Below are positions 1 through 64,000 of a DNA stretch of 64,000 bases, piece by piece. The translations under genes and the position numbers were made by a program. The notes beneath the pieces were generated by a model. It was not told the origin of the DNA and did not search any database. It saw only the letters and a list, made by a program, of their open reading frames with translations. The stretch's first letter is position 1, and every line of letters starts with the position of its first letter. Source of the DNA: Seonamhaeicola sediminis. Lineage in GTDB: Bacteria; Bacteroidota; Bacteroidia; Flavobacteriales; Flavobacteriaceae. The stretch is taken from positions 124,001 to 188,000 of the forward strand of contig NZ_SMZJ02000003.1 in the NCBI RefSeq assembly GCF_004358095.2, given 5' to 3'.

Positions 1-1653
1 TACAACCTTTTTCTCAAATACAATGTCATCATCAACTTCTTCAAGAACTTCTTGTGATTGCTTTTGGTTCATTGATGACTCTACCTCAACGTACTCTTCA
101 AGTGTATAACGAACATCTGAATCTTCATTGGTTTCTGTTACTGTTATAAGTTCTGTGTAATCATTAACAGAAATATCTTTAATATCATCATTTAAATCGA
201 AAGAAATAATATCCTCTTCATTCTCTTTTTCATTTTCCTTATTATTTGAAAGCGGTAAATCAAAAGTCAAGGTAATTTGTTGTTCCTCCTCAAAGGTGTC
301 AGAATCAACTTCAATACCGTTTATATCATCTACATCAGTAGCCATTTTTGTCACTGGCTTTATAATAAAATCTTCTTCCTCTTCAATGTTTGCCTTAACC
401 TCTTCGTAAACCACGTTAATGTTTTTAATATCCTTTGAAGTAGAAATCAAATCTATATCTTCAGGGGCATTTTTAACTGCAGGTACTTGTTCTTCCTCGC
501 TATCTAAATCCAAGGTATGACGAACAATTGGTGATTCCTCCTTTTTTTCTAATTCAATTACGGGTGCTATTATAACTGGTTCTTTTTCTTGTGGACTTAA
601 ATCTTGGTCTTCTGAGGTTAAAGAATGAATAACTTTTTTAGTTTCTGTATTAGAAATTTCATCCTGCTGCTCTATATTGAAACCTGTAGCAATAATAGTA
701 ACAGCAATGGATTCCTCCAAAGATTCATCTTCACCAACACCCATTATTATATTTGCCCCATGACCAGCCTCATCTTGAATATGGTCATTAATCTCACCTA
801 TTTCATCAATAGTAATTTCATGTGAACCAGAAACTATTAGCAACAGTACATTTTTAGCACCAGTAATTTTATTATCGTTTAATAATGGTGAATCTAAAGC
901 TTTTCTGATAGCGTCTTGTGCTCTATTTTGACCAGATGCCACTGCAGACCCCATAATAGCCGTTCCGCTATTACTCAACACAGTTTTAGCATCGCGCAAA
1001 TCGATATTTTGAGTATAGTGATGTGTAATAACCTCAGCAATACCACGAGCAGCAGTAGATAAGACTTCGTCTGCCTTAGAGAAACCAGCTTTAAAACCAA
1101 GGTTTCCGTAAACTTCACGAAGTTTATTATTATTTATCACTATTAAAGAGTCTACAACATTTCTTATTTTTTCAATCCCTTTTTGGGACTGCTCCAAGCG
1201 CATTCTACCTTCAAATTGAAATGGCATAGTAACAATACCAACTGTTAAAATATCTAAATCTTTAGCCATTTTAGCAATAATTGGTGCAGCTCCTGTACCT
1301 GTACCACCCCCCATTCCGGCTGTGATAAATACCATTTTAGTGTTAGAGTCTAACATTCTGGAAATTTCCTCAAAGCTTTCAACTGCCGCTTGTTCTCCCA
1401 CATCAGGATTCGCACCAGCTCCTAAACCTTCGGTTAAGTTTACGCCCAATTGTATTTTGTTAGGCACACCACTATTTTGAAGTGCTTGAGCATCGGTATT
1501 ACACACATAAAAATCTACACCTTTTATGCCTTGTTGAAACATGTGGTTTATTGCATTACTTCCTCCGCCGCCAACACCGATGACCTTAATAACATTTGAT
1601 TGGTTTTTGGGTAAATCAAATGCGATGCTTTCGAATTCTTTGTTGCTGCTCAT
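1..1653 (-). CDS. ftsZ: Cell division protein FtsZ (3' end outside window)
   Basis: FtsZ is the tubulin-like GTPase that forms the cytoplasmic division ring. The frame is open from an ATG at 1651-1653 to the left edge, giving 551 visible residues without a stop, so the gene is cut by the window. The GTP-binding signature GGGTGTG is at residues about 115-121, and a glycine-rich GVGGGGSNA loop lies near residues 26-34. The GTPase and C-terminal tubulin-like domains end near residue 330. They are followed by more than 220 residues of very acidic, low-complexity linker rich in Asp and Glu, as in other Flavobacteriaceae, whose FtsZ is much longer than the roughly 380 residues of E. coli. The C-terminal peptide that binds FtsA lies outside the window. 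The gene is the last visible member of the dcw operon, 51 bp after ftsA. Confidence 0.97.
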   Translation of the reverse strand, partial: MSSNKEFESIAFDLPKNQSNVIKVIGVGGGGSNAINHMFQQGIKGVDFYVCNTDAQALQNSGVPNKIQLGVNLTEGLGAGANPDVGEQAAVESFEEISRMLDSNTKMVFITAGMGGGTGTGAAPIIAKMAKDLDILTVGIVTMPFQFEGRMRLEQSQKGIEKIRNVVDSLIVINNNKLREVYGNLGFKAGFSKADEVLSTAARGIAEVITHHYTQNIDLRDAKTVLSNSGTAIMGSAVASGQNRAQDAIRKALDSPLLNDNKITGAKNVLLLIVSGSHEITIDEIGEINDHIQDEAGHGANIIMGVGEDESLEESIAVTIIATGFNIEQQDEISNTETKKVIHSLTSEDQDLSPQEKEPVIIAPVIELEKKEESPIVRHTLDLDSEEEQVPAVKNAPEDIDLISTSKDIKNINVVYEEVKANIEEEEDFIIKPVTKMATDVDDINGIEVDSDTFEEEQQITLTFDLPLSNNKENEKENEEDIISFDLNDDIKDISVNDYTELITVTETNEDSDVRYTLEEYVEVESSMNQKQSQEVLEEVDDDIVFEKKVV

Positions 1654-1704
1654 AAATTCTTTTTTTCTGGGGTTTTTGTACTATTTTTTATTCAATGAAA
1701 TATA

Positions 1705-3009
1705 TTATTCTGCGTTGTCTAGAAAATCTTTAACTCTATCGGTTAATTTATCTAAAAACGATCTACGTTCCTTTTTTGGTTCTTCTTTAATTGTTTCTGG
1801 TTGGTTTTCTTCAGTTATTTGTTCAGCTTGTGCCTCAACTTTTTTTCTTTCCTGACGCTTCAACCCATCTAAAACCAAACCAACTGCTGTTGCAAATAGC
1901 GGGCTCGTGATATCTTCATCACTATCACCTGCTAAATGCTCATTAGGATAACCTATTCTAGTATCCATTCCTGTGATATATTCAACTAACTGCTTTAAAT
2001 GTTTTAGTTGGCTACCACCTCCTGTTAAAACAATCCCTGCTATAAGCTTTTTCTTTTGTTCTTCGTGTCCGTAGTTTTTTATTTCCACATAAACCTGTTC
2101 AACAATTTCCACAACACGAGCATGTATTATTTTTGACAGGTTTTTGAGGGTTATCTCTTTTGGCTCTCTACCTCGCAAACCTGGAATGGATACAATTTCA
2201 TTATCCTTATTTTCTCCTGGCCATGCAGAACCAAATTTAATTTTAAGAAGTTCGGCCTGTTTTTCTATAATAGAACAACCTTCTTTTATATCTTCTGTAA
2301 TCACGTTTCCTCCAAACGGTATTACAGCCGTATGACGAATAATACCGTCTCTAAAAATGGCTAAATCGGTAGTTCCGCCACCTATATCTATCAATGCCAC
2401 ACCGGCTTCTTTTTCTTCCTGACTTAAAACAGCATTTGCAGAGGCTAAAGGTTCTAGAGTAATACCCTCTAAGTTTAAACCCGCACTTTGAACACATCTA
2501 CCTATATTTCGGATTGATGATACTTGACCAACCACCACATGAAAGTTGGCTTCTAATCGCCCACCATACATCCCAATTGGTTCTTTTATTTCGGCTTGCC
2601 CATCTACTTTATATTCCTGAGGTAACACATGAATAATCTCTTCACCAGGTAACATAACAAGTTTATGAACTTGATTAACCAATCTATCAATATCATCATC
2701 ATCAATGACAGTTTCAGAATTTGGTCTGGTTATGTAATCACTGTGTTGTAAACTACGAATATGCTGACCTGCTATCCCAACAGTTACATCTTCTATTTTA
2801 ATATCGGCAGCAGCTTCGGCTTCTTGTACTGCTTGTTGAATAGACTGAATGGTTTGAGTTATATTATTAACCACCCCACGGTGTACACCCAAACTCTTAG
2901 ATTTTCCAATTCCTAAAATCTCAAGCTTACCGAACTCGTTTTTACGACCAATCATGGCCACAATCTTCGTGGTTCCTATGTCTAATCCTACTGATAAATT
3001 ATGTTCCAT
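1705..3009 (-). CDS. ftsA: Cell division protein FtsA
   Basis: FtsA is the actin-like ATPase that tethers FtsZ to the inner membrane and recruits later divisome proteins. The 434-residue product starts with ATG and has the N-terminal phosphate-binding loop (VGLDIGTTKIVAMIG), a second nucleotide-binding segment DIGGGTTDLAIF near residue 210 and an adenosine motif LTGGGSQL near residue 340, all typical of the ASKHA fold. The tail ends in an amphipathic stretch (RRSFLDKLTDRVKDFLDNAE) that fits the membrane-targeting helix. It lies between ftsQ and ftsZ, the canonical order. Confidence 0.97.
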   Translation of the reverse strand: MEHNLSVGLDIGTTKIVAMIGRKNEFGKLEILGIGKSKSLGVHRGVVNNITQTIQSIQQAVQEAEAAADIKIEDVTVGIAGQHIRSLQHSDYITRPNSETVIDDDDIDRLVNQVHKLVMLPGEEIIHVLPQEYKVDGQAEIKEPIGMYGGRLEANFHVVVGQVSSIRNIGRCVQSAGLNLEGITLEPLASANAVLSQEEKEAGVALIDIGGGTTDLAIFRDGIIRHTAVIPFGGNVITEDIKEGCSIIEKQAELLKIKFGSAWPGENKDNEIVSIPGLRGREPKEITLKNLSKIIHARVVEIVEQVYVEIKNYGHEEQKKKLIAGIVLTGGGSQLKHLKQLVEYITGMDTRIGYPNEHLAGDSDEDITSPLFATAVGLVLDGLKRQERKKVEAQAEQITEENQPETIKEEPKKERRSFLDKLTDRVKDFLDNAE

Positions 3010-3109
3010 AGTTTACTTTTTACTCAATAATTGAGATTTTTACACTTCAATATTCATTCAATTCTTGCTTAAGACACTTAGTTTAATATGCTAACAAAGC
3101 CACTTCATT

Positions 3110-3829
3110 TTATCTACTACAAACTACTTGGTTATCAAACTGTAAATTGACCTTGCTATAATCATTAAGTGTACCTTCATTTGTAGTCTTTAAATAAAAT
3201 GCTTTTAAATTATTGATTTTTTTATCCAACAAATTTACACCTCCCAATTGCACAATAAATTTACACTGCCTAAGCTTCAAAAAAATATCTTTATCTAAGC
3301 TTTGATGGATCTCAACAACATGCTTTTTTAAAAAGTCATCTTTTTGAATTTCCCTGGCTATTGTATAGACATTTTTTAAATTATTTTTCTCAACATAACC
3401 GGTAACCAATGGCACTCTAGCAGAATAATTACTAGATAAAGGCATAAAAGAACCCTCTGCATCAATATAATAGGATGCGTTTGCACACACTCTTGCAACA
3501 GGTGTTTTTTGTTCAACTTTGGCATTAAGCGTACCATTCACAGCTACATACACCTCAGCAGATTTAATCATTGGATTAGATTTCAGGGCTTTCTCTAATT
3601 CATTCAAATCTAAAGCTTCTTTTGGCACATTTTTAAAGCTTTCACTATTTTGTATTAACAATTTACTAACATTATCACGGGTTACAAACAAGCTGTTTTC
3701 ACCAACAAACTCTACTTTTGGTTTTGACACTTTTCTAACATCATTTCTATGAGTTGAAAAGGCATATAAAAAGATTACCACAACGGATAAAACAAGCATT
3801 TTTATGTAACTCCAGTTAACTCGCAACAC
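3110..3829 (-). CDS. ftsQ: Cell division protein FtsQ/DivIB
   Basis: This bitopic inner-membrane divisome protein links early and late division proteins. The 239 residues begin with a short cytoplasmic stretch and one membrane helix (about residues 8-25), then a POTRA-like segment with the FVGENSLFVTRDNV and LEKALKSNPMIKSAEVYV patterns, then the FtsQ domain. The start is a GTG at 3827-3829, 14 bases inside murC, so the two genes are probably translationally coupled. Similarity in this family is low, and the assignment rests on topology, the POTRA motif and the position between murC and ftsA. Confidence 0.9.
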   Translation of the reverse strand: MLRVNWSYIKMLVLSVVVIFLYAFSTHRNDVRKVSKPKVEFVGENSLFVTRDNVSKLLIQNSESFKNVPKEALDLNELEKALKSNPMIKSAEVYVAVNGTLNAKVEQKTPVARVCANASYYIDAEGSFMPLSSNYSARVPLVTGYVEKNNLKNVYTIAREIQKDDFLKKHVVEIHQSLDKDIFLKLRQCKFIVQLGGVNLLDKKINNLKAFYLKTTNEGTLNDYSKVNLQFDNQVVCSR

Positions 3830-5168
3830 TCAATCCTTTTTTAATTTTTTGAACTTCCTCTCCAATATCACCTGCCCCTATAGTTAATATAATTTGGGCA
3901 TTACTTTGATGTATTTTTTCAAGCAGTAAATCTTTACTAACTAACTCCTTGTTCTTATTCTTTATTTTACCTAATAACCAAGCAGAACTAATACCCTCAA
4001 TAGGCAACTCTCTTGCAGGATATATATCTAATAATAACAGTTCATCAAACTGAGACAAGCTTTGAGCAAATTCATCTGCAAAATCTCTTGTTCTACTAAA
4101 TAAATGTGGCTGAAAAATAGCCAACACTTGTCTGTTAGGATACATTTCTCGCACCGCTTGATGTACAGAATTAATTTCTTCTGGATGATGTGCATAATCA
4201 TCTATAAAAACTAAATTCTCAGTTTTTATTTGATATGTAAATCGTCTTTTCACTCCTTTAAAGGATGCTAAAGCCTTAGCGAGCTGATGGTGAGGGCAAC
4301 CATACTCCACAGCCATCGCCAAGGCTATTAATGCATTCGACAAATTATGTCTACCAGGTAGGTTAAAGTGTATATTTTTCAACACTGTTTTTGGTGTCTT
4401 AACATCAAAAACATAAGTGCCATTTTGTATTTTTATATTTTTAACAGAATAATTGGAATCATCTTCAAGACCATAGGTAATACCTTCTATTGGCAATCCA
4501 TTTTTAACAAACAATTTCCCATTAGGTTTAATTTTTTTTGTAAATGCTACAAAAGAATCCCTTAAAGCACTAGCTTCTCCATAAATATCTAAATGATCTG
4601 CATCCATGGAAGTGATACAAGCTATATTGGGCGAAAGGGTTAAAAACGACCTATCGAATTCATCAGCTTCAACTACTGAAACTTTGCTTCCTTTTAAAAT
4701 CAAATTAGAATTATAATTCTCAGTAACACCTCCTAAAAAAGCAGTAACTTCAACACCACACTCATATAACAAATGCCCAAGAATACTAGATGTTGTTGTT
4801 TTACCGTGTGTTCCAGCTACTGCCAAACAAAATGTATTATCTGTAATCAAACCTAAAACCTCAGATCTTTTTAATACCTTAAATTGATTGTTTTTAAAAT
4901 AGTTTAACTGTGAATGATTTTTAGGAATAGCTGGTGTATAAACCACTAAAGTGTTTTCTGGTTTTAAAAACTCCAATGGTATATTTTCTAAGGAATCTTT
5001 AAAATTAACATCTATATCCAAATCAATTAAGGCATCAGTAATTTCAGTTGGGGTTTTATCATACCCAAAAACTTGTTTATTATTTGCTTTAAAATATCTA
5101 GCCAAAGCACTCATTCCAATACCTCCAATGCCAACAAAATAGATGTTATGTATATTCTCTATATTCAT
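3816..5168 (-). CDS. murC: UDP-N-acetylmuramate--L-alanine ligase MurC
   Basis: MurC adds L-alanine to UDP-MurNAc in the cytoplasm, the first amino-acid step of peptidoglycan precursor synthesis. The 450-residue protein has the N-terminal nucleotide-sugar-binding [13 protein letters not shown] motif, the ATP-binding P-loop GTHGKTTT at residues 119-126 and the central YAHHPEE motif (about 325) of Mur ligases. The C-terminal domain carries QPHLFSRT, typical of MurC. The ATG overlaps the murG stop by four bases, and the 3' end overlaps ftsQ by 14 bases. Confidence 0.97.
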
Positions 5169-6262
5169 TCTTTTTTCAACAGTTTCTCTACTTCGTCTGC
5201 AATATCTTTTGTTGCATTGACCAACGCTAATTGTTTTATATTCTCCCCCAATTCTTTTTGTTTTTCTTGTGATGCAATTAATTGCGAAAACTTATTTTTA
5301 AAATCTACCTCTAAATCTTCTTCTTTGATAATCATAGCTGCTTTGGCACTAACAATGGCCATAGCGTTTTTGGTTTGATGGTCTTCTGCAACATTGGGAG
5401 ATGGTATAAAAATAACTGGCTTACCTACTATACATAGTTCAGATACTGAACTCGCTCCAGCTCTTGAAATAATTATATCTGCCGCTGCATAAGCAGATCC
5501 CATATCGTTTAAAAACTCATAAACCTGAACGTTATTGGTGTGGTTGTAAATTTTATATTGCTGATAGTACAATTTGCCACATTGCCATATAATTTGAACA
5601 TTTTGAGTATCAAAAAAATCCAGTTCCTTTTCTATTAATTCATTTATTCTTCTGGCACCCAAACTCCCTCCCAAAACCAATAATGTATATTTACCGTGTT
5701 TTAAGTTGAAATGATTTTTGGCTTCAACCATTTTGGCTTCAATATTTAGTAAATCTTGACGTACTGGATTACCTGTTTTTATAATTTTTTTCTTTGGAAA
5801 GAATCGCTCTAAATCATCATAAGCTACACATATTTTTCGTGCCTTTTTTGCCAATAGTTTATTGGTGATTCCAGGGTAAGAATTTTGTTCTTGTATTAAG
5901 GTTGGAATTTTTTTTGAAGCCGCTACATATAACAATGGCCCACTCGCAAAACCACCTGTTCCTATGGCAATATCAGGATTAAACGATTTTATGATTTTAC
6001 GAGCTTTCCAAAGGCTACTAATGACTTTAAAAGGAAATGATAAATTTTTTAATGTCAAACTACGTTGAATGCCTGAAATCCAAAGCCCTTTAATATCATA
6101 TCCTTCTTGAGGTACTTTTTCCATTTCCATTCTATCTTTCGCACCCACAAATAAAAACTCAGCATTTGGGTAACGAGATTTTAACTCATTGGCAATGGCA
6201 ATAGCAGGATAAATATGACCTCCTGTGCCTCCTCCAGACAATATTATTTTATAATTACTCAT
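5165..6262 (-). CDS. murG: UDP-GlcNAc:lipid I transferase MurG
   Basis: MurG transfers GlcNAc from UDP-GlcNAc to lipid I to make lipid II on the cytoplasmic face of the inner membrane. The 365 residues belong to family GT28. The first glycine-rich loop [10 protein letters not shown] lies at residues 10-19, a second GGFASG near 110 and the nucleotide-binding [10 protein letters not shown] near 200. The acceptor/donor motif [12 protein letters not shown] lies near 275. Its ATG shares one base with the ftsW stop codon, and its end overlaps murC by four bases. Confidence 0.97.
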
Positions 6263-7455
6263 TAAATAGTTTCTGATAGAATTTCCAACGGATTTTCTTC
6301 TATATTTTCTTGTTCTTTTATTTCCTCTCTTTTAGCACTAACGCTTAAAATAATTCCAATTGCTAAACAGGTCATCCAAATAGAAGTCCCTCCACTACTA
6401 ATTAATGGCAGTGTTTGCCCTGTAACCGGAAACAACTCAACTGCTACCGCCATATTTATTAATGCCTGAAACACTATTGGTAAACCAACCCCTAAAACCA
6501 GTAGCTTTCCAAAAACTGTATCTGACTTTTGTGCCGCGATTACAATTCTAAACAACAACCACATATACAAAAACATGATGGTTACGCCACCTAACAAACC
6601 GTATTCTTCAATGATAATTGCAAATATGAAATCTGAAGACGATTGTGGTAAAAAGTTTTTTTGCCTGCTCTTTCCAGGGCCTAAACCCCATATTTCACCA
6701 GATGCGATGGCCACCTTAGCTTTTTCAATTTGATAATCAGCCTCAGTATCTTCTCCATTTGAAAAGCTTTCAACTCTACTTATCCACGTATCTACTCTGT
6801 TTGGCATAACTTCTGGGAATGCCTTAGCTACTAAAACAAACATAACTAACAATAATAATCCTGAACCTATTATCACAACTAAATAGCGAATAGGGTAGCC
6901 TCCTAGAAAAGCCAAAATAGACACCATTAGAAATATTATAGCCGTAGTTGAAAAGTTTGAAGGCAAAATCATTCCCAACACCAAAAAAACAGGTATCCAA
7001 AGCGGTAAAATAGATTCTTTAAAGGTTATATTTTTATCTTTTATTTTTGATAAATATCTTGCCAAATAAACCATTAAAACCACAGACGCTAAGGTTGATG
7101 TTTGAAAAGACATACCCACAAAGGGTATTTGAATCCATCTACTTGCATTAGCTCCTTCAATAACAGTACCCTGCAACATGGTTACCCCTAATAAAACCAA
7201 TACAACCGGAATCATAATAAGAGATAATCCTCTAAAATATCGGTAAGGAATTTTATGCACACCATACATGATAGCAAAGCCTAAAAACAAGTGCATAAAG
7301 TGCTTTACAAAAAACGTAAAAGTATTACTACCACCACCCTTGTAGGCTAAATTACTAGCAGCACTATAAACAGGCAAAAAGGATAGTATTGCCAATAACG
7401 CAACTATTGCCCATATTAAACGATCTCCCTTTATGTTTTTAAATAGTGTTTGCAC
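6262..7455 (-). CDS. ftsW: Lipid II glycosyltransferase FtsW (SEDS family)
   Basis: FtsW polymerises septal peptidoglycan glycan strands with its partner PBP, FtsI. The 397-residue multipass inner-membrane protein has about ten hydrophobic segments and the SEDS signatures [14 protein letters not shown]-like early loop, [11 protein letters not shown] near residue 255 and [14 protein letters not shown] near 350. The start codon is GTG at 7453-7455, four bases after murD. A charged tail rich in Glu follows the last helix. Placement in the dcw cluster makes FtsW more likely than RodA. Confidence 0.95.
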
Positions 7456-7459
7456 TTAC

Positions 7460-8791
7460 TTATAAATTACGTACGGCATTTTTGAATTGACGCCCTCTAT
7501 CTTCATAACTTTCAAACAAATCGAAACTTGCACACGCTGGAGATAACAACACGCTATCACCAGAATCAGCTATTTTATAAGCTATTTTAACCGCCTCACT
7601 CATAAACTGCGTTTCAACAATAATGTCTACCATGTTCCCAAAGGTTTTCAGGAGCTTTTCATTGTCAACCCCTAAACAAATGATAGCTTTAACTTTTTCA
7701 TTTACAAACGGAAATAACTCTTCATAATTATTGCCTTTGTCAACTCCACCAACAATCCAGACAGTAGGTGCATCCATACTCTCTAATGCATAATACGTTG
7801 CATTTACATTGGTAGCCTTGGAGTCATTTATATACTGTACCTTATTAATTTTTAGTACATTTTCTAAACGGTGCTCAACTCCTTGAAAATTTTCCAGACT
7901 TTCTCTTATGGTCTGTTTTCTAATTTTTAACAAATGGGCTACTGTAGAAGCAGCCATGGCGTTTTTAATATTGTGTTTTCCCTCTAATGCTAAATTTGCT
8001 GTTGGCATAATAAATTGTTTGTTATCTACTGTTAGTTTTATATTGTCGTTATCTAAGTAAGCTCCATTTTCAATTTGTTTTTCTATTGAAAACGGCAATA
8101 ATGTGGATTGAACTGGGTTATTTTTTAAATGACTTACAATCACTTCGTTATCAGCATCATAAATCAAATAATCTTCTTCTGTTTGATTTTTTGCAATTCT
8201 AAATTTTGATTTAATATAGTTTTCAAATTGATAATCATATCTATCTAAATGATCTGGGGTTATATTAGTAATAACCGCAATGTGGGGTCTAAATGCAATA
8301 ATATCATCCAACTGAAAACTACTTATCTCCAATACATAATTTGGATGATTTTCCTCTAATACTTGTTTCGCAAAACTGTTGCCAATATTACCTGCTAAAC
8401 CAACATTTAATTTCTGTTTTAAAATATGATGCGTTAAACTGGCCGTGGTTGTTTTTCCATTACTACCTGTAATTCCTATAATAGTAGCATTGGTAAACAT
8501 AGAAGCAAATTCAATTTCTGAAACTATTGTGATTCCTTGAGCTCTAATTTGTTTTACTAAAGCCACTTTATTAGGAATACCAGGGCTTTTCATTACTAGG
8601 TCTGCTTCAAGAATTTTATCTACTGAATGTGTTTTATCCTCCCATTCAATCTCATTATGTATAAGAACCTCTTTATATTTTTCTTTTATTGTGCCTTTAT
8701 CTGAAACAAAAACACTATACCCTTTTTCTTTTCCTAAAAGTGCTGTTCCAACACCACTTTCTCCGCCGCCTAGAACAACAAGTTTTTTCAT
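7460..8791 (-). CDS. murD: UDP-MurNAc-L-alanine--D-glutamate ligase MurD
   Basis: MurD adds D-glutamate to UDP-MurNAc-L-Ala. The 443 residues contain an N-terminal Rossmann-like loop (LGGGESGVG), the ATP-binding GSNGKTTT at residues 109-116, the Mur-ligase ITPDHLDRY motif and the YINDSKATN segment specific for MurD. The length is normal for the family. The gene abuts the mraY stop codon with no gap, consistent with one long transcript. Confidence 0.97.
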   Translation of the reverse strand: MKKLVVLGGGESGVGTALLGKEKGYSVFVSDKGTIKEKYKEVLIHNEIEWEDKTHSVDKILEADLVMKSPGIPNKVALVKQIRAQGITIVSEIEFASMFTNATIIGITGSNGKTTTASLTHHILKQKLNVGLAGNIGNSFAKQVLEENHPNYVLEISSFQLDDIIAFRPHIAVITNITPDHLDRYDYQFENYIKSKFRIAKNQTEEDYLIYDADNEVIVSHLKNNPVQSTLLPFSIEKQIENGAYLDNDNIKLTVDNKQFIMPTANLALEGKHNIKNAMAASTVAHLLKIRKQTIRESLENFQGVEHRLENVLKINKVQYINDSKATNVNATYYALESMDAPTVWIVGGVDKGNNYEELFPFVNEKVKAIICLGVDNEKLLKTFGNMVDIIVETQFMSEAVKIAYKIADSGDSVLLSPACASFDLFESYEDRGRQFKNAVRNL

Positions 8792-10033
8792 TTATCTTAT
8801 CTTCAATGTTACTATTGAAAGAATAGCTAGTAGTATTCCAATAATCCAAAAACGGGTCACTATTTTACTTTCGTGATACCCCAGTTTTTGATAATGATGA
8901 TGCAAGGGTGACATCTTGAAAATCCTACGTCCTTCGCCATATTTCTTCTTGGTATATTTAAACCAACTTACCTGCATAACCACCGATAAATTTTCTGCTA
9001 AAAAGATGCCGCACAATACTGGAATAAGCCATTCTTTTCTTACTGCTATAGCTATTACAGCTATAATTCCGCCTATAGTTAAACTCCCCGTATCACCCAT
9101 AAATACTTGAGCTGGATACGTATTGTACCACAAAAACCCAATTAAAGCACCAACAAAAGCCGTTATATAAATAGTAATCTCTTCAACCTTTGGGATATAC
9201 ATAATATCTAGGTATTGTGAAAAAATGATATTACTAGATACGTAAGCGAAAATACCCAGAGTCAATACAATTATAGCCGATGTACCAGCTGCTAAACCAT
9301 CAATTCCATCGGTTAAGTTTGCGCCATTTGAAACAGCTGTGATTATGAAAATAGCAACAAGAATAAAAATCACCCATGCATAGTCTTTTAAATCAGGATG
9401 AATCCAAGTGATTAAGTCGGCATAATCAAACTCATTCTTTTTTACAAAAGGAATGGTTGTTTTAGTAGATTTTTCCTCGGGCTTAAAAAATGCCGATTCT
9501 TTGGCATCAGGATTAGCCTCCAGAATCTGTTGTTGTTCTGCTACAGGCAGTTTCTCCTTAATTACCACATCTTGATGAAAATATAACGTAAGCCCCACTA
9601 TTAATCCCAAGCCTACTTGACCAATAACCTTAAAACGCCCCTTTAAGCCTTCTTTGTTATTTTTAAACTTCTTAATATAATCATCAATAAAACCAATAAC
9701 CCCCATCCAAAGCGTTGTAACTATTAAAAGAATGATGTATATATTCTCTAATTTTGAAAGTAAAAGAACCGGTATTAAAGTAGATAGAATTATAATAACA
9801 CCACCCATAGTTGGCGTTCCCGCTTTTTCTACTTGACCTTCTAACCCTAAATCTCTAATGGTCTCACCCAACTGCTTTCTTTGTAAAAAGCGAATGATTC
9901 TTTTACCATAAATTGTAGAAATTAGAAGCGACAAAATCATTGCAAAAGCAGCCCTAAACGTAATGTAACTAAACAGTGTTGCTCCTGGAAATTGAAATTG
10001 TTTTTCTAAATATTCAAATAGGTAATATAACAT
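8792..10033 (-). CDS. mraY: Phospho-N-acetylmuramoyl-pentapeptide transferase MraY
   Basis: MraY transfers phospho-MurNAc-pentapeptide to undecaprenyl phosphate, forming lipid I in the inner membrane. The 413-residue polytopic protein shows the catalytic FIDDYIKK motif (Asp117, Asp118), [15 protein letters not shown], and the cytosolic HHHYQKLG segment. It is about 50 residues longer than E. coli MraY. The extra material is a hydrophilic insertion at roughly residues 155-215, between two membrane helices. I believe it is shared by Bacteroidota homologues. The gene lies between murE and murD, with a 42-bp gap upstream. Confidence 0.96.
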
Positions 10034-10075
10034 ATCTTAATTCTTAATCCTTAGACTGCGCTTAGGATGACATTT

Positions 10076-11539
10076 CTATTTTTGCAATTGTTTTAAAAAC
10101 TTTTGAACGGTTTTATAATCATCAAAATCAAATCGTTCTCCTTTAATTTCTTGATAAGTTTCATGCCCTTTTCCGGCTATTAAAATGATATCGTTTGGCT
10201 GCGCTAACTGACAAGCGGTTTTAATAGCCTGTGCCCTATCTACAATGGTTAATGATTTTTTATAATTCTGAGGTTCTACTCCAGCTTCAATATCCTTTAA
10301 AATAGCCTCTGGCTCCTCACTCCTGGGATTATCACTTGTGAAAATCACCTTGGTGCTTAACTGGGTTGCTATATGACCCATTTTGGGGCGTTTAGTTTTA
10401 TCTCTATCGCCTCCACAACCTACAACTGTTATTAATTCCTCATTTTTAGTGCGAATACTATTAATGGTTTCTAATACATTTTTAAGAGCATCAGGCGTAT
10501 GCGCATAATCTACAATAGCCGTAATTTTCTCATCTGAAATTAAATATTGAAATCGCCCACTAACACTTTCCAATCCAGAAATCAACCTTAAAATTTCAAA
10601 CTTCTCAAGCCCTAATAATTCTGCAGTAGCATAAATTGCCAATACATTATAAGCGTTAAAATTCCCAATTAACTTAGTCCAAACTTCATTGTCATCAACT
10701 TTGAGAAGCAAACCTCCTAATTGATTTTCTAGAATTTGAACTTTATAATCAGCATAACTTTTTAGTGCGTAAGTGAATTTTCTAGCTTGGGTATTTTGTA
10801 ACATCACCAAGCCATTTTTATCATCAATATTTACAAGCGCAAAAGCCTTTTTTGGCAGATTATCAAAAAATGATTTTTTAACGTCTCTATACTCTGCAAA
10901 CGTGTTATGATAATCTAAATGATCATGCGATAAATTAGTAAAAACGCCACCTTCAAAATGAAGACCTTCAGTTCTGTATTGATGAATTCCGTGAGAGCTA
11001 GCCTCCATGAAACAAAACTCAACACCTTCATCATTCATTTCCTTTAAATATTTATTGATTGTTAATGAATCTGGTGTGGTATGTGTTGCTTTATACGCTT
11101 TATCATCTACTAAAATTTTTACTGTTGATAATAAACCCACTTTGTACCCAGCGTTTTTAAACAGCTGATACAACAAACTTGTAACAGTGGTCTTACCGTT
11201 AGTTCCAGTAACACCTATAAGCTTTAAATTTTCAGATGGCGCTCCATAAAAATTAGATGCTAAAAAGGCTAAGGCTCTATTTGAGTTATCAACCTCAACA
11301 TAAGTCACTCCTTCAACTAAAACCTGCGGAAGTTCTTCACAAATAATAGCCGTAGCTTTCTGCTCAATAGCATTTTTTATATAATCATGTCCATCAACCA
11401 CAGTACCACTAATAGCCACAAAAAGATCATTTTCTTCAACCTTTCTTGAATCAAAATGAATAGCATTTATAGCAACATTTGTATTACCTACAACTGCATT
11501 GATAGAAACTTTATACAATATGTCTTTTAATACTTTCAT
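10076..11539 (-). CDS. murE: UDP-MurNAc-tripeptide synthetase MurE (meso-DAP type)
   Basis: MurE adds the third amino acid to the peptidoglycan stem. The 487-residue protein has the ATP-binding TGTNGKTT at residues 111-118, the carbamylated-lysine/ATP region near HTTPDS and the C-terminal SDNPRSEEP motif. DNPR is the recognised signature for meso-diaminopimelate rather than lysine as substrate, so this organism should make a Gram-negative type peptidoglycan. Its ATG overlaps the ftsI stop by four bases. No murF gene follows, unlike in E. coli. Confidence 0.96.
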   Translation of the reverse strand: MKVLKDILYKVSINAVVGNTNVAINAIHFDSRKVEENDLFVAISGTVVDGHDYIKNAIEQKATAIICEELPQVLVEGVTYVEVDNSNRALAFLASNFYGAPSENLKLIGVTGTNGKTTVTSLLYQLFKNAGYKVGLLSTVKILVDDKAYKATHTTPDSLTINKYLKEMNDEGVEFCFMEASSHGIHQYRTEGLHFEGGVFTNLSHDHLDYHNTFAEYRDVKKSFFDNLPKKAFALVNIDDKNGLVMLQNTQARKFTYALKSYADYKVQILENQLGGLLLKVDDNEVWTKLIGNFNAYNVLAIYATAELLGLEKFEILRLISGLESVSGRFQYLISDEKITAIVDYAHTPDALKNVLETINSIRTKNEELITVVGCGGDRDKTKRPKMGHIATQLSTKVIFTSDNPRSEEPEAILKDIEAGVEPQNYKKSLTIVDRAQAIKTACQLAQPNDIILIAGKGHETYQEIKGERFDFDDYKTVQKFLKQLQK

Positions 11540-13560
11540 GAAGCGTTTAAAACGACGGTTTGATTATTTTTTAGTTTTACACTTTTTTCAACAGACTGCT
11601 TTGTTATAGTTCCACTACCATTTAGTTTCACTCTCAACTTCACATCCATATTTTCTAAAAGCGCCATAGCATCCATTGCTGGCAAGCCAATTACATTTGG
11701 CATAATGGTTTTATAAGTTTGAGCCAAACTGTAATAATCTTCATACTCCTTTTCAACAGAAGCTTTTTTAACTTCCAACATTTGCACCTCATCAACTAAA
11801 GGAGTATCTGTAAATATTTTTTGAGCAATTCTTTTAAATACTGGTCCAGATACATCTGCACCATAGTACCCCACATTTGTATCTGGTTTATGTATAACAA
11901 CTATACAAGAGTACTTAGGTTCATCAGCAGGGAAATACCCAGTAAAAGAAGATATGTAACGTTTATTTTCAGTCCAATCTTCCATCCAATACTCCGTTTG
12001 AGCTGTTCCAGTTTTACCAGCCATAGAAAAGTTTTCAGAATACAATCTATGTCCTGTACCATGCTTCTTTTCCACCACATTTTTAAGTAACTGCTGTAAC
12101 TTTTTTATGGTTTCTTTTGAACACACCTGATTGTTGATAATTTCCTTATCGAAGACTTCTATTGTTTTACCAAATTCTTTAACTTCTTTTAAAAAACGTG
12201 GTCTCACCATTTCGCCATTATTAGCAATAGCATTGTAAAATGTTAGTGATTGTAAAGGCGTCAATCTAACTCCGTAACCATATGACATCCATTGCAGAGC
12301 GATACCGCTCCATTTTCCATTTTTAATTCTAGGATCTGGAATAATTGGTTTAGCCTCTCCTATGATTGGAATTTGAAGTGTATCATCTAAATTCATAGCG
12401 TACAGCCTATCCACAAACTTTTCAGGTTTATCTTTGTAAGCATTATGAATAGCTTTTACTATTCCGGTGTTTGAGGACACCTCAAAGGCCTCCGACACAG
12501 AAATTTTACCGTAACCACCCCATTTTGAATCTCTTACTTTCTTTCCATAGAAAGTTAATACACCCTTTTCTGTATCCACCACATCACTTGTGTCTATCAC
12601 TTTATCTTCAAGTGCCGCAGCTAAAGCCATCAATTTAAATGTAGAACCCGGTTCATGACTTTCACCTACCGCATAATTTAACTTTTCGTAATAGGTTCCT
12701 TTACTAGTTCTACCTAAGTTTGATATAGCTCTTATTTCTCCAGTTTTAACTTCCATAACAACTACACAACCATGTTCTGCATTATAAGTTTCCAACTGTT
12801 TCAATAGAGCATGATGCGCTATATCCTGAATATTCACATCAATAGTTGTATAAATATCATAGCCATCTTTTGGCTCAATTTCATTGGCATCACTTAAAGG
12901 TTTCCACTGCCCCTTTCCAATACGTTGCATTTTTCTTTTACCATCTACACCTCTTAAATACTTTACTCCAAAGGCACCATCAATTCCTGGCCGAGTCACA
13001 TTTCCATTCTCATCCTCTCTTTCATATCCAATTGTTCTTTGTGCAATCCCCCCCATAGGGCGTTCTCTCTTCTCTACTTGTTCAACTATCAACCCTCCTT
13101 TAAAAGCACCAAGGTTTAACAACGGAAAATTTCGAATTCTTACATAGTCTGAATACCCAATATTTCTAGCTAACAAATAATACCTGTTCTTGTTTTTTCT
13201 GGCTTTTTGTAATTCTCTTTGATAATAATTAGAAGTCTTTCCTGTAAACTTAGCAAGTGAATCAGATAAGGGTTTCAAACACTCACTAAAATTCTTACTA
13301 GACGAGGTTAAAGCATCAATTCTAATATCATATTTAGGTATTGACGTAGCCAATAAATTACCATTAGCCGAATACACATTCCCTCTATTTGCAGGAATAA
13401 CAACATCTTTTACAACTCGCTTTTCTGCAAGTGCCTTATACTTTTCACCATCAACAAATTGGATACTAAAAAGCTTTAGCATTACCGCAAGCCCAAAGAC
13501 AAACATACAGCCAGAAATAAAGTAGAGTCGGTTTAATATGCTTTTCTCGTTAACTGCCAA
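11536..13560 (-). CDS. ftsI: Penicillin-binding protein FtsI/PBP3 (septal transpeptidase) with PASTA domain
   Basis: FtsI cross-links septal peptidoglycan in the periplasm and works with FtsW. The 674 residues comprise one N-terminal membrane helix (about 12-34), a dimerisation domain with RGNVYSANG, and a transpeptidase domain with all three active-site motifs: STFK (Ser306, Lys309), SSN (362-364) and KTG (516-518). A C-terminal PASTA domain (about 614-674, MPNVIGLPAMDAM) follows. The only in-frame start that keeps the membrane helix is a TTG at 13558-13560, because an in-frame stop lies directly upstream. It sits 8 bp after ftsL. Confidence 0.95.
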   Translation of the reverse strand: MAVNEKSILNRLYFISGCMFVFGLAVMLKLFSIQFVDGEKYKALAEKRVVKDVVIPANRGNVYSANGNLLATSIPKYDIRIDALTSSSKNFSECLKPLSDSLAKFTGKTSNYYQRELQKARKNKNRYYLLARNIGYSDYVRIRNFPLLNLGAFKGGLIVEQVEKRERPMGGIAQRTIGYEREDENGNVTRPGIDGAFGVKYLRGVDGKRKMQRIGKGQWKPLSDANEIEPKDGYDIYTTIDVNIQDIAHHALLKQLETYNAEHGCVVVMEVKTGEIRAISNLGRTSKGTYYEKLNYAVGESHEPGSTFKLMALAAALEDKVIDTSDVVDTEKGVLTFYGKKVRDSKWGGYGKISVSEAFEVSSNTGIVKAIHNAYKDKPEKFVDRLYAMNLDDTLQIPIIGEAKPIIPDPRIKNGKWSGIALQWMSYGYGVRLTPLQSLTFYNAIANNGEMVRPRFLKEVKEFGKTIEVFDKEIINNQVCSKETIKKLQQLLKNVVEKKHGTGHRLYSENFSMAGKTGTAQTEYWMEDWTENKRYISSFTGYFPADEPKYSCIVVIHKPDTNVGYYGADVSGPVFKRIAQKIFTDTPLVDEVQMLEVKKASVEKEYEDYYSLAQTYKTIMPNVIGLPAMDAMALLENMDVKLRVKLNGSGTITKQSVEKSVKLKNNQTVVLNAS

Positions 13561-13568
13561 TGCTTATT

Positions 13569-13886
13569 TTAATTTTTAGATGTTACTTTTATTTTTTTAG
13601 GAGGAATCACTGAAGGCTTAATACCTTTTTGTTTCATTATACTTATTACATTAGATTCCATCTTAAGCCGCATTAATTTGGTACGACCTTCTAAGAAGGT
13701 GGACCTAATTTCTTTTACCTCATTCTTCAATCTTGCTATTTCATATACTTTTTTATCAGCGCTATGAGAGCTAGCAATCATTATTATAGCTAGCAAAGAG
13801 ATAAAAATGATAAATCGCCAATTCTTAAAAGAATCATCGCTCACCAAAAAGGTTCCTTTCAGTATGCTGTAGATACGCTTCTTCAC
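13569..13886 (-). CDS. ftsL: FtsL-like cell division protein
   Basis: This is a short bitopic membrane protein of 105 residues: a cytoplasmic N-terminus, one helix (about 24-42) and a periplasmic heptad-like coiled coil (VYEIARLKNEVKEIRSTF). FtsL proteins of this shape form the FtsQLB subcomplex. Sequence similarity in the family is very low, so the call rests on size, topology and position between rsmH and ftsI. The start is a GTG (13884-13886) placed directly after the rsmH stop codon. Confidence 0.85.
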   Translation of the reverse strand: MKKRIYSILKGTFLVSDDSFKNWRFIIFISLLAIIMIASSHSADKKVYEIARLKNEVKEIRSTFLEGRTKLMRLKMESNVISIMKQKGIKPSVIPPKKIKVTSKN

Positions 13887-14783
13887 TTATAATTTTTCCG
13901 CTATTCTAAGTTTTGCACTCCTAGCTCTATTATTTATTTTCACCTCTTCTTTAGAAGGCGTTATGAGCCCACCAACCTTTCTTAAAGGCACTTCAAAATT
14001 CCCAAACACATCTCGCTCTGGCTCCCCCTCAAACATGCCATTTCTAATAAAACGCTTAACCAACCTATCCTCTAATGAATGATATGAAATAAAACTTAAC
14101 CTACCTCCTTTAACTAAAAGCTCAGGAGTTTGCAATAAAAATTCCTTTAGCACTTCAATCTCCTGATTTACTTCTATTCGAATAGCCTGATATATCTGAG
14201 CCAAAACCTTATTTTCATGACGAGGCGGTAGAAACTTTTTTAAAACCAATTTTAATTGCTCACTTGTTACTATAGGTTCTGTTTGCCTATATGCAGCAAT
14301 TAATCTCGCCATAGCTGGTGCAGACCTCAACTCTCCATACTGCGCAAAGACCTGCCTTAACTGTTCTTCATCATATTCATTTACCACATGAAATGCAGAC
14401 AACTTATTACGTTGATTCATCCTCATATCTAAATTAGCCTCAAAACGAGTAGAGAAACCACGCTCTGGAATATCAAACTGATGTGATGACACTCCAAAAT
14501 CAGCTAAAATCCCATCAACTTGCCTTACGCCGTAAAGCCTTAAAAAACGCTTTACATATCTAAAGTTTTCATTTATTAATGTAAACCGAGCATCATTAAT
14601 TGTATTTTTAAGAGCGTCTTCATCCTGATCAAAAGCAAACAACTTACCATTATCACCAAGTCTTTTTAAAATCTCTTTACTGTGTCCACCACCACCAAAC
14701 GTCACATCAACATAAACACCATCTGGCTTAATATTTAAACCATCAACTGTTTCTTTTAGCAAAACTGGATTATGATATTCCAT
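13887..14783 (-). CDS. rsmH: 16S rRNA (cytosine-1402 N4) methyltransferase RsmH (MraW)
   Basis: RsmH methylates N4 of C1402 in 16S rRNA with S-adenosylmethionine. The protein has the SAM-binding DVTFGGGGHSKEIL motif near residue 30, the family segment ADFGVSSHQFD near 100 and RGFSTRF. The preferred start is the ATG at 14783, giving MEYHNPVLL as in homologues. Three further in-frame ATG codons up to 14795 would add four residues. Either start lies inside the end of mraZ, so translation is probably coupled. Confidence 0.95.
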   Translation of the reverse strand: MEYHNPVLLKETVDGLNIKPDGVYVDVTFGGGGHSKEILKRLGDNGKLFAFDQDEDALKNTINDARFTLINENFRYVKRFLRLYGVRQVDGILADFGVSSHQFDIPERGFSTRFEANLDMRMNQRNKLSAFHVVNEYDEEQLRQVFAQYGELRSAPAMARLIAAYRQTEPIVTSEQLKLVLKKFLPPRHENKVLAQIYQAIRIEVNQEIEVLKEFLLQTPELLVKGGRLSFISYHSLEDRLVKRFIRNGMFEGEPERDVFGNFEVPLRKVGGLITPSKEEVKINNRARSAKLRIAEKL

Positions 14784-15240
14784 AGTCATCATCATCTTGT
14801 CCCATTACTTCTTCAGCTAAATCTGCAAAATCTAAAGTTGCATCATCTATAGCCTGTTCATATAAGTCTTTATCCCAAATTTCAATAATGTTAATAGCAG
14901 AAGCAACCACAATATTCTTTGAAATATTAGCAAATACCGTCAAATCTTTAGGAATTAGTAAACGCCCATTTACATCAACCTCCACCATTTTAACACCTGC
15001 AGTAAATCTTCTAATAAAGTCGTTATTCTTCTTTTTAAATCTATTAAGCTTATTTATTTTATCCATGAGGATCTGCCACTCCGCCATAGGATACAACTCA
15101 AGACACTTTTGAAACACAGAACGCCGTAACACAAAACCTTCTGCCAATATAGAAGCCATCTGCTTTTTTAAAGGAGCAGGCAACATCAACCTACCCTTTG
15201 CATCTACTTTGCATTCGTATGTTCCAGTTAAAAAACTCAA
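14770..15240 (-). CDS. mraZ: Transcriptional regulator MraZ
   Basis: MraZ is a DNA-binding protein with two AbrB-like (SpoVT/AbrB fold) repeats that represses its own dcw operon in E. coli. The 156 residues show both repeats, each with the family's G-R-L motif: GTYECKVDAKGRLMLPAPL near residue 6 and VEVDVNGRLLIPKDL near residue 85. The first in-frame start is a TTG at 15238-15240. No ATG or GTG precedes it before an in-frame stop at 15271-15273. A promoter and three tandem boxes that fit an MraZ operator lie directly upstream. Confidence 0.93.
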   Translation of the reverse strand: MSFLTGTYECKVDAKGRLMLPAPLKKQMASILAEGFVLRRSVFQKCLELYPMAEWQILMDKINKLNRFKKKNNDFIRRFTAGVKMVEVDVNGRLLIPKDLTVFANISKNIVVASAINIIEIWDKDLYEQAIDDATLDFADLAEEVMGQDDDDYGIS

Positions 15241-15271
15241 TTGTGAATTGTTGGTTATGCTATTTAGAATT

Positions 15272-15279
15272 CAAATATA
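15272..15279 (-). promoter_or_regulatory. Promoter -7 element of the dcw operon
   Basis: Read on the minus strand this is TATATTTG, a perfect match to the Bacteroidota -7 consensus TAnnTTTG. Transcription would start about 25 bases before the mraZ TTG codon. The -33 region has no clear TTG and is covered by the MraZ-type boxes, so a bound repressor would block the polymerase. Confidence 0.7.
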
Positions 15280-15289
15280 TTGAAAAATT

Positions 15290-15319
15290 TACCACATTTT
15301 ACCACATTCTACCACATTG
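15290..15319 (-). promoter_or_regulatory. Probable MraZ operator: three 10-bp tandem boxes
   Basis: Three exact-period repeats stand at 15290-15299, 15300-15309 and 15310-15319. On the plus strand each is TACCACATT followed by one variable base. On the minus strand each contains TGTGGTA. In E. coli MraZ binds three GTGG-type repeats with a 10-bp period upstream of mraZ. The same spacing, a GTGG core and the position next to the promoter support this reading. From here to about 15479 I see no gene. Confidence 0.75.
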
Positions 15320-15479
15320 TTAATAATTTTTCGACAAAACACAGTTTTAAGAAGATTTGCAAACCAAACAATCCATATAAACACTAGCAGTCAAAGAATT
15401 ACATGCAAAGAATAGCCTCTCAAGAATATTATTAACAGCTTTACTTTTCCCATTTCTTTTGTTGAATGAATTAAAATCA

Positions 15480-15508
15480 TTGAAATATGAATGAAATACC
15501 TATATTTG
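15480..15508 (+). promoter_or_regulatory. Promoter of the alpha/beta hydrolase gene
   Basis: A TTG at 15480-15482 is followed after 18 bp by TATATTTG at 15501-15508, a full match to the Bacteroidota promoter pattern. The start codon at 15534 lies about 25 bp downstream, giving a short leader. It is divergent from the dcw promoter. Confidence 0.75.
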
Positions 15509-15533
15509 TTTTTAATGAAACGACAACTGATTA

Positions 15534-16298
15534 ATGACGCATCGTTTAAAAAAAGAAGGTAATTACAACTATATAGAAGCAGGCGAAGGCACACCAATTA
15601 TAGTGCTTCATGGCCTTATGGGTGGATTGAGTAATTTTGACTCTGTTATAAATTTTTTTAGTAAAAAAGGGTATCAAGTCATTATACCAGAACTTCCCAT
15701 TTACACCATGTCTTTATTAAAAACAAACGTAAAAAGTTTTGCGACCTACTTGCATGAGTTTATAGATTTTAAAGGTTTTGATAAAGTTATATTACTAGGA
15801 AACTCACTTGGTGGCCATATTGGTTTATACCACACAAAATTATATGCCGAAAAAGTAAAAGCTTTAATTATTACAGGTAGTTCTGGGCTTTATGAAAGCG
15901 CCATGGGTAGTGGCTATACTAAACGCAGTGACTATGAGGTTATAAAGAAAAAAGCTCAAGAAGTTTTTTATGATCCAGAAATAGCCACTAAAGAAATTGT
16001 TGATGAAGTTTATGCTACTGTAAACGACCGTAACAAACTTGTAAAAACCTTAGCTATTGCTAAAAGTGCCATAAGACATAACATGGCTAAAGACTTACCT
16101 AAAATGTATACGCCTACCTGTATTATATGGGGGAAAAATGACAATGTAACACCACCAGATGTTGCTAAGGAATTTCATGAATTACTTCCCGATTCTGATT
16201 TATTTTGGATTGATAAATGCGGACACGCCGCCATGATGGAACACCCAGATGAGTTTAATGCTATTTTGGAAAGGTGGCTAAACAAAAGAGGTTTTTAA
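15534..16298 (+). CDS. Alpha/beta hydrolase
   Basis: A 254-residue cytoplasmic alpha/beta-hydrolase-fold enzyme; the substrate is unknown. The oxyanion-hole motif HGLMGG is at about residues 26-31 and the nucleophile elbow GNSLGG has Ser91. The acid residue is probably in WGKNDNVTP (about 202) and the catalytic His in CGHAAMMEHP (about 230). It is most like the MhpC/BioH-type esterases. It has its own promoter and is followed 59 bp later by engB. A similar hydrolase often sits beside mraZ and engB in Flavobacteriaceae, but I cannot infer a specific role. Confidence 0.88.
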   Translation: MTHRLKKEGNYNYIEAGEGTPIIVLHGLMGGLSNFDSVINFFSKKGYQVIIPELPIYTMSLLKTNVKSFATYLHEFIDFKGFDKVILLGNSLGGHIGLYHTKLYAEKVKALIITGSSGLYESAMGSGYTKRSDYEVIKKKAQEVFYDPEIATKEIVDEVYATVNDRNKLVKTLAIAKSAIRHNMAKDLPKMYTPTCIIWGKNDNVTPPDVAKEFHELLPDSDLFWIDKCGHAAMMEHPDEFNAILERWLNKRGF

Positions 16299-16357
16299 TT
16301 TAAGACATCCCTATTTTTACTTGAGCTTCGTTCAGTGAAAGTATTAAAAATACTATA

Positions 16358-16960
16358 ATGGAAATTAAATCTGCAGAATTTGTGATGAGTAATTCTGACG
16401 TTGCCAAATGCCCAAAGAGTATGCTCCCCGAATATGCTTTTATTGGCCGTAGCAATGTTGGTAAATCATCTCTAATAAATATGCTTACTGGCAGAAAAAG
16501 CTTAGCAAAAACCTCTGGAAAACCAGGAAAAACGCAACTAATAAACCATTTTTTAATTAACAAAAATTGGCATTTAGTAGATTTACCAGGTTATGGTTAT
16601 GCAAAGGTTTCAAAATCATCTAAAAAAGTTTTTCAAAAGTTTATCACACAATACTTTAAAAATCGAGAACAATTGGTTTGTGGTTTTGTTTTAGTAGACA
16701 TAAGACACGAGCCTCAACCTATCGACTTAGAATTTATGCAATGGCTTGGAGAAAATAGCATTCCTTTTGGCATCATCTTTACAAAAGCAGACAAATTAAA
16801 ACCTAAAGCTATTGAAAACCATGTTGAAGCTTACAAAAGTATTCTCTTGGAAACATGGGAAGAAATACCAAACTATTTCATTACATCATCTTCAAAAAAT
16901 ATTGGAAAAGATAATGTTTTAGAGTTTATTAATGGTTTAAATACTAATATTAACTCCTAA
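16358..16960 (+). CDS. engB: Ribosome biogenesis GTPase EngB (YihA/YsxC)
   Basis: A 200-residue TrmE-Era-EngA-type GTPase required for assembly of the large ribosomal subunit. G1 is GRSNVGKSS at residues 30-38, G2 lies in the GKPGKTQ switch segment, G3 is DLPGYGYA near 73 and G4 is TKAD near 145. The single-domain length is normal for EngB. It lies between the hydrolase and an oxidoreductase on the same strand. Confidence 0.96.
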   Translation: MEIKSAEFVMSNSDVAKCPKSMLPEYAFIGRSNVGKSSLINMLTGRKSLAKTSGKPGKTQLINHFLINKNWHLVDLPGYGYAKVSKSSKKVFQKFITQYFKNREQLVCGFVLVDIRHEPQPIDLEFMQWLGENSIPFGIIFTKADKLKPKAIENHVEAYKSILLETWEEIPNYFITSSSKNIGKDNVLEFINGLNTNINS

Positions 16961-16989
16961 ACCCCTACTTAAAATCATAAAGTAAAAAC

Positions 16990-17982
16990 ATGAATAAAAA
17001 AATAAAGTTTGTAATTGTAGGAAGTGGTAATATTGCAAACACTTACGTTTCGGCCATTCAAAATATTGATAATGCTGATATAGTTGCCGTTGTTTCAAAA
17101 CGCCTCAAATCCCCTTCAAAACAAAAAGACCTACCTACTTTTACTTCTTTAAAGGATATTACTATAGATTTTAATGCGGTTATTATTTGCACCCCTCCTG
17201 GGCTACATCATGTAAGCGCTATTGAAGCTGCTACCTTGAATAAACATGTTTTTTGTGAAAAACCTCTAGATGTTACCTTAAAAGCTATGGACGATATGAT
17301 TAGCATATGCAAAAATAATAATGTGCTTTTAGGAGTGGCTTACCAACGTCGTTACAGTTCTGACAATCCCGTGATAAAAAAACTCATTCAAGAAAATAAA
17401 TTAGGAAAAATCTTTTCAGTTGACTTATCTGTAAAAAATTATAGAGACGATAACTATTACAACTCAGCATCATATAGAGGCACAAAAGATATTGATGGTG
17501 GAGGTCCTTTTGTGCAACAAGCTTCCCACTACATTGATTTATATAATTGGTATTTTGGTAAGCCTTGTAAAATTGTAAGTAAGTTAAACACTTTTGCTCA
17601 CGATATTGAAGTTGAAGATCATGGCGTTGCCATTTGCGTACACGATTCAGGCATGATTAACACTATTACAGCCTCTACGGTTTGCAAACCTGGTTTTCCT
17701 GCCAAAATGGAAATTTACTCCAGCAAAGGCTATTTAATTATGGAAAACGATGTGATTACGCATTGGGATATGGAAGACCTAGAAAACCCTACTACACAAT
17801 CTAAAACTAGTAATACCCATACAGGTGCTGCAACCGCCATGGTTGAAGATACAACGAATCATGAGTTTTTAATTAACGACTTTGTAAATTCCATTATTAA
17901 GGGAAAAGAACCTTTGATAAATGGAGAAGACGCTAAAAAAGCCTCAGAAATTATATTAGAAATCTACAGTAACCAGTTTTAA
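16990..17982 (+). CDS. Gfo/Idh/MocA family oxidoreductase
   Basis: A 330-residue NAD(P)-dependent dehydrogenase family member. The Rossmann loop VGSGNIAN lies at residues 10-17, the conserved EKPLD motif (about 95) ends the cofactor-binding domain, and the C-terminal alpha/beta domain contains GGGPFVQQASHYIDL with the usual catalytic His. Family members oxidise or reduce sugars and related polyols. The substrate cannot be read from the sequence. It is 29 bp downstream of engB and convergent with the OppC-like gene. Confidence 0.9.
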   Translation: MNKKIKFVIVGSGNIANTYVSAIQNIDNADIVAVVSKRLKSPSKQKDLPTFTSLKDITIDFNAVIICTPPGLHHVSAIEAATLNKHVFCEKPLDVTLKAMDDMISICKNNNVLLGVAYQRRYSSDNPVIKKLIQENKLGKIFSVDLSVKNYRDDNYYNSASYRGTKDIDGGGPFVQQASHYIDLYNWYFGKPCKIVSKLNTFAHDIEVEDHGVAICVHDSGMINTITASTVCKPGFPAKMEIYSSKGYLIMENDVITHWDMEDLENPTTQSKTSNTHTGAATAMVEDTTNHEFLINDFVNSIIKGKEPLINGEDAKKASEIILEIYSNQF

Positions 17983-18050
17983 ACTTTTTTTAACACTCTA
18001 TTTATAAAAGTTTATACACAGACTAAAACCTTAAACTCTAAATTAGGAGA

Positions 18051-19145
18051 TTAGCTTTTGACATCTAGAGCATCACGTAAAGCATTACCTATTAACATAA
18101 AAGCCATAACCAAACTCATTATACACAACCCAGGAATAATGGCTAGATAAGGTTTCCCAAGAATAATGTAATTGTAGTGATCTTTAATCATTGCCCCCCA
18201 ACTTGCCATAGGTGGTTGAGCACCAATACCTAAAAAACTAAGACCACTTTCAATTAAAATAGCTGCAGCAAAATTAGCTGCAGAAATCACAATAACTGGA
18301 GCCATAATATTAGGCAGAATATGTTTTGTTATAATTCTTAAATCACTAAAACCTAAAGCCCTTGCTGCCGTAACATATTGCATTTCTTTGGCACTGATTA
18401 TTTGTCCGCGTACCACTCTAGCAACCTCAACCCACATAGTGAGCCCTACGGCAATAAAAACTTGCCAAAAACCTTTACCTAAAGCCAATGTTATAGCTAT
18501 TACCAATAATAACGTAGGAATAGACCAAGTAACGTTTATGATCCACATGATAACAGCATCTACTTTGCCTCCAAAATAACCAGCTAAACTCCCCATTAAA
18601 ACACCAATTATTAACGAAATAAATACTGCTACAAAACCAATAAAGAAAGATATTCTTGCTCCTACCAAAACTCTACTAAGTAAATCTCTTCCATACTTGT
18701 CAGTTCCAAAAAAAAACGTCTTTTCTTTAATATAACTCCTTGCATTACCTTCTGGAAAAACCTTTAAACTAATTTGCTTTTCTACACCTTGTAGACCATC
18801 ACCAACATATTCAATATAAATTAAAGTTTCGGATTCAATAGTATATTCTAAAATTGGAACTTCAGTATCAGCATTTTTCTTTCCGAAGAAGCTTTTGTTA
18901 AGTATACTTTGCTCTGTTTTGAATTGAGAAGGAATGGTTAACATAGTTACCTTAAACCCAGGTTTTTTAGAATGGATAGATAAGTGCATTTGATTAGAAT
19001 GCTTTGAGTTATCAGGAGCAATAACATAGGCAAATACAGAAATTAAACCAACCAGTATTAAAAAGTAAAAACTAAAAACGCCCCAAAAGTTCTTTTTAAA
19101 CTTCTGGAGCGCTAATTGTTTTAATGAGTTTGATTTATGACTCAT
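18051..19145 (-). CDS. ABC transporter permease, OppC/DppC-like, with no partner genes nearby
   Basis: An inner-membrane permease of the dipeptide/oligopeptide/nickel family. After one N-terminal helix there is a long extracytoplasmic insertion (about residues 45-130), then the permease core with the FFGTDKYGRDLLSRVLVGAR segment and the EAA-loop region RALGFSDLRIITKHILPN. The ATG at 19145 is preferred to a TTG two codons upstream. No OppA, OppB, OppD or OppF gene is present nearby; the only co-directional neighbour is the Prc-type protease 12 bp upstream. Either the other subunits are encoded elsewhere or this permease has a different job. Confidence 0.88.
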   Translation of the reverse strand: MSHKSNSLKQLALQKFKKNFWGVFSFYFLILVGLISVFAYVIAPDNSKHSNQMHLSIHSKKPGFKVTMLTIPSQFKTEQSILNKSFFGKKNADTEVPILEYTIESETLIYIEYVGDGLQGVEKQISLKVFPEGNARSYIKEKTFFFGTDKYGRDLLSRVLVGARISFFIGFVAVFISLIIGVLMGSLAGYFGGKVDAVIMWIINVTWSIPTLLLVIAITLALGKGFWQVFIAVGLTMWVEVARVVRGQIISAKEMQYVTAARALGFSDLRIITKHILPNIMAPVIVISAANFAAAILIESGLSFLGIGAQPPMASWGAMIKDHYNYIILGKPYLAIIPGLCIMSLVMAFMLIGNALRDALDVKS

Positions 19146-19157
19146 AAACAAATATTT

Positions 19158-21332
19158 CTATTGTTTAACAGATTTTGTTTCTGTTTGAGTTTTAGCTGCA
19201 ATAACATTTTTTATTGGATACGATAATTTTAAGTCTTCTAAAACGTTTAGTGCCTCTTCAACGTATACATCTTTAGACAAACTTTTATGCCAACGCTCAC
19301 GCTTTTCCTTTAAATCTGTTGTATCTTGCTCAAAAAGCGATTGTTCAAAAGCATGTGATTTAAATGTTAAATTAGTTTGGTATTGTGATATGGCATCAAA
19401 TACTTTACTCTCCTCTTTTTCATTTTCAATCTGCTCTTTGTACTTTTCATAATTTAGAGATACAACCGTTTGATCAATTTTACTTTTTACCCACCTCGCA
19501 TTTTCTTCAATAAGGTTTAACTGCTCATTACGACTCATACGCTCTTTGCTTCTATTGATGGTTGTATCATAATCATAATAGTACTCCCAAGGTGTAAAGT
19601 CTGCAGATGTAATTTCATCATAAGGTAACGGATTGTCTTTTTCCTTTTCACCAACCTCAATAAAACTAAAGCGCCCAGGCACTTCTACATCACTTTGAAC
19701 GCCTTCTAACTGCACCGAACCACCATTTATTCTATAGTATTTCTGAGTAGTAAAAGCAAGTGCTCCTAAGTCTCCACTGGTATTACTTCTTACCAAATCA
19801 TTTAAATTATAGACGTTTTGAACCGTTCCTTTACCATAGGTTTGTTTACTACCAATTATTATGGCACGTTTATAATCTTGCATAGCAGCAGCCATAATTT
19901 CAGAAGCTGAAGCCGATAATTCATTTACCAGAATAACCAATGGCCCATCCCAAGCAATAGATTTATCTCTATCCTTTAATACTTCTTTATTTGACCCTGT
20001 AGAACGCACCTGAACAACAGGACCTTCTTTAATGAACAAACCTGCCATTTCAACCACTGTTGGTAAAGAACCGCCGCCATTGTTTCTCAAATCTAACACC
20101 AAGCCCTCCATGCCTTCTAACTTTAATCGCTCAATTTCTTTCTTAACATCTTGGGCTGCATTAATATTTTTATAATCATTAAAATCTACATAAAACTTAG
20201 GCAAGTTAATAATGCCGAAAGTTTTTCCATCTTTCTCAACCACAGATGATTTAGCATATGTCTCTCCTAACTCAACCACATCTCTAGTTATAGTAACATC
20301 TTTTATGGTACCATCAACTTTTTTAATGGTAAGGGTTACTTTAGTTCCTTTTGGTCCTTTTATATATTTAATAGCATCATTAATTCGCATTCCAACAATA
20401 TCTATAGGAAACTCTTCGTCTTCTTGCTTCACTTTTAAAATAACATCCTCAACCTCAAGCTCTTGACTTCTCCAAGCGGGGCCTCCAGAAATCAACTCAA
20501 CAATCTTGATATAATCCATACGCTTTTGAAGCCTTGCACCTATTCCTTCTAACTTACCTGACATATCCATATCAAAGGCTTCTTTGCTTCTTGGTGGTAA
20601 ATAATACGTGTGTGGATCAAATTCCTCAACAATGGTGTTTACATAAATTGCAAACCAGTCTTCACGTTTTAAATCATCAATGTTATCATTAAAATAAATT
20701 TCAATAGATTTTAGAGTGGCTTCCCTAGCCTCTTTTTCAACTTCAACTTTGTTCTTTATCTTGTAAGAATCATCACGTTCTTTTGATTGTTCTTCCTGAA
20801 TTTGAATATCATCATAGTTAGAAAGTGTAGAAAATTTAAGTTGTTTTCTCCAACGTTCTCTTAACTGCTTTTTATTTTTAACAAATTCATATTTATCATA
20901 ATCTGTATCAAACGTTTCGTCAATAGAATAATCAAAAGGCTTATCTAAAATTTCTTTATAAACATCCTTGGCTTCTGCTATTCGTTTTAACAATCTTTCA
21001 TGAGTGATATTGAAAAAAGTAACATCTGTAGCTTTAATCTGATCATCCAATTGAAATTTAAATTTTTCAAAATCCTTTATATCAGACTCATAAAAATAAC
21101 GTTTAAACGGATCTAAAGTTTCAATGTAATCATTGAATAATTCCTCAGAAAAGTTATCGTCCATAGCTATAGGATCAAAGTGACCTCGTTCTAAGACAAA
21201 GGTTATTATTTGAACCAACAACTTATCTTTGTCTGGGTTATCAAATGTTTTTGTTGTAAAACTGCACGAGGCAAAAGCAAGCAACAACAATAGGGATAGA
21301 ACTTTATAATTCCTTTTCATAATTTTTTTCAT
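19158..21332 (-). CDS. prc: Carboxy-terminal processing peptidase (Prc/Tsp, S41)
   Basis: A 724-residue periplasmic protease that degrades or trims proteins from their C-termini. A lipoprotein-type signal (LLLAFASC, Cys near residue 23) anchors it. A long helical N-terminal domain precedes a PDZ domain (about residues 245-335), and the S41 catalytic domain has the Ser motif NELSASASEIMAAAMQDY and the Lys motif KQTYGKGTVQ. A C-terminal DUF3340-like helical region follows. The size matches E. coli Prc rather than the shorter CtpA type. It probably shares a transcript with the OppC-like gene. Confidence 0.94.
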   Translation of the reverse strand: MKKIMKRNYKVLSLLLLLAFASCSFTTKTFDNPDKDKLLVQIITFVLERGHFDPIAMDDNFSEELFNDYIETLDPFKRYFYESDIKDFEKFKFQLDDQIKATDVTFFNITHERLLKRIAEAKDVYKEILDKPFDYSIDETFDTDYDKYEFVKNKKQLRERWRKQLKFSTLSNYDDIQIQEEQSKERDDSYKIKNKVEVEKEAREATLKSIEIYFNDNIDDLKREDWFAIYVNTIVEEFDPHTYYLPPRSKEAFDMDMSGKLEGIGARLQKRMDYIKIVELISGGPAWRSQELEVEDVILKVKQEDEEFPIDIVGMRINDAIKYIKGPKGTKVTLTIKKVDGTIKDVTITRDVVELGETYAKSSVVEKDGKTFGIINLPKFYVDFNDYKNINAAQDVKKEIERLKLEGMEGLVLDLRNNGGGSLPTVVEMAGLFIKEGPVVQVRSTGSNKEVLKDRDKSIAWDGPLVILVNELSASASEIMAAAMQDYKRAIIIGSKQTYGKGTVQNVYNLNDLVRSNTSGDLGALAFTTQKYYRINGGSVQLEGVQSDVEVPGRFSFIEVGEKEKDNPLPYDEITSADFTPWEYYYDYDTTINRSKERMSRNEQLNLIEENARWVKSKIDQTVVSLNYEKYKEQIENEKEESKVFDAISQYQTNLTFKSHAFEQSLFEQDTTDLKEKRERWHKSLSKDVYVEEALNVLEDLKLSYPIKNVIAAKTQTETKSVKQ

Positions 21333-21498
21333 CCGATTATTTTTTTGAGTTCTATTAAAAATAATAGTAATTTTTCACTAAAATAAAGAAAAAACTATGC
21401 CAATTAGGGCAAATACCTCTAATTTTTTGTTAAACCAAAGAAAATAAGTGTTTACTAATGAAATTATGTATTTTAGCGATGATTTTACTAAGAATCTA

Positions 21499-22275
21499 AT
21501 GACAGAAAAACCGCTTATATTAGTTACTAACGACGATGGTATCAATGCTCCAGGAATTAGAACGCTAATCAGCGTAATGAATACTATTGGAGATGTTGTG
21601 GTTGTAGCTCCAGATAGCCCTCAAAGTGGCATGGGACACGCCATTACAGTTGATGCAACGCTTTATGTAAATAAAGTTAAAGTTGATGATGGCCCTCAGA
21701 CAGAGTACCGATGTTCCGGTACGCCAGCAGATTGTGTTAAACTTGCTATTAGGGAATTATTGAACAGGAAACCAGATTTATGTGTATCGGGTATCAATCA
21801 TGGCTCAAACTCATCTATTAATGTCATCTATTCTGGAACCATGAGTGCTGCCGTTGAAGCTGGTATTGAAGGTGTTCCTGCTATTGGATTTTCGCTACTA
21901 AACTATGCTTGGGATGCTAATTTTGAAGCTTCTAAAAGTTTTGTAGAAAACATTACAAAAGAGGTTTTAAAAAATAAACTACCTGATGGTGTTGTTTTAA
22001 ACGTAAATATCCCAAACCTTCCCCTAAAAGACATAAAAGGCATAAAGGTTTGCAGACAGGCTAAAGGAAATTGGGTAGAAGCTTTTGATAAACGTCAAAA
22101 TCCGTCTGGCAAGGATTATTATTGGCTCTCTGGAGAATTTATTAATTTAGACAGTGGAACAGATACTGATGAACATGCTTTGGAAAATGGCTACATATCG
22201 GTAGTACCAACACAGTTTGACTTAACTGCACATAAGTTTTTAAAAGAATTAAATACTTGGAATTTAAACAGATGA
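21499..22275 (+). CDS. surE: 5'/3'-nucleotidase SurE
   Basis: SurE is a metal-dependent phosphatase acting on nucleoside 5'- and 3'-monophosphates. The N-terminal metal site VTNDDGINAPG (Asp12, Asp13) and the downstream PDSPQSGMGHAIT, SGTPADCV and SGINHGSN motifs are intact. I chose the ATG at 21499 (258 residues), because it places the first strand as in homologues; a GTG at 21448 would add 17 unconserved residues. The stop codon overlaps the next start as ATGA. Confidence 0.95.
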   Translation: MTEKPLILVTNDDGINAPGIRTLISVMNTIGDVVVVAPDSPQSGMGHAITVDATLYVNKVKVDDGPQTEYRCSGTPADCVKLAIRELLNRKPDLCVSGINHGSNSSINVIYSGTMSAAVEAGIEGVPAIGFSLLNYAWDANFEASKSFVENITKEVLKNKLPDGVVLNVNIPNLPLKDIKGIKVCRQAKGNWVEAFDKRQNPSGKDYYWLSGEFINLDSGTDTDEHALENGYISVVPTQFDLTAHKFLKELNTWNLNR

Positions 22276-22553
22276 AAAAAGAGATTATTATAGGTATGTT
22301 TGTTGGTTTAATTGCAAATAGTGTTGGTTTAATCATTACAGCTACTATATTGGGTAATGGCGACGATTTTACCAACGTAATTAAAGCTGCCGCTAATGAA
22401 GGTTTTTTAGGAAAACTCATTAGTCTAGGAGCCATTTTAAACTTAATTGCCTTTTTTCTGTTTATAAAGAAAAGACAAGATTACAGAGCTAGAGGAGTTC
22501 TTTTAATCACTGTATTTATAGCAGTTTTTACTTTTATTTTTAAACTTTTTTAA
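22272..22553 (+). CDS. Small integral membrane protein between surE and lpxB
   Basis: I do not recognise a named family. The 93-residue product has three hydrophobic segments (about 5-25, 45-62 and 70-90) separated by a short loop and a basic KKRQDYRARG stretch. The ATG at 22272 overlaps the surE stop (ATGA), and lpxB begins 8 bp downstream, so it is translated as part of a surE-lpxB operon. The position suggests an envelope role, but that is only inference. Confidence 0.8.
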   Translation: MKKEIIIGMFVGLIANSVGLIITATILGNGDDFTNVIKAAANEGFLGKLISLGAILNLIAFFLFIKKRQDYRARGVLLITVFIAVFTFIFKLF

Positions 22554-22561
22554 TGCTATAA

Positions 22562-23674
22562 ATGAAATACTATATCCTTGCAGGAGAGGCATCGGGAGAT
22601 TTACATGGCTCTAACCTCATGAAGGCATTGCTAAAAGAAGATGCACATGCCAATATCCGTTTTTGGGGCGGTGACCTTATGCAAGCTGTTGGTGGCACTC
22701 TTGTAAAACATTACAAAGAACGTGCTTTTATGGGATTTATTGAAGTTATCATGAACCTCTCAAAAATCTTCAAACTAATTGCTTTCTGTAAAGAAGATAT
22801 TAAAAATTTTAACCCAGATGTTGTTGTTTTTATTGACAATTCTGGATTTAATCTTCGTATTGCCAAATGGGCTAAAACCGAAGGTTTTAGGACCAACTAT
22901 TATATCTCCCCTCAGGTTTGGGCTTCAAGAGCCAGTAGGGTGGCCTCTATAAAACGTGATATAGATGCTATGTATGTAATTCTTCCTTTTGTAAAACCTT
23001 TCTATGAAAAATATGGTTATAAAGTTCATTTTGTTGGACACCCTTTAATAGATGCTATTGCTCAACGAAAACAAACAGATATAACAAAATTTAAAAAAGA
23101 ACACAATTTAAACAATAAACCAATTATTGCATTACTACCAGGAAGCAGAAAACAGGAAATTAAAAAGATGCTTTCGGTCATGCTAAGTTTGGTAGATGAT
23201 TTTAAAGAGTATCAGTTTGTGGTTGGTGGTGCTCCCAGTCAAGAATACAGTTTCTATGAGCAGTTTATTAAAACCAATAATGTAAAGTTTATCACCAATA
23301 AAACCTATGATTTATTGAGTGTTTCTTATGCTGCCTTGGTTACTTCTGGTACCGCTACTTTAGAAACGGCACTATTTAAAGTTCCACAAGTGGTTTGTTA
23401 TAAAGGTAGTGCTATTTCGTATCATATTGCAAAACGAATCATTACTTTAAAGTTTATCTCTTTAGTAAACTTGGTAATGGATAAAGAAGTAGTTACTGAA
23501 CTTATTCAAAACGATTTCAATAAAAAACAACTCAAAAAAGAGTTTATTGCTATTCTAGATACTAAAAACCGAAAACGCATTTTTGAAGACTATTATGAAT
23601 TAGAAAAAGCATTAGGCGGAAAAGGAGCAAGCCAAAAAACAGCTAAGTTAATTTACCAATCTATAAAACCTTAA
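22562..23674 (+). CDS. lpxB: Lipid-A-disaccharide synthase LpxB
   Basis: LpxB (family GT19) joins UDP-2,3-diacylglucosamine and lipid X to form the lipid A disaccharide at the inner membrane. The 370 residues start with the family motif AGEASGDLHGSNLM and include FIDNSGFNLR, the ISPQVWASRASRV segment, FVGHPLID, the LLPGSRKQEI nucleotide-binding region and SGTATLETAL. Its presence confirms a lipopolysaccharide-producing Gram-negative envelope. Confidence 0.96.
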   Translation: MKYYILAGEASGDLHGSNLMKALLKEDAHANIRFWGGDLMQAVGGTLVKHYKERAFMGFIEVIMNLSKIFKLIAFCKEDIKNFNPDVVVFIDNSGFNLRIAKWAKTEGFRTNYYISPQVWASRASRVASIKRDIDAMYVILPFVKPFYEKYGYKVHFVGHPLIDAIAQRKQTDITKFKKEHNLNNKPIIALLPGSRKQEIKKMLSVMLSLVDDFKEYQFVVGGAPSQEYSFYEQFIKTNNVKFITNKTYDLLSVSYAALVTSGTATLETALFKVPQVVCYKGSAISYHIAKRIITLKFISLVNLVMDKEVVTELIQNDFNKKQLKKEFIAILDTKNRKRIFEDYYELEKALGGKGASQKTAKLIYQSIKP

Positions 23675-23676
23675 TA

Positions 23677-24225
23677 ATGAAAAAGGTTCTTTTATTATTA
23701 ATTTTTATCTTAACCCTTGGAAGCTGCAAATCTTCAAAAAAAGCTAAAAACAAAAAGGATTCAACCTCAGAAGTTATTACAAAGAAATCAGAAACTGATA
23801 GTTCTGATGGCATTTACGATACCAATGCGAAAACCTCAACCACAAAAGCTGAAGACGTTGTTAAATTTGCTGTACAGTTTAAAGGTGTTAGGTATAAATG
23901 GGGAGGCACTACCAAGACAGGAATGGATTGCTCTGGGCTGGTTTATGAGTCATTTAGAGCGCATGATATTTATTTACCTAGAATCTCTAGAGACATGGCA
24001 AAAAAAGGAAAAAAAATAAAACTCAAAGAAGTTCAAGAAGGTGATCTACTTTTCTTTAAAACTAAAAACCGTAGAAATGCCATTAACCATGTGGGATTGG
24101 TTATAAAAGCTACAGAAAAGATTTTAGAGTTTATTCATGCCACTACAAAAAAAGGTGTTATTGTCTCCCAACTTTCTGAAGATTATTGGAACAAGGCATT
24201 TGTTGAAGCGCGTCGAATATTATAG
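23677..24225 (+). CDS. NlpC/P60 family lipoprotein (probable peptidoglycan endopeptidase)
   Basis: A 182-residue lipoprotein with signal peptide and lipobox LGSC (Cys17), a Lys/Ser-rich linker and an NlpC/P60 domain from about residue 58. The catalytic triad is visible: Cys85 in MDCSGLVY, His138 in NHVGLV and His154 in IHATT. Family members cut peptide stems of peptidoglycan in the periplasm. It starts 2 bp after lpxB, so it is co-transcribed with it. Confidence 0.93.
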   Translation: MKKVLLLLIFILTLGSCKSSKKAKNKKDSTSEVITKKSETDSSDGIYDTNAKTSTTKAEDVVKFAVQFKGVRYKWGGTTKTGMDCSGLVYESFRAHDIYLPRISRDMAKKGKKIKLKEVQEGDLLFFKTKNRRNAINHVGLVIKATEKILEFIHATTKKGVIVSQLSEDYWNKAFVEARRIL

Positions 24226-24246
24226 GATATTTTTTATCTTTCAGCT

Positions 24247-26286
24247 ATGCAGCTACTCAATTTTACTGTCATTAAACTCACCATTTGTCTTATAATTGGT
24301 ATAGTAGCTAGCTACTTAGTTAATATTTCTACACAAACCTCCTTATACTTAACATGCTCTTTATTTTTCATTCTAATAGTTGTTTTTATTGTAGTCAAAA
24401 AACAATTTATAAAAACCATTTGGTTTGGAGTTTTAAGCTTCTTAACCATGATTTCTATTGGAATTTTAACCACTAGTTTTCATAGTGAAAAGAACTTACC
24501 AAATCATTACTCACAACATATTCTAGACTCAAAGGACACTCTTAAATTGGTATCATTTAGAATACGGGAAGTTTTAAAACCGGGAACATATTATGATAAA
24601 TATGTTATTGATATTTTAAAGATTAATGATACCGAAGTAAACGGAAAGTCACTTTTAAATATTGAAAAAGACTCACTACAATCGGCTTTAAAGGTAGATG
24701 ATATTTATATTACAAAAAGTGATTTTAAAGACCTAACCCCCCCATTAAACCCTAATCAATTTGATTACAAAAATTACTTAGAAAAAAAATACATATACCA
24801 TCAGCTGTTTATTAAAAAGCAATCGCTTATGATGGTGAGTGCTAACACGCACACCTTGTTTGGACTTGCAAACAACATAAGAGAGTATATAAACTTCCAT
24901 TTAAAACCCTATAATTTTGAACCTGATGAATTGGCCATAATTAACGCACTGTTTTTAGGCCAAAGACAGGATATTAGTGAAGAGGTTTATTCTAGTTACA
25001 CCAACGCAGGAGCTGTACATATTTTGGCGGTTTCAGGGTTACACGTTGGTATAATTTTACTTATTTTAAATTTTGTTTTTAAACCCATTGAACAGTTAAA
25101 AAGAGGTTATCTTTTAAAAACCATTCTATTAGTTTCTATTCTTTGGGCTTTTGCTGTAATTGCAGGTTTATCTGCTTCTGTAACAAGAGCGGTAACCATG
25201 TTTAGTATTGTTGCTGTAGCTATGAACTTGAAACGGCCTACCAATATTTTTAATACGTTGGCTATTTCAATGTTTATTATTTTGTTATTTAAACCTCTAT
25301 TTATTTTTGATGTTGGTTTTCAGCTAAGCTACTTGGCTGTTTTTGCTATTGTTATAATTGATCCGCTTTTATACAAGCTTTGGAAACCTAAAAATTGGCT
25401 TTTAGACAAATACTGGCACACACTTACCGTTACTATGGCAGCTCAATTTGGAATTATCCCAGTAAGCCTTTATTACTTTCATCAATTTCCGGGATTGTTC
25501 TTTATTTCAAATTTAGTCATCATACCTCTTTTAGGAATTATTTTAGGGTTTGGTATTTTAGTTTTACTACTAGCCATTTTAAATGTGTTACCTCAATTTG
25601 TAGCCTCTAGTTTTGGTTATGTTATTGGTTGGATGAATAGCGTTGTTACTTGGATATCAAATCAAGAAACCTTTCTAATTAAAGATATTCCGTTTGGTGT
25701 TTTACAAGTAGTAGCATCTTATATTCTGGTTGTTTCTTTAGTTAGGTTATTTATAAAAAAGAATTACAAAGCCCTTAAATTGTTTTTAATTGCAGTAATA
25801 CTTTTTCAAGTATCGGTTATCTATACCCAATATCAATCACCAAAAAATCAATTCATTGTATTTCACAAAAGTAGACATAGTTTAATTGGTAATATTACCA
25901 AAAACAAAATTACAGTAGCAAATGATTTTGACAGTATTACACAATTACAAAACAAAATCATAAAAGATTATACAATTGGCAATTATATAGGTAACATTGA
26001 AAACACCGCTATAGAAACGCTTTATTTACTTAATAACAAGAAAGTTTTGGTAGTAGACAGCTTAGGCATATACAATGTAAAATCTATAAAACCTGATTAT
26101 ATTTTATTAAGACAATCACCTAAATTAAACTTAGATAGATTGATAGATTCCGTTAAACCAAAACATATCATTGCTGATGGAAGCAACTATAAATCTTATA
26201 TAGAAAATTGGGAGCGTACTTGCATAAAACGAAAACTCCCTTTTCACCAAACTAGTAAAAAAGGAGCTTTTATAATAAACTACTAA
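24247..26286 (+). CDS. ComEC/Rec2-family membrane protein lacking the metal-dependent nuclease motif
   Basis: A 679-residue polytopic inner-membrane protein. It has N-terminal helices, a DUF4131-type extracytoplasmic domain (about residues 90-205) and the competence domain with the conserved AVSGLHVGIIL segment near 260, RAVTMF and FDVGFQLSYLAVFAI. In transformable bacteria ComEC passes single-stranded DNA across the inner membrane. The C-terminal region (about 535-679) resembles the metallo-beta-lactamase-like domain in size, but no HxHxDH motif can be seen, so nuclease activity is doubtful. It lies 21 bp after the NlpC gene. Confidence 0.9.
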   Translation: MQLLNFTVIKLTICLIIGIVASYLVNISTQTSLYLTCSLFFILIVVFIVVKKQFIKTIWFGVLSFLTMISIGILTTSFHSEKNLPNHYSQHILDSKDTLKLVSFRIREVLKPGTYYDKYVIDILKINDTEVNGKSLLNIEKDSLQSALKVDDIYITKSDFKDLTPPLNPNQFDYKNYLEKKYIYHQLFIKKQSLMMVSANTHTLFGLANNIREYINFHLKPYNFEPDELAIINALFLGQRQDISEEVYSSYTNAGAVHILAVSGLHVGIILLILNFVFKPIEQLKRGYLLKTILLVSILWAFAVIAGLSASVTRAVTMFSIVAVAMNLKRPTNIFNTLAISMFIILLFKPLFIFDVGFQLSYLAVFAIVIIDPLLYKLWKPKNWLLDKYWHTLTVTMAAQFGIIPVSLYYFHQFPGLFFISNLVIIPLLGIILGFGILVLLLAILNVLPQFVASSFGYVIGWMNSVVTWISNQETFLIKDIPFGVLQVVASYILVVSLVRLFIKKNYKALKLFLIAVILFQVSVIYTQYQSPKNQFIVFHKSRHSLIGNITKNKITVANDFDSITQLQNKIIKDYTIGNYIGNIENTAIETLYLLNNKKVLVVDSLGIYNVKSIKPDYILLRQSPKLNLDRLIDSVKPKHIIADGSNYKSYIENWERTCIKRKLPFHQTSKKGAFIINY

Positions 26287-26290
26287 AGTA

Positions 26291-26767
26291 TTACAGTGTC
26301 TTGTTAATTATATTGTTGGCCACATTTAACCAAGCTGTTGCACCCCCTCTAACATATCCTGTTTTTCCTAAACTTTTAAGATTAGTTCTACCATCAGACA
26401 TCTTTTCTGGAATCACAAAATGAACCGTTGGATAACCTCTTACTTGGAACATACTTTGTAACTGCAAATTTTGGTTTCTTATTTTTTGATCTTGAGGAGT
26501 TCTTCTTGGAAAATCCAACTCTACCAGCACTACATTATTTGACCACTCTTCAAAATCATTAGTCTCGAATACCTCCTTTTGGAGCTTTTTACACCATCCG
26601 CACCAATCAGATCCTGTAAAAAATAATAATACTTTTTTATTCTCTTTAGAAGCTACATTTAAAGCTAGATTTAGATCTGTATGCCATTGTACTCTTTGTT
26701 GAGCGAAAGCTTTACTGGAACTTATAGTTACAAGAAATATGACAAAAAGTATTTTTTTCATTTTCAT
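26291..26767 (-). CDS. Secreted thioredoxin-fold protein (WCGWC)
   Basis: A 158-residue periplasmic protein with an N-terminal signal peptide ending near AFAQQ. The thioredoxin-like domain carries the active-site motif SDWCGWCKKL near residue 52 and the cis-proline loop VRGYPTVHF near 110. The CGWC motif, an aromatic preceding the second Cys, is common in Bacteroidota DUF255/thioredoxin_7 proteins. It probably acts in thiol-disulfide exchange, but the partner is unknown. It is convergent with the ComEC gene and downstream of a similar protein. Confidence 0.87.
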   Translation of the reverse strand: MKMKKILFVIFLVTISSSKAFAQQRVQWHTDLNLALNVASKENKKVLLFFTGSDWCGWCKKLQKEVFETNDFEEWSNNVVLVELDFPRRTPQDQKIRNQNLQLQSMFQVRGYPTVHFVIPEKMSDGRTNLKSLGKTGYVRGGATAWLNVANNIINKTL

Positions 26768-26799
26768 TTAGTTTAATAACACACTACAAATGTAAATTA

Positions 26800-27348
26800 T
26801 TATCCTTCGAATTCAGGTTTAAATGCCTTATAATACTCATTAAACTTTTCCTGAGTATCCATTCCTTTATGATCATCATTTTTAAACATCTTCAAATACA
26901 ACTCAAGCTGAATTGGTGTTTTATACCCTCGAAGTGGAAAAATAAGTTTACCCTTCTCATCTATAAAAACAATAGTTGGGTAAGCCTGTACCTGAAAGTA
27001 TCTTGATAACTCATGAGCCGAATTTCTCCTATTTACTAAGTCAGGGTTATAATTAGGATTTGAAAACTTTTTACCATCATAAGAAACCTCCTCATTTCCT
27101 TCGGCATTAAACTTTACAGCATAATAATATTTATTAACATAATCTACCACATCTTTATTATGAAATGTATTTCTATCAAGCATTTTACAAGGACCACACC
27201 AATTGGTGTAAACATCCATCATAATTTTTTTTGGTGCCGTTTTTTGAAGTGCCAGAGCTTCATTAAAAGTCACCCAATTAATCTCCTGAGCCATACTTTT
27301 TGTAGTAACAAGCACCAAGAACATCATTATATATAATATCTTTTTCAT
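26800..27348 (-). CDS. Secreted thioredoxin family protein (WCGPC)
   Basis: A 182-residue protein with a signal peptide (cleavage probably after SMAQ) and a thioredoxin fold with the classical TNWCGPCKML active site near residue 48. The cis-proline loop VQAYPTIVFID lies near 123. About 25 residues between the active site and the cis-proline loop form an insertion (VSYDGKKFSNPNYNPD). It is 32 bp upstream of the second thioredoxin-like gene, and the two may act as a pair on envelope proteins. Confidence 0.87.
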   Translation of the reverse strand: MKKILYIMMFLVLVTTKSMAQEINWVTFNEALALQKTAPKKIMMDVYTNWCGPCKMLDRNTFHNKDVVDYVNKYYYAVKFNAEGNEEVSYDGKKFSNPNYNPDLVNRRNSAHELSRYFQVQAYPTIVFIDEKGKLIFPLRGYKTPIQLELYLKMFKNDDHKGMDTQEKFNEYYKAFKPEFEG

Positions 27349-27418
27349 ATTTATTTAGAACATTTATAATACATTAAAACTCATATAATAAGTTTCAAAA
27401 TGTATTCCGAACATACAA

Positions 27419-27444
27419 AAAATGCTCCTAATCAGGAGCATTTT
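27419..27444 (-). terminator. Rho-independent terminator after the POT transporter operon
   Basis: A perfect 10-bp stem (AAAATGCTCC / GGAGCATTTT) closes a 6-base loop. Read on the minus strand the stem is followed by further T residues. It lies 26 bp after the stop of the peptide transporter gene and separates that operon from the thioredoxin pair. Confidence 0.85.
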
Positions 27445-27469
27445 GACTATTTTTTAACGATTTATTCGA

Positions 27470-29248
27470 TTAACGAACCCCATGCATGAGTTTTTTAAGT
27501 AATGGATGTAAAGCGAATGAAACTAAACCTAATAATACCGGAACTATCGTAAATATTAGAAAAAAATGAGATAACCCACTCTCCTCTGTTATCTTTTCAA
27601 TATCTCCACCTACATAATGAGCCATCTTGTTACCTATGGCTATTGCCAAATAATAAACACCAAACATAAACGCCACCATTCTAGCTGGAACTAATTTACT
27701 TAAATAGGACAATCCCATTGGAGATAGACATAATTCTCCAAGTGTATGGAATAAATATGCAAAAACCAACCATATCATACTCAATTTAGCAGTTTGGGCT
27801 CCTAAGGGAACATTTCTGGCTGCAAAAGCTAATAAACCAAAACCTATAGCCATAATTATTAAACCCAAACCATATTTAACAGATGCTGGAGGATTATATT
27901 TACTATCCCACCATTTAGTAAATAAAGGTGCAAATATTATGATGAATAACGAGTTAAGAATAGCAAACCACGTTATTTCTACTTCTTTTGCTTCTACACT
28001 AAAGTTGATATAAAGCTTGTAAATTACTAACGCCCAAATTATCACAAAACTTGAGGCTAATATAATATTGGAGAGGCTAATTTTACTAAATGTTTTTCTA
28101 AATAAACTTATAAGTACATAAGTAATTATCCCGATAGGTACAACTGTTACAATGGCATCAATAACTTTAAAAATTAAAGAAGCATTACCCTCTAAGACTC
28201 TATTAGTAAAATCTCTTGTATAAAGCGGTAGCGATCCTGCAGCTTGTTCAAAAGCCGCCCAAAAGAATATTGTGAAAACACAAAATATGGTAAAGGCAAT
28301 CATTCTGTCTCTAACCAATTTCTCATACCTTGGTATTCTCACAATTAAAATTATTATAAATATAATTGCTGCTAATAATGCAAAGAATAAAGAATCTGTC
28401 ATTCCTGCAATGCTAAAATTAAGAACGTTAATATTAGCTATTTTACTCAGAGGGTCATTAATAATGAATATTAAAGCTGAAATAATAAAAATCCCAACCC
28501 ATAAATAATCAATAGACAGAAAAGGGTTTAATTTCTCTTTTTTGTTATCCTGATTATTTGAAGTGTCAATTAATTCATCTATAATATCTCTTTTCTCATT
28601 TCTAGGTTTAGCACCAATATTACCAAAAAGAGGCTGTGCATAATAAAACTGAAGCATACCTAAAAACATAAAAATTCCTGCAAGACCAAAACCGTAACTC
28701 CAACTAATGTTTTCCCCAATCCATCCACATAACATAATCCCTAAAAAAGCCCCTGCATTAACACCCATATAAAAAATGTTATAAGCCCCGTCTTTCTTTT
28801 CATCTCTACCTTCATACATTTTTGAAATTATAGATGTCATGTTTGGTTTAAAAAAACCATTCCCTAAAATAAGTAATGTAATTCCTATATATAAAAAGGT
28901 TGGAGTTTCAACAGCCATAGCTGCATGACCCAGAGTCATTAATAAGGCTCCTATAACTACAGCAAGCCTGTAACCAATTTTATTATCGGCAAGCCAACCA
29001 CCAACAATTGGTGTTAAATAAACAAACATAGCATAAGTTCCCAAAAGAGACAAAGCTGCAGGTTTATCCCATCCCCAACCCGGATTATCTTCTGTAATAA
29101 CTCCAGTTAGAAAAATCACTAAAATGGCACGCATTCCGTAATACGAAAAACGTTCCCACATTTCAGTAAAAAAGAGTACAAATAATCCAGAAGGATGCCC
29201 TAGAACAGTATTTTTAAAAAATTGATCGGTTGATGTGTTGGTTTGCAT
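27470..29248 (-). CDS. POT-family proton-dependent peptide transporter (long form)
   Basis: A 592-residue major-facilitator protein of the proton-coupled oligopeptide transporter family, which imports di- and tripeptides. The N-terminal ExxER proton-coupling motif occurs in TEMWERFSYYGMRA. The second signature FYMGVNAGAF and the C-terminal GELCLSPMGLSYLSKL are present. The central part has extra membrane helices and a hydrophilic loop compared with its neighbour, explaining the greater length. It is the last gene of a three-gene operon with another POT gene and a dipeptidyl-peptidase-like gene. Confidence 0.93.
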   Translation of the reverse strand: MQTNTSTDQFFKNTVLGHPSGLFVLFFTEMWERFSYYGMRAILVIFLTGVITEDNPGWGWDKPAALSLLGTYAMFVYLTPIVGGWLADNKIGYRLAVVIGALLMTLGHAAMAVETPTFLYIGITLLILGNGFFKPNMTSIISKMYEGRDEKKDGAYNIFYMGVNAGAFLGIMLCGWIGENISWSYGFGLAGIFMFLGMLQFYYAQPLFGNIGAKPRNEKRDIIDELIDTSNNQDNKKEKLNPFLSIDYLWVGIFIISALIFIINDPLSKIANINVLNFSIAGMTDSLFFALLAAIIFIIILIVRIPRYEKLVRDRMIAFTIFCVFTIFFWAAFEQAAGSLPLYTRDFTNRVLEGNASLIFKVIDAIVTVVPIGIITYVLISLFRKTFSKISLSNIILASSFVIIWALVIYKLYINFSVEAKEVEITWFAILNSLFIIIFAPLFTKWWDSKYNPPASVKYGLGLIIMAIGFGLLAFAARNVPLGAQTAKLSMIWLVFAYLFHTLGELCLSPMGLSYLSKLVPARMVAFMFGVYYLAIAIGNKMAHYVGGDIEKITEESGLSHFFLIFTIVPVLLGLVSFALHPLLKKLMHGVR

Positions 29249-29287
29249 AGAGATGTCTGTTTTTAATTATAAGCTATTTTTAAAGTC

Positions 29288-30652
29288 TTACACTTCTTCA
29301 TGATTCATTTCTCTTTCATTATCTTCTGCACCATGGGTTAAGGTTTCTAATTTCTTTCTAAAGAGCATAACTAGTCCTCCAAAAACCACACAGAAAACTG
29401 CTATTCCGGTAAATATTTTATATTCCCCTAAACTCTCTGAAGCCTCCCCCAAAAGACCTGCTAATTTATTACCAAACCCTGTCATTGCAAAATAAACTCC
29501 CATCATCAATGATGCATATTTTACAGGGGCTAACTTAGTAATATAGGACAAGGCAACAGGGGAAATACAAAGTTCACCTACTGTATGAAATAAATAAGCC
29601 AACACCAGCCAATACATTGCTGATGCTCCATTACTTTCATATTGTCCAGCAGCAGCCGTCATAAAAAAGAAACCTGTTCCCATAATTATTAAACCAATAA
29701 TCATTTTGAATAAAGACGTTGCCACTTTCCCTCTTAGTTTTCTATTTGCCCAATATAAAGCTACCGAAGTTCCCAAAAATATAATAAACATTGCATTTAA
29801 AGATTGAAACCATGAAGCTGGCACTTCCCAACCCATTAACATTCTATTCGTTTTTTCCTTAGCGTATATATTCATTAAACCTCCAGCCTGTTCAAAAGAT
29901 CCCCAAAAAACAATCACTAATAAAAATGATATGAATAACACAACTATTCTATCTTTCTCTATCTTAGTTAAAGGCTTTTTCATGGCTTCTTTGTCAGCTT
30001 CATTATTTGAATTCCCCAAGAAATTACCAACGTACTTTAAGTGTTTCTGTCCAATTAAATATTGTAATAACCCAAGTGCCATACCTATTCCTGCTAAACC
30101 AAAGCCATAGTGCCAACCATGAACTTCACCAACATAACCAACTATTAGGCTAGATAGAAAGGCTCCCACATTTATACCTATATAAAAAATTGTAAACCCT
30201 TTGTCTCTACGAATATCTCCTTGTTTGTATAATCCTCCAACCATTGTAGAAATATTAGGCTTTAACATACCAACTCCAGCAATAATTAACCCAAGACCCG
30301 TATAAAAAGCCCACATTTGCTCTACAGCCAAAATACTATGACCTGCTACCAAAAGAATACCTCCATAAAGAACTGATTTTTTTTGCCCCAAAAACTTGTC
30401 TGCAATCCAGCCTCCTGGAATAGACATGACATAAACAAGCATGGTGTACCAGCCATAAAGCGCTAATGCTTCTCCATTTGTCCAACCTAAACCTGGGTTA
30501 GCATCTTCGGTTGCCTGTACTAAATACAAAACTAATATGGCTCGCATTCCATAATATGAAAAACGTTCCCACATTTCAGTAAAGAACAACACATACAACC
30601 CTACAGGGTGACCAAATAATTCCTTTTGTTTTATTGTTGCAGGATTTGCCAT
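29288..30652 (-). CDS. POT-family proton-dependent peptide transporter (short form)
   Basis: A 454-residue POT/PTR2 transporter with the same signatures as the downstream paralogue: TEMWERFSYYGMRAILV with ExxER, FYIGINVGAF and GELCISPVALSYITKL. The two proteins are clear paralogues, and a tandem duplication followed by divergence is likely. It lies 24 bp after the S9 peptidase gene, so dipeptides released by that enzyme are the likely cargo. Confidence 0.93.
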   Translation of the reverse strand: MANPATIKQKELFGHPVGLYVLFFTEMWERFSYYGMRAILVLYLVQATEDANPGLGWTNGEALALYGWYTMLVYVMSIPGGWIADKFLGQKKSVLYGGILLVAGHSILAVEQMWAFYTGLGLIIAGVGMLKPNISTMVGGLYKQGDIRRDKGFTIFYIGINVGAFLSSLIVGYVGEVHGWHYGFGLAGIGMALGLLQYLIGQKHLKYVGNFLGNSNNEADKEAMKKPLTKIEKDRIVVLFISFLLVIVFWGSFEQAGGLMNIYAKEKTNRMLMGWEVPASWFQSLNAMFIIFLGTSVALYWANRKLRGKVATSLFKMIIGLIIMGTGFFFMTAAAGQYESNGASAMYWLVLAYLFHTVGELCISPVALSYITKLAPVKYASLMMGVYFAMTGFGNKLAGLLGEASESLGEYKIFTGIAVFCVVFGGLVMLFRKKLETLTHGAEDNEREMNHEEV

Positions 30653-30676
30653 AATATTTTATTGTTAGTTAATATA

Positions 30677-32905
30677 CTATCCTTTAATTTGAGTTTCTTC
30701 TAATTTTGTTTTTTTAACCACTCTTTTATCTCCCAAATTTTCATGAATAAAATTGGTCATTTTTCTAAACAAATGCAATCTGGTGTTACCGCCATAAATA
30801 CCATGATTTTTATCTGGGTAAATAGCCCAATCAAAATCTTTATTGGCTTGTATTAAAGCCTCTACCATTCTCATAGTGTGTTGAACATGCACGTTATCAT
30901 CACCAGAACCGTGTACTAATAAGTAGTCTCCTTTTAACATCTCTGGATAATTAAATGGTGAATTATCATCATATCCATTAGGGTTTTCTTGAGGGGTTCT
31001 CATAAAACGCTCGGTATAAATTGTATCATAGAAGCGCCAACTTGTAACTGGTGCCACAGCAATGGCCATTTTAAACACATCATTCCCTTTTAATAAACAA
31101 TTAGTAGACATGTGTCCTCCATAACTCCACCCCCATATCCCAATTCTATCAGCATCTATATAAGGCAATTCACCTAATATCTTCGCCGCTTCTATTTGAT
31201 CTTCAGTTTCATATTTTACTAAATTCAAATAAGTAACCTTTTTAAAATCGGCTCCCTTATACCCAGTACCTCTACCATCAACACAAGCCACTATATAACC
31301 TTGTTGCGCTAGATGCTGGTACCAGTAATCATTATAGCTATGCCAACTATTTGCAACTGATTGTGATCCCGGACCAGAGTATTGATACATTAACAATGGA
31401 TATTGCTTTGATTCATTAAAATTAACTGGTTTTATCATCCACATATTTAAATCATTACCATTAATATGAATGGTACTAAATTCCTTCTCAGAAATTTTAT
31501 AATTTGAAAGTTGTTGAGATAACCTATCATTATCCTTAATACTCTTAATTAGATTACCAGAATCAGCACTATTTAAAGTATATTCTGGCGGGGTGGTTGC
31601 ACTTGAAAATGAATTTATAAAATAAGAGAAGTCTGCACTAAATGAAGCACTGTTTGTTCCTTCTTTTTTGGTAAGCCTTTTTTTGTTTCTTCCATTTAAT
31701 TTTATAGAATAAACATCTCTATTAATGGATCCGTTTTCTACCGATTGATAAAAAATTTGTTTGGTGTTTTCATCATAACCGTAATACTCTGTAACTTCCC
31801 AATTACCCATAGTAACTTGATTGATTAACTTACCTGTTTCTGAATAATGATAAATGTGGTTGAATCCATCTTTTTCACTCGTCCAGATAAAACTATTATT
31901 CTTTAAAAAAGTAAGATTATCTGTTACCTCAATATAAGCTTTATCACGTTCTTCTAACACTAGATTTGTAGTATTATCCTGAGTATTTATAAACCATAAG
32001 TCCAATTCATTTTGATGCCTATTTAAAATATGAGCACTTAAAACATTACTTTCATTTGTCCATTTAATTCTAGGTATATAAAAATCACTGTAGTCTTTAT
32101 CAACCTTAACGGTACCTGTTTTTTTGGAGTTCAAATCATATATATGAAGTGATACTTCTGAATTTTTCTCTCCTGCTTTTGGGTATTTTAACACGTGCTG
32201 TTTTGGATAAAGTTCTGTTCCGTAAATATCCATAGAAAACTCTGGCACATTGGTTTCATCAAATCTTATAAAAGCTATTTTGTTACTGTTCGCATTCCAA
32301 TCAAAAGCTTTTACAAATGCAAACTCTTCCTCATAAACCCAATCTGTAATGCCGTTAATTATGCTGTTCTTTTTTCCATCTGAAGTAATTTGTAGGGTAT
32401 CACCAGACAGCAAGTCTTTTATATACAAGTTATTCTTGAAGGCAAAAGCTACTTTACTCCCATCTGGTGAAAATGTGGGTTCCTGAACCTTTTCATCATA
32501 TAACTTAACCACCTCTTTGGTTTGAACATCATACACAAAATATACACCTTTAGTAGAATGTCTGTACAATTGCTCAACTTCTGTGGCCAATAATACTTTT
32601 TGTTCGTCTTTACTAAACGTGTAATCTATAAAATATTTTAATTCTGAAATATTTGCTGAAGACACTAAACTTTCTACCCTTTCCAAGGTTTGATAATCAT
32701 AAATATCTATAGCGGTAGAACCTGTATTTCTATCAAAATTCAAAACCGAGTACTGCTTCCCATTTGCCATGGAGTGCAATACATCCATACTTTCGGTTCT
32801 AAAGGCCCCACTCCATATTTCTTCTAAAGTAATTAATTGATTTTGAGCGTTTAAAAAAAAAGTTAAAATAAAATAAACGCCAATAGAAAACTTAAGATAT
32901 CTCAT
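30677..32905 (-). CDS. S9 family dipeptidyl peptidase IV-like protein
   Basis: A 742-residue exported serine peptidase with a signal peptide (ending near LNAQNQ), an N-terminal beta-propeller domain (DPPIV_N) to about residue 490 and a C-terminal alpha/beta hydrolase domain. The catalytic Ser lies in GWSYGGHMS, the Asp in GSGDDNVH and the His in NHGIYG. The propeller contains the YEEEFAFV segment, matching the double-Glu motif that binds the substrate N-terminus in DPP-IV. It heads an operon with two peptide transporters. Confidence 0.93.
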   Translation of the reverse strand: MRYLKFSIGVYFILTFFLNAQNQLITLEEIWSGAFRTESMDVLHSMANGKQYSVLNFDRNTGSTAIDIYDYQTLERVESLVSSANISELKYFIDYTFSKDEQKVLLATEVEQLYRHSTKGVYFVYDVQTKEVVKLYDEKVQEPTFSPDGSKVAFAFKNNLYIKDLLSGDTLQITSDGKKNSIINGITDWVYEEEFAFVKAFDWNANSNKIAFIRFDETNVPEFSMDIYGTELYPKQHVLKYPKAGEKNSEVSLHIYDLNSKKTGTVKVDKDYSDFYIPRIKWTNESNVLSAHILNRHQNELDLWFINTQDNTTNLVLEERDKAYIEVTDNLTFLKNNSFIWTSEKDGFNHIYHYSETGKLINQVTMGNWEVTEYYGYDENTKQIFYQSVENGSINRDVYSIKLNGRNKKRLTKKEGTNSASFSADFSYFINSFSSATTPPEYTLNSADSGNLIKSIKDNDRLSQQLSNYKISEKEFSTIHINGNDLNMWMIKPVNFNESKQYPLLMYQYSGPGSQSVANSWHSYNDYWYQHLAQQGYIVACVDGRGTGYKGADFKKVTYLNLVKYETEDQIEAAKILGELPYIDADRIGIWGWSYGGHMSTNCLLKGNDVFKMAIAVAPVTSWRFYDTIYTERFMRTPQENPNGYDDNSPFNYPEMLKGDYLLVHGSGDDNVHVQHTMRMVEALIQANKDFDWAIYPDKNHGIYGGNTRLHLFRKMTNFIHENLGDKRVVKKTKLEETQIKG

Positions 32906-33117
32906 CTAAATAATTTATATACTTGTACTAATCAAGACACCACATCTACATAATTACCCTTACAATTTATAATAAAAAATAATAGATGTTTCTTAAAAAG
33001 AACATATTTTAATACAAAACGATGTCAATTTTACTAAAAATTATTCAAAACCTAACATTTATTAACACTTAATTACACCATAAATATTAAGATATTAAAT
33101 ATTCATACCAAGAGTAG

Positions 33118-33125
33118 TATCTTTG
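33118..33125 (+). promoter_or_regulatory. Promoter -7 element of the mevalonate gene pair
   Basis: TATCTTTG matches TAnnTTTG exactly and lies 20 bp before the HMG-CoA reductase start codon. No clear TTG is found at the -33 distance, so the assignment rests on the -7 box alone. The remainder of the 239-bp divergent gap (32906-33144) is AT-rich and holds no gene. Confidence 0.55.
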
Positions 33126-33144
33126 CCTACATAAACACTTTTAT

Positions 33145-34467
33145 ATGAGTAAGTCCATTGCTGGTTTTTCAAAACTTTCAAAGTCAAAAAAAATTGACTG
33201 GATCGTGGATACCTATTTTTCAAATGCCGAAAGTGCCAAAACTATTATAACACAATATTGGAATACGAACGAAAAACTGCAACAGCTTCACGATGAGTTT
33301 ATTGAGAACACCATAACCAATTATTATTTACCACTTGGTGTAGCACCAAATTTTTTGATAAACAATAAACTCTACACCATACCAATGGCCATTGAGGAAA
33401 GTTCTGTTGTGGCTGCAGCAAGTAAGGCTGCTAAATTTTGGATGGATAGAGGCGGGTTTAAAACCAACGTGATTTCCACTACAAAAATTGGACAGGTACA
33501 CTTTATTTATAATGGTGATTTTGATAAACTAAAAGCTTTTTTTAATACTGTTAAACCTAAACTCATTGACGCCGCAAAACATATTACCTCTAATATGGAA
33601 AAACGAGGTGGTGGTATTATTGATATTGAATTGCGGAGTAAAAACAAGGCTATAAATGGCTATTTTCAACTTCATGCATCTTTTGAAACTCTTGATGCCA
33701 TGGGCGCCAATTTTATCAATTCTTGTTTAGAACAATTTGCAAAGACATTTAGAGAAGAGGCATTACATTTTGATTTGTTTTCTGAAGACGAAAAACAGAT
33801 TGACATTATCATGAGTATACTCTCTAATTATGTGCCAGAGTGTTTAGTTAGAGCCGAAGTAAGTTGTCATGTTGATGATTTATCTGAAAACGAAGCCGTT
33901 TCTGGAAAGGCATTTGCCGAAAAATTTGTTCAGGCCGTTAATATAGCTGAAATAGAGCCTTATCGTGCTGTAACCCATAATAAAGGCATCATGAACGGTA
34001 TTGATGCTGTGGTTTTGGCTACTGGAAACGATTTTAGAGCTGTTGAAGCCTGTGTGCATGCCTATGCTGCAAGAAACGGTCAATACAGCAGTCTAACACA
34101 TGCTAAAATAGACAATGACATTTTTAAGTTTTGGATTGAAATACCACTTGCTTTGGGTACCGTTGGCGGACTTACCAGTTTACATCCACTCGTTAAGTTA
34201 GCTTTAGAATTGCTTCATAAACCATCGGCTAAAGAATTAATGCAAATTGTTTCTGTAGCAGGTTTGGCTCAAAATTTTGCTGCATTAAGATCACTTACAA
34301 CTACTGGTATTCAGCAGGGGCATATGAAAATGCATTTAATGAATATTTTAAATCAGTTTGAAGCTACTCCTATTGAAAAAGAAAAACTTGTGGAACATTT
34401 TAAAAAGAATACGGTAACTCATAGCGCAGTAGCTGAAGCTATTCAAAATATAAGAGCTAATAATTAG
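33145..34467 (+). CDS. mvaA: Hydroxymethylglutaryl-CoA reductase, class II (degradative type)
   Basis: HMG-CoA reductase interconverts HMG-CoA and mevalonate. The 440 residues match class II enzymes: the PMAIEESSVVAAAS segment holds the catalytic Glu (84/85), the DAMGAN motif (184-189) contacts the cofactor, THNKGIMNGID contains the catalytic Lys, and GHMKMH carries the C-terminal catalytic His. In Flavobacteriaceae, which use the mevalonate route to isoprenoids, this class works biosynthetically despite its name. Its stop codon directly abuts the start of a GHMP kinase gene. Confidence 0.95.
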   Translation: MSKSIAGFSKLSKSKKIDWIVDTYFSNAESAKTIITQYWNTNEKLQQLHDEFIENTITNYYLPLGVAPNFLINNKLYTIPMAIEESSVVAAASKAAKFWMDRGGFKTNVISTTKIGQVHFIYNGDFDKLKAFFNTVKPKLIDAAKHITSNMEKRGGGIIDIELRSKNKAINGYFQLHASFETLDAMGANFINSCLEQFAKTFREEALHFDLFSEDEKQIDIIMSILSNYVPECLVRAEVSCHVDDLSENEAVSGKAFAEKFVQAVNIAEIEPYRAVTHNKGIMNGIDAVVLATGNDFRAVEACVHAYAARNGQYSSLTHAKIDNDIFKFWIEIPLALGTVGGLTSLHPLVKLALELLHKPSAKELMQIVSVAGLAQNFAALRSLTTTGIQQGHMKMHLMNILNQFEATPIEKEKLVEHFKKNTVTHSAVAEAIQNIRANN

Positions 34468-35376
34468 ATGCAAAACTTATACAGCAACGGAAAACTTTTG
34501 CTCACAGGCGAATATGTGGTTCTAGATGGTGCTATATCCTTGGCTGTACCAACAAAATTTGGACAAACTCTTAAAGTTGAAAGTATTACAGAACCCTGCA
34601 TATACTGGAAAAGCATTGACGAAAATGGTAATATTTGGTATGAAGGACAATTTAAATGGCATGGTAAGACACTGAGGCAAGCTCAAAATGATGACATTTC
34701 TAACAGGTTACTACAAATATTAGAAGCCGCTAAAAAATTAAATCTAAGTTTTTTAAATACTGGAGAAGGATACAACCTATCAACCGTTTTAGATTTTCCT
34801 AAAAATTGGGGGTTGGGTACCTCTTCAACTTTAATCAACAATATAGCACAATGGGCAAACATTGATGCTTTTATGCTTTTGGAAGAAACCTTTAAAGGTA
34901 GTGGTTACGATATTGCTTGTGCTCAAAATAATACACCTATCACTTATCAACTAGATTATAAAACCCCAATAGTTAGTCAAGTAAGTTTTAAACCTTCATT
35001 TGAAGAACACCTTTATTTTATTCACCTTAATAAAAAACAGAATAGTAGAGAAGGAATTGCACATTACAGGGCTCAAGATAAAACAAGAATTGCCGAAACC
35101 ATTGATACAGTGAATGCCATCACTTTAAAAATGATTACTTCTGATTCTCTAGAACAGTTTAAAAGCTTAATGAATCAACACGAAAATATTATTTCTAAAA
35201 TCACAAATCAAAAGCCAGTAAAAGAAATTCTATTTAATGACTTTGAAGGCAGCATAAAAAGTCTTGGTGCCTGGGGAGGAGATTTTGTTTTGGTAGCATC
35301 AAAACAAAACCCAACCAACTATTTTAAAAAGAAAGGGTTTGAAACCATTGTTCCTTACCCTCATATGGTTTTATAA
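34468..35376 (+). CDS. GYDIA-family GHMP kinase (probable mevalonate-pathway kinase)
   Basis: A 302-residue GHMP-superfamily small-molecule kinase. It shows the N-terminal GEYVVLDGA segment, the glycine-rich ATP-binding loop PKNWGLGTSSTLIN near residue 110 and the SGYDIACAQ motif near 148 that names the GYDIA family. The gene has no spacer after mvaA, so it is surely co-transcribed. A role as a mevalonate or phosphomevalonate kinase is plausible from context. The protein is distant from characterised kinases and the substrate is not proved. Confidence 0.87.
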   Translation: MQNLYSNGKLLLTGEYVVLDGAISLAVPTKFGQTLKVESITEPCIYWKSIDENGNIWYEGQFKWHGKTLRQAQNDDISNRLLQILEAAKKLNLSFLNTGEGYNLSTVLDFPKNWGLGTSSTLINNIAQWANIDAFMLLEETFKGSGYDIACAQNNTPITYQLDYKTPIVSQVSFKPSFEEHLYFIHLNKKQNSREGIAHYRAQDKTRIAETIDTVNAITLKMITSDSLEQFKSLMNQHENIISKITNQKPVKEILFNDFEGSIKSLGAWGGDFVLVASKQNPTNYFKKKGFETIVPYPHMVL

Positions 35377-35401
35377 AACACCCTATTTCAAAGAATGGCA
35401 C

Positions 35402-35440
35402 AAAAAAGAACGCCTCGTTAAAAACGAGGCGTTCTTTTTT
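35402..35440. terminator. Bidirectional Rho-independent terminator
   Basis: An 11-bp perfect stem (GAACGCCTCGT at 35408-35418 and its complement at 35424-35434) with a 5-base loop is flanked by A residues on the left and T residues on the right. It can therefore terminate both the mevalonate pair (plus) and the PpiD-like gene (minus), which converge here. Confidence 0.92.
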
Positions 35441-35456
35441 TAAAATTGCTTTCTTT

Positions 35457-37607
35457 TTACTGTACTTGAGCCGCTGCTCTGTTATCTTCAATTTCAGCAG
35501 CCTCTTTTAAGGCATTGTATAATTTACTGTTTACAATAGTAGATTTCTGTTGTTCTACTCTGTTGGCTGCAGCTTGGTAATTATCTAACTCTACTGCCGG
35601 GGTTACTTTTGTTACCTGCACCATATAAACGCCTTTTTCACCAGCAATAAGTTTAGAGGTCTCTCCTTCATTTAAACCAAAAGCAGTTCCTACAACTAAC
35701 GGTTCCTTACCAGCACCAGAAATAGTTGGATTCTTCATGTTAATAGCCGACGCACTTCTAGCCGTTGTACTTTCAGCTGCTGCCAAATCTTCTAATGTAT
35801 TTACAGATACTCTTCCCTTAATTAATTCGGCTTTCATTTCTTTTCTAATAATTGGTAGTACTGTAGCTGTAGCATCTTCAACCGACATTAAACCTGCTTC
35901 ATTTTTAGCTACTAATTGCGCTACAATGTAACCTCCAGGAATATTAAAACGCTTAATATCTCCAACCTTGGCATCTTCTTCAAAAGTCCAACGAATAATT
36001 TGTCTTTGATTACCTACACCAGGAATACTTTCGTCTAAAGCTTTAATCCCCTCCAAAGGTCTAACCGTATATTTATTTTCTTCAGCTAATTCCTCAAATC
36101 CTTTAGTGGCAGCATCAATCTCAAATTTAGAGGCGTCTCTAAAAATTTTAGCTGTAGTAGTTTCAGATGGCTCTATTTTTCTGGCAATTGTTCCTATTTG
36201 AACTGCTCTTTTCTTATCCTTTTGCCCTTCAATTTCTATAACATGGAAACCAAAAACAGTTTTAACAACACCCAAATCACCAACTTTACCCTCAAACTCA
36301 AAATCATTAAATTCAGGAACCATAGTATTGTATGGATGCCAATCATAACGTCCTTCTTTCTCTATACTTCCTTGATCTGATGAAAATTCTTTTACTAATT
36401 CTGGGAATTTAGAACGATTTCTTTTAATAACGCTTAGTAAACTATCGGCTCTTTCTTTTGCTTGCTCTTCAGTTAAAGTCACATCTGGAGCAGCACTTTG
36501 CGAACCTATGAACGGAATTAAAATGTGCCTTACTTTTGCTGAATCTGGAATGTTTTTTTCAGCAATTAATTTTGAAATTTTAAAATGACCTGCTTCTTTA
36601 TAGGGGCCATAAGTTTCGCCTACTTGTAGATTAAACAAACTATCTGCTACCTGAGAGGCTAATCCAGATTTGAATACAAAACGGTCATTAAACTTAATAT
36701 CTGAGTTAAGGTTAATATAGTCTGCATTATTTTTAACCTTTGAAAAAGCCACAATGGTATCTTTTCTTCCTGTTTCATCAACAAATCTGCCATTTAAAAG
36801 TGTATTTAATCCAGCTTTTATAGCGTTTTCATCTTCTACAGATGCAACTTCATTGAATTGAACAAATTTAATATCTCTAGACGCTTCAACTTCAAAATCC
36901 TTTTTGTGATTGTTGATATATTTTGAAATATCAGATTTTGATACTTTTACAATACTATCTGGAATTGAAGTATAAGGTATTTGTACATACTTAATATCAA
37001 TTTTATTACCTTCTAATTTATGCTCTAACTCACCTTCTGCTAAAGTTCCTGTTAAGCCCGCTCTTACCAAATTAAAGTAGTTTTGCTGCAGACCGTTTGC
37101 TGCCAAATTCTGCTCAAAATTAATCCAATCTGAATATGTAAGCGGCTGGCCACCAATAAAACCAGGGTTAGGAGCCGTTTCTTTAAGGTTAGCAATAAAC
37201 TCATTTAATTTATCTTCATCAAATAAACCCGCATCATTTAAAAACTGAGGGTTGGTAGCCATAGCATTCTTAATTAAATCTCTCATTTGGTCTTTTTCAA
37301 CTGAGATACCCAAGGCTTCAAATTGAGTTTCAAGAACCGCTGTTCTAACTTCCTGATCCCAAACTCGGTTCATAACCTGAGTATTTGTAGCATTAGCCCC
37401 CATTTGTCTTTGCATGGTTTCAGTTTTTTGCTGAAAATCCTCGCGTGTTATGTCCTTTCCATTAACAGATCCAACAACACTTTGTGATTTATCAGAGAAG
37501 CTAGCACTTCCATCAAAAAGACCTGAGAGTACAAAAGCAAATAATGCCATAGCAATTACCAATATCAATACTAAAGTCTTTTGCCTAATCTTATTTAAAA
37601 TTGCCAT
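35457..37607 (-). CDS. Membrane-anchored peptidylprolyl isomerase, PpiD/SurA type
   Basis: A 716-residue periplasmic folding factor. A single N-terminal helix (about residues 10-31) anchors it in the inner membrane as in PpiD. A SurA_N-like helical domain follows. One parvulin domain begins at AKVRHILIPF (about 365) and ends near GFHVIEIEG. A second, more degenerate parvulin-like segment may lie in the C-terminal third. Proteins of this type assist outer membrane and exported proteins. Its upstream region holds the inverted repeat TCAATCA-N8-TGATTGA at 37666-37687, which could be an operator or a weak terminator. Confidence 0.92.
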   Translation of the reverse strand: MAILNKIRQKTLVLILVIAMALFAFVLSGLFDGSASFSDKSQSVVGSVNGKDITREDFQQKTETMQRQMGANATNTQVMNRVWDQEVRTAVLETQFEALGISVEKDQMRDLIKNAMATNPQFLNDAGLFDEDKLNEFIANLKETAPNPGFIGGQPLTYSDWINFEQNLAANGLQQNYFNLVRAGLTGTLAEGELEHKLEGNKIDIKYVQIPYTSIPDSIVKVSKSDISKYINNHKKDFEVEASRDIKFVQFNEVASVEDENAIKAGLNTLLNGRFVDETGRKDTIVAFSKVKNNADYINLNSDIKFNDRFVFKSGLASQVADSLFNLQVGETYGPYKEAGHFKISKLIAEKNIPDSAKVRHILIPFIGSQSAAPDVTLTEEQAKERADSLLSVIKRNRSKFPELVKEFSSDQGSIEKEGRYDWHPYNTMVPEFNDFEFEGKVGDLGVVKTVFGFHVIEIEGQKDKKRAVQIGTIARKIEPSETTTAKIFRDASKFEIDAATKGFEELAEENKYTVRPLEGIKALDESIPGVGNQRQIIRWTFEEDAKVGDIKRFNIPGGYIVAQLVAKNEAGLMSVEDATATVLPIIRKEMKAELIKGRVSVNTLEDLAAAESTTARSASAINMKNPTISGAGKEPLVVGTAFGLNEGETSKLIAGEKGVYMVQVTKVTPAVELDNYQAAANRVEQQKSTIVNSKLYNALKEAAEIEDNRAAAQVQ

Positions 37608-37746
37608 TTTTTATGTTTGATGTTTTTATAACCCTTGTAGGATTTTTTTATTTAAAGTTGGATTTTCAATCAAATTAATATGATTGATGAAAATATCGTG
37701 CGCGAAAATACCATTTTCTATTTAATAATAAAAGTAGAAATAAGCA

Positions 37747-39036
37747 TTAATTCTCTTCTAACACCTTTAGTTTCACTAAATCTATTTTGGTGTTAGATAC
37801 TTCTATAATTGTAAATTGAAAATTATCAATTTTTACAACCTCCCCTTTAGAAGGAATTTCTTCGGTATGGTTCACTATTAAGCCACCAAGGGTTTCATAG
37901 TTTTCGTTTTCTGGAAGATTAATTTTGTATGTTTCGTTTATATAATCTACTTCTAACCTTGCCGAAAAACTAAAGGTGTCTTCATCTATTCTTTCTTCAA
38001 TCAAGTCTACAGTATCGTGCTCATCTTCAATTTCTCCAAATAATTCTTCAACAATATCTTCAACGGTCATAATTCCAGAGGTACCCCCGTACTCATCTAA
38101 AACCACTGCCATACTGCGGCGTTTTTTTGTTAATACACCTAAAACATCCTTTATAAGTACAGTTTCTGGCACAAACTCTACCGGAAGTATCATAGACTTG
38201 ATATCTTTATGTTTTTTAAAAAGTTCAAAAGAATGTACATATCCTAAAATATCATCAATAGTATCTTTATAGACTAAAATTTTGGTTCTACCCGTATCTG
38301 TAAAAAGTGCACTAAGGGCTTTTATAGATTCGCCAATTTCAACGGCTATAATCTCTGTTCTAGGAATCATGACCTCACGAGCCTTTACTTCTGAAAACTC
38401 CAACGCATTTTGAAATATCTGAATTTCAGAATCTATTTCATCATGCTCTTCAACAGATTCCATTTGTTCACTTATATAATGCCCCAGTTCTACTTTAGTA
38501 AATGCCAATTGAATTTGGTCGCCTTCGGTTTTAAAAAATGTTTTTAAAACCATATCTGATATCCAGATAACCAAACCCGATATTAAACTAAATAGCACAT
38601 AAAAAATATACGCAGGAATTGCCAGTACCTTTATAAGTGTATTGGCATAAATTTGAAAAAACACTTTAGGTAAAAATTCAGCAGTAATTAAAATCACAAA
38701 TGTTGAAATAACCGTTTGTGAGAGTAGACTTAAATCTGTAAGCAAATAATTTAAAAAGTTACTGTTAGTAGGTAATAAAGTTTGAAACCACCCAACCAAC
38801 AAATCACCCATAAAAAACCCGTAGATTACTAGAGCAATATTGTTTCCAATAAGCATGGTGGTAATAAACTTTGAGGGTTTTGCCGTTAATTTAGTTAAAA
38901 CTTTAGCAAGAATACCTTCTTGCTTTTTCTCAATTTCAATATGAATTTTATTTGAAGACACATAGGCAATCTCCATACCCGAGAAAAATGCAGAAAGCAT
39001 TAAGGAAACAACTATAATAACAACATAAAGTGTCAT
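37747..39036 (-). CDS. CNNM/CBS-domain membrane protein (hemolysin/CorC family)
   Basis: A 429-residue membrane protein with an N-terminal CNNM (DUF21) domain of several helices (about 1-160), two CBS domains (about 200-330, with REVMIPRTEII and VVLDEYGGTSGIMTVED) and a C-terminal CorC_HlyC domain. Members take part in magnesium or other cation efflux. The gliding protein GldE of Flavobacterium belongs to the same superfamily, but I cannot assign that role. It is 3 bp from the small membrane protein gene upstream. Confidence 0.92.
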   Translation of the reverse strand: MTLYVVIIVVSLMLSAFFSGMEIAYVSSNKIHIEIEKKQEGILAKVLTKLTAKPSKFITTMLIGNNIALVIYGFFMGDLLVGWFQTLLPTNSNFLNYLLTDLSLLSQTVISTFVILITAEFLPKVFFQIYANTLIKVLAIPAYIFYVLFSLISGLVIWISDMVLKTFFKTEGDQIQLAFTKVELGHYISEQMESVEEHDEIDSEIQIFQNALEFSEVKAREVMIPRTEIIAVEIGESIKALSALFTDTGRTKILVYKDTIDDILGYVHSFELFKKHKDIKSMILPVEFVPETVLIKDVLGVLTKKRRSMAVVLDEYGGTSGIMTVEDIVEELFGEIEDEHDTVDLIEERIDEDTFSFSARLEVDYINETYKINLPENENYETLGGLIVNHTEEIPSKGEVVKIDNFQFTIIEVSNTKIDLVKLKVLEEN

Positions 39037-39039
39037 TTA

Positions 39040-39234
39040 CTAAGACTGATTATTCCTGTTCTGGAATTTTTTATTAAACCTTCTTCTGAAGAAAAACATA
39101 AAAACAGCTAAAGCTGCTAAACCTAACGATATGTATGCTGCATTAGTACCATCTCCCCATTTTGAAATACCATCATATGCAAATAGTACTGCAAAAACTA
39201 AATAAGCGTATTGAAAAATACTTGAATATTTCAT
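39040..39234 (-). CDS. Small two-helix membrane protein
   Basis: An unrecognised 64-residue protein with two hydrophobic helices (about 8-20 and 32-49) and a strongly basic tail (RRRFNKKFQNRNN). It has an ATG start and ends 3 bp before the CNNM/CBS gene, between that gene and lptC in what looks like one operon. The operon spacing and membrane-protein composition support a real gene. Function is unknown. Confidence 0.72.
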   Translation of the reverse strand: MKYSSIFQYAYLVFAVLFAYDGISKWGDGTNAAYISLGLAALAVFMFFFRRRFNKKFQNRNNQS

Positions 39235-39271
39235 GTGTTAATATTTATTTTTTTCTCAAAGGTTACGTGTA

Positions 39272-39320
39272 ACATCCAAATTATCATTTCACTGTGTGTC
39301 TAAAAGTTAGACATGGATGT
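39272..39320. other. Nested inverted repeats in the lptC downstream gap
   Basis: An outer 7-bp pair (ACATCCA 39272-39278 with TGGATGT 39314-39320) encloses an inner hairpin (GTCTAA 39298-39303, loop AAG, TTAGAC 39307-39312). No T-run follows on either strand, so it is not a standard terminator. It lies in the 147-bp gap between lptC and the small membrane protein gene, where it could be an RNA processing or attenuation structure. Confidence 0.4.
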
Positions 39321-39381
39321 TTCATTGTTTTAATTTAATGTAAAGATAAATAATTTAGGAAAGATTAAAGGTTGAAATCAA

Positions 39382-39933
39382 CTATTCTTCAACTGTAAAA
39401 ATACCTGTTACTTCTAATACTTCTGCGTTAGAAAATTCTCCGTTAGAATCAAAACCATTACCATGAATAACATCTTGTCCTGACGTAAATGTAACGGGGA
39501 AATTGGTAAATAACCACTCTTTTTTTCGGTCAAAGTATAACTGATCAGACTTTAAAATTCTATTATCATGCGTTGTAATAACAACATTACCCTGTAAATC
39601 TATAATACTTGTTTTATCATAAACAATGGCATAATCTGACACTACAGTACTCTTTTTATCTTTGTCATAAATATTGAGTGTAACACCATTGGTAAATTCG
39701 TAATAAGGAAAATCTCTATTACTATAATCAAACATTTTTTTTCCTATTAAATGCCTTGTAACCTTTCCAGAATCAGTGTATTTAAGATTAAAATTCTCTG
39801 CTTCTCCTATAGGTTCATTTTCAGAAATGCCAATTTTCTGGACTTCATTATAGTTGTCTTTACAAGAAAAAAACATAGTCACAGTAAAAACTGTGACTAT
39901 GCTTAAAATATAATATGTAATTAATTGTTTCAT
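39382..39933 (-). CDS. lptC: LPS export periplasmic protein LptC
   Basis: LptC takes lipopolysaccharide from the LptBFG transporter and passes it to LptA. The 183-residue protein has an N-terminal hydrophobic segment ending in FFSC, a lipobox-like feature seen in Bacteroidota LptC. It is followed by the OstA/LptC beta-jellyroll with the DYAIVYDKTSIIDLQGNVVITTHDNRIL pattern split over two strands near residues 100-130, and LYFDRKKEWLFTNFPVTF. It is downstream of a TPR protein and an outer membrane protein on the same strand. Confidence 0.88.
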   Translation of the reverse strand: MKQLITYYILSIVTVFTVTMFFSCKDNYNEVQKIGISENEPIGEAENFNLKYTDSGKVTRHLIGKKMFDYSNRDFPYYEFTNGVTLNIYDKDKKSTVVSDYAIVYDKTSIIDLQGNVVITTHDNRILKSDQLYFDRKKEWLFTNFPVTFTSGQDVIHGNGFDSNGEFSNAEVLEVTGIFTVEE

Positions 39934-39970
39934 GAATAGTTTTGAGTGTTAACCCAAACTGAAAAATCAA

Positions 39971-41353
39971 TTATTTTATGTCTGGTACAGTTACAGAACC
40001 TCCTATCCAACAACCAATCTTAATCACTTCTCCTGAATTACCTTTACTGAAAATCTCAGATTTAGAAGGTGCTTTTGCCAAATAATTTGCAACGGACTTA
40101 GATGAGTTACTTCTTTGTGTTGGATCTACTCTAGCTGCTTTTTTAGCTTCTTCAGCAGCATACCAATACACAGCTCTCTTCGTAAAATTATCTGTCCCAC
40201 AATCATTAGCACTTGCCGCATACATGGCTGCTATTGAAAGGTGCGGACGACCATTTGATGGGTTTAATTTTAATGCATTTCTAAAATAGGTTCTTGCTTG
40301 CCCGTATCGTCCTTTCTTTTTAAGAATTAAACCAATGTTATTAGCCAATTTAGCTTTTTTAAAGCTGTCTTCTTCTAACTCATAAGATTCTGTGAAATAA
40401 TTAACGGCTTCATTTTCTTTACCATTCTTTAATAACACTGTAGCCACAAAATATTTGGTGTCTGCTGATGGTGCCGTTTCATCATACGCTTTTACCATTT
40501 TTTCGTAAAGTGGGTCATCTGTACATTCTTTATAGAACATTCTGCTTACGGCACGTTTTAACCAAACTGCGTCATTCTTGTTTGCTTCAAAATCTTTTGT
40601 ATATAAAGGAATTAAGTTATCACAATTTGCACGGGGACCTAGTTGACCATCTATTCCAGATGAAATTTGGTCATAAGCCTTTAAGTAACTTTCGTAATAT
40701 CTTTTGTAGCTTTCCTGCTTTTTACTCAATGCACTACCTTCATCTTCTTTTGCAACAAGGATGTTTAATTTAGCTGAATAAATCTTAACCTCGTCTTCTA
40801 CTTTATCAACAATATCATCATATTTATTAAATAAATCCTGAGCCGGTTTTTTCTTAGCATCAAACAATTCTACCATTAAAGAAAAGTAAGTGTATAAACT
40901 TTTTGGATTAGTAAAATTCTCTTTATCTGCGTTATAAACCGCATCAAAACACTCATAAAGTTCTTCTGGAGTCTTATTAAGTTCTTTTCTGTAGTCATAC
41001 ATTAATTGACAGGCCATTGTTCCATATTTTCCTCTTGGCGTCTTATTCGGAAAATTTTCTAGTCTTTGCTCATAAAGCTTAAGCAAATCATTTATATAAC
41101 CTAATTTCTCAGTTCCAGAGGAAGTCTCAATTTTATGATCTAATATTTTTTCACCATCTACATAAATGGCATTATTAAACTTAGGACATTTATTTCTTAC
41201 AGCAGACCAAGGTTCATAGGCTGCATCGTAATTTTTTGCTTTAACATATTCATGGAATATTGATAGTTTGGTCATACACTCTTCGTCTTGTTGTGCAAAA
41301 CCAAAACTCAATCCCATCAATAATATTAGTAAAAAAGTTATTTTCGTCTTCAT
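39971..41353 (-). CDS. Exported tetratricopeptide-repeat protein
   Basis: A 460-residue protein with a signal peptide (ending near FGFAQQ) and helical repeats. A clear TPR pair lies at about residues 325-375 (KAKLANNIGLILKKKGRYGQ, then FRNALKLNPSNGRPH). The N-terminal part has further helical repeats that do not match the TPR consensus closely. It probably acts as a periplasmic or outer-membrane-associated scaffold. Its neighbours (an outer membrane protein upstream, lptC downstream) suggest envelope assembly, but no specific function can be stated. Confidence 0.85.
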   Translation of the reverse strand: MKTKITFLLILLMGLSFGFAQQDEECMTKLSIFHEYVKAKNYDAAYEPWSAVRNKCPKFNNAIYVDGEKILDHKIETSSGTEKLGYINDLLKLYEQRLENFPNKTPRGKYGTMACQLMYDYRKELNKTPEELYECFDAVYNADKENFTNPKSLYTYFSLMVELFDAKKKPAQDLFNKYDDIVDKVEDEVKIYSAKLNILVAKEDEGSALSKKQESYKRYYESYLKAYDQISSGIDGQLGPRANCDNLIPLYTKDFEANKNDAVWLKRAVSRMFYKECTDDPLYEKMVKAYDETAPSADTKYFVATVLLKNGKENEAVNYFTESYELEEDSFKKAKLANNIGLILKKKGRYGQARTYFRNALKLNPSNGRPHLSIAAMYAASANDCGTDNFTKRAVYWYAAEEAKKAARVDPTQRSNSSKSVANYLAKAPSKSEIFSKGNSGEVIKIGCWIGGSVTVPDIK

Positions 41354-41377
41354 GATAATTAATTTACTCGTGTTTTG

Positions 41378-42682
41378 TTAGTTATACTTTCTTTTCTGGA
41401 ACCAAATGTCGCCCAAAGATAAGCTTAATTGGAGATTAATAAAATTCTCTTGTATTAAATTACTATTAGTTGTTCCTCTTTTACCTAGCTCTAAACCTAT
41501 GTTGGCACTAGATAATCCTCCTCTTAATGGTAATCCAACACCAAAAGACATGCCAAACTCATTAATTGATTCAGTATTTAGATTAAGTCCCGTTTTTTCA
41601 TATCGAACTCCCGTTCTATACACAATTCTTTTTAAGTAGTTGTTTAATGAATTGTAATCTGGGATATAAAAACCTCCAACAGAAATAGTGGAAGCATCTT
41701 CATAACTAGTACTGGCACTGCTGTAAAGCGGATTAGAAAATTGGCTAGTCTTTTGCAAGGTGTATTCACCACCAATAAACCAACTTCTTGGTTTTCCTAG
41801 TCCTAATCCAAACGACATTTTGGATGGCAATACCAAATCTGTTTCCAATAGCCCCAAAGCTTCCAAATCAATATCAATTAAATCATTTACAAACTCGCGC
41901 CCAGTGTTAGCGTTAGTGGTAATAGTAGCTATAGAACGTTGATTGTTTGACACCAATGTACTTTCGGGTGTATACGTGAAACTAGTTGCTAACTCTAAAC
42001 TTTCAAATACTAACGTTGTATAAGACAAACCTATGTTAAAATTTAAGCCACTTAAATCAGACCGATTACTTTCTCTAGATTGATATTGGGTTGGTATACC
42101 ATCATCATAAACATATTCAATTGTGCTATTTCTAACACTACCAAAATTATATTGGGCATCTATACCAATACTAAAGCCCTTAGCAATTCTATAACCTAAC
42201 CCAAGAAAAGCTTTATTTAAGCCTCCTTCACCAGTAAACCTATTCTCAATTTGATTATCATCGTTTAGAGATTCTAATTTATAACCAACAGAAGTATAAG
42301 GTAGGAGACCAAAACCAAAACCAAACTTACCCATTGGCACTGTTAGTGCTACATAATCAAATGTAGTTGAACTTGTTTTATCACTTTCAGAAGCTCCCTC
42401 TAAGTTAATACTAGAATGACTTCCTCCTACTGTAAATTTTACTGGTCTATTCTCATTATTAAGATACGATAGGTTATCTGTTGCATACGACGCAGGATTA
42501 CGTAAATTCACATGAATACTATCTATGTAAACACCAATACCCCCCATACTTCTATTTTCAACTGTACCCTTAAATTTAAGACTTCCTATACCATAAAAAG
42601 AGTATGGAGATGCTGTACCTTCTTGACCATTACCATACATGGTAATTAAAACAGTAAAAACTAATACAAGTTTTTTAATCAT
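41378..42682 (-). CDS. Outer membrane beta-barrel protein (FadL/PorV-like)
   Basis: A 434-residue exported protein with signal peptide (MIKKLVLVFTVLITMYGNGQ) and alternating hydrophobic/polar strands characteristic of an outer membrane barrel. The N-terminal SPYSFYGIGSLKF and MGGIGVYIDSIHVNLRNPASYA patterns are typical of a Bacteroidota family related to FadL and PorV proteins. The C-terminal region LSLSLGDIWFQKRKYN holds the last strand. The transported compound is unknown. The start codon overlaps coaX by four bases. Confidence 0.85.
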   Translation of the reverse strand: MIKKLVLVFTVLITMYGNGQEGTASPYSFYGIGSLKFKGTVENRSMGGIGVYIDSIHVNLRNPASYATDNLSYLNNENRPVKFTVGGSHSSINLEGASESDKTSSTTFDYVALTVPMGKFGFGFGLLPYTSVGYKLESLNDDNQIENRFTGEGGLNKAFLGLGYRIAKGFSIGIDAQYNFGSVRNSTIEYVYDDGIPTQYQSRESNRSDLSGLNFNIGLSYTTLVFESLELATSFTYTPESTLVSNNQRSIATITTNANTGREFVNDLIDIDLEALGLLETDLVLPSKMSFGLGLGKPRSWFIGGEYTLQKTSQFSNPLYSSASTSYEDASTISVGGFYIPDYNSLNNYLKRIVYRTGVRYEKTGLNLNTESINEFGMSFGVGLPLRGGLSSANIGLELGKRGTTNSNLIQENFINLQLSLSLGDIWFQKRKYN

Positions 42683-43410
42683 TCGTTTGAATTAAATTGT
42701 AAAATGTAGTTCAAACCCTCCAAAAGAAAATTTGAATTGGCAAATATGCTATTTTTTAATTGTTTAGACAAGAAATTAGCATCACCTCCTGTTAAAATAA
42801 CTGTTAAATCTGGATATTTAAGTTTATAACTATCAATCATACCATCTATCTCATTTAATACTCCAAATACTACCCCAGAATGAATTGACGCTTTAGTAGA
42901 GGCTCCAATGATGCCTTTAGGTTTTTCTAATTCTAATAACGGTAAGTTAGCCGTTAAATTATTTAACGACTTATAACGCGTACGCAACCCAGGTGAAATT
43001 GCTCCACCTAAATACTCATTTTGCGAGTTTATAAAATCATAGGTTATACAAGTACCGGCATCAATAATAAGCACATTTTTATCTGGAAATTGCTTCACCG
43101 AGGCACTTACCAAGGCTATTCGGTCAACCCCTAGTGTTTTTGGAGTTTTGTATTTGTTTTTGAAAGGAAGATTGGTTTTTGAATTTAACTTTAAAAGAGG
43201 TGTGATTGTCTCAATTTCCGATACATGTTCATTATTTAACCTCCCAACTGATGAAACAATCCCTTTTTGCAGTGATTTAAATCTACTTTTGATCATCCTA
43301 ACCTGCTTTAATAATAAATTATGTTCTATTACCTCTTTATAACAAATATTACCCTCACTAAAAACAGCAAGTTTCACAAATGTATTCCCAACATCAATAA
43401 TTAAATTCAT
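42679..43410 (-). CDS. coaX: Type III pantothenate kinase CoaX
   Basis: CoaX phosphorylates pantothenate, the first step of coenzyme A synthesis. The 243-residue ASKHA-fold protein begins with the phosphate-binding DVGNTFVKLAVF segment and has GVDRIALVSA near 95, VLIIDAGTCITYDF near 115 and GGAISPGLRTR. I chose the ATG at 43410 because MNLIIDVGNT is the usual family start; an alternative start at 43443 would add 11 residues. The gene overlaps the next one by four bases. Confidence 0.94.
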   Translation of the reverse strand: MNLIIDVGNTFVKLAVFSEGNICYKEVIEHNLLLKQVRMIKSRFKSLQKGIVSSVGRLNNEHVSEIETITPLLKLNSKTNLPFKNKYKTPKTLGVDRIALVSASVKQFPDKNVLIIDAGTCITYDFINSQNEYLGGAISPGLRTRYKSLNNLTANLPLLELEKPKGIIGASTKASIHSGVVFGVLNEIDGMIDSYKLKYPDLTVILTGGDANFLSKQLKNSIFANSNFLLEGLNYILQFNSNE

Positions 43411-43533
43411 ACGTTTATTGAAAGGGCTAAAATTACAAAACACAAATAATTATACTCTTAATTATATTATAAATTACCATCAAAGAATCCTTAAACCTCA
43501 AAATATATTAATGCATTTTTTTGTATTTTTATT

Positions 43534-43564
43534 TTGGCGAATAACAAAATTGAATTTATATTTG
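43534..43564 (+). promoter_or_regulatory. Promoter of the tRNA-Phe gene
   Basis: A TTG at 43534-43536 and TATATTTG at 43557-43564 are 20 bp apart, matching the Bacteroidota promoter consensus in sequence and spacing. Transcription would start some 8-10 bp before the mature 5' end of the tRNA. Confidence 0.82.
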
Positions 43565-43579
43565 CAACCGCTTTGGCGA

Positions 43580-43652
43580 GGTACCTTAGCTCAGTTGGTA
43601 GAGCAAAGGACTGAAAATCCTTGTGTCCCTGGTTCGATTCCTGGAGGTACCA
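43580..43652 (+). tRNA. tRNA-Phe (anticodon GAA)
   Basis: A 73-base cloverleaf: acceptor stem GGTACCT paired with AGGTACC plus discriminator A, D arm GCTC-AGTTGGTA-GAGC, anticodon arm AAGGA-CTGAAAA-TCCTT with GAA at 43613-43615, a 5-base variable loop, and T loop TTCGATT. The CCA end is not encoded. The T stem (CCTGG / CCTGG) holds a central U-U mismatch (bases 43630 and 43642); the other stems are perfectly paired. A promoter and a terminator frame the gene, so it is a monocistronic unit. Confidence 0.95.
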
Positions 43653-43655
43653 CTT

Positions 43656-43690
43656 AAAAACCCTGAAACAGTAATGTTTACAGGGTTTTT
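43656..43690 (+). terminator. Terminator of the tRNA-Phe gene
   Basis: A stem of AAAAACCCTG (43656-43665) and CAGGGTTTTT (43681-43690) is followed by more T residues. The inner AAAC/GTTT pair extends the hairpin with a one-base bulge. It begins four bases after the mature tRNA end. Confidence 0.85.
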
Positions 43691-43863
43691 TGTTTTTAAA
43701 CCTCACTTTTTCCTGAATATTTTTAAGATTCATGTAATATTCTACTCTTAATTACTACAAAAAACCATGAATCTTTTTAAGTTACAAGATTTTTTTATTT
43801 CTTTAGTCTTTCTTTATGCAGGGTATACTATTTTCTATTTCCTTGAATTATCAATAGCAAATT

Positions 43864-45198
43864 ATGAGCACATCTAACACTCCCCTTAAACCTACATCTA
43901 ACAACCTGTTACCTATATTAATTATAGCGGGTCTATTTTTTATATTCGGGTTTGTAACTTGGATTAATGGTGCCTTAATTCCCTTCATGAAAACTATTAA
44001 CGAGCTAACCGATGCACAATCCTATTTGGTAGCTTCGGCTTCTTATATTTCTTTTGTGATAATGGCTTTACCTTCGTCTAGTATATTAAATAGAATTGGC
44101 TATAGAAAAGGTATGTCCTTAGGATTAATGATTATGGGGTTAGGAGCATTAGTATTTATTCCTGCGGCAGAAGCTAGAACTTATTGGGTTTTTTTAACTG
44201 GAATTTTTATACAAGGCGCAGGAATGACCTTATTACAAACAGCCGCCAACCCTTATATTACTATTTTAGGTCCTCTAGAAAGTGGAGCAAAACGGATTGC
44301 TATTATGGGAATCGCCAACAAAGTTGCGGGCGCTTTAGGATCGGTAATTTTTGGAGCCATATTATTATCTGGAATAGATGAGATTAAAGACAAGTTAGCT
44401 ACCGTAGATACTTCTGAAAAATCTGAATTATTGAGTACTATGGCAGACAGTGTGGTTACCCCATATGTTGCCATGGCTATTGTACTATTTATTCTAGGAC
44501 TCGCTATTAGAAAAGCTCCTTTGCCACACGTTGAGGCAGATACAGATGAAAATCAAATAGAAGGAAAATCTTCTAAATTAAGTATTTTTCAATTCCCACA
44601 TTTATGGTTAGGGGTTATGGCTCTTTTTGTTTATGTAGGGGTTGAAGTAATTGCTGGAGATACTATTATTGCCTATGGTATCGCACTAGATATCCCAGCT
44701 TCTCAAGCTAAGTTTTTTACCTTGTTTACACTGATGGCTATGGTATTTACTTATGCATTGGGTGTGATATTAATTCCAAAGTACATAAGTCAATCCTTCG
44801 CTTTAAAGGCTAGTGCCATTTTAGGCATCATCCTTTCCCTATGCATCCTATTTACCAGCGGATTTACTTCTGTGCTTTTTGTAGCCTCTCTAGGTATTGC
44901 TAATGCCTTAGTATGGCCTGCTGTATGGCCATTAGCGTTAAAAGGTTTAGGAAAATTTACAAAAACGGCTTCAGCCCTTTTGATCATGGCGATAAGTGGT
45001 GGTGCTATTATCCCACCTTTATACGGCGCTATAGTGGACGATAAGAAAAATGAATTAATAAAAGTTGGGCTTAGTGAAGTTTCTGCAATGGCAGAGGCTG
45101 GCAATTTTGGATATTGGATATTGTTGCCTTGTTACACCATTATTCTATATTATGCCTTTTGGGGTCATAAATTAGGACTTACAACGATTAAACGCTAA
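43864..45198 (+). CDS. Sugar MFS transporter (fucose/glucose/galactose permease family)
   Basis: A 444-residue inner-membrane transporter with 12 hydrophobic segments. The FVTWINGALIPFMKTI segment near residue 27, YRKGMSLGLMIMGLGAL and the QTAANPYITILGP motif near 120 are typical of the FGHS family, which imports fucose, glucose or galactose with protons. The sugar cannot be told from sequence. The acetyl-CoA synthetase gene starts 15 bp downstream. Confidence 0.9.
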   Translation: MSTSNTPLKPTSNNLLPILIIAGLFFIFGFVTWINGALIPFMKTINELTDAQSYLVASASYISFVIMALPSSSILNRIGYRKGMSLGLMIMGLGALVFIPAAEARTYWVFLTGIFIQGAGMTLLQTAANPYITILGPLESGAKRIAIMGIANKVAGALGSVIFGAILLSGIDEIKDKLATVDTSEKSELLSTMADSVVTPYVAMAIVLFILGLAIRKAPLPHVEADTDENQIEGKSSKLSIFQFPHLWLGVMALFVYVGVEVIAGDTIIAYGIALDIPASQAKFFTLFTLMAMVFTYALGVILIPKYISQSFALKASAILGIILSLCILFTSGFTSVLFVASLGIANALVWPAVWPLALKGLGKFTKTASALLIMAISGGAIIPPLYGAIVDDKKNELIKVGLSEVSAMAEAGNFGYWILLPCYTIILYYAFWGHKLGLTTIKR

Positions 45199-45213
45199 AT
45201 TAAATTTTAAAGC

Positions 45214-47142
45214 ATGAGCAATTACCATATAAAACATCTAGAAGAATACTATCAAGTATATAGAAAATCGGTTAGAGAACCTGAAAATTTCTGGGAAGAA
45301 GTTGCTGAAGAGCATTTTATGTGGCGCAAGAAATGGGATAATGTCTTAAGCTGGGATTTTTCTAAGCCTGAAGTTAAATGGTTTGAAGGAGCACAATTAA
45401 ATATAACCGAAAATTGCATTGATAGACATTTGGCAACAAGAGGTAATAAAACAGCTATTCTTTTCGAACCGAACAACCCAAACGAAGCCTCTATTTCTAT
45501 TAGTTACAAAGAACTTTCAGAACGTGTCAATAAATTTGCAAATGTCTTAAAAGATCATGGTATTGAAAAAGGAGACAGAGTTTGTATTTATCTTCCCATG
45601 ATACCTAAATTAGCAGTTTCGGTTCTAGCTTGTGCTAGAATTGGCGCTATTCATTCCGTGGTTTTTGCAGGCTTCTCTTCAACGGCTTTATCAACTCGAA
45701 TTAATGATTCTCAATGTAAAATGGTCATCACCAGTGATGGTTCTTACAGAGGTTCTAAAACAATAGATTTAAAAGGCATTGTAGATGAAGCATTAAACGA
45801 TTGCTCTTGCGTGGAAACTGTTTTAGTTGTCAAACGTATTCAATCTGATATTCACATGGAATCTGGAAGAGATAAATGGTTACAACCCTTATTAGACAAT
45901 GCGTCTTCTATTTGTCCAGTTGAAGTAATGAATGCTGAAGATCCTTTGTTTATTCTATACACATCAGGTTCTACAGGTATGCCCAAAGGTATGGTACACA
46001 CTACGGCAGGTTACATGGTTTATACTGCCTACACATTTAAAAATGTATTCCAATACAGGGAAGATGATATTTATTGGTGTACTGCAGATATTGGCTGGAT
46101 AACAGGCCATAGTTATATTGTATATGGGCCTCTGGCAAACGGAGCTACAACGGTCATGTTTGAGGGTGTTCCAAGTTACCCTGATTATGGTCGGTTTTGG
46201 GAAATTGTTCAAAAACATAAAATAAATCAGTTCTACACAGCACCAACAGCCATTAGAGCTTTAGCTAAACAAGGACTTGAAGTTGTTGAAAAGTATGATT
46301 TATCTTCATTAAAGACTCTAGGTTCTGTAGGTGAACCCATAAATGAAGAAGCTTGGCATTGGTACAATGATAATATTGGCAAAAAGAAAAGCCCCATAGT
46401 GGATACCTGGTGGCAAACTGAAACCGGTGGCATCATGATTACCCCCATCCCATTTGTAACACCAACAAAACCAACCTATGCTACGCTACCATTTATAGGT
46501 ATTCAGCCTGCTTTGATGGATGAAAACGGATATGAAATTAAGGGTAATCAAGTGGATGGGCGCCTATGTATAAAATTCCCTTGGCCAAGTATGGCTAGAA
46601 CCATTTGGGGGAATCATCAAAGATACAAAGACACTTACTTTTCGGCTTTTGAAAACAAGTACTTTACTGGCGATGGTGCTTTACGTGATGAGGTTGGATA
46701 TTATCGAATTACAGGAAGGGTTGATGATGTTATCATTGTATCTGGTCATAATTTAGGAACTGCACCCATCGAAGATGCTGTAAATGAACATCCAGCAGTT
46801 GCAGAGTCAGCAATAGTTGGCTTCCCACATGATGTAAAAGGGAATGCGCTATATGGATATGTAATTCTTAAAGACACTGGTGAAAGTAGAGATCACACCA
46901 ATTTGCGTAAAGAGATAAATCAAATTATAACAGAGCACATTGGCCCTATAGCTAAACTGGACAAAATTCAATTTACTCCAGGATTACCAAAGACACGTTC
47001 AGGTAAAATTATGAGGCGTATTCTAAGAAAAATAGCCTGCAATGACACATCAAACTTAGGAGACACCAGCACCTTACTAAATCCTGAGGTAGTCCAAAGT
47101 ATTATTGATGGAGCTAAGGACTCAAAAAACACCAACTGGTAA
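45214..47142 (+). CDS. acs: Acetate--CoA ligase (acetyl-CoA synthetase)
   Basis: Acs converts acetate, CoA and ATP to acetyl-CoA. The 642-residue ANL-superfamily enzyme has the P-loop YTSGSTGMPKGMVH near residue 250, the DTWWQTETGG motif near 400, the hinge GRVDDVIIVSGHNLGT and the C-terminal PKTRSGKIMRR with the catalytic Lys that is acetylated in homologues. The length is usual for bacterial Acs (about 650). An interesting local detail is GHNLGT where most Acs have GHRLGT. Confidence 0.95.
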   Translation: MSNYHIKHLEEYYQVYRKSVREPENFWEEVAEEHFMWRKKWDNVLSWDFSKPEVKWFEGAQLNITENCIDRHLATRGNKTAILFEPNNPNEASISISYKELSERVNKFANVLKDHGIEKGDRVCIYLPMIPKLAVSVLACARIGAIHSVVFAGFSSTALSTRINDSQCKMVITSDGSYRGSKTIDLKGIVDEALNDCSCVETVLVVKRIQSDIHMESGRDKWLQPLLDNASSICPVEVMNAEDPLFILYTSGSTGMPKGMVHTTAGYMVYTAYTFKNVFQYREDDIYWCTADIGWITGHSYIVYGPLANGATTVMFEGVPSYPDYGRFWEIVQKHKINQFYTAPTAIRALAKQGLEVVEKYDLSSLKTLGSVGEPINEEAWHWYNDNIGKKKSPIVDTWWQTETGGIMITPIPFVTPTKPTYATLPFIGIQPALMDENGYEIKGNQVDGRLCIKFPWPSMARTIWGNHQRYKDTYFSAFENKYFTGDGALRDEVGYYRITGRVDDVIIVSGHNLGTAPIEDAVNEHPAVAESAIVGFPHDVKGNALYGYVILKDTGESRDHTNLRKEINQIITEHIGPIAKLDKIQFTPGLPKTRSGKIMRRILRKIACNDTSNLGDTSTLLNPEVVQSIIDGAKDSKNTNW

Positions 47143-47285
47143 AGTTTTTTTCAGAATATAAAAAAGACTCCGATTTAAGCAATAATCTTTTCTTTATCAA
47201 AAATATTTCCAATCCCTTGTTATGTAAAGAAGTTATTATCGACTTAAGATTTTATATTTTCATATTTTAGACCAAAATATAAAAG

Positions 47286-47621
47286 ATGAGTAAAACATAC
47301 TACGACCCCGCAGACCTAAGAAAATTTGGAAAAATCACAGAATGGAGTGAAGATATCGGAAATAAATTTTTTGATTATTACGGGAAAGTTTTTGAAGAAG
47401 GTGCTTTAACTGCTCGTGAAAAATCATTAATAGCTCTTGCGGTTGCACATACAGAACAATGCCCCTACTGCATTGACGCCTATACCAAAGATGGTTTACA
47501 ACGTGGTGTTACCAAAGAAGAAATGATGGAAGCCATACATGTAGGAGCTGCTATTAAAAGTGGTGCTACTCTTGTTCATGGGGTACAAATGATGAATAAA
47601 GTGAATAAATTGGATGGGTAA
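47286..47621 (+). CDS. AhpD-like (carboxymuconolactone decarboxylase) protein of the arsenosugar cluster
   Basis: A 111-residue all-helical protein of the CMD/AhpD family. The redox motif HTEQCPYCIDAY has Cys59 and Cys62 in a CxxC arrangement preceded by His55, as in AhpD-type peroxidases. Proteins of this subtype are annotated as arsenosugar-biosynthesis-associated peroxidase-like proteins because they lie next to arsS, as here. Its reaction is not established; a thiol-based reduction of an arsenic or peroxide species is a reasonable inference. A 299-bp gap with repeat-like sequence separates it from arsS. Confidence 0.85.
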   Translation: MSKTYYDPADLRKFGKITEWSEDIGNKFFDYYGKVFEEGALTAREKSLIALAVAHTEQCPYCIDAYTKDGLQRGVTKEEMMEAIHVGAAIKSGATLVHGVQMMNKVNKLDG

Positions 47622-47633
47622 AAGCCCCTCCTA

Positions 47634-47652
47634 ACCTCCCCTAAAGGGAGGA
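47634..47652. repeat. REP-like hairpin (CCTCCC ... GGGAGG)
   Basis: CCTCCC (47635-47640), spacer CTAAA and GGGAGG (47646-47651) form a compact G+C-rich hairpin 14 bp after the AhpD-like stop codon. The context CCTAACCTCCCCTAAAGGGAGG resembles a short extragenic palindrome that I recall as scattered in many Flavobacteriaceae genomes. It could also act as a transcript-end structure. Confidence 0.5.
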
Positions 47653-47719
47653 ACCTTACTCATACTTTGAAAGACAAAATATAAGTTGGGTGAAAAAAAG
47701 TAAATAACAGAAAATCAAG

Positions 47720-47890
47720 TCCCAAATTCCGACGTAGTCGGAAGCATCAAAAATCAGAAATAATGAACGAAAGAGTGAAGATGCGAAGCGTAGCTTCAAG
47801 CACAAAACTCTGAAAGTGAATGTTGCTTTAGCAATTTCCTATTTTTGACTCGATTTTTTGGTTCGTTTTGTATCGCTGCAAAATGAACAA
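47720..47890. repeat. Intergenic segment with three small palindromes, possible repetitive element
   Basis: Within the gap before arsS are TTCCGAC-GTA-GTCGGAA (47727-47743), GAAGC-GTA-GCTTC (47785-47797) and TTGCT-TT-AGCAA (47823-47834). The flanking text (towards TTTTTGGTTCGTTTTGTATC at about 47854-47873) resembles sequence I have seen repeated between genes in flavobacteria. No intact reading frame of note is present. I read it as a repetitive or decayed element rather than a gene. Confidence 0.4.
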
Positions 47891-47920
47891 TAAATATAAA
47901 AGGTATTTTTTAAGAGTACT

Positions 47921-48985
47921 ATGACGAAAATAAAAACACAATCGCTACACAAGCGCGAAAGCACATTAGCTCAAAGCAAAAGACAATTAGAAATTTTATC
48001 TAACGGTATTTTCCAAAACGGAGAACTGCCAACATTTAAGTCTAAAATATCTGAAACAAACCAGTTTCCCTTGAAGGCAAAAAAGCTTGAAATTTTGCAA
48101 ATCAACATAGGCTATATGTGTAACCAAGTTTGCGAACATTGCCATGTAGATGCAGGTCCAGATCGTCAAGAAATAATGACCAAGGAGACCATGCAGCAGT
48201 GTTTATACGTTATTAAAAATACAGGCGCACATACTTTAGATTTAACAGGTGGTGCTCCAGAAATGAATCCTAATTTTAGATGGTTTATAGAAGAAGCGGC
48301 AAAAGCAGGTATTAAAGACTTTATAGTACGCTCTAACCTTACCATTATTCGGGCTAATAAAAAGTATTACGATTTACCAGAATTCTTTAAGAAACACAAT
48401 GTGCATGTTGTAAGCTCTATGCCACATTGGACGCGTGGAAAAACAGACAAACAACGTGGCGACGGTGTTTTTGATAAATCAATAAAAGCATTACAAGAAT
48501 TAAACGCGGTTGGCTACGGCATGCCAGATAGTAATTTAAGACTCGATTTGGTTTACAATCCCTCAGGTGCATTTCTTCCGGGTGACCAAGCTTCTATGGA
48601 AAAAGACTTCAAAAAAGCATTACTTGAAGATTTTGGAATTCAGTTCCACAATTTATTCGCAATAACCAACCTTCCTATAAGCAGGTTTTTAGATTATTTA
48701 ATCGCTTCAGAAAACTACGAAGATTACATGTACGCCCTAGTTGAGGCTTATAACCCTTCAGCTGTAGCCAACGTTATGTGTACCAATACACTTTCCGTAA
48801 GTTGGGAAGGCTATTTATTCGATTGCGATTTTAATCAAATGCTTGAGCTACCTGTGAGCAGTAAAATAAAGCATATATCTGAATATAATGAGGAATTATT
48901 AGAGGGTAGAAATATTGTTATTTCGCAACACTGCTACGGTTGTACCGCAGGTGCAGGTAGTAGTTGCCAAGGCACTGTGGCTTAA
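47921..48985 (+). CDS. arsS: Arsenosugar biosynthesis radical SAM enzyme ArsS
   Basis: ArsS couples S-adenosylmethionine cleavage to transfer of the 5'-deoxyadenosyl group onto dimethylarsenite, giving 5'-deoxy-5'-dimethylarsinoyl-adenosine. The 354 residues have the radical SAM cluster motif CNQVCEHC (Cys67, Cys71, Cys74), a GGAPE SAM-binding motif near 110-114, and a C-terminal DUF3641-like region with Cys287, Cys302 and the terminal HCYGCTAGAGSSC (Cys338, Cys341, Cys349). Some relatives have selenocysteine in the C-terminal motif; here all codons are Cys. arsM lies 2 kb downstream on the same strand. Confidence 0.95.
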   Translation: MTKIKTQSLHKRESTLAQSKRQLEILSNGIFQNGELPTFKSKISETNQFPLKAKKLEILQINIGYMCNQVCEHCHVDAGPDRQEIMTKETMQQCLYVIKNTGAHTLDLTGGAPEMNPNFRWFIEEAAKAGIKDFIVRSNLTIIRANKKYYDLPEFFKKHNVHVVSSMPHWTRGKTDKQRGDGVFDKSIKALQELNAVGYGMPDSNLRLDLVYNPSGAFLPGDQASMEKDFKKALLEDFGIQFHNLFAITNLPISRFLDYLIASENYEDYMYALVEAYNPSAVANVMCTNTLSVSWEGYLFDCDFNQMLELPVSSKIKHISEYNEELLEGRNIVISQHCYGCTAGAGSSCQGTVA

Positions 48986-48994
48986 ATACAAGTT

Positions 48995-49489
48995 ATGCAA
49001 AAAACTTTCCTGTTTTTTATTTTTTTTATTTCTGCACTAGGTTATTCTCAAAAGAAATTAGATAAATTACTCAAGAAATATAATTCGGAAAAGATTCCGT
49101 ATATTTATGTAAATGAATTGAAATCATACCCAGACAATATTATTCTTTTGGATGCCAGAGAACAAAGAGAATATGCAACTAGTCATTTAAAAGATGCTAT
49201 TGCTGTTGGGTATGATTTCTTTAACATAGATTCTACTTCTAAAAAAATACCAAACAAGAATTCTAAAGTTGTGGTATATTGCTCTTTGGGCATTCGTTCT
49301 GAAGATATTGCCGAAAAACTCCAAAAAGCTGGATATAAAAATGTTTTCAATTTATTTGGTGGCATTTTTGAATGGAAAAATAATCTACAAAAAGTTTATA
49401 ATCTAAAAGAGCAAGAAACCGATAGTGTGCATGCCTTTAGTAAAGATTGGGGGAAATGGTTGCAAAAAGGGATTAAAGTATATGAATAA
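48995..49489 (+). CDS. Exported rhodanese-domain protein
   Basis: A 164-residue protein with a signal peptide (MQKTFLFFIFFISALGYSQ) and a single rhodanese domain. The active-site loop VVYCSLGIRS has Cys96; the loop is of the length seen in sulfurtransferases. It starts 10 bp after arsS and overlaps the next gene by eight bases, so it belongs to the arsenosugar operon. A periplasmic sulfurtransferase might process thiolated arsenic species, but this is inference. Confidence 0.87.
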   Translation: MQKTFLFFIFFISALGYSQKKLDKLLKKYNSEKIPYIYVNELKSYPDNIILLDAREQREYATSHLKDAIAVGYDFFNIDSTSKKIPNKNSKVVVYCSLGIRSEDIAEKLQKAGYKNVFNLFGGIFEWKNNLQKVYNLKEQETDSVHAFSKDWGKWLQKGIKVYE

Positions 49490-50111
49490 AGAACTCGTTA
49501 TTGTTTTTGTAAAAAACATAAAGTTGGGCAAGGTAAAAACCCGACTTGCTAAAACCATTGGCAATCAAGCTGCTTTTGAGGTGTATAGTGAATTGGTGAA
49601 AATTACAGAACAGGCTACCACTAAACTTAAGGCAGACAAGCGCATCTACTTTTCAGATGCCATTATAGAAACCAAATGGAATGGTTTTGAAAAGCATGTG
49701 CAAGAAGGCAAAAATCTTGGTATACGCATGAAAAATGCTTTTTCTAAAGGGTTTAAAGACGGTTACAATCGTATTGTATTAATAGGCTCAGATTTACCTG
49801 ATATTAATGAAACACATATTAATAATGGGTTGAACGCTTTAAAAGAATACAACACTGTTTTTGGGCCATCTGTTGATGGTGGTTATTACCTGATCGGACT
49901 TTCTAAATTATATCATAATGTGTTTGATAATAAGCCTTGGAGCCAACCAAATTTACTGGAAGAAACATTGCAAGAATTAAGTGCAAAAGCTATAACATTT
50001 AGTATTTTAGAAACCTTAAATGATATTGATACGTTTGAAGACTTAATAACTTCAAATTTTTACAAATCGAATATAGAGTTACAAGAAAAAATTAAACAGT
50101 TAAATGATTAA
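49482..50111 (+). CDS. DUF2064/TIGR04282-type GT-A fold protein of arsenosugar biosynthesis
   Basis: A 209-residue GT-A-fold protein. The N-terminal FVKNIKLGKVKTRLAKTIG loop resembles the nucleotide-binding loop of CofC- and MobA-like nucleotidyltransferases. GSDLPDI near residue 108 supplies the acidic metal-binding residues, and GPSVDGGYYLIGL follows near 132. The family is usually called an arsenosugar biosynthesis glycosyltransferase, but its fold and N-terminal loop fit a nucleotidyltransferase that activates a sugar phosphate equally well. The ATG at 49482 lies eight bases inside the rhodanese gene. Confidence 0.87.
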   Translation: MNKELVIVFVKNIKLGKVKTRLAKTIGNQAAFEVYSELVKITEQATTKLKADKRIYFSDAIIETKWNGFEKHVQEGKNLGIRMKNAFSKGFKDGYNRIVLIGSDLPDINETHINNGLNALKEYNTVFGPSVDGGYYLIGLSKLYHNVFDNKPWSQPNLLEETLQELSAKAITFSILETLNDIDTFEDLITSNFYKSNIELQEKIKQLND

Positions 50112-50916
50112 ATTTATTACAGAAACGGTAGATTATCTCAAAGACAAAGGCTTCTATAAACCAGAAGTGGGTATTATTTTAGGCACTGGTCTTGGACAAC
50201 TTATTAATTCGGTTGAAGTTTTAAAAGAGGTAAGCTATAACCATATTCCCAATTTTCCAACGGCCACAGTGGAGTTTCATAGAGGAAAACTTGTCTACGG
50301 GAATCTTGCTGGAAAAAAAGTTATAATAATGCAAGGTCGTTTTCATGTATACGAAGGCTATACGCTACAGGATGTTACCTACCCTGTGCGCATTATGCAA
50401 CAATTAGGTATTCATACCCTATTAGTTTCTAATGCCGCTGGAGCTATTAATTTAGATTTCAAAAAAGGAGAATTGATGTTGATTGACGACCATATTAACC
50501 TTCAAGGAAGTTCGCCACTAGCAGTAAAAGGTATTGAGCAAATGGGTGAGCGTTTTGTAGATATGAGTGCTCCTTATGATGCTCTAATTAACGCTAGTTT
50601 TAAAAATATTGCGAAAACCCATAACATAAAATTACACAAAGGCGTATATGCAAGTGTGGTTGGCCCACAATTAGAAACCAGAGCAGAATACAGAATGCTT
50701 AAAATAATTGGGGCAGATGCTGTTGGGATGAGCACCGTACCAGAAGTTATTGTGGCAAACCACTTAAAATTGAAGGTGGCAGCAGTGTCAGTTTTAACGG
50801 ATGAATGCGACCCAGATAACTTAGAACCTGTAAATATTGAAGAAATTATAGCCATGGCAGCAAAGGCTGAACCAGATATGGTAACACTTTTTAAAGCTGT
50901 AATTGAAACATTATAA
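50104..50916 (+). CDS. Purine nucleoside phosphorylase / MTA phosphorylase family protein
   Basis: A 270-residue trimeric-type PNP-family enzyme, which cleaves the base from a nucleoside with phosphate to give ribose-1-phosphate. Conserved features are GTGLG (27-31), GRFHVYEG with His81, GPQLETRAE with Glu191 and the VGMS motif with Met209. Three positions look MTAP-like: Thr28 in place of the usual Ser of PNP, Asp233 in LTDECD where guanosine/inosine-specific PNPs have Asn, and Ile245 where they have the His that binds the 5'-hydroxyl. It overlaps the previous gene by eight bases. Within this cluster it may act on the arsenic-containing adenosine made by ArsS. Confidence 0.92.
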   Translation: MIKFITETVDYLKDKGFYKPEVGIILGTGLGQLINSVEVLKEVSYNHIPNFPTATVEFHRGKLVYGNLAGKKVIIMQGRFHVYEGYTLQDVTYPVRIMQQLGIHTLLVSNAAGAINLDFKKGELMLIDDHINLQGSSPLAVKGIEQMGERFVDMSAPYDALINASFKNIAKTHNIKLHKGVYASVVGPQLETRAEYRMLKIIGADAVGMSTVPEVIVANHLKLKVAAVSVLTDECDPDNLEPVNIEEIIAMAAKAEPDMVTLFKAVIETL

Positions 50917-50986
50917 AAAAAATTGTAGTGTCCATTTAGGAATAAGACCAAGAACTAAACTAAATACCCAATATTAAATAAAAAAC

Positions 50987-51958
50987 ATGAGTACATACTT
51001 AGAAACCACACACAATGTATATAAAGAAGCCGCATTAACTCCAGATGTAGGTTTATGCTGTACCACAAACCCCATTTGGGAATTACCAGGATTAAAAATT
51101 CCCAAAATCATGCAAGAAATGAATTATGGTTGTGGCTCTACAGTGCATGCCAGAGATTTAACCAATAATCCAAAAATGCTTTACGTTGGTGTTGGTGGCG
51201 GTATGGAATTGTTGCAGTTCGCTTATTTCAATCGACAAAAAGGAGGTGTAATAGGTGTTGATGTGGTAGATGAAATGTTAGAAGCTTCACGTAAAAATTT
51301 TAAGGAAGCCGAAGCACTAAACGATTGGTTTAAGAGCGATTTTGTAACACTAAAAAAAGGAGATGCGCTTCATCTTCCTGTTGAAGATAACAGTATTGAT
51401 GTTGCAGCACAAAACTGTTTGTTTAACATCTTTAAAGCAGACGATTTAAAAAAGGCTATTGCCGAAATGTATCGTGTTTTAAAGCCTCATGGGCGTTTGG
51501 TAATGAGCGACCCTACCTGCGAGCAACCTATGAATGACACCTTACGGAATGATGATAGATTACGTGCCTTGTGTTTAAGTGGTAGCTTGCCTATTGCTGA
51601 ATATGTAAAAATGTTGACAGATGCTGGTTTTGGCACTATTGAAATTAGAGCCAGAAAACCTTATAGAATTTTAGACCCAAAACATTACCCAACGGATGAA
51701 TTAATATACATTGAATCCATTGAGGTTGCTGCCATAAAAGACCCAATGCCTGAAGATGGCCCATGTATTTTTACTGGAAAAGCTGCCATTTATTATGGTG
51801 ACGCGGATTATTTTGATGACAAAAAAGGGCATGTATTACTTAAAAATCAACCGTTAGCCATTTGTGATAAAACCGCTGGTGCTCTAGCAGATTTAAATCG
51901 GCATGATATTTTCATTAGTGAATCTACCTATCATTATGACGGCGGGGGCTGCTGTTAG
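50987..51958 (+). CDS. arsM: Arsenite methyltransferase ArsM (arsenosugar type)
   Basis: ArsM transfers methyl groups from S-adenosylmethionine to trivalent arsenic. The 323-residue class I methyltransferase has its SAM loop YVGVGGG at 66-72 and the acidic VIGVDVVDEML strand end at 88-97. Cysteines likely to bind As(III) are Cys24/25 (GLCC), Cys49, Cys144, Cys178 (SDPTC) and Cys196 (ALCLSGS). The last two match the spacing pattern of conserved ArsM cysteines. The protein ends in GGGCC, a C-terminal Cys pair. The architecture agrees with the subfamily found with ArsS, which stops at dimethylated product. Confidence 0.94.
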   Translation: MSTYLETTHNVYKEAALTPDVGLCCTTNPIWELPGLKIPKIMQEMNYGCGSTVHARDLTNNPKMLYVGVGGGMELLQFAYFNRQKGGVIGVDVVDEMLEASRKNFKEAEALNDWFKSDFVTLKKGDALHLPVEDNSIDVAAQNCLFNIFKADDLKKAIAEMYRVLKPHGRLVMSDPTCEQPMNDTLRNDDRLRALCLSGSLPIAEYVKMLTDAGFGTIEIRARKPYRILDPKHYPTDELIYIESIEVAAIKDPMPEDGPCIFTGKAAIYYGDADYFDDKKGHVLLKNQPLAICDKTAGALADLNRHDIFISESTYHYDGGGCC

Positions 51959-51978
51959 TTAGTAATTTTAAATTTACA

Positions 51979-52815
51979 ATGCGAAATATATTATGCATTA
52001 CTTGCTGTATTCTTTTGTTAGCGTCTTGTAAGGGAACAAGAAAAGTAACAGAGATGTCTAGACCCCAAGAAAAAAGTCACACCCAAGATATCACAACTAC
52101 AGTTTATACTTTAGAAACTAAACAAGAGAATAAAACCATAAGAGATAGTCTAAAAAAAGTAACTACCCGCGTTTTATCTCAGCATCAGTTATGGGATAAT
52201 CTTTTGGGAAAATACGTTTCAAACGAGGGACATGTGGATTACCAAGGCTTAAAAAAAGAATATAACAAACTTCAAGAATATATTAGTTTTCTCCAAAGTT
52301 CTGTGCCAGAAAAAGATAGTTCTAAAAACCAAAAATTAAGTTATTGGATTAACACTTACAATGCTTTTACAGTTGATTTAATTTTAAGACATTATCCCAT
52401 TAATAGTATAAAAGACATTAAAGAACCTTGGCAACAACGCCATTGGAAATTAGGAGACAAATGGTATAATTTAGATGAGATAGAACACCATATTTTACGT
52501 AAAATGGATGAACCTCGTATTCATTTTGCCATAAACTGTGCCTCTATATCTTGTCCTAAACTTCAAAATAAAGCATTTACAACAACACATTTAGAAACAC
52601 AATTAACTAAAGCTACCAAAGACTTTTTAAATGATCCTGAAAGAAATTCAATTTCAAAAGATAATTTAGAACTCTCAAAAATATTTCAATGGTTTGCCAA
52701 AGATTTTAAACAACATGGTTCGTTAATTGATTTTTTAAATCAATATTCTGACTTAGAAATTTCACAGAAAGCAAAGAAAAACTACAAAGATTACAATTGG
52801 AGTTTAAATGAATAA
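51979..52815 (+). CDS. DUF547 lipoprotein
   Basis: A 278-residue lipoprotein: signal peptide and lipobox LLASC (Cys about 17), a charged linker to about residue 65, then a DUF547 domain. Conserved DUF547 features are LSYWINTYNAFTVDLI and RIHFAINCASISCPKL, the latter a HFxxxCxxxxCPxL motif. The function of the domain is unknown; structural relation to papain-like or transglutaminase folds has been suggested. The gene is placed between arsM and a glycosyltransferase, overlapping the latter by eight bases, so it belongs to the cluster. Confidence 0.9.
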   Translation: MRNILCITCCILLLASCKGTRKVTEMSRPQEKSHTQDITTTVYTLETKQENKTIRDSLKKVTTRVLSQHQLWDNLLGKYVSNEGHVDYQGLKKEYNKLQEYISFLQSSVPEKDSSKNQKLSYWINTYNAFTVDLILRHYPINSIKDIKEPWQQRHWKLGDKWYNLDEIEHHILRKMDEPRIHFAINCASISCPKLQNKAFTTTHLETQLTKATKDFLNDPERNSISKDNLELSKIFQWFAKDFKQHGSLIDFLNQYSDLEISQKAKKNYKDYNWSLNE

Positions 52816-53533
52816 AATCTCTATTGTCATACCCGTTTTAAATGAATCAGCTAATATTAAAAATTTACTGAATTACCTTATTGAAAATTCATCTGAGGAA
52901 AATATTCAAGATATTTTAGTGGTTGATGGGGGAAGTATTGATGGCACTCAAGATATGGTTCTCGACACATTCGCACAGAGAGAAAACACTCGAACTTACA
53001 TTCGTCTTTTAACATCAGAAAAAGGACGTGCCAAACAAATGAATTTTGGTGCAAAAAACGCTTCAGGAAATATTCTCTATTTTCTTCATGCCGATTCTTT
53101 CCCTCCTAAAAACTTTGATAAATTAATTATTAAACAGGTAAAAAACAGTAATAAAGCGGGTTGTTTTAGAATGAAATTTGACAGCAACCATTGGTGGTTA
53201 AAACTAGCGGGATGGTTAACAAAATTTTCGTGGAAAATAGCACGTGGCGGAGACCAAAGCCTATTCATTACTAAATCACTGTTTTACAAGATTGGTGGTT
53301 TTGATGAAAGTTACACCATATACGAAGACAATGATTTTATAAGTAAGCTTTATAAACGCAAACAATTTGTGGTAATTCAAGAGTGGTTGGTAACTTCATC
53401 TAGACGTTATAAAACCAACGGGTTGTGGAAATTACAATATCACTATTGCAATATCCATATTAAAAGATTATTGGGTGCAGATGCCCAAACGTTAAACAAA
53501 TACTACTTAAAGCACGTTCTTGTTAAAAAATGA
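52808..53533 (+). CDS. TIGR04283-type family 2 glycosyltransferase of arsenosugar biosynthesis
   Basis: A 241-residue GT2-fold enzyme. SIVIPVLNESANIKNLL starts the nucleotide-sugar domain, VVDGGSIDGT follows near 38, the donor metal motif FLHADS lies near 93, and the diagnostic GRAKQMNFGA (about 75) and ARGGDQSLF (about 148) motifs identify the subfamily found near arsS. It has no transmembrane helix apart from a possible hydrophobic patch, so it is probably cytoplasmic or peripheral. Donor and acceptor are unknown. The start overlaps the DUF547 gene by eight bases. Confidence 0.9.
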   Translation: MNKISIVIPVLNESANIKNLLNYLIENSSEENIQDILVVDGGSIDGTQDMVLDTFAQRENTRTYIRLLTSEKGRAKQMNFGAKNASGNILYFLHADSFPPKNFDKLIIKQVKNSNKAGCFRMKFDSNHWWLKLAGWLTKFSWKIARGGDQSLFITKSLFYKIGGFDESYTIYEDNDFISKLYKRKQFVVIQEWLVTSSRRYKTNGLWKLQYHYCNIHIKRLLGADAQTLNKYYLKHVLVKK

Positions 53534-53610
53534 TAAAACTGTTGTAACAAAAAGTTAATTAATCGGTCGTGTTTTTGTAATAACTTAATTTCATAGCAAA
53601 ATCAAGACCA

Positions 53611-55134
53611 ATGAAATCCTATTTAGCAAGTTTATTTTGTTTAATATCATTTGCGCTTTTATTTGGTCAAGAATCAATCAGTGCTAAATTAATTGACTCC
53701 ACAACTCAAAAACCCATTCTCTTTGCAACTATTAGCTATGGAAAAAACTCTGGTGTTATTAGTAATAGTGATGGTGATTTTCAAATTCACTTTAAATCAA
53801 ATCCTTCAAAATCAGATTCAATTTTCATTAGTTGCTTGGGATATAAAACTAAACAGATACCCGCTTTACATTTTAAGGATAGTATTATTTTACTAAGTCC
53901 AAAATCCATCGAGCTAGACGAAGTTCTGGTTTCTAACAAAAACTATAGTGTAGAGGAAATAATTGAAAAAACACACGAAAATCTCTCTGCGAATTATCAT
54001 TTTAACTACAACAAAAGTAAATTGTTCTATCGCGAATCTTATTTCAATCACATAACCAAAAACAGCATTAAAGTAAAAGAAAGTACTATCCCAGAATTTA
54101 ACCAGAAATTTATGGATAGTATCATGGCTATTATGTCCAAAGAAGCAGACGATTACACCGAATTATTGGGTACACTTTACACAAAGACCGACCCTGAAGA
54201 AAAACATAAACTAGACATTATAAAGGCATCTCGGTTGTACGACAAGAAAAAAGAAGTTTCTTTTGATGGACTTGAAGAACGCTTCAATGCCATATTTAGA
54301 AAACATGTAAAAAGAGATTCTTATTTTAAGATAAAGTCAGGCATTTTTGGAACAAAGGAAGACATAGATTCATCTCTGTTTGATAGTGCAGATACCAAAA
54401 AGGAAAAAGAAAAAACAGATGCGTTTTTAGAAGAACAGAAAAAAAAGGAACTAGAACGTAAAAAAAATTTCTTAAAACACAGAAAAAACACCATTTCTAA
54501 TTTAGAGCACAGAAGTTTTATTTTTGAAGACTCTCATTTAAACTTTCTTGAAAAACCTAAAAAGTACGCGTTTGAGTTATTGGATTATATCTTTTTAAAC
54601 GGGGAATTTGTTTATAAAATAAGTTTCAAGCCAAAACGCAGTGCCAATTACAAAGGCACATTGTATATAAATACAGATGATTTTGCCATAATAAGAGTAG
54701 ACTATAAAAATGTGAAACCTTTAAGGAGTTTTAGGCTCTTGGGTATTTCATATCAAGAAGTATTACACCGTGGCACCTTAATTTATGCTAAAAATGATGT
54801 GGAAACATACACCCTAAAATATGCTGAATCTGAAACTGGAAATAACTTTGGCATTAAACGTCCTTTAAAAATTATTGAAAAGAACAAAAATGTAAAAGGT
54901 AGAAGAAAGCAAAATGAACTCTCTATGGATCTTCACTTTACTATTTCAAACACTACAAAAAAAGAACTGGTGGTTTTTGAAAGTGAAACTATTAATAAAA
55001 CGGTTTTTGATGTTTTTGAGGAAAAATTAAATATTAGCCCAACATATTTACCTGCTTACGACCCTACATTTTGGGAAGGCTACAATGTAATAGAACCCAA
55101 TAAAGCTATTAAAGATTTTAAGAGTATAGAGTAA
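53611..55134 (+). CDS. Exported protein with carboxypeptidase-D-like regulatory domain
   Basis: A 507-residue protein with a signal peptide (ending near ALLFGQ), an N-terminal CarboxypepD_reg-like beta-sandwich (about 22-105, with PILFATISYGKNSGVISNSD and LGYKTKQIP) and a large C-terminal region of unknown fold (to residue 507), rich in charged residues (a Lys/Glu-rich helix near 275-295). The N-terminal domain is common in TonB-dependent receptors and outer membrane proteins of Bacteroidota, but no plug or barrel is evident. It meets the next, convergent gene with no gap (stops at 55132-55134 and 55135-55137). Confidence 0.85.
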   Translation: MKSYLASLFCLISFALLFGQESISAKLIDSTTQKPILFATISYGKNSGVISNSDGDFQIHFKSNPSKSDSIFISCLGYKTKQIPALHFKDSIILLSPKSIELDEVLVSNKNYSVEEIIEKTHENLSANYHFNYNKSKLFYRESYFNHITKNSIKVKESTIPEFNQKFMDSIMAIMSKEADDYTELLGTLYTKTDPEEKHKLDIIKASRLYDKKKEVSFDGLEERFNAIFRKHVKRDSYFKIKSGIFGTKEDIDSSLFDSADTKKEKEKTDAFLEEQKKKELERKKNFLKHRKNTISNLEHRSFIFEDSHLNFLEKPKKYAFELLDYIFLNGEFVYKISFKPKRSANYKGTLYINTDDFAIIRVDYKNVKPLRSFRLLGISYQEVLHRGTLIYAKNDVETYTLKYAESETGNNFGIKRPLKIIEKNKNVKGRRKQNELSMDLHFTISNTTKKELVVFESETINKTVFDVFEEKLNISPTYLPAYDPTFWEGYNVIEPNKAIKDFKSIE

Positions 55135-55866
55135 TTACTTATTTCTACCCTTTTCATTTGGGTAAAGCGAAGGTAAATCATCACTTTGCCAAAAGTCTTT
55201 CGTATCAATATCTATAGCTGATAATTTTCCTGTAAAGGCAGCACCAGTATCAATATTCCAAACATTAATAGCCTGCATTGGCAAATGAGAATTAAAATGT
55301 ATGGTTGGTGTATGCCCAATATAAATTTCGTGGTAGTACTTTAACCGTTTTGGGTATAATTCTGAATTCATTTCAAGACGCTTATCCATGGTTAAAGCCA
55401 TTTCCCAAAGTGTTCTATCAAAATATAGCGTTTGTTGAAATACTTCTTTTTCTACACCATGCATTGAGGTAAAACCAGCATGCAAAAATAAACGGTTTTT
55501 AGAATCTATATGATATAAGGTCATACCCTCAAAGAATTGTAAATGCTTAGATTTCTCCATATCTGTAAAGCCCTCATAACTTTCCATAGTTTCTTTTCCT
55601 CCATGTATATACCAAGTAGGGTTTACTTCACCACTTCTTAGCCATTCCTCTGCCCAAACATCATGATTACCTTTTATAAAAATACACTTAATAGTTTTTG
55701 AAAGTTCTATTAAAAACTGAATAACCTGAGCAGATTCACTCCACCCATCAACGTAATCACCAACAAAAATTAATGTATCTTCATCTTTAACCTCAACTTT
55801 ATTTAAAACTTGAATTAAAGCTTTTAAACCTCCATGTATATCACCAACTACAACTGTACGAGCCAT
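55135..55866 (-). CDS. Calcineurin-like metallophosphoesterase (PPP type)
   Basis: A 243-residue cytoplasmic phosphatase of the PPP/bis(5'-nucleosyl)-tetraphosphatase type. The three metal-binding motifs are intact: VVGDIHGG (about 7), FVGDYVDGWSES (about 34) and IKGNHDVW (about 65); later His residues occur in LFLHAGFTS and IGHTPT. The substrate is unknown. It is the 3'-most gene of the minus-strand group next to the arsenosugar cluster, 70 bp from the Omp85-like gene. A role in removing phosphate from arsenosugar phosphate is possible but unsupported. Confidence 0.9.
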   Translation of the reverse strand: MARTVVVGDIHGGLKALIQVLNKVEVKDEDTLIFVGDYVDGWSESAQVIQFLIELSKTIKCIFIKGNHDVWAEEWLRSGEVNPTWYIHGGKETMESYEGFTDMEKSKHLQFFEGMTLYHIDSKNRLFLHAGFTSMHGVEKEVFQQTLYFDRTLWEMALTMDKRLEMNSELYPKRLKYYHEIYIGHTPTIHFNSHLPMQAINVWNIDTGAAFTGKLSAIDIDTKDFWQSDDLPSLYPNEKGRNK

Positions 55867-55936
55867 CTAATAATAATTTTCAGCAAAACTAGAGTATAAT
55901 ATTTTAATTCTGAAGATTGATGACGTTAAGTTAGCA

Positions 55937-57196
55937 TTAAAAATATTGCCCTATTCCAAAAACAAAACCTTTGGTGGCATTTTCTGAAATACCATAACCA
56001 TAATCTATCCTAAAAATAGCATTATATATTTTTTTATGAATAAAACGAAGTCCCAAACCTGGATATACTTTTACATTATTAGATTTACTAAAATCGCCAA
56101 AATCGCCACCAGGATTGCGCCATGTTCCCGCATCTATAAAAACATTACTTTGTAACACAAACCAATTTTTTTCATAAATGGTTTGCCTATATTCTGAGTT
56201 AATAACAATAACACCAGTACCTCTGTCAATGGTATTTCCTACACCTCTAACATTTAAATTATTATCTACCGAAAAAGGAGCAAAAGGCGTTTCATCATTT
56301 GATGATAAACCCAACCTTAATCTATTAGCCCAATTGCCTTTGTTTCCCACTCTCAGGAAATAAAAAAAATCGTTCCAGCCAATAAAAAAATCAGGAAGCA
56401 TATCATTAGTTGAAGTCACATACTGAAAATTAAATATACTTCTAAATCCGGAAACGTACTGATAATCATAATTAAGATTATTGAACTCGTAAACACCTTT
56501 AGCTAGCCATTTTTTCACATTCAACTCTGGTCTATTATTAACATTCTCTCCTCTAAACCTATAATCTTCTGTGAAGTAATTAAGTCCAAATTCTAACCTA
56601 TTGTTAAAGTTAAAACGGTGCAAACCTAATAATTCATAACTTTTATTATTGTATCTATATTGAGCAGTTTCGTCATCAAAAAAAACAGGTTCTAATGTTG
56701 TTAAATCTTGATAATTGGCGGCCAAACCCCAGTGTCTTGAAAAGAGAAAAGGCGCTCTAAAATTTAAGGCATGAGAATCGTAAATATCCTTTTGGTAAAA
56801 CCCTCCAAAAATAATGTTTCTTCCAAAAGCATTAAATTCATAGAGCCCTATTCTGTATGCAAATTCATCCTCATCAGTTGTATAAAAATTTACTCCAGGA
56901 ATTAAAGTAAAGTTCTCCTCTATATTATAAAAAACGTTATACTCATTACCCTTAGAAATAAAAACTTGGTATGAGGCATGAGATACAGAAGGTAATTGTT
57001 TAATGAGTTTTATATCTTCTTCAATTTTCAAGGAATCTAAAACCTCACCAGGCTTTATAGAGGCTATTTTTTTTATAAATGAAGACTTTATCTTTTTATT
57101 TCCTTGAATTTTAATGTCTGAAATAACCTTTTGCTGCGCATTTGCAAAAAAAGAAATAAAAAAGAACACACATAGTAAAAGGTTAATTTTCATCAT
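55937..57196 (-). CDS. Small Omp85/BamA-TamA-type outer membrane protein with one POTRA domain
   Basis: A 419-residue outer membrane protein. A signal peptide (FFANAQ) precedes a single POTRA-like domain (about 21-95, ISDIKIQGNKKIKSSFIKK and INIEENFTLIPG-like end), then a barrel of about 320 residues with long alternating strands. The NVRGVGNTIDRG segment near 315 resembles the conserved VRGF/Y loop-6 motif of Omp85 proteins, and the C-terminal residue is Phe. It is shorter than BamA and TamA. It overlaps the preceding lipoprotein gene by four bases. Confidence 0.87.
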   Translation of the reverse strand: MMKINLLLCVFFFISFFANAQQKVISDIKIQGNKKIKSSFIKKIASIKPGEVLDSLKIEEDIKLIKQLPSVSHASYQVFISKGNEYNVFYNIEENFTLIPGVNFYTTDEDEFAYRIGLYEFNAFGRNIIFGGFYQKDIYDSHALNFRAPFLFSRHWGLAANYQDLTTLEPVFFDDETAQYRYNNKSYELLGLHRFNFNNRLEFGLNYFTEDYRFRGENVNNRPELNVKKWLAKGVYEFNNLNYDYQYVSGFRSIFNFQYVTSTNDMLPDFFIGWNDFFYFLRVGNKGNWANRLRLGLSSNDETPFAPFSVDNNLNVRGVGNTIDRGTGVIVINSEYRQTIYEKNWFVLQSNVFIDAGTWRNPGGDFGDFSKSNNVKVYPGLGLRFIHKKIYNAIFRIDYGYGISENATKGFVFGIGQYF

Positions 57197-57927
57197 TCAG
57201 CAGTAAAAGGAGACATAATAACATGGTTTACCCAATTATCTATGCTCACATCCATAACTGTAAATATATAAGTTTCTCCTGAAATTAAACCAGGTGGCTC
57301 ACCTGGAGTTACATTTAAAACAACATTATTTAATTTATAATATTGAAAATGATTATCCTCAGTATAAGTACCTGATAACAGCGCAAGATCTTCTGTTGAT
57401 AAAACTTGAAAAAAAATAGCATTGTTTTCTTCAGACAATGTAAACCATGAAAAATGAGGCATTAATGGGCTAGATTGATCCACGGTTAAATCTGTACTCC
57501 ATATTGTTGGCTGAAAACTTAACTTCATTCTAATAGGCGTTGAAATTTCAGTTTTGTCTTCCTTTTCATAAATCACTACAGTCCATTTACAATCAGACCG
57601 TAGTTTAAACACCCTTAAAGCACCCTGAAAAACAGGTTCTGAGTTGAGCGGTACAAACTGATAACTTGAAAAGTCTTTTTCATCGTCTGCCCATGATTGA
57701 TAGAGTCTAAAATCTGATGCGCCTGCTTCTGGGTAAAAATAAATATTATTAATATCCATAGTTCCACTATCACTAGCAGCACAAGCAATTACTTGATTAT
57801 TTAAAAACGTTTTATCTTCTAAGAATTTAGATAAAATAGTTTCATTGTCATTTACTAAAGGTACACTATCATCTTCAATACAGCTTATAAATAGAAAAAG
57901 TGGTATGTAGTAGATAAACTTCTTCAT
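57193..57927 (-). CDS. Surface-type lipoprotein of unknown function
   Basis: I do not recognise a family for this 244-residue protein. The signal peptide ends in the lipobox FISC (Cys16), followed immediately by I-E-D-D. An acidic stretch directly after the lipidated Cys is the known type of export signal for surface lipoproteins in Bacteroidota, so it may face the medium. The rest is predicted beta-rich, with two patches around residues 70-130 and 180-240. It overlaps both flanking genes by four bases: the GH113-like gene upstream and the Omp85-like gene downstream. Confidence 0.82.
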   Translation of the reverse strand: MKKFIYYIPLFLFISCIEDDSVPLVNDNETILSKFLEDKTFLNNQVIACAASDSGTMDINNIYFYPEAGASDFRLYQSWADDEKDFSSYQFVPLNSEPVFQGALRVFKLRSDCKWTVVIYEKEDKTEISTPIRMKLSFQPTIWSTDLTVDQSSPLMPHFSWFTLSEENNAIFFQVLSTEDLALLSGTYTEDNHFQYYKLNNVVLNVTPGEPPGLISGETYIFTVMDVSIDNWVNHVIMSPFTAE

Positions 57928-58925
57928 AACTTACTATAGTGTAATTTAATTATCTCTTCTACAGGTTTGTTTTGTGGTGTAAACCTTGAATTATTTAAAC
58001 CTCCTGCCTCTTCATGATTATGATACCATTTCCAAAGAAAACCTCCTGCAAACCATTCTTTTTTCCAAAAAGTTTCAAATAGTGCTTTGGTAGTATTAAT
58101 TTGAGCCTCTAAATTTACTTGATTCATGTCTCTATCACTTTTCCAGGGCTCTTTACCAGCAAAATCTACACTCCGATAACCAAACTCGGTAAATAAAATA
58201 GGTTTTTTAAACATCTTCTGATTGTTTATTATTTCAGGTAGGTGATTTTGCCAACCCTCTAAACAATCTTTCACAGAAGGCGTTTGATTTTTACTAACAG
58301 GGAAATAAGCATCAATACCTATAAAATCTAATTCGCTCCAAAAAGGTATTCGCTTAAATTCATCCCAATTAGCAGCGTAGGTAATATTACCATTGTAAAT
58401 CTTTTTAACCTCCTTTATTAAATCAAACCAATAATTTGGTCTAGTATCAATAAAAGTATCAAGTTCTGTTCCTATACAAAAAATTTCAACTTTCAACTCC
58501 TTCGCTAATTGTGCATAATCCAAAATATATTTTAAGTAGCTAGCTTCTAAGGTTTTCCAATCATCATCGGAATTCATTTTTATATAACCCGTAAACTCTC
58601 CACGCCAAACCCAAATTTGAGGTTTAAGCATAATTTTAATGTTTTGTTTTCTTAGCTCAGCAATGTACTGTTTTACACCTTTCTTGGTTTCACCAAACCA
58701 TTGGCGATTTGTATCATAAATCAAATTAGGACTATCAATAGTTCTAAGAAAACCAAATGGCATTACCGATGCATAATTAGCGTTGACATTAACAATAGAT
58801 TTTACATGATTTTTATGAATTATATCTCTCGAAGCAACAAAACTTACTCCATTTATTTTTTCAACCTGTCCTATACAAGATTGAACAAATATTATAAGAA
58901 CAATTAGGAGTTTGTGATGTTTCAT
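57924..58925 (-). CDS. Glycoside hydrolase, GH113-like lipoprotein
   Basis: A 333-residue exported TIM-barrel hydrolase. A lipobox VQSC (Cys17) suggests a lipoprotein. The probable acid/base is Glu154 in IGTELD and the probable nucleophile is Glu247 in FTEFGYRS, a pair placed as in clan GH-A; PQIWVWRGEF near 102 and FIGIDAYFP near 200 fit the substrate cleft. It resembles family GH113 (characterised members are beta-mannanases). The substrate here is unknown. It shares an operon with a surface lipoprotein and a small Omp85 protein rather than with a SusC/SusD pair. Confidence 0.83.
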   Translation of the reverse strand: MKHHKLLIVLIIFVQSCIGQVEKINGVSFVASRDIIHKNHVKSIVNVNANYASVMPFGFLRTIDSPNLIYDTNRQWFGETKKGVKQYIAELRKQNIKIMLKPQIWVWRGEFTGYIKMNSDDDWKTLEASYLKYILDYAQLAKELKVEIFCIGTELDTFIDTRPNYWFDLIKEVKKIYNGNITYAANWDEFKRIPFWSELDFIGIDAYFPVSKNQTPSVKDCLEGWQNHLPEIINNQKMFKKPILFTEFGYRSVDFAGKEPWKSDRDMNQVNLEAQINTTKALFETFWKKEWFAGGFLWKWYHNHEEAGGLNNSRFTPQNKPVEEIIKLHYSKL

Positions 58926-58964
58926 TTTAATGTTTTTATTAGCTCCTAATTTAACATTAAAGAA

Positions 58965-59867
58965 CTAAAACAATGCTCTTAAACCTATATTAAATGTTTG
59001 TCCCAATCCTGTGGCCTTACCTCTAAAGAAGTTTGAGTATAAAAACTCCACATTAAGTTCATCTGTTAATTGGTACTTAGCACCACCACCAAGAATTGTA
59101 GCGTTTTGATTAAAATCGTTAGCACCTTGATCATTACCTCCAAAAGAAATTAGTTGTAAATGCTGTACCAGACCTAAAACTGTGAATTTTGAACTTGGGA
59201 AATAGCTTAAAAACACTCCAGGTGTTAAACGCAAGCTGTTATAAGCAAAACTAGCTTGTTCGCCAAAGTTGTACTCTGTATTTAACTCTGTAAATAATTG
59301 CCAATCTCCACCTGCGAAACTATAATCATAGAAAAATCTGTTTTGAAATATAAAACCATCTTGATCTAAAAACACACCATTTTCAGTTTCATTATCAACT
59401 AAAGGTATATGAAATGCTGTTTGAACAGTAAAATTACCTATGCTTTTTATAGGATTGAATTTAATAGCTGGGGCAAAAGATGTTAAACCAGAACGTGCTG
59501 TACCTGTTTCGCCATCAAAAGAAAATACGTCCAAGGCATTTCGGCCACCAATGGCGTTTGACCTCACTTCAAACAAGAGTCCTACATTAAAACTATTGCT
59601 ATTAGACACTCCCGTAAAAACATCAACACTTGATGTAAAAAATGTATTTCTGGGTATATCACGCTTTTGTGTCCCTTCTTGGTTGCCGAATAAATCTTTT
59701 GTTTCGGTATATAAATTGTTAAACCACTTAATATCCCATTGTCCTTTTTTCAATAAGATAGATGGTGTATAGGTTTGAATAACACTTCCTTGACTTTCCT
59801 TTTCTTCTTGCGAAAATCCGTTAAGTGATATCGCTACTAATACTACTATGGCTATTATTTTTTTCAT
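58965..59867 (-). CDS. Outer membrane beta-barrel protein, unknown function
   Basis: A 300-residue protein with a signal peptide (ending near NGFSQ) and repeated amphipathic strands, ending in the aromatic-rich GLRALF typical of a barrel terminus. The N-terminal half has the pattern SILLKKGQWDIKWFNNLYTE that recurs in Bacteroidota barrels. I see no enzymatic motif. It lies 39 bp upstream of the GH113-like gene and 34 bp after a DUF547 gene, all on the minus strand. Confidence 0.82.
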   Translation of the reverse strand: MKKIIAIVVLVAISLNGFSQEEKESQGSVIQTYTPSILLKKGQWDIKWFNNLYTETKDLFGNQEGTQKRDIPRNTFFTSSVDVFTGVSNSNSFNVGLLFEVRSNAIGGRNALDVFSFDGETGTARSGLTSFAPAIKFNPIKSIGNFTVQTAFHIPLVDNETENGVFLDQDGFIFQNRFFYDYSFAGGDWQLFTELNTEYNFGEQASFAYNSLRLTPGVFLSYFPSSKFTVLGLVQHLQLISFGGNDQGANDFNQNATILGGGAKYQLTDELNVEFLYSNFFRGKATGLGQTFNIGLRALF

Positions 59868-59901
59868 TATTTTGATTTGTTATTTATTTTAAAAATTAAG
59901 G

Positions 59902-60615
59902 TTATTGTATATTTATGGTCCAGTTATATGGAAAGTAACTTAACTTCCATTTACCTTCTAGTTTTTCTGTTCTGTATGTATTTATAAAGTCTATTTCATC
60001 GGTACCATTCATGGTAAAATCTTCTTTATACCACTCCATAATTTGAGAGACTTGTACGCGATTTTTCTTTGAATTTACTTGAATAAAACTCCCGTTTATG
60101 GCCTTTTTTGTTTGGGTTTCTAATTGTACATCTAACGTTATCGGTAAGTAAGCTTCACTAATTAAAGGTGGGCAGCCAACTGCGCCACACACCAATACAA
60201 AGTGAAATCTTGGATCTTTAAAATTACCTCTAAGTAATTTGTGCTCAATATCATTTAAGGTGATGTTTTTGCCACCAATATTGTGTTTTGTTTTATCAAA
60301 AAAACCTGCATTATCTAATGGTGATTTTGTTGGGTATTTATCAATTAGTCCTTTTATTACTGATAAATTGTAGGCGTTAATCCAAAAGGCTTGGTAATTT
60401 TTAGCATCATCTTTCGCTACTGAAATACCTTGAGCAATTTTTAAAACTTCGTGTAATTTTGATGGATCTTTATGAATTTTATCATAAGCTACTCTACCGT
60501 TTACCACGTTTGTTTTAAAAAATGCGTCTGCTTTATTAAAGAAGGAATTTAAGTTTTGTGCTTTTACTGAAAATGCAGTTGTAATTAAAGCTATAATTAA
60601 AATATGTTTTTTCAT
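59902..60615 (-). CDS. Periplasmic DUF547 protein
   Basis: A 237-residue exported protein with a cleavable-looking signal peptide (AFSVKAQ) rather than a lipobox. The DUF547 core has YQAFWINAYNLSVIKGLI near residue 75 and RFHFVLVCGAVGCPPL near 138, sharing the HFxxxCxxxxCPxL motif with the lipoprotein paralogue at 51979-52815. It heads the minus-strand group that includes an outer membrane protein and the GH113-like gene. Function is unknown. Confidence 0.88.
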   Translation of the reverse strand: MKKHILIIALITTAFSVKAQNLNSFFNKADAFFKTNVVNGRVAYDKIHKDPSKLHEVLKIAQGISVAKDDAKNYQAFWINAYNLSVIKGLIDKYPTKSPLDNAGFFDKTKHNIGGKNITLNDIEHKLLRGNFKDPRFHFVLVCGAVGCPPLISEAYLPITLDVQLETQTKKAINGSFIQVNSKKNRVQVSQIMEWYKEDFTMNGTDEIDFINTYRTEKLEGKWKLSYFPYNWTINIQ

Positions 60616-60820
60616 TTTTGAATGGTTTGAATTTTAAATTCTTGAAACCTAAGTCTGCCTTATTTCTTGAAACTTTCAAAAAAAGTTGCAAATTTTTAGC
60701 GTCTTAAAGCATAACAATTCCTTACATCTAAAATTCAATTTAAACTTGTTCTAAATTAAAAGCTTATGTTAAGTTCTTATATTTAAGTGCGACCTAATAG
60801 CACATAACATCCAAAAAATT

Positions 60821-62119
60821 ATGGAACACATCGTTATTATAGGAAATGGTATTTCAGGCGTTACAGCTGCCAGACATATTAGAAAACTTTCCGATAAAAA
60901 AATCACTATTGTATCTGCTGAAACCGATTATTTTTTTTCCCGTACAGCGTTGATGTATGTGTATATGGGGCACATGAAGTTTGAACATACGCAACCTTAT
61001 GAAAATTGGTTTTGGAAGAAAAATAGAATCGAATTAAAAAAGGGATACGTTCAATCTATAGAAAACAAAAATAAAACACTTCACTTTTCGGATGGAGAAA
61101 CTTTAAACTACGACAAATTAATTATTGCAACAGGAAGTAAACCCAATAAATTTGGATGGCCTGGACAAGATTTAGAAGGGGTAATGGGCATGTATCACAA
61201 ACAAGATTTAGAAAACCTTGAAAAATACGCTCCAAACAATAAATTCTGTAAACGCGCTGTCATTGTTGGCGGCGGTTTAATTGGAATTGAATTGGCAGAA
61301 ATGTTAAGTTCTAGAGGCATACCTGTTACCTTTTTAGTCCGCGAAACTAGTTTTTGGAATGGTGTTTTACCTGAAGGAGAAAGCCAAATGATTAATAGAC
61401 ATATCAAAAATCATCACATTGATTTACGACTTTCAACAAACTTAAAAGAGATAAAAGCAGACGAAGCAGGTAAGGTTAATTCTATCATAATTCAAGAAAC
61501 GGGCGAAGAAATTGCCTGCGATGTTGTTGGTTTAACTGCTGGTGTATCGCCTAATATTGATTTTATTAAGGATTCTGAAATTGAAATTGGTAGAGGTGTT
61601 AAAGTAAATAGATATTTAGAAACTAATATTCCTGATGTGTATGCTATTGGTGATTGTGCTGAACAACATGAGGCCATTGGCCAACGCAGGCCTATAGAAG
61701 CGGTTTGGTATACTGGAAGAATGATGGGCGAAACTCTAGCACAAACTATATGCGGCAATCGTATCCAATACAAACCCGGGCATTGGTTTAACTCTGCAAA
61801 ATTCTTTGATATTGAATACCAAACCTACGGATGGGTGTTTTCTAAACCAAGAGAAAATGAAGCCCATTTTCATTGGAAACATACAGACGACACCAAATGT
61901 ATTACAGTATGCTATGATACCAAAACCAATGAATTCTTAGGTATTAACACATTTGGCATACGCATGAGACACGACGTTTTTGATAAGTGGCTAACAGAAA
62001 AACGAAATGTAGATTTTGTAATGCAAAACCTATCAAAAGCCAATTTTGACCCTGAATTCTACAAGCATTATGAACAAGATATTTTAAACACATTTAATAA
62101 AAACTTTATTATAGCATAG
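60821..62119 (+). CDS. FAD-dependent NAD(P)H oxidoreductase
   Basis: A 432-residue pyridine-nucleotide-disulfide-reductase-type flavoprotein. The FAD loop is IIGNGISGVTAAR (residues 6-18), the NAD(P) loop is VIVGGGLIGIELAEM near 148, and the second FAD motif YAIGDCAEQH lies near 272. No redox-active CxxxxC pair is present in the FAD domain, so it is not a disulfide reductase; it is closer to ferredoxin- or nitrite-reductase-type flavoproteins. The next gene, for a membrane 4Fe-4S protein, starts 1 bp after the stop, suggesting direct electron transfer between the products. Confidence 0.9.
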   Translation: MEHIVIIGNGISGVTAARHIRKLSDKKITIVSAETDYFFSRTALMYVYMGHMKFEHTQPYENWFWKKNRIELKKGYVQSIENKNKTLHFSDGETLNYDKLIIATGSKPNKFGWPGQDLEGVMGMYHKQDLENLEKYAPNNKFCKRAVIVGGGLIGIELAEMLSSRGIPVTFLVRETSFWNGVLPEGESQMINRHIKNHHIDLRLSTNLKEIKADEAGKVNSIIIQETGEEIACDVVGLTAGVSPNIDFIKDSEIEIGRGVKVNRYLETNIPDVYAIGDCAEQHEAIGQRRPIEAVWYTGRMMGETLAQTICGNRIQYKPGHWFNSAKFFDIEYQTYGWVFSKPRENEAHFHWKHTDDTKCITVCYDTKTNEFLGINTFGIRMRHDVFDKWLTEKRNVDFVMQNLSKANFDPEFYKHYEQDILNTFNKNFIIA

Positions 62120-62120
62120 C

Positions 62121-63713
62121 ATGGCAACGATACAACGTAATATGTCTCTAACTGGAGACGCCTCAAACCAATTAAACGCATTTCAAAAAATTGGTACAGC
62201 CATAGGCTTAGGAGGAATAGTTCTACTTATATTTTCCCTTTTTAAAGATTTTCAAGATAAAGTTCTTTGGCTTTCTATTGCGTTGATAGCTATAACTGGA
62301 GGTATTCTTCTTTTTGCAAAAGGTTTATATTCTAATAAGTTAGAGGGTATTAAAAATCACGGCGTTTGGTTTAAAAGTATATCTAGTAGAGGTTTTTGGG
62401 GATGGGTAGCAGGTATTAGTTTAACAGGTTTTTATGTAATCCTCTACTTTTATGAAGGCCTTTTAGGTGCAAATCCAAATGGAAACACCGGACTCATAGG
62501 GCTTTTTGACCCTTTGAGTAAATTTTTAAGCGGTAATCCTGCTAGTCAATGGTTTGTTTATGGTACTCTTTATACAGTCGCTATACTTGCATTTGGCATC
62601 AAATTTATATGGAAGTACAAACATAACCGCTACGAACAATTACGAACTGTAAGTGTTATGTTTTTTCAAACGGCTTTTGCCTTTATTATTCCGGAGTTAA
62701 TGGCAAGACTAAATAGCGATACATTTTCTCTACCCTACAATGATCTAAAGAACATGTGGCCATTAAACTATTATGCTTTCGATGGCTGGCGTGTTGATCA
62801 GTTTATTAATGCAGGCAATATAGGTTTGGCATTTTTAATCTTTGGGATACTCACTGTATTTGTTATCTCTCCGTTTTTAACTTACAAGTACGGAAAACGT
62901 TGGTACTGCTCTTGGGTGTGTGGTTGTGGTGGCCTAGCTGAAACTGCAGGTGATTCTTTTAGACAGCTAAGCGATAAAAGCGTATTTGCATGGAAAGTAG
63001 AACGTTGGGTAATCCACTCTGTACTTGTATTTTCGGTGGTGATGACTACAGCGGTAATAAGCACCTATTTAGGTTACGATTCTGAAAAATACTGGTTAAC
63101 AAAGGATAAGTTTTTAATTGGTGTCGCTCTATTTTTAGGACTTTTATTTGCAATAATCTGGTACTTTAAAAAAGAGGAACTAAAAAAAGATGCACGTTAT
63201 GGAGCTATTGGATATTTAGTTATTGTAATAGCGTTAATTGGAATACATTATTTCTCTGGTACTGCAAATAATAAAATATTCATTTTTGAAGCTGTTGGCC
63301 TGCGTAGTTTTTACGGTTTCCTAATCGGCTCTATATTTTCTGGAGTTATAGGTACAGGCTTTTATCCTATTCTTGGCAACCGTGTTTGGTGTAGAATGGG
63401 TTGCCCTATGGCTGGCATTTTAGGATTACAACAACGCTTATTTTCTAAATTTCGAATTACAACAAACGGCGGACAATGTATTTCGTGCGGAAATTGTTCC
63501 ACGTATTGTGAAATGGGAATAGATGTACGTTCTTATGCTCAAAAAGGCGAAAATATAGTACGCGCCAGTTGTGTGGGTTGTGGCATTTGTTCTGCAGTTT
63601 GCCCTAGAGGTGTATTAAAATTGGAAAACGGCCCTTTGGAAGGTAGAATTGATGGCAATCAAATACTTTTAGGAAACGATGTGGACTTGATGGATTTAAT
63701 AAACAAATCTTAA
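62121..63713 (+). CDS. Polytopic membrane 4Fe-4S protein (NapH/CcoG-like)
   Basis: A 530-residue inner-membrane protein with about ten hydrophobic helices and several Cys motifs. A first CxxxCxC motif (Cys263, Cys267, Cys269 in RWYCSWVCGCG) and a second WCRMGCP (Cys424, Cys428) lie beside membrane helices, as in NapH and NosR proteins. A C-terminal 2[4Fe-4S] ferredoxin domain has Cys453, 456, 459, 463 and Cys484, 487, 490, 494. Such proteins move electrons across or along the membrane. It is tightly coupled to the FAD oxidoreductase gene. Confidence 0.92.
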   Translation: MATIQRNMSLTGDASNQLNAFQKIGTAIGLGGIVLLIFSLFKDFQDKVLWLSIALIAITGGILLFAKGLYSNKLEGIKNHGVWFKSISSRGFWGWVAGISLTGFYVILYFYEGLLGANPNGNTGLIGLFDPLSKFLSGNPASQWFVYGTLYTVAILAFGIKFIWKYKHNRYEQLRTVSVMFFQTAFAFIIPELMARLNSDTFSLPYNDLKNMWPLNYYAFDGWRVDQFINAGNIGLAFLIFGILTVFVISPFLTYKYGKRWYCSWVCGCGGLAETAGDSFRQLSDKSVFAWKVERWVIHSVLVFSVVMTTAVISTYLGYDSEKYWLTKDKFLIGVALFLGLLFAIIWYFKKEELKKDARYGAIGYLVIVIALIGIHYFSGTANNKIFIFEAVGLRSFYGFLIGSIFSGVIGTGFYPILGNRVWCRMGCPMAGILGLQQRLFSKFRITTNGGQCISCGNCSTYCEMGIDVRSYAQKGENIVRASCVGCGICSAVCPRGVLKLENGPLEGRIDGNQILLGNDVDLMDLINKS

Positions 63714-63744
63714 ACCTATTTATAATCAAGTTGATGAAACATAA

Positions 63745-63776
63745 TTTGACCAGCTAAATAGCTTATTGTATTTTTG
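63745..63776 (+). promoter_or_regulatory. Promoter of the GT2 gene at the right edge
   Basis: TTTG at 63745-63748 and TATTTTTG at 63769-63776 are 20 bp apart and match the Bacteroidota -33/-7 pattern. The start codon at 63794 lies 18 bp after the -7 box, leaving a very short leader. Confidence 0.75.
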
Positions 63777-63793
63777 CTTCTTAATAATAATTT

Positions 63794-64000
63794 ATGCCTA
63801 TAATCAAGGTTATCATTCCTGCTTACAACGAAGCAGATTCTATTGCTAACGTAGTAAATGATATTCCCCATATAGTTGATGAAATAATTGTTGTTAGCAA
63901 TAACTCAACTGATGATACTGAAATTAATGCGCGTAATGTTGGTGCCACCGTTTTAACAGAAAAACGAAAAGGCTACGGCTATGCCTGTTTAAAGGGAATG
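63794..64000 (+). CDS. Glycosyltransferase family 2, N-terminal part (cut by window)
   Basis: The first 69 residues of a GT2 enzyme are visible. The start MPIIKVIIPAYNEADSIANV gives the nucleotide-sugar-binding strand, and EIIVVSNNSTDDTE the following acidic motif (VVSNNSTDDT replaces the common VVDDGSTDGT). TEKRKGYGYACLKGM matches the polyprenyl-phosphate-sugar-synthase-like group. The frame stays open to the right edge. Its donor and acceptor are unknown. Its position after the FAD/Fe-S pair, near the arsenosugar genes, may be meaningful. Confidence 0.88.
   Translation, partial: MPIIKVIIPAYNEADSIANVVNDIPHIVDEIIVVSNNSTDDTEINARNVGATVLTEKRKGYGYACLKGM

Follow-up and report, generated by a model that had tools for sequence, protein, structure and literature searches.

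A probable arsenosugar biosynthesis operon in Seonamhaeicola sediminis and candidate enzymes for the steps after ArsS

Among the forms that arsenic takes in algae and seafood, arsenosugars and arsenosugar lipids are widespread. The ArsM step, which makes dimethylarsenite, and the ArsS step, which adds a 5'-deoxyadenosyl group to dimethylarsenic, are known from cyanobacteria. Which enzymes may act after ArsS is the question raised by a group of eight genes in the window, the whole 64,000-nucleotide stretch of Seonamhaeicola sediminis DNA analysed here. In the accessible part of one review, the adenosyl intermediate is followed just by 'glycosidation' with no enzymes named (PMC4632732), and the view of a first-pass annotation that the pathway past ArsS is undefined agrees with the accessible part of another review, which discusses ArsS (PMC12159101). 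No paper assigning a phosphorylase or a nucleotidyltransferase to arsenosugar synthesis was found in the accessible parts of the open literature, which leaves most subscription journals outside.

The gene cluster and its recurrence with ArsS

The eight genes at 47286-53533 were all confirmed as intact open reading frames on the forward strand, each matching its own family profile (bits against the cut-off of the profile):

47286..47621, + strand, AhpD-like CxxC protein (TIGR04169, 192.7 against 120)
47921..48985, + strand, ArsS, radical SAM enzyme (TIGR04167, 440.8 against 300)
48995..49489, + strand, rhodanese (NF045521, rhoda_near_glyco, 204.8 against 145)
49482..50111, + strand, DUF2064 protein (TIGR04282, 186.6 against 134)
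50104..50916, + strand, trimeric-type purine nucleoside phosphorylase, PNP (PRK08202, 348.5 against 218; TIGR01697, 297.5 against 197.1)
50987..51958, + strand, ArsM, arsenosugar-type arsenite methyltransferase (NF038099, 580.3 against 400)
51979..52815, + strand, DUF547 protein (Pfam PF04784, 98.5 against 27)
52808..53533, + strand, GT2 glycosyltransferase (TIGR04283, 227.3 against 182)

The genes are closely spaced, with overlaps of 8 bp at rhodanese/DUF2064, DUF2064/PNP and DUF547/GT2 and gaps of 9 bp (ArsS-rhodanese), 70 bp (PNP-ArsM) and 20 bp (ArsM-DUF547). The 299-bp gap between the AhpD-like gene and arsS gave no Rfam match in a search for RNA elements and no repeat. The start codon of the DUF2064 gene is the ATG at 49482; the query used in the searches (49485-50111) was one residue short. 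Between 47100 and 53900 there are 27 promoter-like sites, where shuffled sequence averaged 28.3, and 10 terminator-like sites, where it averaged 3.5 (s.d. 2.1); most of the latter lie within genes.

NCBIfam names five of the eight families (NF038099, TIGR04167, TIGR04169, TIGR04282 and TIGR04283) as arsenosugar biosynthesis, and ArsS, ArsM, TIGR04282, TIGR04283 and TIGR04169, the profiles that mark an arsenosugar cluster, all scored above their cut-offs. A sixth family, the rhodanese NF045521, is named there by gene neighbourhood. The cluster type is therefore not undescribed, and the earlier description of the locus as the best candidate for an undescribed system went too far. The window operon differs from the NCBI gene set in that it also carries the PNP, DUF547 and NF045521 rhodanese genes, and the phosphorolysis and NDP activation proposed below would fill steps to which no enzyme is assigned. 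The arsenosugar reading of the cluster itself holds, given the family profiles and the recurring gene set, and we regard an arsenosugar biosynthesis operon as highly probable.

As the first-pass annotation had proposed, co-occurrence with ArsS was examined in 159 genomes of the same class, 28 with and 131 without ArsS, counted per genome with common descent ignored, and a strong association was found. TIGR04282 exceeded its cut-off in 28/28 genomes with ArsS versus 12/131 without (five further genomes, all without ArsS, had matches below it), TIGR04169 in 18/28 versus 0/131 (with matches below the cut-off in three ArsS-less genomes), NF038099 in 15/28 versus 0/131 and NF045521 in 18/28 versus 9/131. 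For TIGR04283, the count among the matches listed was at least 10/28 versus 0/131, and members may be missed because at most 17 candidates per genome were scored and matches were listed at E 1e-40 or better. A second trimeric PNP was present in nine of the 28 genomes and in three of the 131, and a PNP lay within 5 kb of ArsS in eight of the 28 (6/18 families; about 0.1 expected).

The layout recurs in other ArsS loci far beyond chance. Among 107 such loci (one contig counted twice, L071 being L177), AhpD was found in 92-94, DUF2064 in 85, PNP in 64, ArsM in 53-55, DUF547 in 45-46, rhodanese in 42-44 and GT2 in 31, where the ranges reflect two separate gene-pickings and all counts are lower bounds because some contigs end early. 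Twenty control loci, hand-picked rather than random, gave PNP in one, which was centred on a PNP by choice, and DUF547 in none; the other 19 were centred on DUF2064 genes, eight of them in genomes with ArsS elsewhere. One genome without ArsS above the cut-off (G062, locus L092) carries PNP, DUF2064, rhodanese and DUF547 genes in a row.

The phosphorylase

The earlier label 'PNP/MTAP-like' stood in its first half, the window protein being a TIGR01697 PNP by profile, and fell in its second, since the MTAP model TIGR01694 gave 94.3 bits against a cut-off of 274.85. The catalytic residues R79, H81, Y83, E191, M209 and S210 are kept in 139/139 PNP rows. In human PNP, His257 binds the 5'-OH of the nucleoside, according to the accessible parts of two papers (PMC3214022 and PMC12648331), and the window protein has Ile245 at this position. 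Residue 245 is aliphatic (I/L/V) in all 68 rows of a wider clade, which represent 66 distinct proteins (L071 = L177, L092 = L207). Of these rows, 62 come from the window and ArsS loci and two lie next to DUF2064 alone; the others are L094 and three comparison-set rows. Among the 71 PNPs outside the clade, a non-random set of 30 best-scoring matches and about 40 from chosen regions, it is His in 43 and aliphatic in 27. Because His is missing from 28 of these 71, including L093, L099 and L176 of the neighbourhood set (the last from an ArsS locus), its presence does not define the profile family, its absence does not bar membership, and its replacement was downgraded as proof of substrate. Where a genome has both a cluster PNP and another copy, the former is aliphatic and the latter His in five of six cases. 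A change of Asn243 to Asp was rejected as a mark of adenine specificity, with Asp present in 134/139 PNPs across both groups.

A tree was built from 57 of the 139 rows (a representative of each of 49 groups at 66% identity, plus eight added by hand), in which 17/17 sampled cluster PNPs, 15 from ArsS loci and two beside DUF2064 only, fell within one 23-row branch (support 100/98, bootstrap not settled). L093, L094 and L099 were kept out of the 'near' class because they are not beside ArsS; L094 lies inside the branch, and L093 and L099 outside. The six other rows of the branch are L207, which is the same gene as the cluster row L092, four from genomes without ArsS above the cut-off (G010, G014, G029 and G033) and G088, whose PNP lies away from its own ArsS. 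Given these non-cluster rows, the cluster PNP may be a general phosphorylase of 5'-modified nucleosides. When all 139 rows were placed in one FastTree tree, L176, from an ArsS locus, lay outside the clade.

Three plasmid-borne clusters from Proteobacteria, those of Cupriavidus, Acinetobacter and Burkholderia glumae, carry MTAP in place of PNP. MTAP is an enzyme for 5'-modified adenosines that cleaves methylthioadenosine phosphorolytically in methionine salvage, and the same reaction on a 5'-deoxy-5'-substituted adenosine is proposed here for the window protein, which is likened to MTAP in working mode only. By this analogy, the cluster PNP would use phosphate to split the arsenic nucleoside into adenine and 5-deoxy-5-dimethylarsinoyl-ribose-1-phosphate, a step that we consider probable.

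Alternatively, the PNP might merely salvage adenosine from the S-adenosylhomocysteine released by ArsM, the arsenosugar being made from the adenosyl-arsenic nucleoside by another, unlinked route. This would suit a protein that falls by profile among the general purine-nucleoside phosphorylases and whose gene directly precedes arsM in the window, and the finding that no phosphorylase lay within up to 9.5 kb of ArsS in 20 loci sampled from 100 other-class genomes with ArsS. The latter finding also counts against the phosphorolysis step, as does the lack of a phosphorylase within 8 kb of ArsS in three of six plasmid lineages. However, the presence of MTAP in the three proteobacterial clusters without PNP and the lack of the 5'-OH-binding His throughout the cluster PNP clade argue against salvage, as do some ArsS loci with a PNP, such as L121, L126, L142 and L162, in which the stretch read contains no ArsM (which may be elsewhere in those genomes), and we consider it unlikely.

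The DUF2064 protein and the GT2 enzyme

Downstream of the proposed phosphorolysis, the DUF2064 protein would couple the arsenoribose-1-phosphate to an NTP to give NDP-arsenoribose, which to our knowledge is not a known sugar nucleotide. Despite the glycosyltransferase label of TIGR04282, its predicted structure (pLDDT 94.7) resembles nucleotidyltransferases. After 3cgx, the best matches were 3-phosphoglycerate guanylyltransferase (Z 19.6), MM2497 (18.6) and Rv2983 (16.7), and all matches ranked 2 to 12 are named nucleotidyltransferases or Rv2983. The fold is common to nearly the full length of the DUF2064 protein and of CofC, FbiD and 3-phosphoglycerate guanylyltransferase (2i5e, Rv2983 and 7p97; Z 16.7-19.6), where we take 2i5e to be CofC and Rv2983 to be FbiD. 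Profile matches to TIGR03552 and Pfam CofC are weak, identity is 15-17%, and the substrate proposed here differs in being a sugar-1-phosphate. With 34.9 bits against the TIGR03552 cut-off of 105, the protein is not a CofC, though it may work like one. We put the nucleotidyl step at slightly better than even.

If the NCBI labels were literal, TIGR04282 and TIGR04283 would be two glycosyltransferases acting in series, with PNP and DUF547 as incidental neighbours. The family names say so, the GT-A fold is common to glycosyl- and nucleotidyltransferases, and mannosylglycerate synthase, the best glycosyltransferase match, also fits the DUF2064 model at Z 13.5. Nevertheless, it ranks below the block of nucleotidyltransferase matches, and PNP and DUF547 are far more frequent in the ArsS loci (64 and 45 of 107) than in the hand-picked controls (the single PNP-centred locus and none of 20), so that this literal reading also seems improbable.

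Following NDP-arsenoribose formation, the GT2 enzyme would transfer the arsenoribosyl unit onto glycerol or a lipid head group as acceptor, yielding an arsenosugar or an arsenosugar lipid. The glycosylated or lipid-bound product suggested in the first-pass annotation stays tentative. With E-values from 5e-8 to 9e-6, four solved sequences matched GT2 within a threshold of 1e-5. All are polyprenyl-phosphate sugar transferases, solved as dolichol monophosphate mannose synthase and as undecaprenyl-phosphate 4-deoxy-4-formamido-L-arabinose transferase, though the match is confined to the N-terminal half of GT2. The transfer is a probable function.

The remaining proteins and the proposed route

ArsS retains CxxxCxxC (C67, C71 and C74) together with C338, C341 and C349, all invariant in 26 sequences, and had no solved sequence relative at E 0.01. 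The AhpD-like family TIGR04169 also occurs in 16 of the 20 sampled other-class ArsS loci, and an ArsM/AhpD fusion forms the NCBIfam family NF041537; we guess that the AhpD-like protein is a thiol redox partner that would keep arsenic or enzyme thiols reduced.

The rhodanese has a signal-like stretch at its N-terminus and the DUF547 protein a lipoprotein-like one (both by eye), and the two look exported. Acr2/Cdc25-type arsenate reductases have a seven-residue CX5R loop, and assignment of the rhodanese to this type was rejected on loop length, the active-site loop being six residues (C-x4-R) in the window protein and 47/49 relatives. The DUF547 protein, which carries an NCASxSCP motif, had no solved sequence relative better than E 0.085. 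Fold searches also gave nothing convincing, with no Foldseek match reaching E 0.001 and a best VIA Z of 5.1, an absence that proves nothing. Both proteins might, as a guess, act on the product at or beyond the inner membrane, and FA_hydroxylase is a possible lipid-modifying partner of the cluster.

A further alternative is that the cluster detoxifies arsenic to a simple organoarsenical that is exported, without any arsenosugar being formed, and that its downstream genes handle another sugar. This is very doubtful: no arsenic product was found reported for Flavobacteriaceae in the accessible literature, and DUF2064 (12/131) and the rhodanese (9/131) do exceed their cut-offs without ArsS, but TIGR04169 and, among the matches listed, TIGR04283 do so only in genomes with ArsS.

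The arsenosugar route as a whole, with ArsM, ArsS, PNP, DUF2064 and GT2 acting in order, has in our estimate an even chance of being correct. More tentatively, the cluster might encode the entire unassigned half of the pathway to arsenosugar lipids, with a dedicated phosphorylase making arsenoribose-1-phosphate, recruited independently as PNP in Bacteroidota and as MTAP in Proteobacteria, TIGR04282 forming NDP-arsenoribose, TIGR04283 transferring to lipid, and a membrane arm made up of DUF547 and a lipid hydroxylase resembling OlsE. The cluster thus offers candidate enzymes for the missing arsenosugar steps, each with a substrate prediction, and puts the 'glycosyltransferase' label of TIGR04282 in question.

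Gene content and association with ArsS

The first-pass annotation had described an eight-gene arsenosugar cluster on one strand; all eight genes proved intact, and their names were upheld by profile searches.

47286–53533, + strand: AhpD-like, ArsS, rhodanese, DUF2064, PNP (purine nucleoside phosphorylase), ArsM, DUF547 and GT2 genes, in this order
53611–55134: CarboxypepD_reg-domain protein, next gene after GT2

From ArsS onward no gap exceeds 70 bp and three gene pairs overlap by 8 bp; the DUF2064 start codon lies at 49482. The CarboxypepD_reg gene was left out of the cluster because a same-strand relative occurs in just 3 of 80 loci. ArsS lies 299 bp downstream of the AhpD-like gene, and this gap (47622–47920) has a short palindromic stretch (about 47624–47650) that resembles flavobacterial repeats; an Rfam search of the gap gave no match and a repeat search no repeat. 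Outside the operon lies a second DUF547 gene (59902–60615, − strand; 33% identical to the cluster copy). The pyridine-nucleotide-disulphide oxidoreductase at 60821–62119 shares 72% identity with the representative of a family that occurs in 18 of 107 ArsS loci, a link that may be plain synteny.

NCBIfam already applies the label "arsenosugar biosynthesis" to the ArsS, ArsM, AhpD-like (TIGR04169), DUF2064 (TIGR04282) and GT2 (TIGR04283) families, and the rhodanese family NF045521 (rhoda_near_glyco) is named from its gene neighbourhood, indicating that the cluster type is known to annotators. The system is thus less undescribed than suggested earlier; PNP and DUF547 do not carry the label.

The association of the gene set with arsS, put forward earlier as a check, was strong. 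It was scored in 159 genomes from the class of the window, of which 28 have ArsS over cut-off and 131 do not, with Fisher p values that ignore common descent. TIGR04282 was over cut-off in 28/28 genomes with ArsS versus 12/131 others (p 4.9e-22), TIGR04169 in 18/28 versus 0/131 (p 5.4e-17; weaker matches in three of the 131), the ArsM model NF038099 in 15/28 versus 0/131 (p 9.2e-14), NF045521 in 18/28 versus 9/131 (p 1.3e-10) and TIGR04283 in 10/28 versus 0/131 (p 6.2e-9). Trimeric PNP is nearly universal (132/159 genomes, E 1e-40), so its mere presence is uninformative. A second trimeric copy was found in 9/28 versus 3/131 genomes (p 7.4e-6). Eight of the 28 genomes with ArsS, from 6/18 families, have a PNP less than 5 kb from it, where about 0.1 would be expected.

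ArsS neighbourhoods within and beyond the class

Neighbourhoods were counted from single-linkage families at 107 other ArsS loci, comprising 27 from the class draw and 80 named loci, mostly of Flavobacteriaceae (one contig twice). AhpD was present in 92, DUF2064 in 85, PNP in 64 (same strand in 62), ArsM in 53, DUF547 in 46, rhodanese in 42 and GT2 in 31. No DUF547, GT2, rhodanese, AhpD or ArsM gene was found at 20 control loci not linked to ArsS, 19 of which were chosen around DUF2064 and one around PNP. A PiT phosphate transporter gene occurs in seven ArsS loci.

A fatty-acid-hydroxylase-type membrane protein (PF04116) is encoded in 20 of the 107 loci, always on the same strand and often directly before DUF547, which hints at a lipid product. 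Among NCBIfam models it comes closest to that of the ornithine-lipid hydroxylase OlsE, at 87 bits far below the cut-off of 475. The window has no PF04116 gene; an unlinked, 55% identical homologue lies in the same genome (G000:C48:29950–30813). One example is at locus L110 (18602–19486), and such genes also lie near ArsS on Acinetobacter and Thiodictyon plasmids. The rhodanese active-site loop is CX4R, pointing to a sulfurtransferase-like protein, possibly with a role in thio-arsenic chemistry; fold searches with DUF547 gave no match. Judged by eye from their N-termini, both proteins look exported. Literature searches on arsenosugars found no report of one from these bacteria.

Across the phylum ArsS was found in 121/296 genomes, 100 of them from other classes. 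A sample of 20 of these ArsS loci from other classes, taken from a range of families, gave AhpD in 16, DUF2064 in seven, GT2 in five, ArsM in four, DUF547 in three and FA_hydroxylase in two; rhodanese, PNP and MTAP (methylthioadenosine phosphorylase) were found in none of the 20.

ArsS is also encoded by 52 plasmid records from six genera (47 from Burkholderia), of which one per genus was compared. The gene order of Cupriavidus sp. KK10 contains PiT, methyltransferase, ArsS, FAD oxidoreductase, VTT protein, TIGR04283, TIGR04282, MTAP, another radical SAM gene and DUF547. On the Acinetobacter portensis plasmid, ArsS, DUF547, TIGR04283, TIGR04282, methyltransferase and PiT are followed by mtnP and a sterol-desaturase-family gene on the opposite strand, and in Burkholderia glumae TIGR04282, TIGR04283 and MTAP adjoin one another about 6 kb from ArsS. 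All three MTAPs passed TIGR01694 (276 to 315 bits, cut-off 274.85); no phosphorylase was found within 8 kb of ArsS on the Hymenobacter, Pseudanabaena and Thiodictyon plasmids. MTAP is uncommon on plasmids, the Cupriavidus protein being matched in 71 of 72,556 records (47 of them Burkholderia), so the presence of MTAP in three of six ArsS genera is notable, though six genera are few. The Acinetobacter plasmid (L247, NZ_CP096121.1), with NDM-1 in its record name, has most genes of the arsenosugar-type set. Second radical SAM genes lie near DUF547 in Cupriavidus (L246:13446–14918; its protein bears a weak likeness to TrsS and tetraether lipid synthase) and B. glumae (L249:11081–12478).

The putative nucleotidyl step

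Phosphorolysis would yield a sugar-1-phosphate, which would need NDP activation, putatively by the DUF2064 protein, before GT2 could use the sugar. The DUF2064 protein has a confident predicted structure (pLDDT 94.7), whose top structural match is the uncharacterised 3cgx (Z 25.8), followed by the 3-phosphoglycerate guanylyltransferase 7p97 (19.6), MM2497 (CofC, a probable nucleotidyltransferase; 18.6) and Rv2983 (FbiD; 16.7); the best glycosyltransferase match reached 13.5. The protein falls below the CofC profile cut-off and is thus not CofC. G15, K18, R20 and L21 (GKxKTRL stretch) and D103, D131, D180 and D182 are invariant in 34 sequences, numbered from the second residue.

A DUF2064 paralogue beside SusC-type genes is without the KTRL stretch, and lies near ArsS at L111 (11135–11815), L112 (11121–11801), L130 (11069–11743) and other loci. 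At several it is followed by SusC-/SusD-type genes, a gene for a 446-aa protein that matches no Pfam family and a metallophosphoesterase gene. These occur in 12 or 13 ArsS loci and may together take up a phosphorylated arsenic or sugar compound.

The putative phosphorylase step and the origin of the cluster PNP

Adenosylation of arsenic by ArsS, as described in PMC12159101, gives a 5'-deoxy-5'-substituted adenosine, the proposed substrate of the cluster PNP. PMC3214022 and PMC12648331 describe binding of the nucleoside 5'-OH by PNP via His257. Ile245 of the window PNP aligns opposite the His of the solved PNP 8swu. This position, equivalent to human His257, is I in 63, L in four and V in one of the 68 rows of the FastTree clade that contains the cluster copies, versus His in 43 of 71 rows outside it. 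The 68 rows represent 66 distinct proteins, of which 62 come from the window or ArsS loci. The other 28 also have no His, 27 of them being aliphatic, suggesting that the residue change is older than the cluster. Six genomes have a trimeric PNP besides the cluster copy, and in five of them this additional PNP carries His.

In a 57-row tree, all 17 sampled cluster PNPs (15 from ArsS loci, two beside DUF2064 only) fell in one 23-row branch (support 100/98), together with five further genes away from ArsS, of which four belong to genomes that lack ArsS. The case is weakened by these five genes and by the PNP of ArsS locus L176, which the larger FastTree places outside the clade. The window's genome has two further PF01048 genes, one of them DeoD-like since it adjoins a deoC-like gene; no second TIGR01697 match was found there. 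At L092 (G062:C32), in a genome rated 100% complete and without ArsS over cut-off, PNP, DUF2064, rhodanese and DUF547 are consecutive, so these four genes may serve a different 5'-modified nucleoside. Read most economically, the data suggest that the cluster acquired a phosphorylase of Bacteroidota which acts on 5'-modified nucleosides, and that Proteobacteria recruited MTAP independently.
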